A stretch of 37,309 bases of DNA from Candidatus Saccharimonadota bacterium (GTDB lineage Bacteria; Patescibacteriota; Saccharimonadia; Saccharimonadales; Saccharimonadaceae): the NCBI GenBank assembly GCA_017509895.1, contig JAFWOH010000005.1:1-37309 (forward strand). Direction: 5' to 3'. Each line of letters starts with the position of its first letter. Positions within the stretch are counted from its first letter, which is position 1. A program made the translations under genes and the position numbers. The notes under the pieces were generated by a model. It was given only the letters and a program-made list of their open reading frames with translations, was not told the origin of the DNA and did not search any database. This document shows positions 1 through 37,309 of the stretch, in pieces.

Positions 1-3000
1 TTGCTCCCGGTACTTATTCTGGAGATGTCCTATATACTGTCCTATCTAATCCTAGTTGTTCTACCTATACTATCGTCTATAATGCTAATGGTGGTACAGG
101 AGAAATGGATAACCAGACTATTAATGTAGGACAAGCTACTAATCTAAGTGAAAACACCTTCGAAAGAGAAGGCTATACCTTCCTTGGTTGGTCTAATACC
201 GCAGATGGTAAGACAGGTACTGCAGTAGATGGTATTGGTACAGTAGATGATGTAGACTATGAAGATGAAGCCTCCGTTACTGACATATCAGGCTTTAATA
301 CTACCAAGACTCTTTATGCTATTTGGGAAGTTACCGCCGATGGTGACATGCAGACATGGACAGGATGCTCCTCTCTTTCTATTGGACAGTCTGTAAAGCT
401 AAAGGATACTAGAGATGATAAGATTTATGCCGTAAAGAAACTACCTGATAATAAGTGTTGGATGATGCAGAACTTAACTATTGGTTCCGAAGGTTCTACT
501 GCCTCTCAAAGGACTCTTACTCCAGCTAATACTAATATTGATAATAATACCACTTATTATCTTCCTCCGGCTGGAAAGCAAGGCTCGTCTACGATTGATG
601 ATTCTAGTACTTTAACTGCTACTGATACAGCAAATTTTACAGAAAATTCCACTATTGACCAACACGCTAAAACACAATTTCGTGCTAAGGGCTATAGATA
701 TAACTCTTCTGCTGAAGGTTACGCGAACGATTCTGATACTGGATATTACAATTTCTATACTGCTACTCTTGGCTTTTCTTATTATGACGATGGTAAGAGT
801 TCAGGTTCCTCTACCCGCGACATATGTCCACGAAGCTGGAAGCTACCTTGGATAAGTGATAATGGTTTTACCTCTAATACAAGCGGGTATTTTCAAGAAC
901 TTGCAAAAGCTTATAACCCTAATGCAGTATGGGAAACTGGTAGCGGTAGTTTTGATGGTTACAAAACTACCGATAGTACAGTTCGGACTGGTATGCTTTC
1001 TGGGGTAGCTTCTCCGTCAGGAATTTCATCTCAAAATAATTATGCTGGCTTTTCGTATTCTGGCAGCTATAGTGGTTTGTATTTATACAATGTTGGTGCT
1101 TATGGGTATCATTGGTCTTCTTCGGTTTTTGGCACTAAGCGTAATCCGAGTTTACATACAGAGTCGTCATATATAAGTCCGAATTATAGCAGTGGCAACA
1201 CTAGCAAATCCTTCGGATTTGCAGTACGCTGTCTAGCGCAGAATAATTATACGGTGAACTATAATGCCAATGGTGGCACCGGGGCGGCGAGCAAGGCGAG
1301 TGATAGTATTTATGAAACTGGTGAGGTTACTACGGCGAATCAGGGGACTTTGGCAAAAGAAGGCTATAACTTCCTCGGCTGGAGCCTAGACCAGAATGCC
1401 ACGACGGCCACTTATAATGCTAATACCGCCGTCTCCGTCCCCTCTCTCATCTCCGCCGCCAGCTCTCCCGCCTCTGGCTCCACCATCACCCTTTATGCGG
1501 TGTGGGAAGAACGGATAGATGGAGATATGCAAACATGGACTGGTTGCGCCTCTCTTTCTACGGGTCAATCTAGAAAATTACGCGATACTCGGGATAATAC
1601 TATTTATGTAATAAAGAAGTTATCAGACGGTAAATGCTGGATGATAGAGAACCTCACTATTTCCGCTACCGGTATGGTAGTAGACAGCCTAGACAATACC
1701 AATACAAATATCCCGTCTAACGATAGTACTAAATATTATCTCCCGCCTAGAAACACTCGCTACGCTACGGCTAATTCAATTACAAATTCGGCTGTAAAAA
1801 CTGCTTCTGGTTCACTAGATTTTAGCTCTGGCAACAGTAACCAACCTCAAATAGGTTATAAAGCCGTTGGTTCAACAGATAATAGTACCGGTAACCCCGT
1901 CCCCGAGAATACTGCTTACTATCCATACTACACCGCCTCGCTTGGTTTTTCATATTACGGTGGTTCATCTTCTGGCTCTTCCCCAAGAGACATCTGCCCG
2001 AAGGGATGGAGACTTCCATGGACTAGTGATGCTGGTACTACTAGGCAAGGTAGCGCAGAGTTCTACGCTCTAGCATTAACTTATAATAGCAATTCTTCGG
2101 TTTGGACTAACTACATTGCTCCGGGCAGTACAGGTTCTAGCGGTCCATCCACTTCTAGTGCTGTTGTCCGTAACAATATGATTAGTGGAGACGCAAACTC
2201 CATAGACCGCTACGGAAATAATGGTGCTGCAGGCTTTACCTATGCCGGCCGCTACAGATATACTGCAGTGGATGATGTTGGAACATATGGGTACTATTTG
2301 TCTTCTTCAGTTTACAATAATAATTTTAGTTACCATATATCCTTCGATACTACATATGTTCGCCCCCAGCACGATTACCATAAGTTCATTGGGCTTGCTG
2401 TACGCTGTATAGCTAAAGATACGATGCAGTCGACTTCTGCTAGTGCTCTGCCGGAGAGTGCTACTACTTCTCTTGTGGATTCTCGCGATGGTCAGTCTTA
2501 TTCTGTTTATCGTTGGCCATCTACAGGTACTGCTGGTACAGATTATCCGACTGGCATGGCTGGTTATGCCATTATGGCTGAGGATCTCTCTCTTGGCTAT
2601 ATCACTGGTGGCTCCGTCACTAGGGGTGCAGACTTGAATCTTGATACTTCTACCTCTGTCGCCTTTGGTACGATTATTGCTAGAACTGGGACTAGTGATT
2701 GGGACAGGACTAATAATAGTTCAAATTTACAGTATGCTAATGGTCCTAAATCTGGTTCAGGAACCTATTCTAGCCACAGTTACTACTCTTTTGGCGCCGC
2801 TCAAAAGGTTTGTCCTAAAGGTTGGACTCTACCGACACAGGCTCAATACAATAAAATAGCAACTTTCATGGGTGGTGACAATTCCACTGGTTCATCTAAA
2901 ATCAGACGCACGCCGTATAATTTTACTTATGGTGGTACATTCTACAGCGGTGGTTGGGAAGAGGTCGGTAGTGCCGCATATTACTGGTCTTCATCAGAAT

Positions 3001-3107
3001 ACGATACAAACCGTGCTTACACTTTATACTTCACATCAACACGTCTAATCACAAATCATCCTGATAAGTATCTTGGTAAATCTGTTCGGTGTATAGCATC
3101 GTTCTAG
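1..3107 (+). CDS. FISUMP / InlB B-repeat surface protein, 5' end outside window
   Basis: The frame is open from base 3, so the gene starts upstream of the window and the ATG at 105 is internal. The first codons match the region just before the first InlB-like repeat of the paralog at 4980-8538. Modules in order: InlB/Listeria-Bacteroides repeat (about 66-330, NANGGTG ... GYTFLGWS ... TLYAIW), FISUMP domain 1 (about 336-1242), InlB-like repeat 2 (1248-1510), FISUMP 2 (1515-2420), FISUMP 3 (2422-3104). Each FISUMP has the expected marks: KCWM..NL, DICP..W.LPW, WSSS and a terminal VRC. It is probably a secreted adhesin or ligand-binding protein. Unlike its paralog it ends right after the last FISUMP, with no Hint domain or visible anchor. 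The function of FISUMP domains is not established. Family identification is strong; role is inferred. Confidence 0.88.
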   Translation, partial: APGTYSGDVLYTVLSNPSCSTYTIVYNANGGTGEMDNQTINVGQATNLSENTFEREGYTFLGWSNTADGKTGTAVDGIGTVDDVDYEDEASVTDISGFNTTKTLYAIWEVTADGDMQTWTGCSSLSIGQSVKLKDTRDDKIYAVKKLPDNKCWMMQNLTIGSEGSTASQRTLTPANTNIDNNTTYYLPPAGKQGSSTIDDSSTLTATDTANFTENSTIDQHAKTQFRAKGYRYNSSAEGYANDSDTGYYNFYTATLGFSYYDDGKSSGSSTRDICPRSWKLPWISDNGFTSNTSGYFQELAKAYNPNAVWETGSGSFDGYKTTDSTVRTGMLSGVASPSGISSQNNYAGFSYSGSYSGLYLYNVGAYGYHWSSSVFGTKRNPSLHTESSYISPNYSSGNTSKSFGFAVRCLAQNNYTVNYNANGGTGAASKASDSIYETGEVTTANQGTLAKEGYNFLGWSLDQNATTATYNANTAVSVPSLISAASSPASGSTITLYAVWEERIDGDMQTWTGCASLSTGQSRKLRDTRDNTIYVIKKLSDGKCWMIENLTISATGMVVDSLDNTNTNIPSNDSTKYYLPPRNTRYATANSITNSAVKTASGSLDFSSGNSNQPQIGYKAVGSTDNSTGNPVPENTAYYPYYTASLGFSYYGGSSSGSSPRDICPKGWRLPWTSDAGTTRQGSAEFYALALTYNSNSSVWTNYIAPGSTGSSGPSTSSAVVRNNMISGDANSIDRYGNNGAAGFTYAGRYRYTAVDDVGTYGYYLSSSVYNNNFSYHISFDTTYVRPQHDYHKFIGLAVRCIAKDTMQSTSASALPESATTSLVDSRDGQSYSVYRWPSTGTAGTDYPTGMAGYAIMAEDLSLGYITGGSVTRGADLNLDTSTSVAFGTIIARTGTSDWDRTNNSSNLQYANGPKSGSGTYSSHSYYSFGAAQKVCPKGWTLPTQAQYNKIATFMGGDNSTGSSKIRRTPYNFTYGGTFYSGGWEEVGSAAYYWSSSEYDTNRAYTLYFTSTRLITNHPDKYLGKSVRCIASF

Positions 3108-3210
3108 TTCATCTGCTACTTAAATTGTGAAAGCCTCAAAAATCAGAGTACTTCGTTCTCTAGTTTCCAGACATCCAAAAAAGTTTCAAAGCTCAAGAAT
3201 TTGTAGGGCT

Positions 3211-3426
3211 TTAATTCCAAGATAAATCTAATTTTCGATGATTGCTAGCGCAATCAGCCAAGTATAGATTAATAAGAGTTTGATAAGGCAAACCAGATTT
3301 TTCGGACTGAGCTTTAAAATATCCTATTGTGTCTGCATCAATATTGATAGTTACCTGTTTTTTCAGGCGATTACTATAAGGATTTTTGCGAGGGTTTAGC
3401 TCGGTGATATTGTATTCTTTTTTCAT
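3211..3426 (-). CDS. brnA: BrnA-family antitoxin (CopG/RHH-like)
   Basis: A 71-residue basic protein whose core, around residues 22-55, reads KKQVTINIDADTIGYFKAQ followed by a GLPYQTLIN helix. This is the ribbon-helix-helix arrangement of BrnA/CopG antitoxins: a beta strand for operator binding and two helices for dimerisation. The ATG at 3426 overlaps the brnT stop as ATGA, and its ribosome site (AAGGAG) lies in the last brnT codons, so the two are translationally coupled. Known BrnA proteins bind BrnT and repress the shared promoter. The toxin-first order is typical of this family. It converges on the FISUMP gene ending at 3107. Confidence 0.82.
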   Translation of the reverse strand: MKKEYNITELNPRKNPYSNRLKKQVTINIDADTIGYFKAQSEKSGLPYQTLINLYLADCASNHRKLDLSWN

Positions 3427-3719
3427 TTTAATATTTCTCCTTGGCCGTTATATGCTTCAATCTCACGCTTGGTGGCCTTCCGTGCGGAGATAATTCTAAT
3501 AATTTCATCTTTTTCGCGATAGCAGTGGCTGACGATGCACACATGCATTTTTCTACTTACTCCCAGAATGAGAAATCGTTCTTCAGCGGCAGAATGCTCA
3601 GGGTCGTCGAAAACAATTGCTCTCGAATCATAAAATACAGTAGATGCTTCTTCAAAGGAAACACCATGCTTTACTCTATTAATACGATCCTTGTTTTTAT
3701 CCCATTCGAAGTTAAGCAT
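3423..3719 (-). CDS. brnT: BrnT-family ribonuclease toxin
   Basis: A 98-residue protein matching the BrnT family. It opens with FEWDKNKDRINRVKHGVSF (the usual F.WD..K...N..KHGV.F), then a beta-rich middle (ERFLILGVSRKMHVCIVSH) and the C-terminal IIRIISARKATKREIEAY. The last part carries the Arg-Ala-Arg-like residues linked to RNA cleavage in BrnT; Brucella BrnT is an RNase that blocks translation. The ATG at 3719 has no Shine-Dalgarno. The -10 box ends 6 nt before it, so the message should be leaderless. It forms a type II toxin-antitoxin pair with brnA (4-nt overlap). Only the toxin is leaderless; the antitoxin is read from a normal ribosome site. Confidence 0.85.
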   Translation of the reverse strand: MLNFEWDKNKDRINRVKHGVSFEEASTVFYDSRAIVFDDPEHSAAEERFLILGVSRKMHVCIVSHCYREKDEIIRIISARKATKREIEAYNGQGEILK

Positions 3720-3725
3720 ACTTAT

Positions 3726-3754
3726 ATTATAATTATAAAATGAAGATAAGTCAA
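3726..3754 (-). promoter_or_regulatory. Sigma70-type promoter of brnTA, leaderless
   Basis: Read on the minus strand: TTGACT (3754-3749), 17-bp spacer, TATAAT (3731-3726). A start 7 nt after the -10 falls on the A of the brnT ATG at 3719. A second TATAAT overlaps at 3737-3732 but lies only 11 bp from the -35. Confidence 0.75.
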
Positions 3755-3817
3755 TCGGTAATGCAGTAGATTAATACATCCCATATAAATATCATAAAAC
3801 ACTTGCGTCATATCACT

Positions 3818-4783
3818 TTAGTCAAAATAGATAAAGGAGAAGCCGGCACTTTGATATTCATAAGGCGCCCAATAATCTTCGCCATAATCACCGTACATGC
3901 CACTCGGGGCGGTGCCGAGATTATTATATTCGGAAATATAGATACCGCCACTAGCATCGACAGCTTCTACCCATTGGACATGGCCAACTCCACCGACCGG
4001 CCAGACGGCGACAGAATGTGCCACCGGAGTACTCGATACATGATAGCCATAAGCGGCGGCGGACCAAGCCCATGAGATAGCATTACCCCATGCGACATTC
4101 CAAGGCGCATAAGCTTCTTTACCGCCAGAAATTCGGCCGTGCCAATATTCATAGGCCTTGTAACCGACATAAGAGACACATTCGCACATATAGCCGCCAT
4201 AATAATTAGTATAGCCGAATTGACCAAAGTAAGCACCCCAACCGAGATTATTACCGTCATTCTGAGGACAGTAATCACGATAAGCATAGGTATCATTAGC
4301 GGCGTTAGTATAAACGCCAACGGTAGGACCGCTATAGAGAGCCTCTTCTTGGCGGCGGCGCTCGGCCTCGGCGGCGATGCGCTGGCGCTCGGCCTCCATT
4401 TTTAGATTAGTGTCTTTTTCCTGTTCTTTTAGATTCGTCTCTAACTCGGAGGAGGTTTTACTTTCTTTTATGGTTTCTGGTTTGATTATATTATATTTAC
4501 TTGGTTCTGGTACATCTATAGTGATATTGGCGAGCTTGACGGGAGAGATTTCTGGTATTTCAAGTTCAATATTTTCTAAAGTTTCTCTGGCGGCGCTAGC
4601 ATTATTGATAGTGCTATTAACTAGTGATTCGATCTCTGCGGCTGCTTCAAATGTGAAAAATACTGGGATATAAGACTCGGCAAAGGTGTCATGAGAAAAA
4701 ATCCAGCAGTTAATAAATAATGTACCCAGCGGAATAAGAAGTAGAGATGGTTTTGGCAATTTGTGAAATAATTTATTAGACAT
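3818..4783 (-). CDS. Secreted CHAP-domain cell-wall hydrolase
   Basis: A 321-residue protein. A hydrophobic stretch at residues 13-30 acts as a signal peptide or membrane anchor. Residues 40-110 are a Glu/Ile-rich linker, and 112-148 form a charged coiled coil (EAERQRIAAEAERRRQEEA). From about 165 to the end is a CHAP-type amidase/peptidase domain. Probable catalytic Cys202 sits in the CECVSYVGY motif and His268 in VGHVQWVEAV, followed by the usual GGIYISEYN strand. Such enzymes cut peptidoglycan stem or cross-bridge peptides. Placement between two surface-protein genes suggests wall remodelling or attack on a neighbouring/host cell wall. The start at 4783 has GGAG four bases upstream and an extended -10 promoter (4804-4812). 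The catalytic roles are inferred from motif position. Confidence 0.83.
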   Translation of the reverse strand: MSNKLFHKLPKPSLLLIPLGTLFINCWIFSHDTFAESYIPVFFTFEAAAEIESLVNSTINNASAARETLENIELEIPEISPVKLANITIDVPEPSKYNIIKPETIKESKTSSELETNLKEQEKDTNLKMEAERQRIAAEAERRRQEEALYSGPTVGVYTNAANDTYAYRDYCPQNDGNNLGWGAYFGQFGYTNYYGGYMCECVSYVGYKAYEYWHGRISGGKEAYAPWNVAWGNAISWAWSAAAYGYHVSSTPVAHSVAVWPVGGVGHVQWVEAVDASGGIYISEYNNLGTAPSGMYGDYGEDYWAPYEYQSAGFSFIYFD

Positions 4784-4803
4784 AAAACTCCAAATTTTTA
4801 AAA

Positions 4804-4812
4804 ATTATATCA
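4804..4812 (-). promoter_or_regulatory. Extended -10 promoter of the CHAP gene
   Basis: On the minus strand TGA is followed directly by TATAAT (4809-4804), an extended -10 box. I see no good -35 at 16-18 bp. The start would be near 4797, leaving a leader of about 14 nt that includes the GGAG ribosome site. Confidence 0.55.
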
Positions 4813-4917
4813 CAGATTATCGGATAGATATACTCTAAAGTTGTTTTTAGCCGTTGAATATCAAACTTTTAAACATCTTTTTGCCTCTTTACGCTGGTTT
4901 CGTTGTAAATAAAACAC

Positions 4918-4946
4918 TTGTGCTAATTTTTGTGGGGTGGTAGAAT
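4918..4946 (+). promoter_or_regulatory. Promoter of the FISUMP-Hint gene
   Basis: TTGTGC (4918-4923), 17-bp spacer, TAGAAT (4941-4946), with an extended -10 TGG at 4938-4940. The predicted start near 4953 gives a 27-nt leader containing AAAGAGGTG (4967-4975), five bases before the ATG at 4980. This supports 4980 as the natural start codon. Confidence 0.65.
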
Positions 4947-4979
4947 AGACGTATATAAAGTAAAATAAAGAGGTGTTGA

Positions 4980-7900
4980 ATGGGAAGGTCCATCAGAACA
5001 GTAAACAAAGTTGAGAGTAAATTAAATAATAAGAAGGCTAGTAATGGCCTAGCTTTTGCCACTCTTGGACTCGTCTCTCTCTCTCTCTCTCTTAGGTAGT
5101 GCTTTATTTTCTCATTCCGCTTACGCTGCAAGTTATGTCAATGTCTCTTCTTCTGCTCCAGAAGGACTTGTTAGCTTTTCTAAAGTACAACCTTCTTCTT
5201 CTGGAGAAATAAGTACTGCTTCTGATACTCTCACTATCAATACTAACTGTTCTGCTGGTTATTCCGTTTATGTTTCCGCTACTAGTTCTGGAGATACTAA
5301 TCTTACTAATGATTCTGCAGCCAGTAACAATGTCATTTTACCTTCTTCTGCTACTGTAGGCAGTACATCTGCAGTACTATCTCCTAATACATGGGGAATA
5401 AACGGTTCTAGCTCTGATGTTTCTGAAAATAAATACTTTGGTCTCCCTACTTATGCTGATGCTACTAACAATCCTTTAGTAACTAAGTCTAATGTAGAAA
5501 CTGAAACTACAGTACCTATCTACTATGGTGCTAAAGTCACTACGGCTATTGCTCCGGGTACTTATGCTGGAGATGTCCTATATACTGTCTTAATGGATTC
5601 TAGTTGTCTAGATTATACAATATCCTTTAATGCTAATGGTGGTACAGGAGAAATGAATAATCAAACTATTCCTCTTGGTACTGCTACCGCTCTTTCCGCT
5701 AATACTTATACTCGTTCTGGTTATACTTTCCTTGGTTGGTCTAACACCGCAGATGGTAAGACTGGTACTGTTACAAACGGTATCGGTACTATGGCAGATG
5801 TAGATTATACCGATAAACAGGAAGTAACTGATTTAACCTCTGGTGGACAAACTAAAACCCTTTATGCTATTTGGGCCACTATTGCTGGGGATATGCAGAC
5901 ATGGACGGGATGTCCTAGCCTCTCTGCAAACAGTATTGTCTACTTAAATGATACTAGGGACAACACCGTTTATGCCGTAAAGAAACTACCAGACGGTAAA
6001 TGCTGGATGATACAAAATCTTACCATTGGTTCTAAAGGCGGGTTAGCTCTAAATGCTAGTAACACCAATATGCAAACAGGTACTACTTCTACTGGTACTG
6101 CTCCAGATGCTTCTGGTAACTATTACCTTCCTCCGGCTGGGAAACAAGGGGCGATAGATAGTTCTAGTACTATGACAAGTAATACGGATGTGACCTTTAC
6201 TACAAGTGGTGATAATCAAGCCAGAGTGGCCTACAAAGCTGAAGGTACTACTGACAACCAAACTGGTAATCCGGTTCCAGAAAACACAGGTTATTACAAC
6301 TTTTATACTGCAACGCTCGGATTTTCGTATTATAATGATGGCGTAAACCAAGGTTCTTCCCCAAGAGACATCTGCCCGAAGGGATGGAGACTACCATGGA
6401 CTAGTGATGCAGGCACGACTAGAACCACTACAGCAGATTTCTATGTCCTTGCTGATTCCTATAACACAAGTGCCACTTGGACTAACAAGCCAACCGGGAG
6501 TTCAACAACTAACCCATCTACTTCCGATACTACCATTCGCCGAAACATGATTAGTGAAGATGCAGATTCCATAGACCATTACGGAAATAATGGTGCCGCA
6601 GGCTTTACCTATGCCGGCGGCTACGATTCTACTACATTGTACAATGTTGGGACGAGCGGGCTCTATTGGTCCTCTTCGGTCTTCAATACTAGCAACAGTT
6701 ACTACCTATACTTCCATGCTACGAATTTCAGCCCCCAGGACTTCAGCGCTAAGGAACTCGGGATCGCCGTACGCTGTTTGGCGCAGAATAATTATACGGT
6801 AGCTCATAATGCAAACGGGGCGAGTGGCACGCCTAGCAAGACTTCGGAATCGGGTACACTATTTGAAACCGATAAGGTCACGACGGCGACTGTAAATACC
6901 ATGAGCAAGACTGGTTATCACTTCCTTGGCTGGAGTACAAATAGTTCTGCGACTACAGCGGCTTACAATGCTGGTACAGATGTAAATATGGCTACTTTGA
7001 TTAGTGATGCAGCGGCATCTGGACAAACTACAACATCTGGCTCGACACTTACGCTTTATGCGGTTTGGGCGCCAAATACTTTTACGATTAATTATAGCGC
7101 AAATGGTGGCACTGGTGCGGCTAACCCGACCTCCGCGACTGCGGCCTATGACACGAATGTTACTATGGCGGCGAAAAACACTCTTGCTAAATCTGGCTAC
7201 GACTTCCTTGGCTGGAGTTTATCAAACACCGCCACCTCTGCCACTTGGACGGCTGGACAAACTGGTGTTGCCCCAACCGCCATCAAGAGCGATGTCACTA
7301 CGACGAATGGCGGTTCTGTGACGGTTTATGCGGTGTGGAAAGTTTCTGCTCCGCCCGATGACGGCGATAAAGGCAGTATGCAATCTGTTAACGCTTGCTA
7401 TTCTATCGGTGCTGGACATACTGCCACTCTAAAGGACACAAGGGACAATCAGAGTTATACTATTTATCGTTGGCCAGATACTGGTACCGCTGGGATAGAT
7501 TATCCAACTGGCATGAGCGGATACTGCATCATGACGAAAGACCTCGGTCTTGGCTATGTAACTGGTGGTTCTATTACCAAGGGTGCAAATCTAACGCTTG
7601 CCACTAGCGACTCTGCCGCTTCTGGTACGATTACTGCTAGAACTAGCACTAGCAACTGGAGTACAACCAACGCAGATACAAATCTCCAGTATATTAATGG
7701 CACAAACGCGACCTATGGCACACATAGCTACTATTCCTACGGTGCCGCCCAAGCCGTCTGTCCAAAAGGTTGGAGACTACCTACAAATGCTGAGTACGGT
7801 TATATCGCAACCTTCATGGGTGGCAATAACTCCACTGGATCCTCAAAGATTAGAGGTACACCTTATAACTTCGTTTACGGCGGCTACTTCTACTCGTCGG

Positions 7901-8538
7901 GTTGGGACAATGTGAGTAGCCGCGGCCACTATTGGTCGTCTACTCAGGACAGTAGCACTTACGGCTATCGCCTGCGCTTAGATTCGTCGAATCTGGGCAC
8001 GACCAGCGTCAAGAAGTACCTCGGCTTCTCGGTTCGCTGTATTTCTCTACCATTTATCGGTTGTTTCACCGCTGGCACTAAAATTCAAATAACCATGGAT
8101 GGTGAAACGAAGTCTATTGAAGATATTAAGATTGGAGAGGAGGTGGTTTCTTATGATCCGGAAGCTAATGAATACTATATGACCGAAGTTTTAGATACTG
8201 TGGTTCATGACGGTGAAGAGCGATTTACTAAACTCGCCAAACTTACCTTAAAGAATGGCGCTACTCTCGAGATGACATTGGCTCACCCCATTCTTACTAA
8301 AGACGGCTATAAATCAATCCAGAATAGTAACTATCCTACTCTTACTGAAGACGACATCATCATAGCTACTACAGGAGAGTACGAAATCTCTAGCATCGAT
8401 ATCTATGATACTGAGCCTACAGTAGTATATAACCTGACTGTCAAGGGTCGTGATGGTGACACAGCGGATGGCCTGACGCATTCTTATATTGCTAACGGGG
8501 TAGTAGTACATAATGTTACTACTGGTGGTGGTAGTTAA
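4980..8538 (+). CDS. FISUMP / InlB-repeat surface protein with C-terminal Hint domain; frameshifted in a CT repeat
   Basis: The ATG at 4980 has a good ribosome site and promoter, but its frame stops at 5097 just after a (CT)9 tract. The long frame (open from a TTG at 5056 to 8538) continues directly from the tract. Joined by one extra CT or two fewer, the protein starts with a Lys/Arg-rich N-region, a long hydrophobic core and an AYA-A cleavage site. The TTG-initiated product lacks any basic N-region. Downstream modules: Thr/Ser-rich N-domain (about 5120-5610), InlB-like repeat (5612-5870), FISUMP (5884-6780), two InlB-like repeats (6793-7067 and 7078-7340), FISUMP (7375-8046), Hint domain (8062-8514), and a seven-residue tail VTTGGGS. 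The gene is paralogous to 1-3107, with near-identical DNA blocks. It is probably an exported adhesin. It is either phase-variable and OFF here, or carries a sequencing error in the tract. Confidence 0.85.
5074..5092 (+). repeat. T(CT)9 dinucleotide tract in signal-peptide codons
   Basis: Nineteen bases of strict TC alternation between GTC (ending 5073+) and TTAGG. Upstream codons are in the ATG-4980 frame. The FISUMP/Hint frame downstream is offset so that +1 unit (10 repeats) or -2 units (7 repeats) restores one continuous reading frame. Tracts of this kind inside coding sequence are classic sites of slipped-strand mispairing. Confidence 0.9.
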
Positions 8539-8648
8539 CTCTAAAATTTTGATTTCGTATAATCTATTTGGGTTAGGCTGAGTATAAAAAACTTTGACCT
8601 CAGATTTAGTCTTGTTCTGAGAAATTAAGATAATGACTTAAATATTTC

Positions 8649-9431
8649 TTACACCTTCTTACGGGTAGGTTTGGCCGGGCGGGCTGGCCGGGCTGGCCGG
8701 GCGGGCTTGGCAGGTTTAGTGGGTCTTGCAGAGCGGGAGGACTTTGCGAGGCGAGGCATCTTGACGACCGGGCGGCCGAGAGGGCGTTTCTTAACGACCT
8801 TTTTCTTGGCGGCCTCATTCTCGGCAATCTGGGCCTCGATGCGGGCGATGGTGGCGGTGGCGTTTTCGGTGTCGCCGGTGGACTCATAAATAGCGAGAAT
8901 CTGGCGGAGAGTGGTCGTGGTATGGTCTAAATCATAGGCGGCCTCGAGAGCCTCGATAGCAGCCTTCCTGTTCCCTAGCTTTTCCTCGGCCTTGGCAAGG
9001 GCAAGATAACGGGCCGGGACATCACCCTCCATCTCGAGAGCCTGACGAAAGGCCATGACGGCCTTTTCAAAGGCGCCCGTCTCGAGATAAATCAGACCGG
9101 CATTATGGAGCGAAGAAGGATTATTATCGAGCGACTGAGCAATCTCAAAACATTCAATAGCATCATCAAATTTTTGACCCTTTGCATAGAGAATCCCGAG
9201 GCGGTTATAGGCGGCGGCATTCTTTTCGTCAAACTTCAAAATCGTGAGAAGGGCCTTTTCGGCGCGAACCGGCTTTTTCTCTTTCATGGAATCTTGGGCG
9301 ATAGTCCAGAGCTTTTTCATCTGGGTATCGATTTTAGGATCGACTTTTTCCTTTTCTGCTTTCTTCTTTCTATCATGGAAGAAGAAAGCAAGGTAAACAG
9401 TAAAAACCAAGATTATTAGGATACCTAGCAT
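8649..9431 (-). CDS. Membrane-anchored TPR protein with basic Ala-Pro-Arg tail
   Basis: A 260-residue protein with one N-terminal membrane helix (residues 2-18) followed by HDRKKK, so the bulk is predicted cytoplasmic. Residues about 38-200 form four to five tetratricopeptide repeats (for example NAAAYNRLGILYAKGQKFDD and SSLHNAGLIYLETGAFEKAV), a protein-interaction scaffold. The last 55 residues are a low-complexity basic tail with PAR/PAK triplets. At DNA level that tail is an in-frame GC-rich repeat (about 8670-8720), so its length may vary. The start at 9431 has no ribosome site; TAAAAT lies 6 nt upstream, overlapping the stop of the next gene. The partner is unknown. The basic tail may bind nucleic acid or an acidic surface. 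Confidence 0.78.
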   Translation of the reverse strand: MLGILIILVFTVYLAFFFHDRKKKAEKEKVDPKIDTQMKKLWTIAQDSMKEKKPVRAEKALLTILKFDEKNAAAYNRLGILYAKGQKFDDAIECFEIAQSLDNNPSSLHNAGLIYLETGAFEKAVMAFRQALEMEGDVPARYLALAKAEEKLGNRKAAIEALEAAYDLDHTTTTLRQILAIYESTGDTENATATIARIEAQIAENEAAKKKVVKKRPLGRPVVKMPRLAKSSRSARPTKPAKPARPARPARPAKPTRKKV

Positions 9432-9437
9432 ATTATT

Positions 9438-9467
9438 ATTTTAACATAAACCCGCCATGAGTTGCAA
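9438..9467 (-). promoter_or_regulatory. Leaderless-type promoter of the TPR gene
   Basis: Minus strand: TTGCAA (9467-9462), 18 bp, TGT-TAAAAT (-10 at 9443-9438), then six bases to the ATG at 9431. The -10 overlaps the stop codon of the delta'-like gene. Confidence 0.55.
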
Positions 9468-10160
9468 CTTTATATGGCCGTTTCCGCTAATGTTCTCGTA
9501 AGTTTTTATGAGGGCGGGGAGTTTTTTAAGGAAATTTGGATTGCCAGTCTTAAAATAAGATTTATAGGCAATCTCTATAGCGACACCGAGAATCTGGAGG
9601 ATTTCGGTGCGGTCCTTCTTATCCTTTTTAGCGGTCCAGCGATTTACAAGGTCTAGACAAGTGGTTTTAGAGGCCTTTAGGAGCAATCTGGCATCCTCGG
9701 CGATTTTTTTATCTATGTCTGGCGGAGCCTCGAGAGGATTTTGAGTTTTTAAGACATAAATCGAGGCGCGAGAGAGTATGGTGGGGAGGAAGGTGGTGAG
9801 ACTAACCGCTAAAAAGACGATGTGGCAATTCTCTTTTGGCTCCTCGAGGAGCTTTAGGGCGGCGTTCATGGCGGCCTCATTCATAAAATCGGCATGCTTG
9901 ATGACGAAAAAACGCGAGCTAACCTGTTTAGGGATGAGATTTTCCTCTAAGGCGCGAATCTCGGCGACTTTAATGAGGCTTTTTTCTGGCTCAAGATAAT
10001 AAGTGGTGAGTGGAAAAGCAAAGGGGGCGGAGGCTCCCGCGGTTCTTACACGCTTTTTACTAGCATTTAGAGAGTCGATAATCTGATTTGGGATGATAAA
10101 AATTGAGAAGCCGGATTTTTCGGCGAGGCTCGGCAAAAATTCAAGGTTATCGAAGAACAT
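9441..10160 (-). CDS. holB: DNA polymerase III delta'-like clamp-loader protein
   Basis: The 239-residue frame is read from the ATG at 10160, chosen because GGAGG lies nine bases upstream. The longer frame to 10271 only reads antisense of the neighbour. The diagnostic part is FFVIKHADFMNEAAMNAALK followed by LLEEPKENCHIVFL and TILSRAS, the delta'/DnaX sensor region with its NALLK.LEEP motif and an SR(A/C) arginine-finger box. No Walker A is present, which suits delta' (a non-ATPase stator), and the protein is shorter than typical delta' (about 300+). It overlaps the pseudouridine synthase stop by about 14 nt, so translation is probably coupled. Role: with DnaX, loads the beta clamp. The family is clear; exact orthology to HolB is inferred. 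Confidence 0.75.
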   Translation of the reverse strand: MFFDNLEFLPSLAEKSGFSIFIIPNQIIDSLNASKKRVRTAGASAPFAFPLTTYYLEPEKSLIKVAEIRALEENLIPKQVSSRFFVIKHADFMNEAAMNAALKLLEEPKENCHIVFLAVSLTTFLPTILSRASIYVLKTQNPLEAPPDIDKKIAEDARLLLKASKTTCLDLVNRWTAKKDKKDRTEILQILGVAIEIAYKSYFKTGNPNFLKKLPALIKTYENISGNGHIKLQLMAGLC

Positions 10161-11034
10161 TTTTAAAATCCTCCGGGAGGGGAGAGGTGAAAGTTTTGCG
10201 TTCGCCGCCGGGGAGGGTGATCTCGAGGCTGGTGGCATGGAGGAAAAGGCGGGGGGCTTTTTGTTCCCCATAGACTCTATCGCCGAGGATGGGATGGCCG
10301 AGGTATTTAAGATGGACGCGTAGCTGATGGGTGCGGCCAGTAATGGGCTTTAATTCTAGCAGCGAATATTTATCATTAGACTTAATAACTTTATAGAAGG
10401 TCACCGAGGGCTTTCCGGAGGGGCTGACGATGAAAGTGGTCGGGGATTTTATGCTGCGCTCGATAGGTAAATCGATTTTTGCCTCGGGGAGCTTTGGGCG
10501 GCCCTCGACGATGGCATAGTAAATCTTATGGGCCTTTCTATCCTGAAATTGTTTTCTTAAGAAACTCTGGGTGGCCTCGTTTTTAGCCAAAATTACCACG
10601 CCGGAAGTGTCGCGATCCAGACGATGGACGAGGAGGCCATAATCTTCTAAGGTCGGCTCGGCCGTCCATTCTCCCTTAGCCATGCTGAGGAGGCCGGCGG
10701 GCTTATTAATGACTAAAACATTATCATCTTCATAGATGATTTCGGCATCGGGAGGGGTCTGCCTCTTCGGTACTTTTAAAGTCAATTTTGGCCAAGTGCC
10801 GTCCTCGGTCATTTCAAGCTCGGCATTGGGCTTTTTAATGATTTGACCATCTAGAGAAACATAGCCAGATTTGATAAAATTCTGGAGTGTGCTGCGGTTA
10901 TACTCTTTATATTGCTCTACCAAAATTAAATCGGCGCGCTTTCTTTCCTTTTTAGAATCTTCTGGGATTTCAATGTCGCCATTGATGACGCGCGAGAGCT
11001 CTGGTTTAGAAAATTTTTTCCCGGGACGATACAT
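10147..11034 (-). CDS. RluA-family rRNA pseudouridine synthase
   Basis: A 295-residue enzyme. Residues about 30-90 form an S4-type RNA-binding domain (RADLILVEQYKEYNRSTLQNF, GYVSLDG). The catalytic domain follows, with EDDNVLVINKPAGLL, the catalytic-Asp motif VHRLDRDTSG, the substrate strand GRTHQLRVHLKYLGHPILGD and a closing LFLHA. It isomerises uridines in 23S (possibly other) RNA. RluA/C/D members cannot be told apart by eye, so no number is assigned. The start at 11034 is leaderless: TATAAT (11047-11042) ends 7 nt before the ATG, close behind the tRNA-Thr gene. It is first in a minus-strand run with the delta'-like and TPR genes. Confidence 0.88.
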   Translation of the reverse strand: MYRPGKKFSKPELSRVINGDIEIPEDSKKERKRADLILVEQYKEYNRSTLQNFIKSGYVSLDGQIIKKPNAELEMTEDGTWPKLTLKVPKRQTPPDAEIIYEDDNVLVINKPAGLLSMAKGEWTAEPTLEDYGLLVHRLDRDTSGVVILAKNEATQSFLRKQFQDRKAHKIYYAIVEGRPKLPEAKIDLPIERSIKSPTTFIVSPSGKPSVTFYKVIKSNDKYSLLELKPITGRTHQLRVHLKYLGHPILGDRVYGEQKAPRLFLHATSLEITLPGGERKTFTSPLPEDFKNVLR

Positions 11035-11041
11035 ATTTTAT

Positions 11042-11047
11042 ATTATA
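11042..11047 (-). promoter_or_regulatory. Leaderless -10 of the pseudouridine synthase gene
   Basis: TATAAT with an upstream TGT extension on the minus strand, ending seven bases before the ATG at 11034. No ribosome site fits between them. Confidence 0.55.
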
Positions 11048-11057
11048 ACATAAAAAA

Positions 11058-11133
11058 TGGAGCCGCGAACCGGGTTTGAACCGGTGACCTCATCCTTACC
11101 ATGGATGCGCTCTACCAACTGAGCTATCGCGGC
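11058..11133 (-). tRNA. tRNA-Thr (GGT anticodon)
   Basis: A complete 76-nt cloverleaf on the minus strand. The acceptor is GCCGCGA paired with TCGCGGC, the D arm GCTCAGTTGGTAGAGC, and the anticodon stem CATCC/GGATG around loop ATGGTAA (anticodon GGT). The T arm is ACCGG TTCAAAC CCGGT. The 3' CCA is encoded (11060-11058) after discriminator T. Confidence 0.95.
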
Positions 11134-11156
11134 TTGATATGGTAATTCATAGATAG

Positions 11157-11237
11157 AATTGTTCAGATTGGTATTTTTTCGCTTTGAAGCGGGCCTATAC
11201 GGCCAACGAAAAGCGAAAAATGCCGAGATGGGCAATT
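11157..11237 (+). repeat. Family-1 imperfect palindrome, copy A
   Basis: Arms AATTG-TTCAGATTGGTA-TTTTTTCGCTTT and AAAGCGAAAAA-TGCCGAGATGG-GCAATT fold into a long stem with G.T wobbles and an AGAT/AGAT tandem G.A mismatch. The GC-rich tip is GAAGCGGGCC...GGCC. It lies between two minus-strand tRNA genes; the wobble-rich, better-folding strand is plus. See the family findings. Confidence 0.75.
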
Positions 11238-11251
11238 ATAGCATGAATTAG

Positions 11252-11328
11252 TGGTGGAGCGTATGAGACTCAAACTCATGACCTCTTCAATGCCATTGAA
11301 GCGCTCTAATCAACTGAGCTAACGCCCC
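11252..11328 (-). tRNA. tRNA-Ala (GGC anticodon)
   Basis: A 77-nt cloverleaf on the minus strand. The acceptor GGGGCGT pairs with ACGCTCC and gives the G3:U70 wobble that defines tRNA-Ala. The D arm is GCTCAGTTGATTAGAGC, the anticodon stem CTTCA/TGAAG with loop ATGGCAT (anticodon GGC), and the T arm ATGAG TTTGAGT CTCAT. Encoded ACCA end at 11255-11252. Upstream, TACAAT and TATAAT boxes lie near 11345-11360. Confidence 0.95.
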
Positions 11329-11391
11329 CTGTATTGTTAAGGTGATTATATTGTATCATAAAGAGGAGCAAATTGTAAAGCAATTTTTTAT

Positions 11392-11416
11392 AAAAAATAC
11401 TGCTTGCGTATTTTTT
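11392..11416. terminator. AT-rich hairpin between tRNA-Ala and the channel gene
   Basis: A perfect 9-bp stem AAAAAATAC/GTATTTTTT with loop TGCTTGC. It could end transcription in either direction, or simply insulate the divergent tRNA and channel-gene promoters. It sits upstream of both, so its role is unclear. Confidence 0.4.
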
Positions 11417-11463
11417 ACAATGAGACTAAAATAAAAATAGATTATTATATAAGGAGGAGTCTA

Positions 11464-12672
11464 ATGGACGGATTCAATAAATTTTGGAACGACATTACGA
11501 GCGGCATTCCAGATGTTCTGGTGGCGCTAATCGTTCTTTTGCTTGCGTTCTTAGTGGCGTGGGCGGCTAAAAAGATAACGCTTAAGCTATTAAAAACGCT
11601 TGGCCTAGATAAGGCGATGAAAAAGGCCGGGGTGGACGAGGAGAATCGTAAAAAGACGATAGACTTTGTCGGGCGGCTAGTTTATCTAATAGTCTTCTTG
11701 TTATTCTTGCCGGGGATTTTTGAAAAACTTGGCCTTAACAATGTTGCCCAGCCGATTATCAATATGATGAATGTCTTTATGACTTACTTGCCGAATATCG
11801 TAGCGGCGGTTATCATCTTGATTATTGGGTTGTTTGTGGCAAAGCTCGTGAAAGAGCTTTTAATTCCAATTTTCAAGCGACTGGGCATGGATTCTTGGCT
11901 GAAGAAGATTGGTTATACCGATGCGGATGATGTTGAAATCTCTGTGGTACTGGCGACGATTATCTATGTTTTAATCTTAGTACCGGTGGTGATTGCCTCG
12001 CTGAATGCGCTGAAAATCGAGGCGATTTCAAAGCCGGCGATTGATATGCTAGACCAAGTAATCGTGTTCTTGCCGAGGATTGCTATCGCGGTGGCGATTA
12101 TCTTTATCGGCCGGTTTATCGCGAAATTGGTATTTATGCTGATTGAGCAGGTTTTAAAATCGATTGGCCTAGACAAGGCGACACAGAATGCCTTCATCTC
12201 TAGCGGGACGAAGGTGGACGAGAAATTTTCCCTGTCTAAACTGATTGCAAATGTAGTGCGGGTAGTGGTGATGATTTTCTTCGTCGTCGAGGCGCTAAAT
12301 ACCCTGCAGCTCGAAGTTTTGACGAAAATTGGTCATGCGACGATTTCTTATATGCCGTATGCGATTTCAGCCTTAGTCATCCTCGGTGTGGCGGTGATTG
12401 CGGCAAACTTTATCGAGAAGATGATTTTGAAGAAGTCTAATGTCACGAGAGGGACGGCGTTTCTTGCAAAGATTGTAATCATCGCGATTGGGGCGTTTAT
12501 TACGCTTTATCAGATGGGCGTGGCGCCGGCGATGGTCAATTCGGCCTTTATTATCGTCCTCGGTGCGTTTGCAGTGGCCTTTGCAATCTCCTTTGGGATT
12601 GGCGGACGAGGTTTTGCGGAGCATACGATGAAAAAGCTTGAACGCAAGGTGGAAAATACCAAGAAGAAATAG
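11464..12672 (+). CDS. MscS-like TM-helix repeat membrane protein
   Basis: A 402-residue integral membrane protein. The start at 11464 is chosen for the strong AAGGAGGAG four bases before the ATG, dropping 20 upstream residues of the open frame. It has repeated units of a long hydrophobic helix preceded by a Pro-Asn/Arg turn (PDVLVALIVL, LPNIVAAVII, LPRIAIAVAI, MPYAISALVI). Each is followed by an amphipathic K.LK.LG.D segment. This is the 'conserved TM helix' repeat found in small mechanosensitive-channel-like proteins. It ends with the VLGAFAVAFAISFGIGGRGFAEH motif typical of the family. The MscS beta domain is not seen, so gating by tension is inferred only. It is followed by its own terminator (12688-12715). 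Confidence 0.8.
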   Translation: MDGFNKFWNDITSGIPDVLVALIVLLLAFLVAWAAKKITLKLLKTLGLDKAMKKAGVDEENRKKTIDFVGRLVYLIVFLLFLPGIFEKLGLNNVAQPIINMMNVFMTYLPNIVAAVIILIIGLFVAKLVKELLIPIFKRLGMDSWLKKIGYTDADDVEISVVLATIIYVLILVPVVIASLNALKIEAISKPAIDMLDQVIVFLPRIAIAVAIIFIGRFIAKLVFMLIEQVLKSIGLDKATQNAFISSGTKVDEKFSLSKLIANVVRVVVMIFFVVEALNTLQLEVLTKIGHATISYMPYAISALVILGVAVIAANFIEKMILKKSNVTRGTAFLAKIVIIAIGAFITLYQMGVAPAMVNSAFIIVLGAFAVAFAISFGIGGRGFAEHTMKKLERKVENTKKK

Positions 12673-12687
12673 CCGTAAGCGGCTTGA

Positions 12688-12715
12688 CAAAAGTCCCCCT
12701 TTTAGGGGATTTTTG
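12688..12715 (+). terminator. Intrinsic terminator after the channel gene
   Basis: Stem TCCCC/GGGGA with loop CTTTTA, flanked by AAAAG and followed by TTTTTGTTGTG. It lies 16 bases after the stop at 12672. Confidence 0.8.
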
Positions 12716-12775
12716 TTGTGTTATTTTATAATATGTAGTATAATATGTTTAATATAATTTAAGGAAGGTTTTAAA

Positions 12776-13798
12776 ATGAAAGTAAAATCTTTATTAGTTG
12801 CCGGAACCGTAGCGACGACGCTTGGTGTTTCGGCGTTTTTTATGCCAGTTAGTGCAGCGCCAATTAACAGTATTACAGATGCGGTGGCCGTTAGTACTGA
12901 CAGCGTTGGTGGTAATGTTTATGTGCTACCTGCTGGCGAATGGACATTAAATGACAATATTGACCTTGGTGATGCCTATATTTTAATCAATGGAGCAGTC
13001 ACTTTGGATTTGAATGGGCATAATATTTCTACGACTAGCTGGAAAGCTATCCAAATTGCTGGTGGAATAGTTACAATTAATGGCAATGGTACAGTAAATG
13101 CTCCAATGTTTGTAGAGAGCGGCTCGACCGTTGTAATCAACGGCGGCAATTATCAGACGACCGGTCCAAGTGCATTGTATGCGCGGGATACTCAATCTGC
13201 ATGGGATGATCAAATCGGAGATTTTGTGGATACTGTTGGTGCGCCGATTGATTTAACTATTAATGGCGGTACATTTAATTCTCAATATGATAATGGTGCC
13301 GAATTTACACTTAATGCTGCTGGTTCGAAGGTGAAGATTAATGGTGGAACATTTATTGGTGGTGAAGCGGCTGGGATTGCTCTTAATAAAGCTGCACCGT
13401 TTACTCTTTCTGGTGGCGAGTTTTCTTATGGAGACGGTGGCAATGGTGCAATTCGAATTATAGGCGGAGCGACTACCGATTTTGCAAGTATGCTTGCAAG
13501 TGGATATAAATATAGTGATGACACAAGCACATCAAATACAGAATATGGGTTTGTTGCGCTTACTGGGAAAAATGTAAAAGTCCAGTCGACTACTGCAACG
13601 ACTCCAGACAACACTAATACTAACACCAACACTAATACCAATACTCCAACCACCGATGATAAGAAGAAGGCGATGGAGGAGATGAGTAAAGGGATGGAAA
13701 AAGTAATCGCCTCTAGCACTTCTAAGAAGGAAGGGGCTAAGAAGGTTGTTACTACTAAAAAAGTTGTTAAAGCTCCTGATACCGGAGTAGCAAAATAG
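12776..13798 (+). CDS. Secreted beta-helix surface protein with terminal APDTG motif
   Basis: A 340-residue protein. The signal peptide is residues 1-27 (MKVKS, hydrophobic core, VSAAP). From about 45 to 270 are repeated TINGG/VKINGG turns (VVINGGNY, LTINGGTF, VKINGGTF, FTLSGGEF) typical of a right-handed parallel beta-helix. Residues about 280-295 are an (Asn-Thr) repeat linker encoded by an in-frame hexamer repeat. The C-terminus is Lys-rich and ends VVKAPDTGVAK. APDTG resembles a sortase LPXTG-type site, but no membrane helix or basic tail follows, because the frame stops and a large palindrome begins within a few bases. AAGGAAGG precedes the ATG and several TATAAT-like boxes lie at 12730-12765. 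Ligand and function are unknown. Confidence 0.75.
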   Translation: MKVKSLLVAGTVATTLGVSAFFMPVSAAPINSITDAVAVSTDSVGGNVYVLPAGEWTLNDNIDLGDAYILINGAVTLDLNGHNISTTSWKAIQIAGGIVTINGNGTVNAPMFVESGSTVVINGGNYQTTGPSALYARDTQSAWDDQIGDFVDTVGAPIDLTINGGTFNSQYDNGAEFTLNAAGSKVKINGGTFIGGEAAGIALNKAAPFTLSGGEFSYGDGGNGAIRIIGGATTDFASMLASGYKYSDDTSTSNTEYGFVALTGKNVKVQSTTATTPDNTNTNTNTNTNTPTTDDKKKAMEEMSKGMEKVIASSTSKKEGAKKVVTTKKVVKAPDTGVAK

Positions 13799-13804
13799 CA
13801 GTCT

Positions 13805-14020
13805 CTGAAACGCTAGTCGCCACCTGCTAGCGCCGAAAAATTACAATAAATAGCCTATCCTCGGAACTCCCATAATTTTCGGTAGGTCTTCGGCCTTCCG
13901 CCGGGCGTCGTCTCAAAAAGCGAAAGAATTTATTCTTTCGCTTTTCTCGTCTCCTACGACGGTCGTTCCTCGGATAGGTATTTATTGTGATTTTTGCGGG
14001 GCGAGTAACGCATTGTTCAG
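13805..14020. repeat. Family-2 long palindrome, copy 1
   Basis: It fills the 243-bp gap between two converging genes. Outer arms are CTGAA (13805-13809) with TTCAG (14016-14020), then CGCTAGTCGCC with GGCGAGTAACG. The long inner arm AAAAATTACAATAAATA with TATTTATTGTGATTTTT is followed by CCTATCC-TC-GGAAC paired to GTTCC-TC-GGATAGG. The loop holds a second hairpin (CGTCGT...ACGACG around AAGCGAAAGAAT/ATTCTTTCGCTT). A 67-codon minus-strand frame here is an artefact of the palindrome. Confidence 0.75.
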
Positions 14021-14041
14021 GAAACGGCATTCACCTTGCTA

Positions 14042-15121
14042 TCAGTCATGCAATGCGCGGATGCTGGGGTATTCGTCTATTAAGACTTTGATCATGCCGG
14101 CGATGGGGATGGAGACGATGGCGCCGAGGAGGCCGAACATATAGATGCCGATGGTGACGGAGATGAGGATGACTACCGAAGGGAGGTCGAGGGCGTTGCC
14201 CTGAATCTTTGGTGCAATGACATTGTTTTCAATCTGCTCGTAAATAACATAAACGACGAGGAAAATGAGGCCGGCGGCTGGGGCAGAGATGAAGGTGATG
14301 AGAGAGACGACGACGGCGGTGATGAGCGGGCCAAACATCGGAATGAGATAGAAGATGGCGGCGATGAGAGCCATAGGGAAGGCGAGGCCGCTGGAGAAGC
14401 CAAAGATGAGCGAGAGGACAAAGACGATACACCAAGTGACTACGCCGTCAAGGAGAGCGACGAGAGTCTGGCCACCGACATATTTTGAGATGACATCGGC
14501 CATGCGAGAGACGATACGGCGATAAACTCGGCTGGCCTTATCATTTTTATTACTCATTTTCTTCCAGAATTTACTCATAATCTCCGGGCCCTGAATGAGC
14601 CATAGTATAGAGATGATAATCGTGAGAATGAGCCCGGTAAGAAAAGAACCGACAGCACCAACAGAGGAGAGAAAATTATTTTTAAAACTGTTAAGTAGGT
14701 GGTTTGAAAAATCTTTGAGATTTGAGGTGATTTGAGCGCGAGCGTTTTCGATACCAAAAAATCTACCGACCTCATTGATTTTATCCCAGCCAGCACTGTC
14801 ATTCTGGATCATTTCTGGCGCATTTTTTAGAAAGGTTGTAGTCTCGGAAACGACGGTCGGGCCGACGACGGCGAGAGCCCCGCCGATAATCAAGACTAAT
14901 CCACCAACGGTCAGACCAGAAGCTAAAGCATGGCGGCCGCCAAGGAGCTTTTCGACTTTAGTAACGAGGGGACGGACGGCGATAGCAAAGAAAATTGCAA
15001 TGCCGACGATTAAGAGCCCAGTGGTAGCGCGATCAATTAAAACGACAGCGAGAGCTAAAATGGCAATCACGAGCCAAAAGCGGACGAATGTTTTTGTATC
15101 TACTTCTACAGTCTTAGACAT
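14042..15121 (-). CDS. AI-2E family transporter (UPF0118)
   Basis: A 359-residue membrane protein with two N-terminal helices, a periplasm/outside-type loop containing the VGPTVVSETTTFLKN region (residues about 90-110), and a C-terminal block of about five helices. The block includes the family hallmark FYLIPMFGPLITAVVV (a P.(I/F)GP motif) and ENNVIAPKIQGNALDLP followed by a Gly-rich helix. Members have been proposed to export autoinducer-2 or to act as Na+/H+ antiporters, so the substrate cannot be stated. AAAGGAA precedes the ATG at 15121 and a TATAAT box lies near 15143. It is the last gene of the minus-strand block that starts with dnaX. Confidence 0.85.
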   Translation of the reverse strand: MSKTVEVDTKTFVRFWLVIAILALAVVLIDRATTGLLIVGIAIFFAIAVRPLVTKVEKLLGGRHALASGLTVGGLVLIIGGALAVVGPTVVSETTTFLKNAPEMIQNDSAGWDKINEVGRFFGIENARAQITSNLKDFSNHLLNSFKNNFLSSVGAVGSFLTGLILTIIISILWLIQGPEIMSKFWKKMSNKNDKASRVYRRIVSRMADVISKYVGGQTLVALLDGVVTWCIVFVLSLIFGFSSGLAFPMALIAAIFYLIPMFGPLITAVVVSLITFISAPAAGLIFLVVYVIYEQIENNVIAPKIQGNALDLPSVVILISVTIGIYMFGLLGAIVSIPIAGMIKVLIDEYPSIRALHD

Positions 15122-15144
15122 GTTCTATTCCTTTTATGGCTATA

Positions 15145-16497
15145 TTATACCATATATTGCCAGACGGGACCATCTTTAGTGTCTTTTATAGTGATGCTAT
15201 TTTTTTCGAGCTCGACGCGGAGTCTATCGGAAGTTTCGAAATCTTTTTTCTGGCGGGCCTCCTCGCGCTTTTTAATGAGGGACTTTTCCTCGGCGGTTAA
15301 ATCGACAACCTCCTCAATTTGACTTTCACCAAAGATGCCGAAGGCGGAATTAACATAATGCCAATCATCATAATTAAGATTGCAAGCATCAATATAAGCG
15401 CAGGCCTCGGGGGAGCCGAGATTATCAGAGATGAGCTCGAGGAAATGATTCTGATCAAAATCGGAAATGATGTCTTTCTGGAAGGTGAGGGCGATGCGGT
15501 TTTTCCAATTGAGTCGGCGGGACTTGGCGGCGGCGAGATCCTCGAAGGTGAAATTGCGCGTGCCCTGATAATGACCCTGAAGGGTCCAAAGCTTGAAATC
15601 AAGCGGGCTAAAGCCCTTTTCTATTAAGTCTTCTAAAGTATAGATATTGCCAAGGGATTTGGAAATTTTTTGGTTATCTATCATGACATGATTGGAATGG
15701 AGCCAGAAGCGAGACATTTTCTTATCAAAAGCCGCTTCGGTCTGAGCAATCTCGTTGGTGTGATGAACCGGAATATGGTCAATACCGCCGGTGTGGATGT
15801 CAATCGGCTCGCCGAGAAAAATATGGACGAGGGTGGAACACTCTAGGTGCCAGCCGGGATAGCCGGGGCGGCCTTGATATTCCCAATTCATCGCATGGTC
15901 CTCGCCGGGTCTGACGAATTTCCAGACGGCAAAATCGGAAGGGTTTTTCTTTTCGGGATTTTTAGTGACGCGGGCGCCCTCCTTTAGATTTTCGAGGTCG
16001 AGTTTCGCAAAATCGGCATAGGTTTTAAATTTTGAGGTGTCAAAATAAATGCCGTCTGATGTTTCGTAAGTATAGCCCTTTTCGATAAGGCGGTCAACGA
16101 GATTCATGTCTTCGGTAATAAAATGGGTAGCGCGGGCGAGATGGTCTGGCTCGACTAATTTTAGTTTTTCGTAATCTTCTAAAAAGGCATTGGTATAAAA
16201 ATCGGCGATTTCATAGACGCTTTTCCCTTCCCTTTTTGCGCCCTTTTCGAGCTTGTCCTCGCCATCATCGGCATCAGAGGCGAGGTGGCCGACATCGGTG
16301 ATGTTTAAGACGCGGTTTGGTGTCCAGCCGTTTAATTTTATAGTGCGGATGAGTAGGTCCCAATAAATATAGGAGAAGAAATTACCAATATGTGCGAAAG
16401 AATAAACCGTCGGGCCACAAGTATAGATTTTGACATTTTTAGGATCTTCGGGCTTAAAAGTCTCCACTTTTTTAGTGAGCTGATTATAGAGTTTCAT
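15145..16497 (-). CDS. cysS: Cysteinyl-tRNA synthetase
   Basis: A 450-residue class I synthetase charging tRNA-Cys. The start at 16497 (AAAGGAAG three bases upstream) is preferred over the frame-open ATG at 16554, because the native protein begins MKLYNQLTKK. Signature HIGH is AHIGN (about 35-39) and KMSKS is KISKS (277-281). Zinc ligands are kept: Cys27 in TCGPTVY, Cys220 in GWHLECS, and His245/Glu249 in HIPVHHTNEI. The C-terminal anticodon-binding part is shorter than usual but ends in the typical R...KKDF..SDRLR...L helix. It overlaps the nrnA-like stop by 14 nt and is probably coupled to it. Confidence 0.95.
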   Translation of the reverse strand: MKLYNQLTKKVETFKPEDPKNVKIYTCGPTVYSFAHIGNFFSYIYWDLLIRTIKLNGWTPNRVLNITDVGHLASDADDGEDKLEKGAKREGKSVYEIADFYTNAFLEDYEKLKLVEPDHLARATHFITEDMNLVDRLIEKGYTYETSDGIYFDTSKFKTYADFAKLDLENLKEGARVTKNPEKKNPSDFAVWKFVRPGEDHAMNWEYQGRPGYPGWHLECSTLVHIFLGEPIDIHTGGIDHIPVHHTNEIAQTEAAFDKKMSRFWLHSNHVMIDNQKISKSLGNIYTLEDLIEKGFSPLDFKLWTLQGHYQGTRNFTFEDLAAAKSRRLNWKNRIALTFQKDIISDFDQNHFLELISDNLGSPEACAYIDACNLNYDDWHYVNSAFGIFGESQIEEVVDLTAEEKSLIKKREEARQKKDFETSDRLRVELEKNSITIKDTKDGPVWQYMV

Positions 16498-17506
16498 TTT
16501 CTTCCTTTTCGATTTTATCGATGGCGGTGATAGTCTCATGGACGGCCTCATCATAGGTTAAATCATAGGTGCGGAAGCCAGCGGCATATTGATGGCCGCC
16601 ACCACCAAAGAAGGCGGCAATTTTCTCGGCGATGGGCTTTGAGGTGCGGATTTTCCCGGTAATCTTCCCGTCTGGATAAGTCTTGAAACAAATTGCGACC
16701 TCTACACCCTCGACGAGGCGGAGCTCTTCTAAAATAAGTACGCTGGGATTATATTCATCGGAATACGCATGGATTTCTTCCCAAGGAATATGGACGGTGG
16801 CGAGGCGGCCATCCAAAAAGTATTCAACTTTTTTAATCAAATCGGCCTTATAGCTCAAAATGCGCTGAGACTTTTTCATGAAATCGCGGCGGTGCTCCTC
16901 AAACTCAGCGATGTTAACACCGTAGTCCAAGAGGTCGGCGATAATGCGGTATAATTCCGAAGTAGTGGAGGCGGAGGTGAGGCCGAGAGTATCAGAAAGA
17001 ATGCCGGCGATTAAATATCTAGCAATAATCTTAAAGCGGGGTTTATCGTCTTCTGAGACATCTTCTGGACTTGGCATCAGCCCCTGTTCTCTTGCGACAA
17101 AATAGATTAGTTCACAGCAGGCCGGAAGTTCCTGAACCAGTCCCTGATGACTAAACTCCAAATCGTCTTCGGTCTCGTGATGGTCTAAAACAAAAACCGG
17201 TTTATCAATCAAGCATTTGCGAATGGCTGGGTCGTCTAATAATTTTGAAAGTAAAATGGTGGCGGCGGTATCAACGATAATATAACCATCCGCGTCATAG
17301 TCAAAATCAAGGCTGACTCTAGACCAATCGTCTAGATAGCGAAGGTATTTTGGGACTTCTACCGGGCAATAAAGAGAAATTTCGTAATCATTCAATAAAT
17401 AATCTAATGCAAGGGCGGAGCCTAAAGAATCGCCGTCTGGATTTTCCGCTTGAATAATACAGATTTTTTTCTTGCCTTCCAAAAATTCGGTAAAAGTGTT
17501 GTACAT
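16484..17506 (-). CDS. DHH/DHHA1 phosphoesterase (NrnA-like nanoRNase / pAp phosphatase)
   Basis: A 340-residue protein with DHH motifs NPDGDSLGSA (22-31), IIVDTAA (about 75-81) and VLDHHETEDD. The C-terminal DHHA1 substrate domain has FGGGGHQYAAGF. Family members degrade 2-5 nt RNAs or dephosphorylate pAp in a two-metal site. The first metal-ligand His, usually in H.NPDGD, is replaced (QAENPDGD), so metal binding may be altered. The start at 17506 is leaderless: TATAAT ends seven bases upstream. It overlaps cysS by 14 nt. NrnA rather than GdpP is inferred from size and the lack of membrane or GGDEF parts. Confidence 0.82.
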   Translation of the reverse strand: MYNTFTEFLEGKKKICIIQAENPDGDSLGSALALDYLLNDYEISLYCPVEVPKYLRYLDDWSRVSLDFDYDADGYIIVDTAATILLSKLLDDPAIRKCLIDKPVFVLDHHETEDDLEFSHQGLVQELPACCELIYFVAREQGLMPSPEDVSEDDKPRFKIIARYLIAGILSDTLGLTSASTTSELYRIIADLLDYGVNIAEFEEHRRDFMKKSQRILSYKADLIKKVEYFLDGRLATVHIPWEEIHAYSDEYNPSVLILEELRLVEGVEVAICFKTYPDGKITGKIRTSKPIAEKIAAFFGGGGHQYAAGFRTYDLTYDEAVHETITAIDKIEKEENETL

Positions 17507-17513
17507 ATATTAT

Positions 17514-17543
17514 ATTATACCTTAAAATAGGCAATTTAAGCAA
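17514..17543 (-). promoter_or_regulatory. Leaderless promoter of the nrnA-like gene
   Basis: Minus strand: TTGCTT (17543-17538), 18 bp, TATAAT (17519-17514), seven bases to the ATG at 17506. Confidence 0.6.
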
Positions 17544-17550
17544 GGGGTTT

Positions 17551-18720
17551 CTAGATGTCTACCTCGCCGATTAGCTTTTGCGAATCTGGCTCGGGGAGGG
17601 ACTCGACATCTTTTAGCTTGCGCTCGATTTGGCGGGAAGTCGTGGCGGCGGAATCGATTTTATTGGCGGATTCGATTAATTTCTTCTTGGTGGCATCGAG
17701 GAGATCGCCAAATTTGCCAAATTGAGTCTTGACGGCGCCGAGGACCTGCCAGACCTCGCTAGAGCGCTTTTCAATCGCGACGGTGCGGAAGCCCATCAAG
17801 AGGCCAGAGAGAGCAATCGGGAGGGTGGAGGGGCTGGCGATGGTGATGTTGTATTTTTGGCGGACTTCATCGGCGAGGCCGGGGATGCGGAGGATTTCTG
17901 CGTATAAACTCTCGGTCGGGACAAACATCATGGCGAAGGCGGTGGTCATCGGAGGCTCGACATACTTAGTATGTATCTTTTTAGCCTGCTCCTTGACATC
18001 GGTGCTTAAGGCTTTGCGATATTTTTCAATCTCGTCCTTATTGCCATTGTCATAGGCCGCGATGAGACGGCTGTAATTTTCGACCGGGAACTTTGAATCG
18101 ATGGGGAGATAGACGGTATTATCGTCCTTGCCGGGCATCTTGACGGCAAATTCGACGCGGTCGCTGCTGTTTTTCTTGGTGGCGATATTTTCCTCGTATT
18201 GATTGCTAGAAAGAATGTCGGAGATAATACTGCCAAGCTGGACCTCGCCATAGATACCGCGAGTCTTGACGCCCTCCATGACCTTTTTTAAATCGCCGAC
18301 GCCGGTGGCGAGATTTTTCATCTCGCCGAGACCCTCATAGACCTGGGTAAGCTGAGTAGAGATAGATTTGAAACTTTCGTTAAAACGCTTTTCGACACTA
18401 GACTTTAGTTTTTCATCGACGGTTTCATTAATCTCGCTTAGTTTTTTAGTGTTTTCGTCCTGAAGGGCCTTGACCCGAGTATCGACGGTCTTGCCGACGG
18501 CGACGAGATTCTCGGAAATTTCTTTACGGTTTTCGCGGAATTCAGCCTCGATTTTAGGGGCTAATTTTTCGGTGGCCGCCTCGATGCGAATCATGCGCTC
18601 GTCTAACTTTTTAATATCAGCCTCGAGATTGTCATTGTTTTTATCGGCCGGTTTTTTAAATAATAAAATGCAGAGCAAAATTAAATTTAACGCTCCCAAA
18701 ATAATCATAATAATTTCCAT
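17551..18720 (-). CDS. rmuC: RmuC-family recombination-limiting protein
   Basis: A 389-residue protein with an N-terminal membrane helix (about 3-22), a long coiled coil (30-150), then the RmuC nuclease-like core. Core marks are TRGIYGEVQLGSI, VEFAVKMPG, the YLPIDSKFPVENY motif, AFAMMFVPTESLYAEI and a closing coiled coil. RmuC limits recombination at inverted repeats in E. coli, which is suggestive given the many palindromes in this genome, though that link is speculative. The promoter sits in the recR stop region: TTGCCG, 17 bp, TATACT, six bases, ATG, with no ribosome site. It is 12 bp downstream of recR. Confidence 0.9.
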   Translation of the reverse strand: MEIIMIILGALNLILLCILLFKKPADKNNDNLEADIKKLDERMIRIEAATEKLAPKIEAEFRENRKEISENLVAVGKTVDTRVKALQDENTKKLSEINETVDEKLKSSVEKRFNESFKSISTQLTQVYEGLGEMKNLATGVGDLKKVMEGVKTRGIYGEVQLGSIISDILSSNQYEENIATKKNSSDRVEFAVKMPGKDDNTVYLPIDSKFPVENYSRLIAAYDNGNKDEIEKYRKALSTDVKEQAKKIHTKYVEPPMTTAFAMMFVPTESLYAEILRIPGLADEVRQKYNITIASPSTLPIALSGLLMGFRTVAIEKRSSEVWQVLGAVKTQFGKFGDLLDATKKKLIESANKIDSAATTSRQIERKLKDVESLPEPDSQKLIGEVDI

Positions 18721-18726
18721 AAATCT

Positions 18727-18755
18727 AGTATACTATAATTCGGTGCGGCCGGCAA
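18727..18755 (-). promoter_or_regulatory. Leaderless promoter of rmuC
   Basis: Minus strand: TTGCCG (18755-18750), 17 bp, TATACT (18732-18727), six bases to the ATG at 18720. The recR stop lies in the spacer. Confidence 0.6.
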
Positions 18756-19338
18756 GAGCGGCGGAGAGGGTGATTTGATCGGCGTAGCTTAAATCTACTC
18801 CGAGCGGGAGACCACGAGCGAGACGAGTGATTTTTAGCTCTGGATACTTTTCGCCAAGCAATTTCTGGAGGAGGAGGGCGGTAGACTCGCCTTCTACACT
18901 AGGGTTAGTAGCAATGATAACCTCTTTGACATTATCATCTTTGACGCGCTCGACTAGCTCTTTAATATGAAGGTCATCAGGAGAGATGCCGTCTATCGGG
19001 GAGACGGCGCCACCGAGGACATGATAGACCCCGGAAAAACTCTTGGTCTGTTCGATAGCATAAATATCAAGGGGTTCCTCGACGACGAGGATAGTAGATT
19101 TGTCACGCGTGGGGTCGGAATAAAGCGGAGAGATTTCTTCTGAAGCATCAATGAGGGCAAAAGTCTTTGGACAGGATTTGACTCTCTCATGGAGATTTTC
19201 GAGGGACTCGGAAATGGTAGTCGCGAGTTTTTTATCGCTACGAAAAAGATAGTAAGCATAGCGCTCTGCCGTACGCGGGCCGACACCCGGAAGTAAACCG
19301 AGCGCATCAATAGCTTCTTGAAGGGCGGGAGGGAGCAT
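18733..19338 (-). CDS. recR: Recombination mediator RecR, zinc finger degenerate
   Basis: A 201-residue RecR: helix-hairpin-helix LLPGVGPRTAERYA (15-28), Toprim domain from about 82 (ILVVEEPLDIYAIE), then the ITRLARGLPLGVDLSYAD C-terminus. It acts with RecO/RecF in loading RecA. The usual four-cysteine zinc finger before the Toprim domain keeps only Cys56 (SCPKTFALI); the other three positions are not Cys (EISPLYSDPTRD), so no zinc site can form. Its start and the ybaB stop share one base (TAATG), the classic ybaB-recR coupling. The family is certain; the effect of zinc loss is unknown. Confidence 0.95.
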   Translation of the reverse strand: MLPPALQEAIDALGLLPGVGPRTAERYAYYLFRSDKKLATTISESLENLHERVKSCPKTFALIDASEEISPLYSDPTRDKSTILVVEEPLDIYAIEQTKSFSGVYHVLGGAVSPIDGISPDDLHIKELVERVKDDNVKEVIIATNPSVEGESTALLLQKLLGEKYPELKITRLARGLPLGVDLSYADQITLSAALAGRTEL

Positions 19339-19634
19339 TACATCCCAAAGTTCCCGAGCTGGGACATTAGAGGCTTCATTTTATCGGTCGCGATTTCCTG
19401 TGCCTTGGCATAACCGTCGCGGAAACAGTTTTCAATCCAACGCTCTAGTTCATGAATATCGTCAAAATCAATCTTCTCTGGATCCAAAGTCACTTTTTTG
19501 ACTTTTAATTCCCCGTTAATCTGGACGACGACGGCGCCGTCTCCGGCCTCGACCTCAACAATCTCGTTTTTAAGGTCTTTCTGTGCCTTTCTTAATTGGT
19601 TTAGCATTTTCATTTGGTCCATAGTCTGGCCCAT
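19338..19634 (-). CDS. ybaB: YbaB/EbfC nucleoid-associated protein
   Basis: A 98-residue protein with the family pattern: N-terminal helix (MGQTMDQMKMLNQLRKAQKD), beta strands VVVQINGELKVKKVTLDPEK, and a helix ending in MKPLMSQLGNFGM. The homologue is a dimeric DNA-binding 'tweezer'. It precedes recR as in most bacteria, but the usual dnaX partner lies 2.8 kb upstream, separated by dnaB and a glycosyltransferase. AAGGAG lies seven bases before the ATG. Confidence 0.92.
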   Translation of the reverse strand: MGQTMDQMKMLNQLRKAQKDLKNEIVEVEAGDGAVVVQINGELKVKKVTLDPEKIDFDDIHELERWIENCFRDGYAKAQEIATDKMKPLMSQLGNFGM

Positions 19635-19672
19635 ATCACACTCCTTATTAGTTTAGATTTATTATATCACGA

Positions 19673-21100
19673 CTATTTGTAGATGTAAATTCGGTCTGAA
19701 TTCATGGACTCGCCAGAGGTGATGATGCGGTATAACTTTCTATCCTTGGCGGCGGCCTCGAGACGGCCAAGAGTGGCGACGGTGCCGGAGATGCCTTCTA
19801 GGGAGCTAGTGACTTTAAAGGAAGTTTTTTCCTCGAGAATTTTATAGAAATTATGTTCTAAAGTGTCTTTCGGAATAAGCAGAGTAGTGTTTTCGTCGAG
19901 ATTTTGATAAATTAGACCGAGATCATTTTTAAACTCGGTGGCGACGGTGAGATTATAACGATAGCCAAAGACATAATATTCGAGGCTGCTGACTAAAATG
20001 ATGCCGATGAAGGTGGCAATCGGGATGAAGCCGGCGACGCGGGCATAGGGATTTTCCGGGAAGAGACCATACCATTTTTCGAGAATGTAGCGGATGCCAT
20101 GAGAAGTCAAGATGGCGAGTGGGAGGATGATGAGAACGGCAGATTCTGGGGCGAGGCCGGAGATGAAAATCGTGAAGAGGATGAGCATGGTGGCGATAGA
20201 ATTGCGCGAGGCAAAAAAGCCTTTGGCCGTGCTGATGAGGCCGGTGATGGCGACGCTGAGTGAGGCGACACCAATCATCGGGGAGAGCATGGTGGACTCG
20301 GCATTGCCAGCCCAAGAGAAAAATGGCAAGAAGGCGGATTTGACATTTTCAAAGAAATTGAAATTATCGGTCCAGAGGAGCGTGCGGGCGGTATTCGGGA
20401 AGCGGAGAAAACTGATGACAAGGAAGGCGACAGAAAGGACGCTTAAAATTACTACGGCAATAAAAGGCTTTCTCGGTAGACTTTTAATGGTGAAGCGGAG
20501 ATGAGGTTGGGCAAGGACATAGAAGAAGATGAAGCCGGCGAGATAGATAAGATGGGGCGTAAAGATAGCAAAAAGCAAAAAGAAAGCAAAGAGAAAACAA
20601 TAAGAGATTTTAGGCTTTTTCTCACCCTGAATTTTAGAGCCGAGCCAGAGGAGGAGAGTAGGCCAAAAGACGAGCATGATGAGTGGAGTGCCGGAGCCGG
20701 CGATAAAGAGGAACGGGACAGAGAGAACGGTCATGATGCTGGCTAGGCAGGCGACATTGTTTTTAAACCAGCGGTTTAGGAGGAGGATGAGGAGGAGGCC
20801 GAGGATGACACCGAGGATAATACTAGGAAGTTTGATTGAATAGGCATTGAGACCAAAGACGGAGATGCTGAGTTTTTGAAGGGCGTGATATGGCAAATCG
20901 ATAAAATTACCATGAGTAATAGAATCGATAGAAAGCTCATTAGAAGTGACGGCAGAGGCCATTTCATCCTCGGAGAGACCAGCGGGGCTGACCAGAGGCA
21001 TAGTAAAAAGCAGAGTCAAAAAAGCCAAAGTGAGCAGAGTATAACCAATAATAAAACGGTGTTTATAGAGAAAAAGTTTTGAGATGACAATCTTTTTCAT
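19673..21100 (-). CDS. GT-C (ArnT/PMT-like) membrane glycosyltransferase
   Basis: A 475-residue polytopic protein with about 10-11 membrane helices. The first outside loop carries GLSEDEMASA, which matches the catalytic acidic DE motif of GT-C enzymes. It is followed by NFIDLPYHALQKLSISVFG and SIKLPSIILGV, which match the family's PPLYY...FG...RLPS segment. The soluble C-terminal part (about 395-475) has TTLLIPKDTLEHNFYKIL. It probably moves a sugar from a lipid-phosphate donor to an envelope acceptor; the sugar is not predictable. The promoter is a near-consensus TTGATA-17-TATAAT inside the end of dnaB, placed for a leaderless mRNA at ATG 21100. Confidence 0.78.
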   Translation of the reverse strand: MKKIVISKLFLYKHRFIIGYTLLTLAFLTLLFTMPLVSPAGLSEDEMASAVTSNELSIDSITHGNFIDLPYHALQKLSISVFGLNAYSIKLPSIILGVILGLLLILLLNRWFKNNVACLASIMTVLSVPFLFIAGSGTPLIMLVFWPTLLLWLGSKIQGEKKPKISYCFLFAFFLLFAIFTPHLIYLAGFIFFYVLAQPHLRFTIKSLPRKPFIAVVILSVLSVAFLVISFLRFPNTARTLLWTDNFNFFENVKSAFLPFFSWAGNAESTMLSPMIGVASLSVAITGLISTAKGFFASRNSIATMLILFTIFISGLAPESAVLIILPLAILTSHGIRYILEKWYGLFPENPYARVAGFIPIATFIGIILVSSLEYYVFGYRYNLTVATEFKNDLGLIYQNLDENTTLLIPKDTLEHNFYKILEEKTSFKVTSSLEGISGTVATLGRLEAAAKDRKLYRIITSGESMNSDRIYIYK

Positions 21101-21106
21101 GTAGTA

Positions 21107-21135
21107 ATTATATATTTATTCGCGAGTTTTATCAA
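21107..21135 (-). promoter_or_regulatory. Leaderless promoter of the glycosyltransferase gene
   Basis: Minus strand: TTGATA (21135-21130), 17 bp, TATAAT (21112-21107), six bases to the ATG at 21100. It overlaps the last codons of dnaB. Confidence 0.7.
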
Positions 21136-22474
21136 GCGACATAAAACGGTTATGGTCTTTATCGAAGTAAAAATCAACGCGGCCGGTCGGGCCCTGACGG
21201 TGTTTTTCGATGAGGAGCTGGGTGATATTGGTTTCTTCGTAATCATCATCATTTTGGTGATAATAATCAGGACGATGAATGAACATGACAACATCGGCAT
21301 CTTGCTCGATAGAGCCGGAATCGCGGAGGTCAGAGAGAATTGGTTTTGGATCATCGCGGCCGGTGACATTACGGGAGAGCTGAGCAAGGGCAATGACTGG
21401 GATTTCGAGTTCGCGGGCGAGGGTTTTAAGGCCACGAGAGACCTCGGTGACCTCTTGGACGCGCTGGCCGGCATAGCGGTCGGTACCGTTTAAGAGCTGA
21501 AGATAATCAATAATGATAGCGCCGAGATTATAATCATGCGCGGCGCGACGGGCTTTATTTCTAAGTTCTAGAATGTTCATATTGCTGGTGTCATCAAAAA
21601 GAATGGGACAATCGTCAATCTCGCCGAGGGCATCAGAGATTTTAGTAAAATCATCGTCAGAGAGATTACCGGTGCGGATGTTCCAAGCGTTAACATTGGC
21701 AATCGCGGCAACCATGCGTTCGGTAATTTCGGTAGCAGCCATCTCCATGGTAAAAAAGAGAATATGTTTTTTGTTGATGGAGGCCATATTATAGACAAGG
21801 TTTTGGGCAAAGGTAGTTTTACCCATAGCCGGGCGGGCGCCGATGACGACGAGTGTTCCCTTTTGAAAGCCGGCGAGCTTTTTATCTAAATCTACAAAGC
21901 CGGTTTTAAGGCCCCGGAGAGCACCTTTGTTTCTATGTAACTCCTCAATGCGTTCAAAAGTTTGAACGAGGACGTCGGAGATGGCGACATAGTCTGTCTT
22001 GATGGCTTTATCAGAGACCTCAAAGAGAGTTTTTTCGGCCCGACCGAGGAGCTCGGTGATTTCGCCCTGAGTTTCATAGGCGCCTTTGACAATATCGGAG
22101 CCGGCCTGAATGAGGCGGCGGCGGGTAGAGGCTTCTGCGATTAAATCGGCGTAAGCCTCGGCGTGGGAGGCGGTGGGGACGAAATTAGTCAGCTCGGCGA
22201 GATAGGGGGCACCACCGACGGATTTTAAAGTTTTTTCACTTCTGAGCTCAGAGGTGAGAGTTTGGAGATCGATGGGGCGATGATTATTATAAAGCGAAGT
22301 CATGGCGGTATAGATTTTTTTATGCCGGTCTTCATAAAAATCAGTCGCCTTGACGCGTTCTAAAATATCTGGGAAAGCGGCATCAGAAATTAAAATCGCA
22401 CCGATTAAAGATTTTTCTGCCTCTATATCTTGGGGCGGGACACGACCGCTGCTAGAACGGGATGCTTCCTCCAT
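21116..22474 (-). CDS. dnaB: Replicative DNA helicase DnaB
   Basis: A 452-residue hexameric helicase. The N-terminal domain begins PPQDIEAEKSLIGAIL (14-29), and the RecA-like C-domain begins around 195 (GFVDLDKKLAGFQKG). Walker A is GARPAMGKTT (about 222-231), Walker B IIIDYLQLL, then the VSRGLKTLARELEIPVIALAQLSR and SGSIEQDADVVMFIHR segments. No intein is present. It overlaps the dnaX 3' end by 23 nt, so the pair is co-transcribed and replication-linked. The start at 22474 is preceded by GAGG at about ten bases within dnaX. DnaC or DciA loader is not in the window. Confidence 0.97.
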   Translation of the reverse strand: MEEASRSSSGRVPPQDIEAEKSLIGAILISDAAFPDILERVKATDFYEDRHKKIYTAMTSLYNNHRPIDLQTLTSELRSEKTLKSVGGAPYLAELTNFVPTASHAEAYADLIAEASTRRRLIQAGSDIVKGAYETQGEITELLGRAEKTLFEVSDKAIKTDYVAISDVLVQTFERIEELHRNKGALRGLKTGFVDLDKKLAGFQKGTLVVIGARPAMGKTTFAQNLVYNMASINKKHILFFTMEMAATEITERMVAAIANVNAWNIRTGNLSDDDFTKISDALGEIDDCPILFDDTSNMNILELRNKARRAAHDYNLGAIIIDYLQLLNGTDRYAGQRVQEVTEVSRGLKTLARELEIPVIALAQLSRNVTGRDDPKPILSDLRDSGSIEQDADVVMFIHRPDYYHQNDDDYEETNITQLLIEKHRQGPTGRVDFYFDKDHNRFMSLDKTRE

Positions 22475-23870
22475 CTTTTGACTTGACCTCCATTACTTTC
22501 CCTCCCATTATATCAGAAATTTTGGAAATTTGGGGGTCTTTTTCAGAAAATTTTTGGTCGTTTGGGTCTAAGATTTGGAGGCTGTAGCCTTCTGGTAGGG
22601 CTTCCTTTAAGAGCTCGGCATTATTCTTAGAAGATAAGATGGTTTTATAGATGACTTTTTCAGGGATGAGGGAGAGTATGTTATCTTTGATGATTGGGGT
22701 GGTGCGATTAAGGATGTCGGCAAGAGAGGGGCTTTTCTTTTGGATGGCGCTGAAGTAGGTTTGCCAATCTAAAGCACTTGGGCTCAAAGTCGAAGGATTT
22801 TCTGAACGGGAGATTTCTCGCCCTTGAGAATCACAAAGCTCGGGCGGAGCCTCGCTGGAATCAGTTTTAGACTCGGGCCCGCGAGTGTTAGTGATTTTCT
22901 GGGGAGAAACCTCTTTATTGTTTAGAAAACCCTTCGGACTTTGAGCCTCGTTATTCACAAAGGCGAGTAAAAGCTTTGCTTCGGGGAAGGGGGCGGAGAC
23001 GGAGGTGAGGTGGTTTAGGAGCGGGAGGAGATCCGGGGCGGGGGCCTCGATGATTCTCTCAATGATTTCTTCGGCGATGATTTCGGGACGGACACCAGAG
23101 TTTAAGAGAGCTTTTAGGCGGGCGGAGATTTCGGCGAGGTCTTGACTACGATAGGCCTCGAGAAGCTCCGTGATTTTAGACTGTTCTGGCAGGCCGAGGC
23201 TGTCTATAATAAGCTCAGCGGTGATTTTGTCATCTGTTAAGGTGGAAATTTGGTCAAGGAGAGAGATGCTATCTCTAAAAGAGCCGCCGCCGCGGCGGAC
23301 GATAATATCCAATGCATCAGCATCAATTTTGAGTTTTTCCTTTTCGGCGATTTTTGCTAGATGTTTAGTCATGATTTCTGGGCTGACAAGCTGAAATTCA
23401 AAAATCTGAGAGCGAGATTTGATAGTATCGGGGACTTTATAACTGTCTGTGGTGGCCATGATAAAAACAACATGAGCCGGAGGCTCTTCGAGGGTTTTGA
23501 GAAGCGCATTAAAAGCAGATTTAGAAAGCATATGGACTTCGTCAATAATATAGACTTTATATTTCCCTTCTGTGGGCGCGATAAGGGCGCGCTCTCTTAG
23601 TTCCCTAATGTTATCGACGCCGGTATTAGAAGCGGCGTCAATTTCTAGGATGTCGGGGTAAAAATCTTCAAGCTCGTATTTGAAACTATTGATTTCATGG
23701 GCGAAAATTCGGGCGACCGAAGTCTTGCCGCAGCCGCGCGGACCGACAAAAAGATAGGCATGGGAAAACTTGCCGGCCTTTAGGCTCCTCTCAAGATTTT
23801 TGGTGACCTGTTCCTGCCCAACTACTTCAGAAAGTTTAGTTGGGCGGTACTTCCTGTATAATGCCTTCAT
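22452..23870 (-). CDS. dnaX: DNA polymerase III gamma/tau subunit, zinc module missing
   Basis: A 472-residue clamp-loader ATPase. Walker A is GPRGCGKT (43-50), EIDAASNTGVDNIRELRE follows, Walker B is IIDEVH (108-113), then NALLKTLEEPP and TIKSRSQIFEF. Bacterial DnaX normally has a four-Cys zinc module between the Walker A helix and EIDAASN. Here that stretch is a short cysteine-free segment (HEINSFKYELEDFYPDI), and the SRC box reads SRS. A C-terminal variable part (about 300-472) may be a short tau-like domain. TATAAT ends 7 nt before the ATG with a TGG extension, so it is leaderless. With the delta'-like gene at 9441 it forms the clamp loader. Confidence 0.95.
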   Translation of the reverse strand: MKALYRKYRPTKLSEVVGQEQVTKNLERSLKAGKFSHAYLFVGPRGCGKTSVARIFAHEINSFKYELEDFYPDILEIDAASNTGVDNIRELRERALIAPTEGKYKVYIIDEVHMLSKSAFNALLKTLEEPPAHVVFIMATTDSYKVPDTIKSRSQIFEFQLVSPEIMTKHLAKIAEKEKLKIDADALDIIVRRGGGSFRDSISLLDQISTLTDDKITAELIIDSLGLPEQSKITELLEAYRSQDLAEISARLKALLNSGVRPEIIAEEIIERIIEAPAPDLLPLLNHLTSVSAPFPEAKLLLAFVNNEAQSPKGFLNNKEVSPQKITNTRGPESKTDSSEAPPELCDSQGREISRSENPSTLSPSALDWQTYFSAIQKKSPSLADILNRTTPIIKDNILSLIPEKVIYKTILSSKNNAELLKEALPEGYSLQILDPNDQKFSEKDPQISKISDIMGGKVMEVKSKDGGSIPF

Positions 23871-23877
23871 ATGTATT

Positions 23878-23883
23878 ATTATA
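23878..23883 (-). promoter_or_regulatory. Leaderless extended -10 of dnaX
   Basis: Minus strand TGG-TATAAT ending seven bases before the dnaX ATG at 23870. The upstream flank lies next to the family-1 palindrome copy E. Confidence 0.55.
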
Positions 23884-23889
23884 CCACTT

Positions 23890-23998
23890 CTCTTTGAGAA
23901 CTAAAATTCGCTAGATTAGTATTTTATCCGAGCGAAGCGCGCCTAATGGCGAACGAGCGAGGAAAAATGCTAAGATAGCGAATTTTAGACTCAAAGAG
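23890..23998 (+). repeat. Family-1 imperfect palindrome, copy E
   Basis: The longest copy. CTCTTTGAG then CTAAAATTCGCTAGATTAGT and TATTTT pair with AAAAATGCTAAGATAGC then GAATTTTAG and CTCAAAGAG. The only internal defects are the AGAT/AGAT tandem G.A, one G.T wobble and small bulges near the outer end. The tip is CGAGCGAAGCGCG..., shared with copy B. The outer 3' arm includes the stop codon of the gene at 23991. The plus strand folds better; the flanking genes are on minus. Confidence 0.8.
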
Positions 23999-24509
23999 CG
24001 GCTTCAACGGCAGCCCATGTCGCATCCTTATTCTTGGCAGGGATGACAACAGAGACCTGAGCGCCTTCTTTTAGGCGGAAATAAGTGACAGAGGCATAGA
24101 GGACGCGGTATTCTTTGCCGGCAACCTCGACGAAGTATTTATCATCGTGATGAGTAAGTGTACCGATGACAGTCTTTCTTTCTACCGGGCCAATCTGTTT
24201 ATAAAGGAGACGACCCTCCTTGGTGATAGTCAATTTCATGATATCGCCTTCGACAAGTTTTGACTTTGAGGCATAATTAGCCGGGACGGGATGATTCTTC
24301 CCTTCTTGATCAATCATAATCTCACCATCAAAGACACCTTCGATGATTTTTCCTTCTGGAGAAGATACGACGGTATCGCGAGGGGCGGTAATAGTAGAGC
24401 CATCGCCAAGCACCGAGATGAGTAGCTCGCGTGCGGCAGCTAAATTAGTCTCTGCCTCCTGTATTAGGGTTCTTAATCTCTTGATTTGTTTTTCTGGTAA
24501 TTCAGACAT
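23991..24509 (-). CDS. Conserved CPR-type hypothetical, coiled coil plus OB-like domain
   Basis: A 172-residue protein from the ATG at 24509 (MSELPEKQ); the longer open frame to 24614 has no support. Residues 1-35 are a charged helix (EKQIKRLRTLIQEAETNLAAARELL). Residues 65-172 are a beta-rich region with EGVFDGEIMIDQEG, HPVPANYASKSKLVEGD followed by IMKLTI, and EYRVLYASVTYFRLKEGA. I recall similar proteins annotated as hypotheticals in many Patescibacteria, but no function is known to me. The helix plus small beta domains resembles nucleic-acid or ribosome-associated factors. The last codons are part of the palindrome at 23890-23998. Function not assigned. Confidence 0.72.
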   Translation of the reverse strand: MSELPEKQIKRLRTLIQEAETNLAAARELLISVLGDGSTITAPRDTVVSSPEGKIIEGVFDGEIMIDQEGKNHPVPANYASKSKLVEGDIMKLTITKEGRLLYKQIGPVERKTVIGTLTHHDDKYFVEVAGKEYRVLYASVTYFRLKEGAQVSVVIPAKNKDATWAAVEAAL

Positions 24510-24649
24510 CCTCGCATCCTGTCTGTTAAAAATAATATTATCTTTATAATACACCAATGGTTTATTAGTGTCAAGACTTTTTTTCAAAAAGTCTTGGAGC
24601 GTCCCAAGGGGCAAACAAGACTTTTTGTGTCTATTTTGTGACTTTTATG

Positions 24650-24832
24650 AAAAAGTAGGCTAGTACCCCCTAGCGCGCTACTCGCCGCCTGCTACCGCCG
24701 AAAAATCACAATAAATAGCCCATCCTCAGAGCTCTTATGCGGGAATCTAGGGGGAGCTCTTCGGATGGGTATTTATTGTCATTTTTGCGGGGCGAGTAAC
24801 GCATTGCGCTAGGGGATACTAGCCTACTTTTT
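24650..24832. repeat. Family-2 long palindrome, copy 2
   Basis: It occupies half of the 375-bp gap between the 24509 gene start and the rlmH stop. Outer arms are AAAAAGTAGGCTAGTA and TACTAGCCTACTTTTT, then CCCTAGCGC with GCGCTAGGG. Core arms TACTCGCC/GGCGAGTA, AAAAATCACAATAAATA/TATTTATTGTCATTTTT and CCCATCC-TC-AGAGCTC/GAGCTCT-TC-GGATGGG match copy 1. A short direct copy of the outer arm (ACTAGCCTACTTTT) follows at 24836-24850. The rest of the gap is AT-rich, and I see nothing in it beyond a TATAAT-like box near 24540. Confidence 0.78.
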
Positions 24833-24884
24833 CACACTAGCCTACTTTTCCACATGAAATGTTGTAAAAAATGATAAATTAAGC

Positions 24885-25316
24885 TTAAACATGATGGTAG
24901 CCGGAGTTTCGCTCAATTTCTTGGGCGCGGTAGATTTGTTCGGTGACGACGAGGCGGGCAAGCTCGTGCGGAAGGACCTCGCGGCCGAGACTCCAGATGA
25001 AATTGGCGCGGTTAAGGGCTTTTAAGGGGAAACCATAGGGTCCGCCAATGATGAAGCAGATATTAGCACCAGAATTCCAGATGCGTTCGAGTTTATCAGA
25101 AAATTCAATCGAGGAGACATTTTTACCATGCTCATCGACGAGAATAATATAATTAGCAGTCGAAAAAGGCCACTTTAAAAGTGTTTGGTTTAATCTTTCC
25201 TCTGGGACGAAAGTCCATTTGATCTGGTATTTCTTAGAGAGGCGCTTTTCATATTCGGCAATGCCCTCGGCGAGCCAGCCTTTATGTGCTTTTCCTCCTG
25301 CAATTATTTGTATCAT
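24885..25316 (-). CDS. rlmH: 23S rRNA m3-pseudouridine-1915 methyltransferase RlmH
   Basis: A 143-residue SPOUT enzyme. The N-terminal strand is MIQIIAGGKAHKGWLAEGIAEY, the middle ILVDEHGK, and the SAM-binding trefoil-knot loop ICFIIGGPYGFP. The invariant C-terminus is EQIYRAQEIERNSGYHH. It methylates pseudouridine 1915 in helix 69 of 23S rRNA on assembled ribosomes. It diverges from rplJ; the two promoters overlap (its TGG-TATAAT at 25332-25327 lies in the rplJ spacer). The leader is very short, about 3-4 nt. Next downstream is the family-2 palindrome. Confidence 0.95.
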   Translation of the reverse strand: MIQIIAGGKAHKGWLAEGIAEYEKRLSKKYQIKWTFVPEERLNQTLLKWPFSTANYIILVDEHGKNVSSIEFSDKLERIWNSGANICFIIGGPYGFPLKALNRANFIWSLGREVLPHELARLVVTEQIYRAQEIERNSGYHHV

Positions 25317-25319
25317 GTC

Positions 25320-25348
25320 TTGAATTATTATACCAAATTTGTTATAAT
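25320..25348 (+). promoter_or_regulatory. Promoter of rplJL
   Basis: TTGAAT (25320-25325), 17 bp, TATAAT (25343-25348). The predicted start at about 25355 is the first base of the L10 leader helix. It overlaps the divergent rlmH -10 on the other strand. Confidence 0.75.
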
Positions 25349-25355
25349 ATAGCTA

Positions 25356-25436
25356 GTTACCAAAGACAGCGACGGGAGATTATATTTCCTCAATAATGTC
25401 GCCTAGGCTATTTCTCTTATTATTAGGGTTGGTAAC
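25356..25436 (+). ncRNA. L10 (rplJ) ribosomal protein leader
   Basis: The closing helix GTTACCAA (25356-25363) with TTGGTAAC (25429-25436) encloses AAAGACAGCGAC...GTCGCC, the conserved kink-turn region of L10 leaders that mimics the L10-L12 site of 23S rRNA. It directly precedes rplJ. The 3' strand of the closing helix overlaps GGTTGG (25427-25432), which can instead pair with CCAACC (25453-25458) ahead of a five-T run. Two exclusive folds are therefore possible, and L10 binding could switch between them. Confidence 0.75.
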
Positions 25437-25490
25437 GGAGTTTAACAATTCGCCAACCATTTTTATTAAAAAGCAATTAAAGGAAGTAAA

Positions 25491-26015
25491 ATGGCTATTT
25501 CTAAGGATAAAAAGCAAACTTTAGTTGCAGATTTAACAGAGCTTCTTACTAATTCAAAGATGACAGTCTTTGCGAAATATCAAGGACTGACCGTCGCGGA
25601 ATTGCAGGAGCTAAGGAAGGCGGCTCGCGAGAACGGCGTAAAAATCAAGGTGGTGAAAAATCGCTTGGTACGCGTCGCGATGGGCGAGATTGCCGTCTAT
25701 AAGGACACCGATACCTCGGGGCTTTCTGGACAGCTGCTTTATGCGGTTTCTGATAGCGACGAGGTGATGCCGGCAAAAATCCTTGCGGAGTTTGCAAAGA
25801 CTCATGAGGCGCTGGAGATTTCGGGTGCGTTTAATGACGCAGGTCAAAATCTTGAGGTTGCCGAGGTCAAGGCGCTTGCGGCTCTACCATCAAAGAACGA
25901 GCTAATCGCTCAGGTGGTCGCACAGCTTCTCTCGCCGGTTACGGACTCTATTTCGGGTCTTTCTGGTGGACTTTCCGGGATTATTTCCGGGCTTGAAGCA
26001 AAGGCTACGGCTTAA
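25491..26015 (+). CDS. rplJ: 50S ribosomal protein L10
   Basis: 174 residues. It matches L10 through MAISKDKKQTLVADLTELL, VFAKYQGLTVAELQELRKA, KVVKNRLVRVAM and the C-terminal L12-binding helix (SPVTDSISGLSGGLSGII). It forms the base of the L7/L12 stalk and presumably binds its own leader at 25356. AAAGGAAG lies four bases before the ATG. Start and length are normal for the family. First gene of the rplJ-rplL unit, on the strand opposite to rplK-rplA. Confidence 0.96.
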   Translation: MAISKDKKQTLVADLTELLTNSKMTVFAKYQGLTVAELQELRKAARENGVKIKVVKNRLVRVAMGEIAVYKDTDTSGLSGQLLYAVSDSDEVMPAKILAEFAKTHEALEISGAFNDAGQNLEVAEVKALAALPSKNELIAQVVAQLLSPVTDSISGLSGGLSGIISGLEAKATA

Positions 26016-26082
26016 ATCTGCATTTTATTTGCGAGCTTAATATTGGCTCGCGCAAATTATTAAAGAAAGGATATTAATTATT

Positions 26083-26466
26083 ATGGCTACTGATATTAAA
26101 AAGTTGGCTGAGGAATTGGTAAAACTTACCGTTCTCGAGGTTAACGAACTTAAAAATACTCTTAAAGATGAATATGGCATCGAGCCAGCTGCGGCTGCCG
26201 TTGCTATGGCTGCTCCGGCTGCTGGTGGCGAGGCCGCTGCTGCCGATGAAGGCAAAACTGAGTTTGATGTTGTCTTAAAGGACGCTGGCGCTCAGAAAAT
26301 CGCTGTGATTAAGGCGGTGAAAGAGGCTACCGGCCTCGGTCTTGGCGAAGCCAAGGCGATCGTTGATGGTGCTCCGGCTACCGTCAAGGAGAAAGTTGCT
26401 AAGGCGGATGCTGAGGCGATGAAGAAAGCGCTAGAGGAAGCCGGCGCAACTGTAGAATTGGCCTAA
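26083..26466 (+). CDS. rplL: 50S ribosomal protein L7/L12
   Basis: 127 residues. N-terminal dimer helices ([20 protein letters not shown]), an Ala/Gly hinge at 43-60, and the factor-binding C-domain [20 protein letters not shown] and [13 protein letters not shown]-type region (here [13 protein letters not shown]). It recruits translation GTPases to the ribosome. AAAGGA lies ten bases before the ATG. Its stop codon is the first arm of a triple palindrome array that forms the 3' UTR before a strong terminator at 26809-26842. Confidence 0.97.
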
Positions 26467-26548
26467 AGCGTCCATCTCGGCATTTTTCCGAGCTCGCTCG
26501 ATATATAATCGCGCTTCGCTCGGAGAAAATACCAATCTGAACGCTTTA
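26464..26548 (-). repeat. Family-1 imperfect palindrome, copy B
   Basis: Closing arms TAAAGCG (26464-26470) and CGCTTTA (26542-26548). Motif strand (minus) reads GCGTTCAGATTGGTATTTT and AAAAATGCCGAGATGGACGC, with the AGAT/AGAT pair. The tip CGAGCGAAGCGCG is shared with copy E. It starts on the rplL stop codon. Confidence 0.8.
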
Positions 26549-26569
26549 TGCTCAATTCTACGAACTTGC

Positions 26570-26678
26570 CTAATTAGGGCTAAAATCGCCTATCTCGGCA
26601 GTTTTCCTCGAGCGACCATCCAAAGATGCGTCGCTCTCGGAGAAACTACCAATCTAGACGATTTTATCTCCTAATTAG
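26570..26678 (-). repeat. Family-1 imperfect palindrome, copy C
   Basis: Core arms TAAAATCG (26581-26588) and CGATTTTA (26659-26666), flanked on both sides by CTAATTAG. On the minus strand AAAATCGTCTAGATTGGTAG pairs with CTGCCGAGATAGGCGATTTT. The tip stem is CTCCGAGAGCGAC/GTCGCTCGAGG. Same tandem AGAT/AGAT. Confidence 0.78.
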
Positions 26679-26776
26679 AACTAGAGCATCCATCTTGACA
26701 TTTTTCGCTCCTCGCTGGCCAAGTAGGCCCGCTTCGGAGCGAGAAAATGCCAATCTGAACGCTCTAAACAAGTTCT
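26677..26776 (-). repeat. Family-1 imperfect palindrome, copy D
   Basis: Arms AGAACTAGAGC and GCTCTA-AACA-AGTTCT. On the minus strand GAGCGTTCAGATTGGCATTTT pairs with AAAATGTCAAGATGGATGCTC. The tip GAAGCGGGCC...GGCC is shared with copy A. Third of three copies between rplL and the terminator. Confidence 0.78.
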
Positions 26777-26808
26777 ATTAATATATATATTGGTTGGTGA
26801 ATTGTGTT

Positions 26809-26842
26809 ATCAAAAATCCCCCGAGCTTGGGGGATTTTTGAT
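26809..26842. terminator. Strong bidirectional terminator after rplJL
   Basis: A perfect 14-bp stem ATCAAAAATCCCCC/GGGGGATTTTTGAT with loop GAGCTT and T-runs on both strands. It places copies B-D inside the rplJL transcript and isolates the pemK promoter downstream. Confidence 0.9.
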
Positions 26843-26864
26843 TAGCATAAGCGATATTGTAGTA

Positions 26865-26893
26865 TTTACAATTTTAACATATTTTGATAAAAT
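26865..26893 (+). promoter_or_regulatory. Promoter of the PemK-like gene
   Basis: TTTACA (26865-26870), 17 bp, TAAAAT (26888-26893). The leader is about 16 nt with GGAG before the ATG. Confidence 0.65.
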
Positions 26894-26916
26894 ATTTTCA
26901 TTAAGAGTGGAGTAAA

Positions 26917-27318
26917 ATGAAAAAAGACTATAAAAAATGGATGCCTATAAAGGCTAAAATAAACAATACAAGGACAAAATCTTTGCCAGTGATTAGGGCG
27001 GGACAGATTTATTGGGTGAGTGTTGGACAGAATATTGGCTATGAGGAAGACGGTAAAAGCGATTTATTTACTCGGCCCGCTCTAGTTATAAAGGTATTCG
27101 GTCAGGGAGGATTATTTTTATCGGTGCCGCTTTCAACGACAGATAAAACAGGGTTATTTTATTATACTCTACATCTAAGAGGCGAAATTAGTACAGTGCT
27201 TTTGACTCAGATTCATAGTTATGATGTAGCAAGGATTGCTGATGCTAGACCAATTGGGCGGATAAGCGGGCAAGATTTGGCGAGGATTAGGGAGCGAATA
27301 AAATATTTAGTGGGATAG
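26917..27318 (+). CDS. PemK/MazF-family endoribonuclease-like protein, no antitoxin visible
   Basis: A 133-residue protein. From residue 26, IRAGQIYWVSVGQNIGYEED starts the PemK/MazF barrel (usual G.I..V..), then FTRPALVIK, SVPLSTTDKTG, the TVLLTQIHSYDVARI strand and the DLARIRERI helix. The family cleaves mRNA. The N-terminal 25 residues are an extra Lys-rich stretch. No antitoxin-sized gene precedes it; the upstream DNA is a palindrome array and terminator, and a hairpin array follows. It may be an orphan, a domesticated RNase, or have a distant partner. It is inserted between rplL and rplA. Promoter and GGAG are its own. Confidence 0.8.
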   Translation: MKKDYKKWMPIKAKINNTRTKSLPVIRAGQIYWVSVGQNIGYEEDGKSDLFTRPALVIKVFGQGGLFLSVPLSTTDKTGLFYYTLHLRGEISTVLLTQIHSYDVARIADARPIGRISGQDLARIRERIKYLVG

Positions 27319-27324
27319 AGAAAA

Positions 27325-27495
27325 CTCCTACTTTTTAGGTAGGAGATTCTGGTTTGTGCCCCCTAGATGAATCTAGGTTCGGTAGAGATGTTCTACTTAG
27401 CATCCTTGTAGATGCTGCGACCTTTAGTCGCACCTCTTTCGAGGGGTAGTCTACATATAGGCTACGCTTTTGTAATTTTATTTTCGCATATGCGA
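27325..27495. other. Array of eight consecutive short hairpins
   Basis: Stems, by eye: CTCCTAC/GTAGGAG (27325-27345), CCTAGA/TCTAGG (27362-27377), GTAGA/TCTAC (27382-27396), AGCATC/GATGCT (27399-27416), GCGAC/GTCGC (27417-27431), CCTC/GAGG (27433-27444), GTAGTCTA/TAGGCTAC (27446-27465) and TCGC/GCGA (27484-27495). A seven-T run follows on plus. Loops are 4-7 nt, and hairpins 3-7 are separated by 0-2 nt. This fills the gap between two converging genes, so it can be in the 3' UTR of either. The first and last may act as terminators; the rest is unexplained. Confidence 0.7.
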
Positions 27496-27515
27496 CTTTT
27501 TTTGTCAACAATTTT

Positions 27516-28511
27516 TTAGCCGAGGAAGTTTTCGACTTGGATAGAAGGGCCCTGAGAAGTCGTGATGAAGATGGACTTTGCGTAGGCGCCTTTTATCGAA
27601 GCTGGCTTCTGAGACTTTAGAGAATCAAAGAAGGCATTGGCGTTCTCAAGGAGCTTATCGGCTCCGAAGGAGACTTTGCCGAGACCGATATGGACGATAG
27701 CTTGCTTATCGACACGATATTCGACTTTACCGGCTTTGGCTTCTTTCACCGCTTTTTCGATATCGGTGGTGACGGTGCCGGCCTTCGGGTTTGGCATGAG
27801 GCCTTTCGGACCAAGGAGGCGGGCGAATTTACCAAGCTTCGGCATGTAGGCCGGGGTAGAGATAAGAACATCAAAATCGATAGTGCCTTTCTCGAGGCGC
27901 TTTAAGAATTCCTCGTCCTCGGCGATGTCTGCGCCGGCGGCCTTGGCCTTCTTAACCTCGTCTAGCGGAGCAAAGACAGCGACCTTGACGGTCTTGCCAT
28001 TACCATTCGGGAGAACGAGAGTGGCGCGGATGTTTTGATCGGCCTGGCGTGGATCGACACCAAGGCGGACATGAGCCTCAACACTAGCGTCAAATTTGAC
28101 CGGAGAGGTCTTGGTGGCGAGGTCGATGGCATCTTTAAGATTGTAAATTTTGCCTTTTTCAACTAATTTAGCGACCTCTTGATATTTTTTGCCTCTTCTT
28201 TCAATCTTCGGGCGGACGATAGGAGCGGCACCCTTTTTCTTGGGCTCCTCGCTTTTAGCCTCGGCCTTTTTAGCCTGACGCTCTTCTTCGGCCTTTACTT
28301 CTTCGATATGCTTCTTGGACTTTTTACCGGACTTAGCAAAGTGCTCGTCAGCTTTTGTTTCTGCTTCTTCAGTCTTTGCTTCGTCTTCGGTCCTGCGGGC
28401 CTCGGTCGGCTCGCCCTCGATATCGACGGTCTTAGAGTTTTTGATTTCCTTTTCCGCTTCTTTGGCGGCTTGTTCGACAGATTTGTCGGTTTCTGCTTTT
28501 TTGGCAGTCAT
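27516..28511 (-). CDS. rplA: 50S ribosomal protein L1 with ~100-residue charged N-terminal extension
   Basis: 331 residues. The L1 core starts near residue 105 ([20 protein letters not shown]) and is normal in length (about 227). It carries [32 protein letters not shown] and [20 protein letters not shown] (read here [20 protein letters not shown]). Residues 1-104 are a Lys/Glu/Ala-rich, low-complexity, probably disordered or helical extension. There is no internal Met near the core that could be an alternative start, and GAAAGG precedes the ATG at 28511. L1 forms the mobile stalk at the ribosomal E site. It has its own promoter and a 5' UTR, separated from rplK by a terminator. Confidence 0.95.
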
Positions 28512-28578
28512 AAAATCCTTTCTGTGGTCTTAGCGTGCATCTGCACTCCCAACATTATTTAATAATAGATATATTATA
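28512..28578 (-). promoter_or_regulatory. rplA promoter and leader
   Basis: Minus strand TGT-TATAAT (-10 at 28578-28573) gives a start near 28566 and a leader of about 55 nt. The leader contains GTGC-AGAT-GCAC within GTTGGGAG...AAGACCACAG. The GGGAG/hairpin/GACCAC arrangement could be an L1-binding autoregulatory site, but I cannot confirm it by eye. Confidence 0.45.
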
Positions 28579-28580
28579 AC

Positions 28581-28622
28581 AAAAAAACAAAAATCCCGCA
28601 AGTTTCTAGACTTACGGGATTT
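28581..28622 (-). terminator. Terminator between rplK and rplA
   Basis: Minus strand stem AAATCCCG.AAGT / ACTT.CGGGATTT with loop CTAGAA, then TTTTTGTTTTTTTG. It begins five bases past the rplK stop, so the usual rplK-rplA co-transcription is at least partly interrupted. Confidence 0.85.
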
Positions 28623-28626
28623 ATGA

Positions 28627-29058
28627 TTAGCCTTCGACTTCGACGCCCATGGAGCGGGCGGTGCCGGCGACGATCTTAACGGCGCCGTCGAGATCTACAG
28701 CGTTTAGCTGGTCCATTTTTACTTTGGCAATTTCCTCGAGCTCGGCGCGAGAGATTTTGCCGACTTTCTCGAGATTTGGCTTGCCAGAGCCTTTCTGGAT
28801 TTTAATCTTTTCGCGGATTAAATCATCGACCGGTTGGCCGAGACAAACCCAGTCAAAGGTGCGATCTTCATAGACCTTAATATGGACAATAACATTTTTG
28901 CCCATGAATTCCTTGGTTTTTTCATTGAAGGGATTGATGAAATCCATCATGTTTAGACCCCATTGACCAAGGGTCGACCCAACCGGAGGGCCAGCGGTGG
29001 CCTTTCCGCCGGGGATTCTTAATTTGAGATTACCAATGCATTTTTTAGCTTCAGACAT
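28627..29058 (-). CDS. rplK: 50S ribosomal protein L11
   Basis: 143 residues. It has the standard L11 marks LRIPGGKATAGPPVGSTLGQ, NIMDF-type segment (LNMMDFINPFNEKT) and a C-domain ending in IVAGTARSMGVEVEG. It binds the GTPase-associated centre of 23S rRNA. AAGG lies six bases before the ATG. It follows nusG by 74 bp and precedes rplA, the usual order. No anomalies. Confidence 0.97.
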   Translation of the reverse strand: MSEAKKCIGNLKLRIPGGKATAGPPVGSTLGQWGLNMMDFINPFNEKTKEFMGKNVIVHIKVYEDRTFDWVCLGQPVDDLIREKIKIQKGSGKPNLEKVGKISRAELEEIAKVKMDQLNAVDLDGAVKIVAGTARSMGVEVEG

Positions 29059-29132
29059 AAAATACCTTATTAATATTAAATTTCTAGATTAGTGCGTAAC
29101 ATCTTTATTATAACAAATTTTCCTGATTTTGT

Positions 29133-29681
29133 CTAATTAATCTTTTGGACTTGGAGGGCGTCGAGCTCGACAGGGGTTTCGCGGCCAAACATGGAAACCA
29201 TGACCTTTAATTTACCTTTTTCGGAATCAAGCTCGGAAATGGTGCCTTCAAAGCCTTTGAACGGGCCGTCGGTGATAGAAACAACTTCGCCAAGGGCGTA
29301 ATTAATCGAGAATTTCGGATCTTCGACCTCCATGCGCTTTTTAATCTTGGCGATTTCTTTGTCGGAGACCGGAGTCGGCTGGGTGCCGGTGCCGATAAAG
29401 CCGGTGACGCCGGGGGTGTTCCGGATGATATACCAAGTTTCATCCGAGAGGCGCATCTGGACTAAAACATAGCCCTGAAAAATCTTGCGATCAATGACGC
29501 GGCGCTTGCCGTTTTTAATATCGATTTGCTTTTCCTTCGGGACGAGGGCCTCAAAAATCTTGCCCTTCATCTCGGCGCCGCCGACACGCTGGTTAATGCT
29601 GTCTGCGACTTTATCTTCATAGCCAGCATAGGTACTGATTGCGTACCAAGCTAAACTGTCATCATATCTGTTTACTGCCAT
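29133..29681 (-). CDS. nusG: Transcription antitermination factor NusG
   Basis: 182 residues. The N-terminal NGN domain has WYAISTYAGYEDKVADSINQ, EALVPKEKQIDIK, the FQGYVLVQM motif and WYIIRNTPGVTGFIG. The C-terminal KOW domain starts near 128 (ALGEVVSITDGPFKGFEGTI). It binds RNA polymerase and couples it to ribosome or Rho. The ATG at 29681 has only a short AT-rich stretch before it; the G-rich run that could serve as ribosome site lies in a perfect 11-bp hairpin. Confidence 0.97.
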   Translation of the reverse strand: MAVNRYDDSLAWYAISTYAGYEDKVADSINQRVGGAEMKGKIFEALVPKEKQIDIKNGKRRVIDRKIFQGYVLVQMRLSDETWYIIRNTPGVTGFIGTGTQPTPVSDKEIAKIKKRMEVEDPKFSINYALGEVVSITDGPFKGFEGTISELDSEKGKLKVMVSMFGRETPVELDALQVQKIN

Positions 29682-29690
29682 AATTCTATT

Positions 29691-29717
29691 TGGGAAGGGA
29701 ACACATTTCCCTTCCCA
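29691..29717 (-). promoter_or_regulatory. Hairpin directly upstream of nusG
   Basis: A perfect 11-bp stem TGGGAAGGGAA/TTCCCTTCCCA with five-base loop, ending ten bases before the nusG ATG. On the mRNA it hides GGGAAGGG, the nearest purine-rich ribosome-site candidate. Confidence 0.65.
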
Positions 29718-29735
29718 CCTTTCCTATTGATTATG

Positions 29736-29770
29736 GTTTCGAGATTAGGCACATGTCCTAATCTCGAAAC
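29736..29770 (-). promoter_or_regulatory. Perfect 14-bp hairpin after secE
   Basis: GTTTCGAGATTAGG/CCTAATCTCGAAAC with a seven-base loop, five bases beyond the secE stop. No T-run follows on the gene strand, so it is not a standard terminator there. It may be an mRNA stabiliser or processing site. Confidence 0.65.
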
Positions 29771-29774
29771 TGAT

Positions 29775-30209
29775 TTATTTTAATATTGTATTAAAGAGCC
29801 ATGTGAAGAATACATCGAGAAGCATTATTAAAACGATGAATAATGCGGTGTAGACGAAAATCGCGAAAACCATTTTCCATGTGGCCTTGCGATTGGGCCA
29901 GCGAACCTGACGGATTTCGTGCCAAGAATCGCGAAGATAGCGGAAGGGAGCGGTTAAAATACGCTTTACTTTAGAGCCACCTTGAGCATCTTGATCTTCT
30001 AACTTGATTTTGCGCCGTTCGGCTTTTTCGATAGCGCGCTTTTCTTTCTCGGCGGCTTTTTTATGGGCTTTCGCTTCCTTTTCCGAGAAAGTCGGGGCCT
30101 CTTCCTCCTCGGGCTGTTTTTCTGGCTCCGGCGGAGTTTTTGGCGCCTCATCGTCCTGCGGCTTTTTCTCGTGCGGGTCGGAGGCTTTAATGCGGGTAAT
30201 CTTTGCCAT
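29775..30209 (-). CDS. secE: SecE preprotein translocase subunit with long N-terminal extension
   Basis: 144 residues. The conserved part is the C-terminal 62: an amphipathic helix FRYLRDSWHEIRQVRWPNRK and one membrane helix (about 113-138). It clamps SecY in the translocon. Residues 1-80 are an acidic-basic low-complexity extension (DPHEKKPQDDEAPKTPPEPE and EKRAIEKAERRKIK), longer than in most SecE. GGAGAAG precedes the ATG at 30209. It is first in the minus-strand run with nusG and rplK. Confidence 0.93.
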   Translation of the reverse strand: MAKITRIKASDPHEKKPQDDEAPKTPPEPEKQPEEEEAPTFSEKEAKAHKKAAEKEKRAIEKAERRKIKLEDQDAQGGSKVKRILTAPFRYLRDSWHEIRQVRWPNRKATWKMVFAIFVYTALFIVLIMLLDVFFTWLFNTILK

Positions 30210-30311
30210 TACTTCTCCTTTAGTTTCATAAAAAATAGTCTTATTCAGACTGTCAAGTCAATTATAAACTTTTTGGAAGTAAAAATCAAGGGTTTTAATA
30301 AAAATTACATT

Positions 30312-30320
30312 TGTTATAAT
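30312..30320 (+). promoter_or_regulatory. Extended -10 promoter of thyA-folA-glyA
   Basis: TGT-TATAAT at 30312-30320, no clear -35. Start near 30327, with GGAGG four bases before the thyA ATG at 30343. Confidence 0.6.
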
Positions 30321-30342
30321 GGTAATATAGAATGGAGGCAAA

Positions 30343-31266
30343 ATGAGTAAATTTGATGAGCAGTATTTAGATCTTTGCGAAAGGATTCTTCGTGATGGCG
30401 AAAAGGTGGTGAATTATACCCATAAGACAGAGAGTTCTAATACCTCGATGCCGAATCATCTGGCGCAGGCCAAGACAGGGAGTGCGACGATTCGTCTGCC
30501 GCATCAAATTTTAGAGTTTGATCTTTCCGAGGAATTTCCGGTCCTCACGACGAAGTTTACGGTTTTTAAGGCGGCGGTACTTGAGATGCTGTGGATTTGG
30601 CAGGTACAGAGTAATGATGTCAGATGGCTACAGGAGCGGGGGGTGAAGATTTGGAATGAATGGGAGATAGATGAAAATGGTGATTATATGGGTAAGCATT
30701 TTGGGAAGGAATTTGCGCATACGATTGGGACGGCATATGGCTGGATTGTGAATAAATATCATCTGACGCAGGATTTGATCGAGACTTTAAAGAACGACCC
30801 CGGGAACCGGCGGATGGTTTTGTCGCTTTGGCAGAATGAATATCTCCCGACGGCGGCGTTGCCGAGCTGCGTCTGGAGCAATGAGTGGAATATCGTAAAC
30901 GGACGAGTGAATTTGCTCGTCAATTCCCGCTCGACAGATGTGCCGCTAGGGTTGCCATTTAATATCACGCAATATGCGACTTTCCTCTGTATGATTGCGC
31001 ATTGTCTAAGTCTCAAGCCGGGAAAGATGACTTTTATTACGAACGATGCACATATTTATGAAAATCAGGTGGAGGGGATTCGCGAGCAACTCCGGCGAAG
31101 GGATGAAAAATTGGCCCGTGATGGGAAGTTATTTGATGCGCCAAAGCTCTGGCTAAATCCGGAGGTGCGTGATTTCTTTAAATTTGATAGTTCTCGCGAG
31201 CTTCGGGATATTAAACTGCTTGATTATGAACATCAGGGGAAACTAAAAATGGAGATTTCGGCATGA
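30343..31266 (+). CDS. thyA: Thymidylate synthase ThyA
   Basis: 307 residues. It methylates dUMP to dTMP using methylene-tetrahydrofolate. Marks: LEFDLSEEFPVLTTKFTVFK, the GTAYGWI loop, NRRMVLSLWQ, the catalytic Cys in LPSCVWSNEWNI, and RSTDVPLGLPFNITQYA. Position +1 after the catalytic Cys is Val, not the His of E. coli. I believe this variant occurs in some Firmicute-type enzymes, so activity is still expected. First gene of a tight operon: its stop overlaps the folA start (ATGA). Confidence 0.95.
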   Translation: MSKFDEQYLDLCERILRDGEKVVNYTHKTESSNTSMPNHLAQAKTGSATIRLPHQILEFDLSEEFPVLTTKFTVFKAAVLEMLWIWQVQSNDVRWLQERGVKIWNEWEIDENGDYMGKHFGKEFAHTIGTAYGWIVNKYHLTQDLIETLKNDPGNRRMVLSLWQNEYLPTAALPSCVWSNEWNIVNGRVNLLVNSRSTDVPLGLPFNITQYATFLCMIAHCLSLKPGKMTFITNDAHIYENQVEGIREQLRRRDEKLARDGKLFDAPKLWLNPEVRDFFKFDSSRELRDIKLLDYEHQGKLKMEISA

Positions 31267-31793
31267 TTAGTTTAATTGCAGCGGTCGGGAGAGAGGGAGA
31301 GCTGGGGTTTAATGGTGATTTAATCTGGCGACTGCCAGAGGATTTAAAGCGTTTTCGCGAGGTGACCTCGGGACATACGGTTTTGATGGGACATAAGACT
31401 TTTAGTTCCCTGCCAGCGCTTTTACCTTCGAGAAAGCATGTGGTTTTAACGCGGGATGCAAAGGCCTTAGAACAAGAGGCAGCAAAGAAGGCGTTTCGGA
31501 GTTCTGATGCGGAGCGGCCGGAGGTAATAGCGATTTCTTCGCTGTTTGATTTTCTAGATAAATATAAGGGTACTGCTGAGGAACTATTTGTGATTGGGGG
31601 CGGAAGTATTTATAAGCAAGCTATTTCGATGGCGGACAAGATTTATTTGACGGAGATTGAGGCGGATTTTCCGGAGGCGGATGTGTATTTTCCGGAGTTT
31701 AATAAAGAACATTTCAGAAAAGAAGTTGTAGCGAAAGGAAGGGATGAAAAATATGGTCTAAATTATTCTTTTGTCGTTTATACTAGGAAATAA
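31263..31793 (+). CDS. folA: Dihydrofolate reductase
   Basis: 176 residues. [32 protein letters not shown] (start and Trp/Asp active-site region), [31 protein letters not shown] and [19 protein letters not shown] are all DHFR hallmarks. It reduces the dihydrofolate made by ThyA back to tetrahydrofolate with NADPH. The four-base overlap with thyA indicates coupled translation. An about 15-residue insertion lies between [10 protein letters not shown] and VIAISS. Confidence 0.95.
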
Positions 31794-31812
31794 CATCTTG
31801 AAAGGAGATTTT

Positions 31813-33162
31813 ATGAAAGATTATGTGTTTGATTTGATTGAGCAAGAGAAGGTACGACAAAAGGAAGGGTTGGAGCTCATTCCGAGTGAGAATTATGTCT
31901 CGGCGGAAGTTTTGGAGGCGATGGGGTCTATTCTGACCAATAAATACTCAGAAGGCTACCCCTCTTTTGATGATTTAGATAAATCTGACAAAGAGATTTC
32001 TGAGGAGATTTTGCCGAATTACCGTTACTATGGTGGGCAAGTCAATGTGGACAGGATTGAGAGATTGGCGATTTATCGGGCGATGAAACTGTTCCATGCG
32101 GACCATGCGAATGTCCAGCCACATTCGGGGGCGAATGCAAACGAGGCGGTTTATTATGCTTGGTGCGAGCCGGGAGATAAGATTCTCGCGATGAATCTGG
32201 CGCATGGCGGACACTTGACACATGGCTCGCCGGTGACGCGCTCGGCACATATTTGGAACTTTATTGCCTATGGCGTCCGAGAGGATGGTGATATTGACTA
32301 TGACGAGCTAGAGCGACTAGCGCTTGCTGAGAAGCCAAAGATTATCCTCGTCGGCTATTCGGCGTTTATGAAAATCCCGGATTTTGAGCGAGTGGCGAAA
32401 ATCGGGCAGAAAATCGGGGCGCTTCTGATGGCAGATATGGCGCATGTGGCTGGCTTGATTGCTGGCGGAGTGCATCCGAACCCGCTGGACTTTGGTTTTC
32501 ATGTGATGACGACGACAACGCATAAGACTTTGCGTGGGCCGAGGGGTGGATTGATACTGTCAAAGGGCAAAGTTTCTTCACCGCTGAAGAAGCCGGAAAA
32601 GACGCTAGAGAATATCCCGACTTTAATCGACCGCGCAGTATTTCCGGGGACGCAAGGCGGGCCGCTAGAGCATATTATCGCGGCAAAAGCGGTGGCCTTT
32701 GGTGAGGCTTTAAAACCAGAATTTTCTGATTATGCGGCAAAAATCGTAGAGAATGCCAAGACCCTAGCCGAGGAGCTGATGAGCCGCGGATTTATTTTGC
32801 AAGGTGGCGGGACGGAAAATCATTTGATTTTAGTCAATGTAGAAAAGAGTTTTGGATTTAATGGCAAACTTTACGAGAAGGCGCTCGATATGGTCGGGTT
32901 GACTTTGAACGCGAATGCTTTGCCGGGGGATAAGGCTGCGGCCTTTCGGCCGTCTGGGGTGCGTCTCGGCACGCCGGCGATTACGACGCGCGGGATGGGC
33001 AAGGATGAGATGAAACAGATTGCCGAGTGGATGGAGAAAGTGGCAAAGATCTGTCAGGAAGTTTCGTCCGAGGACGATTTGGGCTCTCTAGCTACTGAAT
33101 TTGCGCCGATTCGTGAAGAAGTACGAGAGATGGCGCTTAAATTCCCGGTGCCGGGAATTTAA
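31813..33162 (+). CDS. glyA: Serine hydroxymethyltransferase
   Basis: 449 residues from the ATG at 31813, chosen for AAAGGAG six bases upstream. The frame open to 31771 overlaps folA without a site. Marks: [52 protein letters not shown], the PLP-lysine segment [14 protein letters not shown] and the C-terminal TTRGMG. It makes glycine and methylene-tetrahydrofolate from serine, closing the ThyA-FolA cycle. It ends 19 bp before a strong terminator. Confidence 0.97.
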
Positions 33163-33180
33163 AAAGCCTAGGTAAATCTA

Positions 33181-33215
33181 AAAAATCAGACCGAGCAAAA
33201 CCCGGTCTGATTTTT
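33181..33215. terminator. Bidirectional terminator between glyA and the coiled-coil gene
   Basis: A 13-bp stem AAAAATCAGACCG/CGGTCTGATTTTT with a nine-base loop, T-rich on both strands, between two converging genes. Confidence 0.9.
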
Positions 33216-33228
33216 AAAGTAAGTTTTA

Positions 33229-35013
33229 TTAGATTTCTTCGGTGCGGTAGATGTATTTAACCTTTTTGTCGGCGTTCCTCGCGGTGCTTACGATGTTTTG
33301 GATGCGACTGACTAGCGCGCGGATATCGCCATTGTAAACTGAGATTAATTTCTGGACGCCCTGCTCGTTGAACATTGAAAGGCCGTCTGATAAGGCACTA
33401 GAGCCATCCGCTAATTGGGCTACTCCAGAGGCCAAAGCGGGCACATTGGAGTATAGAGTGTCGATACCGGAATCTAGGTTTGCCATTCCTGCTGCGAGCT
33501 CCTTTGAACCAGAGTAAGCCGTATTGAGCCCGTCAGATAGACTTTTTGCACCTGTCGATAGTTGATTAAGCCCACCGACTAGATTTGTTTTTACTTCGCC
33601 ATCCATCGTTTTGAGGCCGTTTGCTAGCTCTGATGTACCCTTCTTCAGCTCGGCAATCGCTTCTGGTGCGGTTGATAAGCTGGCTAGCTCTTGCTTCATT
33701 CCTGCTAAATCATTCTTAATATCTTGATAAATATTTAATTTTTTAGCAATCTCGCTTAAGCGCTGGGCTTTTTCAACCTGACCAATACCGGCTAATGCAT
33801 TTGCTACTCTCGTGACTGCGTTCTCAATGTTCTCAAGAGTGATTGCTGGTAAATCACTAAGCTCCGGTAAATTGTGCTCGGCAAGGAGTTCATTGATGCG
33901 AGTCTGCACCTCTTGGATGACATTTTCTGCGCGAGTCCTGAGTGTCTGCTCTATAGTCTGTAGACTATTGATTTTTGCGGCGATTTCATTAACTTTATCG
34001 GACAACTGGCCAACTCCAGCATCAATTTTGGCTGCGCCGGCGGCTGCCTTGTTGATGTTTTCAGATAATGTCTTTGAACCGTTGTAGGCCGAGTCTAAGC
34101 CGTTAGATAAACTTCCAGCTCCTGTGGCCGCTGTTTTAATTCCGTCGGAAAGGCTGCTCGCTCCGGCAGTTAATTTTAGGGAGCCGGCGCGAAGCTGGCT
34201 GATTCCATCGGCTAAAGCTCCAGATTTGTCATTTAAGGTTGCAAGACCATCTCTGAGCTTGACGGAGCCATCCATCAACTGAGCCATTGAGGAGGCGAGA
34301 GTGTTTAGCTGGCTAGAGAGTGCTTCTACTGAGTCTAGGGCGGAAACATCAAGCTCTGCGAAGATCTTTGAAGTTGCGATGGTTGCGGTCATTTCCATCT
34401 TGAACTCTTTGGCGTCCGCCTCGACCTCTACGTATTCTGGAATGTCGATATTTACACCTAGGTTTTCTTTCATCCCTGGCAGGGTCACTCCGATAATTGT
34501 GGTGCGAGAGCCATCGTTCATGAGCTTGGCATTTTTAACGGAGATATTCGAGAACTTTTCATTTGAGAGCATCATTCCAGAGAGCACAGCATAGGGCATA
34601 TAAACTCCGTTTACTCTTTCGGTGTTGGTATAGTCGTAGCGGATTTTAACATGGCCGGTCCGCCCGCGGAGCTCGTCAGCGGAGATTTTCTTGCCGTCTA
34701 GATAGTAGGAGATTTTTACATCAATAGGTGCGGAGACATTCCCCTCGGTCTTTGTATAGACATTTGCGCCGAGATCATTTTTAGTCCAATCTGAAGAAAT
34801 CGTCTTTTTAACATGGCCGTCTGCTCCGAGAAAGACATAGACTGTTTCGTCAATGAGCCGTCCGGCTAAATCGCTGTTGGCCGAGAGCTCTGAGACTTGC
34901 TTAGAAGTGGATTCGTCTGCGCGAGCTGAATTAGACACTAACCCGGCAAAAATCCCGACACTAGCTAGAGCTAGAACCCCTGTTGCCACCCCGTATGCTG
35001 CTAATTTTTTCAT
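33229..35013 (-). CDS. Secreted coiled-coil protein with repeated LxxG heptads (YhgE/X57-like)
   Basis: 594 residues. Signal peptide at 1-32 (VLALASVGIFAGLV... SARA). A beta-rich domain spans about 40-220 (GHVKIRYDYTN, GVTLPGMKENLGVNID). A long helical part carries many LADGxSxLxxGSxxL repeats (for example KLRDGLATLNDKSGALADGI, STGAKSLSDGLNTAYSGSKE). Such repeats occur in YhgE/Pip-type proteins that accompany MMPL transporters in Gram-positive bacteria. No C-terminal membrane helix is present, unlike YhgE. It starts one base after the MMPL stop, so the two form one operon. Probable role: extracellular tether or periplasm-like adaptor for the transporter (inferred). Confidence 0.75.
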   Translation of the reverse strand: MKKLAAYGVATGVLALASVGIFAGLVSNSARADESTSKQVSELSANSDLAGRLIDETVYVFLGADGHVKKTISSDWTKNDLGANVYTKTEGNVSAPIDVKISYYLDGKKISADELRGRTGHVKIRYDYTNTERVNGVYMPYAVLSGMMLSNEKFSNISVKNAKLMNDGSRTTIIGVTLPGMKENLGVNIDIPEYVEVEADAKEFKMEMTATIATSKIFAELDVSALDSVEALSSQLNTLASSMAQLMDGSVKLRDGLATLNDKSGALADGISQLRAGSLKLTAGASSLSDGIKTAATGAGSLSNGLDSAYNGSKTLSENINKAAAGAAKIDAGVGQLSDKVNEIAAKINSLQTIEQTLRTRAENVIQEVQTRINELLAEHNLPELSDLPAITLENIENAVTRVANALAGIGQVEKAQRLSEIAKKLNIYQDIKNDLAGMKQELASLSTAPEAIAELKKGTSELANGLKTMDGEVKTNLVGGLNQLSTGAKSLSDGLNTAYSGSKELAAGMANLDSGIDTLYSNVPALASGVAQLADGSSALSDGLSMFNEQGVQKLISVYNGDIRALVSRIQNIVSTARNADKKVKYIYRTEEI

Positions 35014-35014
35014 T

Positions 35015-37108
35015 TTATTTATTCCTTTCTGATAAACATTTTTTCATTCCAATTGTGGTGATACAAATTACCTTGTCAGACAACATCAGCATCGCCGGTA
35101 GGACTAAGATGACCATAGCCATGGAGATGACGGCACCGCGGGCAAGGAGCAAACAAATCTGGGAAATCATCCCGATATCCGAGTAAATCGCTACGCCGAT
35201 TGTCGCCGCAAACAGCCCCATACCGGAGACGATAATGGATGGAGTCGAAGTTGAGAGGGCAATCCGGATGGCGTCTCGCTTGTCTTTGCCGTTTAATCGC
35301 TCCGTCTTGTAGCGGGTCGTCATCAAAATTGCGTAGTCGACCGTCGCGCCGAGCTGAATGGTTGAGAGACAAATTGGAGCGATAAAGACTAAACTTTCAC
35401 CCTGAAGATGGGAAATGCCGAGGTTGATAAAGATAGCGACCTCGATGATAGCGATCAGGAGCACCGGGAGAATTGCGCTCTTCGTTACGATAGCGATAAT
35501 GACGAAGACCAAAACGATCGAGACGATGTTTACCACCTCGAAATCATGCCCCATCATCTGAATCATATCTTTCATGGCTGGAGCCTCACCGATTAAGAGT
35601 GCTTCGGGGCTAGTGTCTTTGACGATTTTGTTTAGCTCGTCAATTTGACTGTTGACCTCGTCGCTACCGGTGTCATATTTCGAGCCAACCATCCAAAGTC
35701 CCCATTTATCAGACCGGAGAACCGAGGTTAGCGACTCTGGTAAGAACTCTATCGGTACTCGCTCGCCGATGAGAGACTCGAGGCCGAGGACGAATTTAAC
35801 TCCGTCGGCCGCTTGGATTTTTTGGGACATCTCTCGCGCCTTGTCCTCAGAGACGGACGACGGCAAAAGTACCATGTGAGTCGAGGCCATATGAAACTCT
35901 TCGGACAATTTCTTATTTGCTACTACTACGTCCATTCTCTCCGGCAAAGACGAGCCGAGATCGTAATAAACTTCATCATTGGTCGCTTTGTAATTGACGT
36001 ATGCAGGTACTGTAATTGCTGCAAAGGCGATAACAAACACTGGGAAAATCTTTAGGAGCCTAGCAGACAACTTATCCATATTTGGTAAAATCGCTCGATG
36101 TTGTAATTTAGACAAGACTTTGTCGAATAGCAAAACCATCGCCGGCAGGACCGTTACGCAGCCAATTACGCCAAGCACTACGCCTTTCGCCATGACGAGA
36201 CCGAGGTCGAGTCCGAGTCCATAGGACATGAAACAGAGCGCCACAAACCCGGCGACCGTCGTCACAGAACTCCCAGCGACAGATGTAAAGGTCTTTGAAA
36301 TTGCTCGCGCCATGGCCTTTTCATTGTTTTTCTCAGAGCGCTTTTCTTCATTATAAGAGTGCCAAAGGAAAATCGAATAGTCCATAGTCACGGCGAGCTG
36401 CAAAACTGCAGCGAGAGCCTTAGTAATAAACGAGACTTCGCCAAAGATGATGTTGGTTCCGAGATTTAGCAAAATCATCATTCCGACCGAGCCGAGAAAT
36501 ACAAAAGGAATTAGCCAGTTATCGAGGAAAATCATCATCGCGAGTAGAGCGAGACCGGCGGCGAGGCCGACGTAAATTATTTCCTCGTGTTCGACTAAAT
36601 CTTTTAGATCGGTCACTAGGGCTGACATCCCCGCCACCATGGCCCGCCCAGAGGCAACTTGTTTAATTTTTAGGACTGCCTCTAAGGTCTCGTCTGCGGA
36701 AGTCGAGCTGTCGTAAAACACGAGCATCATGGTCGCATTATCGGAATTGAAGGCGGAATAAAGCTCGCTCGGCAAGATTTCCATCGGGATAGCGGCGGAC
36801 ATATCGCCAAGAGAAGAATACCACAAGGCATTTTCGACATGAGGAATGGCCGCGATTTCGTCGCGCGCCTTGGCTACCTCGTTCTCCGGCATCCCCTCGA
36901 ACATAACCATCGAGAATGCGCCTTTACCGAACTCTTTTAAGAGCTCGTCTTGACCGACCATGGTGTCCATATTTTTGGGCAAATAAGTCAGCATATCGTA
37001 GTTTACTCTCGTCGCAAGCATCCCAAAAAAGGACGGTATCATTAAGAGCAAAGTTACAATTAAAATTAAAGCCCTGTGCTTAACAATTAACTCTGAGACC
37101 TTCTTCAT
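35015..37108 (-). CDS. MMPL/RND-family membrane transporter
   Basis: 697 residues with two RND halves. Each has one helix, a large outside domain (about 33-170 and 375-510) and a five-helix bundle. Marks: TRVNYDMLTYLPKN, the TMDYSIFLWHSYNEE segment with its conserved Asp-Tyr proton-relay pair, and its repeat GATVDYAILMTTRYKTERL in the second half. GSSVTTVAGFVALCFM and TPSIIVSGMGLFAATIG also match. It exports lipids or hydrophobic compounds by proton motive force in known relatives; the substrate is unknown here. Leaderless start: TATAAT (37121-37116) ends seven bases before the ATG. It is followed by the coiled-coil partner with a one-base gap. Confidence 0.9.
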   Translation of the reverse strand: MKKVSELIVKHRALILIVTLLLMIPSFFGMLATRVNYDMLTYLPKNMDTMVGQDELLKEFGKGAFSMVMFEGMPENEVAKARDEIAAIPHVENALWYSSLGDMSAAIPMEILPSELYSAFNSDNATMMLVFYDSSTSADETLEAVLKIKQVASGRAMVAGMSALVTDLKDLVEHEEIIYVGLAAGLALLAMMIFLDNWLIPFVFLGSVGMMILLNLGTNIIFGEVSFITKALAAVLQLAVTMDYSIFLWHSYNEEKRSEKNNEKAMARAISKTFTSVAGSSVTTVAGFVALCFMSYGLGLDLGLVMAKGVVLGVIGCVTVLPAMVLLFDKVLSKLQHRAILPNMDKLSARLLKIFPVFVIAFAAITVPAYVNYKATNDEVYYDLGSSLPERMDVVVANKKLSEEFHMASTHMVLLPSSVSEDKAREMSQKIQAADGVKFVLGLESLIGERVPIEFLPESLTSVLRSDKWGLWMVGSKYDTGSDEVNSQIDELNKIVKDTSPEALLIGEAPAMKDMIQMMGHDFEVVNIVSIVLVFVIIAIVTKSAILPVLLIAIIEVAIFINLGISHLQGESLVFIAPICLSTIQLGATVDYAILMTTRYKTERLNGKDKRDAIRIALSTSTPSIIVSGMGLFAATIGVAIYSDIGMISQICLLLARGAVISMAMVILVLPAMLMLSDKVICITTIGMKKCLSERNK

Positions 37109-37115
37109 AGGTGTT

Positions 37116-37121
37116 ATTATA
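37116..37121 (-). promoter_or_regulatory. Leaderless -10 of the MMPL operon
   Basis: TATAAT on the minus strand, seven bases from the ATG at 37108. No convincing -35 or ribosome site. Confidence 0.5.
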
Positions 37122-37181
37122 CTACATTTTCTCTGAAAAGTCTAGTGTAAATATTACAAATATAAAATTGTCTAAACTCAA

Positions 37182-37291
37182 ATAGATTGTGGACACTTCG
37201 TCTCGAGTATAATAGTTATTATTAATACTAACAAATTTAATAACTAAAGGAGACGAATATGCGTGGCAGAGCCAGCACATCCACAATCTAT
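37182..37291. repeat. 12-bp perfect inverted repeat around the last gene's promoter
   Basis: ATAGATTGTGGA (37182-37193) and TCCACAATCTAT (37280-37291). The left arm covers the probable -35 (TTGTGG, 15 bp before TATAAT at 37208-37213). The right arm lies in codons 8-11 of the gene starting at 37259. The arms are 86 bp apart. Confidence 0.6.
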
Positions 37292-37309
37292 ACTACTATT
37301 TTACCAAAA
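37259..37309 (+). CDS. 5' end of an unidentified gene, cut by window end
   Basis: ATG at 37259 with AAAGGAGACG upstream and a TATAAT at 37208-37213. Only 17 codons are visible (MRGRASTSTIYTTILPK), a basic, Ser/Thr-rich N-terminus with no signal peptide. Too short to identify. Confidence 0.6.
   Translation, partial: MRGRASTSTIYTTILPK

Follow-up and report, generated by a model that had tools for sequence, protein, structure and literature searches.

The window, as the whole stretch of 37,309 nt analysed here is called, is contig JAFWOH010000005.1 of assembly GCA_017509895.1, assigned to a Candidatus Saccharimonadota bacterium. It encodes a PemK-type protein on its plus strand; 6 nt after the stop codon of this gene a run of small hairpins begins, just beyond which rplA ends on the minus strand. 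The features relevant to this region are as follows.

26865..26893, plus strand: candidate pemK promoter TTTACA-17-TAAAAT, by consensus match only
26917..27318, plus strand: pemK-like toxin gene, 133 aa and stop (stop codon 27316-27318), matching PF02452 at E 3.4e-10
27321..27473, minus strand: predicted convergent hairpin RNA (antitoxin RNA) of ~150 nt with 7 small hairpins, its ends predicted
27325..27345, minus strand: terminal hairpin adjoining the pemK stop, then TTTTCTCT; terminator-like, in the position of hairpin 2 of the relatives
27362..27377, no strand assigned: hairpin CCTAGA-TGAA-TCTAGG, from folding
27382..27396, no strand assigned: hairpin GTAGA-GATGT-TCTAC, from folding
27400..27415, no strand assigned: hairpin GCATC-CTTGTA-GATGC, from folding
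27416..27432, no strand assigned: hairpin TGCGAC-CTTTA-GTCGCA, from folding
27433..27444, no strand assigned: hairpin CCTC-TTTC-GAGG, from folding
27446..27465, no strand assigned: hairpin GTAGTCTA-CATA-TAGGCTAC, from folding
27471..27474, minus strand: UACA at +6 to +9 after the -10, the offset seen in the family
27480..27485, minus strand: -10 hexamer GAAAAT, weak (4/6), with a 17-nt spacer and a TG extension, from the sequence
27484..27495, no strand assigned: palindrome TCGCATATGCGA inside the promoter spacer, from the sequence
27503..27508, minus strand: -35 hexamer TTGACA of the convergent RNA, in the same place as in relatives

The initial annotation had described eight stem-loops here, with stems unrelated in sequence and therefore no tandem repeat, and had judged a chance run of such density unlikely. 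The run is indeed present, and the stems are unrelated; seven of the eight belong to the array, while the eighth, a palindrome at 27484-27495, lies within the spacer of a promoter on the minus strand and would not be part of the RNA. When base pairs may span no more than 24 nt, the folding energy of 27325-27495 is -57.2 kcal/mol for the plus strand and -51.3 kcal/mol for the minus strand (shuffled means -24.8 and -18.7), corresponding to z scores of -7.4 and -7.6, and 0 of 2000 dinucleotide shuffles reach either value; in unrestricted folding z is -5.1 and -6.5. Folding energy thus lies far outside the shuffled range on both strands, and the array is the strongest two-strand local folding within the window. 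In a folding scan of the whole assembly (723,673 bases, 0.72 Mb) the other high scorers consist of one to three larger stems, none of them a run of small ones. Neither folding nor G-U pair counts tell the plus from the minus strand. No Rfam family matches above its gathering score at the array or at the loci of 16 relatives, and DNA homologues of the array were found neither in 174 congeneric genomes (beyond AT-rich scraps) nor among phages nor by exact 32-mer search of genome contigs; a 30-nt match on a Campylobacter plasmid (E 0.2), which adjoins a TnpA/TnpB element, was dismissed as chance.

The protein encoded next to the array scores 40.5 bits against PF02452, above the curated cut-off of 23.1, a family that is also matched by 14 of 14 relatives examined; sequence searches connect it to MazF/PemK and not to ToxN. 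A single-sequence structure model reached a pLDDT of only 35, and an AlphaFold2 model built on a 34-sequence alignment (pLDDT 82) was used instead. Its best structural match is the MazF-RNA complex of Bacillus subtilis (4mdx; Z 14.8, rmsd 2.0 over 104 residues), and no ToxN-like fold is among the structural matches listed. The RP and PLS/T motifs are conserved; the protein is a predicted endoribonuclease. No convincing gene for a protein antitoxin lies beside pemK; the short open reading frames upstream look like chance ones.

The gap between rplL and pemK holds three tandem imperfect palindromes of ~90-100 bp each (26463-26766) and, at 26809-26842, a long hairpin, CAAAAATCCCCCGAGCTTGGGGGATTTTTG, which is presumably the terminator of the rplJL operon. 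Repeats followed by a terminator and a toxin gene could be read as a type III system; this reading was rejected because the repeat unit is dispersed, with 13 matches across the genome; it is probably REP- or MITE-like.

What gives the array a direction is its surroundings on the minus strand, where TTGACA (27508-27503), GAAAAT (27485-27480) and UACA (27474-27471) are followed by the seven hairpins, the last being the terminator-like one at the pemK stop. The same arrangement is seen beside relatives of this pemK. When the 3′ flanks of pemK genes from the genus are aligned by their stop codons, a variable hairpin, a short linker and a CGGG-loop-CCCG hairpin precede a TTGACA-17-TATAAT promoter on the opposite strand; both within the genus and in other phyla the promoter lies 50-160 nt past the stop and points back at pemK. 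Of 78 distinct loci, 72% have a promoter score of at least 10.5 (of 12.5) on the opposite strand; the sense strand attains this in 9%, shuffles in 1.4%, and rplA 3′ flanks in 0 of 26 cases. Among 61 named loci across phyla the figures are 54% for the opposite and 3% for the sense strand. Further, 53 of 100 loci have UA[CU]A at 6-9 nt beyond the -10, compared with at most 4% at neighbouring offsets. For every 200 nt of one strand in the genome from which the window comes, 0.0023 occurrences of a promoter combined with UA[CU]A are expected. The cleavage site of B. subtilis MazF is UACAU, and the UA[CU]A start could be a bait for the toxin, an idea akin to the reservoir of PemK cleavage sites suggested in the initial annotation; it could equally reflect a preference in transcription start.

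These observations bear on one alternative, namely that the array is a structured 3′ untranslated region or terminator of pemK on the plus strand, or a two-way terminator serving pemK and rplA, and that there is no separate RNA. The array begins close behind the pemK stop, carries terminator-like hairpins on both strands and is not assigned to either strand by its folding, all of which such a reading would accommodate. It leaves unexplained, however, why the opposite strand of relatives carries a promoter in the corresponding position with UACA at the same offset, why this arrangement is absent from ordinary PemK genes, and why the RNA genes survive the decay of pemK (see below); moreover, one hairpin suffices for a terminator, and most rplA relatives have just one. 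A multi-stem terminator or a mere 3′ untranslated region, both of them among the readings of the initial annotation, is thus regarded as improbable. The annotation had placed the array between converging pemK and rplA, and both genes do converge on it; the proximity of rplA is incidental, since in the congeneric rplA 3′ regions (loci L003-L031) the array is absent and the genes mostly end in an ordinary terminator.

In the relatives the usual form of the RNA is much shorter, with two hairpins in ~50 nt, and is not a repeat array. In an alignment of 24 flanks from the genus, made by sequence alone, compensatory changes are found at 9 of 12 pairs. The covariance model (R1) matched at 136 sites, spread over 72 of 174 congeneric genomes. 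A canonical RNA lies within 200 nt of the pemK 3′ end for 89 of 109 congeneric pemK matches, convergent in 89 of 89 cases, and RNA and pemK co-occur by genome with p = 3e-17 (174 congeneric genomes). Among 87 distinct RNA sequences 96.3% of the pairs are standard, and 184 double compensations are counted against 42 in shuffles (0/500) and at most 36 in slid controls; the underlying alignment, having been fitted to the model, is biased in its favour, and the alignment by sequence alone gives the same picture. Covariation was counted within this genus-level set because a single alignment of all RNA types across phyla misaligned the stems. Among the 156 genera of the order, the R1 form was found only in two genera of one family.

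Beyond the genus the toxin and the layout extend much further. The named relatives of PemK share the motif G[EQK]N[IV]GxE and come from Saccharibacteria, Nomurabacteria and other Patescibacteria as well as from Campylobacterota, including Sulfurimonas, Sulfurovum, Sulfurospirillum, Sulfuricurvum and Arcobacter. Behind the promoter these loci have a small hairpin (CGGC..GCCG, GGCUUCGGCC or UCCUUCGGGA) and, at the stop, a second one; the 3′ end of the RNA is uncertain, since outside the genus many relatives have a last hairpin lacking a U-tract. Copies on plasmids and phages occur in Nitratiruptor, Helicobacter suis, Campylobacter jejuni pVir and CJIE4 prophages, and the flanks in pVir and H. 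suis hold three or more hairpins. In the Campylobacter phages CJIE4-3 and PC10 (L325, L329) pemK is situated between the genes for the terminase large subunit and the portal protein, with a TATAAT-containing gap behind it. On many Campylobacter plasmids a pemK of the same subfamily is apparently broken by frameshift (three tblastn pieces; L328, a C. jejuni plasmid). No description of the cross-phylum RNA family was found in the literature searched. The pairs of toxin and shorter RNA are present in many gut, groundwater and marine bacteria, in which the toxin is annotated as partnerless.

How the array in the window relates to this family is the point at which the case is most exposed. Searching it with the R1 model gave no match up to E 10, and this, together with the missing DNA homologue, is the weakest link; membership therefore rests on position, promoter, UACA, terminal hairpin and the clade of the toxin. 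Homologues of the array near pemK or rplA in relatives had been proposed as a check: the sequence itself is not conserved, while the architecture is kept at the same place beside pemK. In the closest named relatives of the window PemK, at 44-45% identity, the RNAs have two hairpins and measure 56-73 nt, and the window PemK clades (support 100/95) with those of L083, L063 and L176, whose RNAs are non-canonical and 78, 120 and 147 nt long. On the PemK tree, which has 138 columns, 78 rows and long branches, RNA class requires 5 changes against 16.4 in shuffles. As the closest named relatives carry two-hairpin RNAs and the clade-mates longer non-canonical ones, the array looks like an expansion of the two-hairpin RNA. 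Two-hairpin RNAs are found in tandem, 90-200 nt apart, at L193, L194 and L195 (in L194 behind one pemK); tandem copies are a possible route to longer arrays. The missing matches to model and DNA would be expected if the array had arisen by chance, or were a degenerate remnant, and had nothing to do with the RNAs of the relatives; the folding excess (z about -7.5 on both strands), the promoter and UACA in place and the clade shared with other non-canonical RNAs make this quite improbable.

If the convergent RNA serves the toxin, its distribution should be compared with that of protein antitoxins. A PF02452 search across the order returned 21 other loci, comprising 19 ordinary PemK/MazF genes and L343 and L352, which resemble the solitary subfamily in sequence and have promoter scores of 10.5 and 10. 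All 19 ordinary genes have an abutting upstream small open reading frame, recognised by size and position and not by family search, and none of the 19 has a convergent promoter scoring at least 10.5. We infer that in the solitary PemK subfamily the convergent RNA probably replaces the protein antitoxin.

The RNA is also found where the toxin is not: 47 R1 matches have no pemK hit. The genome of the window itself contains four canonical two-hairpin RNAs, C5 (L096, 7554-7613), C28 (L119, 12511-12566), C18 (L109, 7783-7839) and C40 (L131, 6893-6949). Among the pemK-less RNAs examined, those of C5 and C28 and of L162, L163, L171 and L175 are located beside debris of pemK, and those of C18 and C40 and of L154, L159, L167 and L173 stand alone; the solitary RNA of L173 is directly behind a predicted Phd/VapC-like pair. 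A TATAAT-like -10 is kept in 13 of 13 RNAs checked that have no intact pemK, with -35 matches of varying quality. These cases show retention and are no measure of selection, because the search finds intact RNAs only. RNA genes that outlive their toxin would, if this is correct, provide ultra-small bacteria with cheap immunity to addiction by mobile copies. Hairpins without pemK, and a pemK that is patchy in distribution and moves between phyla, plasmids and phages, could also be expected of an element acting as DNA, for instance a site of recombination or one end of a pemK-bearing mobile cassette. The hairpins are, however, on one side of the gene only, as a rule with a promoter of 17-nt spacing, and their loops and stems vary with compensation, and such an element is therefore considered very improbable, the least likely of the explanations weighed here.

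The explanation we consider best, with a probability of roughly 0.65, is that the array encodes a small RNA, transcribed convergently, which acts as antitoxin to the solitary PemK-type endoribonuclease encoded beside it. The promoter downstream of pemK would drive transcription of an RNA of ~150 nt towards pemK; the transcript would end at the terminator-like hairpin at the pemK stop codon and fold as a string of seven small hairpins, an expanded version of the ~50-nt two-hairpin RNA predicted in the equivalent position where Saccharibacteria, other Patescibacteria and Campylobacterota carry pemK genes of this subfamily. The structured RNA proposed by the initial annotation thus gains support, and its guess of a connection with pemK was well placed. 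Read directly from sequence are the array, the place of its promoter, the covarying structure of the short form and its association with this subfamily, the lack of a gene for a partner protein and the RNA genes that persist after the toxin has decayed; transcription of the RNA and neutralisation of the toxin we infer from its position, its mutual exclusion with protein antitoxins and its retention.

As to how it might do so, the folded RNA may bind PemK itself and block it as a decoy, possibly through the UA[CU]A 5′ end, a mechanism to which we give about even odds. The runner-up is an antisense (type I-like) antitoxin, which by pairing with pemK mRNA at the 3′ end would cause that mRNA to decay, in the manner described for the 3′-overlapping pairs of B. 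subtilis. The layout invites this comparison: the RNA is convergent, meets the pemK 3′ end and ends at the stop, its own 3′ end is not fixed, and a run-on pemK mRNA would be fully complementary to it. Pairing alone, on the other hand, needs neither a conserved fold nor a UA[CU]A start nor compensatory changes across toxins that are ~30-40% identical, and it would not keep RNA genes whose pemK is gone; in addition, cognate pairing outside the overlap was absent when the pemK 5′ untranslated region and coding sequence were searched (p 0.38 and 0.34). Binding to the toxin protein is favoured for these reasons, that is, since fold and 5′ end are conserved across divergent toxins and since the RNAs survive where there is no gene to pair with. 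Structural conservation and toxin-less copies suggest such binding, and the antisense mechanism appears rather unlikely, although less so than the other alternatives.

Among known systems, type III (ToxIN, CptIN, TenpIN) is comparable in that an endoribonuclease of MazF-like fold is held by a folded RNA (PMC5086642); there, the RNA is a repeat array upstream of the toxin gene, in one operon with it and separated from it by a terminator. In the window the RNA would come from downstream, convergently and from its own promoter, and its unrelated stems contain no direct repeats. As in type I systems with 3′-overlapping RNAs, the predicted RNA converges on the toxin gene and would meet it at its 3′ end; the window RNA is on the strand opposite to pemK and abuts its stop, and overlap with the toxin mRNA would depend on the transcript ends. 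In the type I pairs TxpA/RatA and BsrG/SR4 of B. subtilis the toxins are small hydrophobic peptides and the mechanism is antisense pairing, whereas the window encodes a 133-aa protein of a MazF-fold endoribonuclease family, and the RNA fold is conserved. With type II (pemIK/mazEF) the toxin family PF02452 and the MazF fold are shared, whereas no protein antitoxin gene abuts members of the subfamily, unlike the ordinary members of the order. The definitions of types I, II and III thus each fail in part for the window system. An opposite-strand RNA at a mazF locus is also known in E. coli, the antisense RNA aMEF of mazEF; this one raises mazEF expression, is made from a non-canonical promoter and accompanies a protein antitoxin (PMC8749433), and in these respects differs.

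In Campylobacter the comparison comes closest to experiment. For the CJIE4 prophage, MazF was reported to be expressed and no MazE gene was seen (PMC3995785). The pVir plasmid of strain 81-176 encodes a PemK of the present subfamily for which no antitoxin is annotated (WP_011117588.1; gene at 30630-31034); behind the gene come a TATAAT promoter in convergent orientation and, within 87 nt, three hairpins. CjrA of C. jejuni pVir is an experimentally validated RNA antitoxin, reported as type I (Shen et al. 2016, doi 10.1111/mmi.13431, via PMC7826846), and dRNA-seq with Northern blotting has revealed small RNAs on pVir (Dugar et al. 2013, PMC3656092). CjrA is likened here to the convergent hairpin RNA candidate by its location on the same plasmid, and its toxin may be this PemK or another; if it is this PemK, the report as type I would favour antisense pairing. 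With this proviso, cjrA may be a relative of the RNA antitoxin of the window.

A convergent RNA in the place of the protein antitoxin would explain the partnerless PemK proteins of many Patescibacteria and Campylobacterota, Campylobacter prophages included, and the family would be searchable by promoter and hairpins. It raises the question whether a MazF-type toxin can be held by a small, non-repetitive RNA. More tentatively, toxins of PemK/MazF fold in two phyla could be controlled by a separately transcribed, convergent hairpin RNA acting on the protein, which would amount to a widespread class not yet named, neither antisense nor repeat RNA; the window would then represent its extreme form, whose seven hairpins might each engage the toxin.
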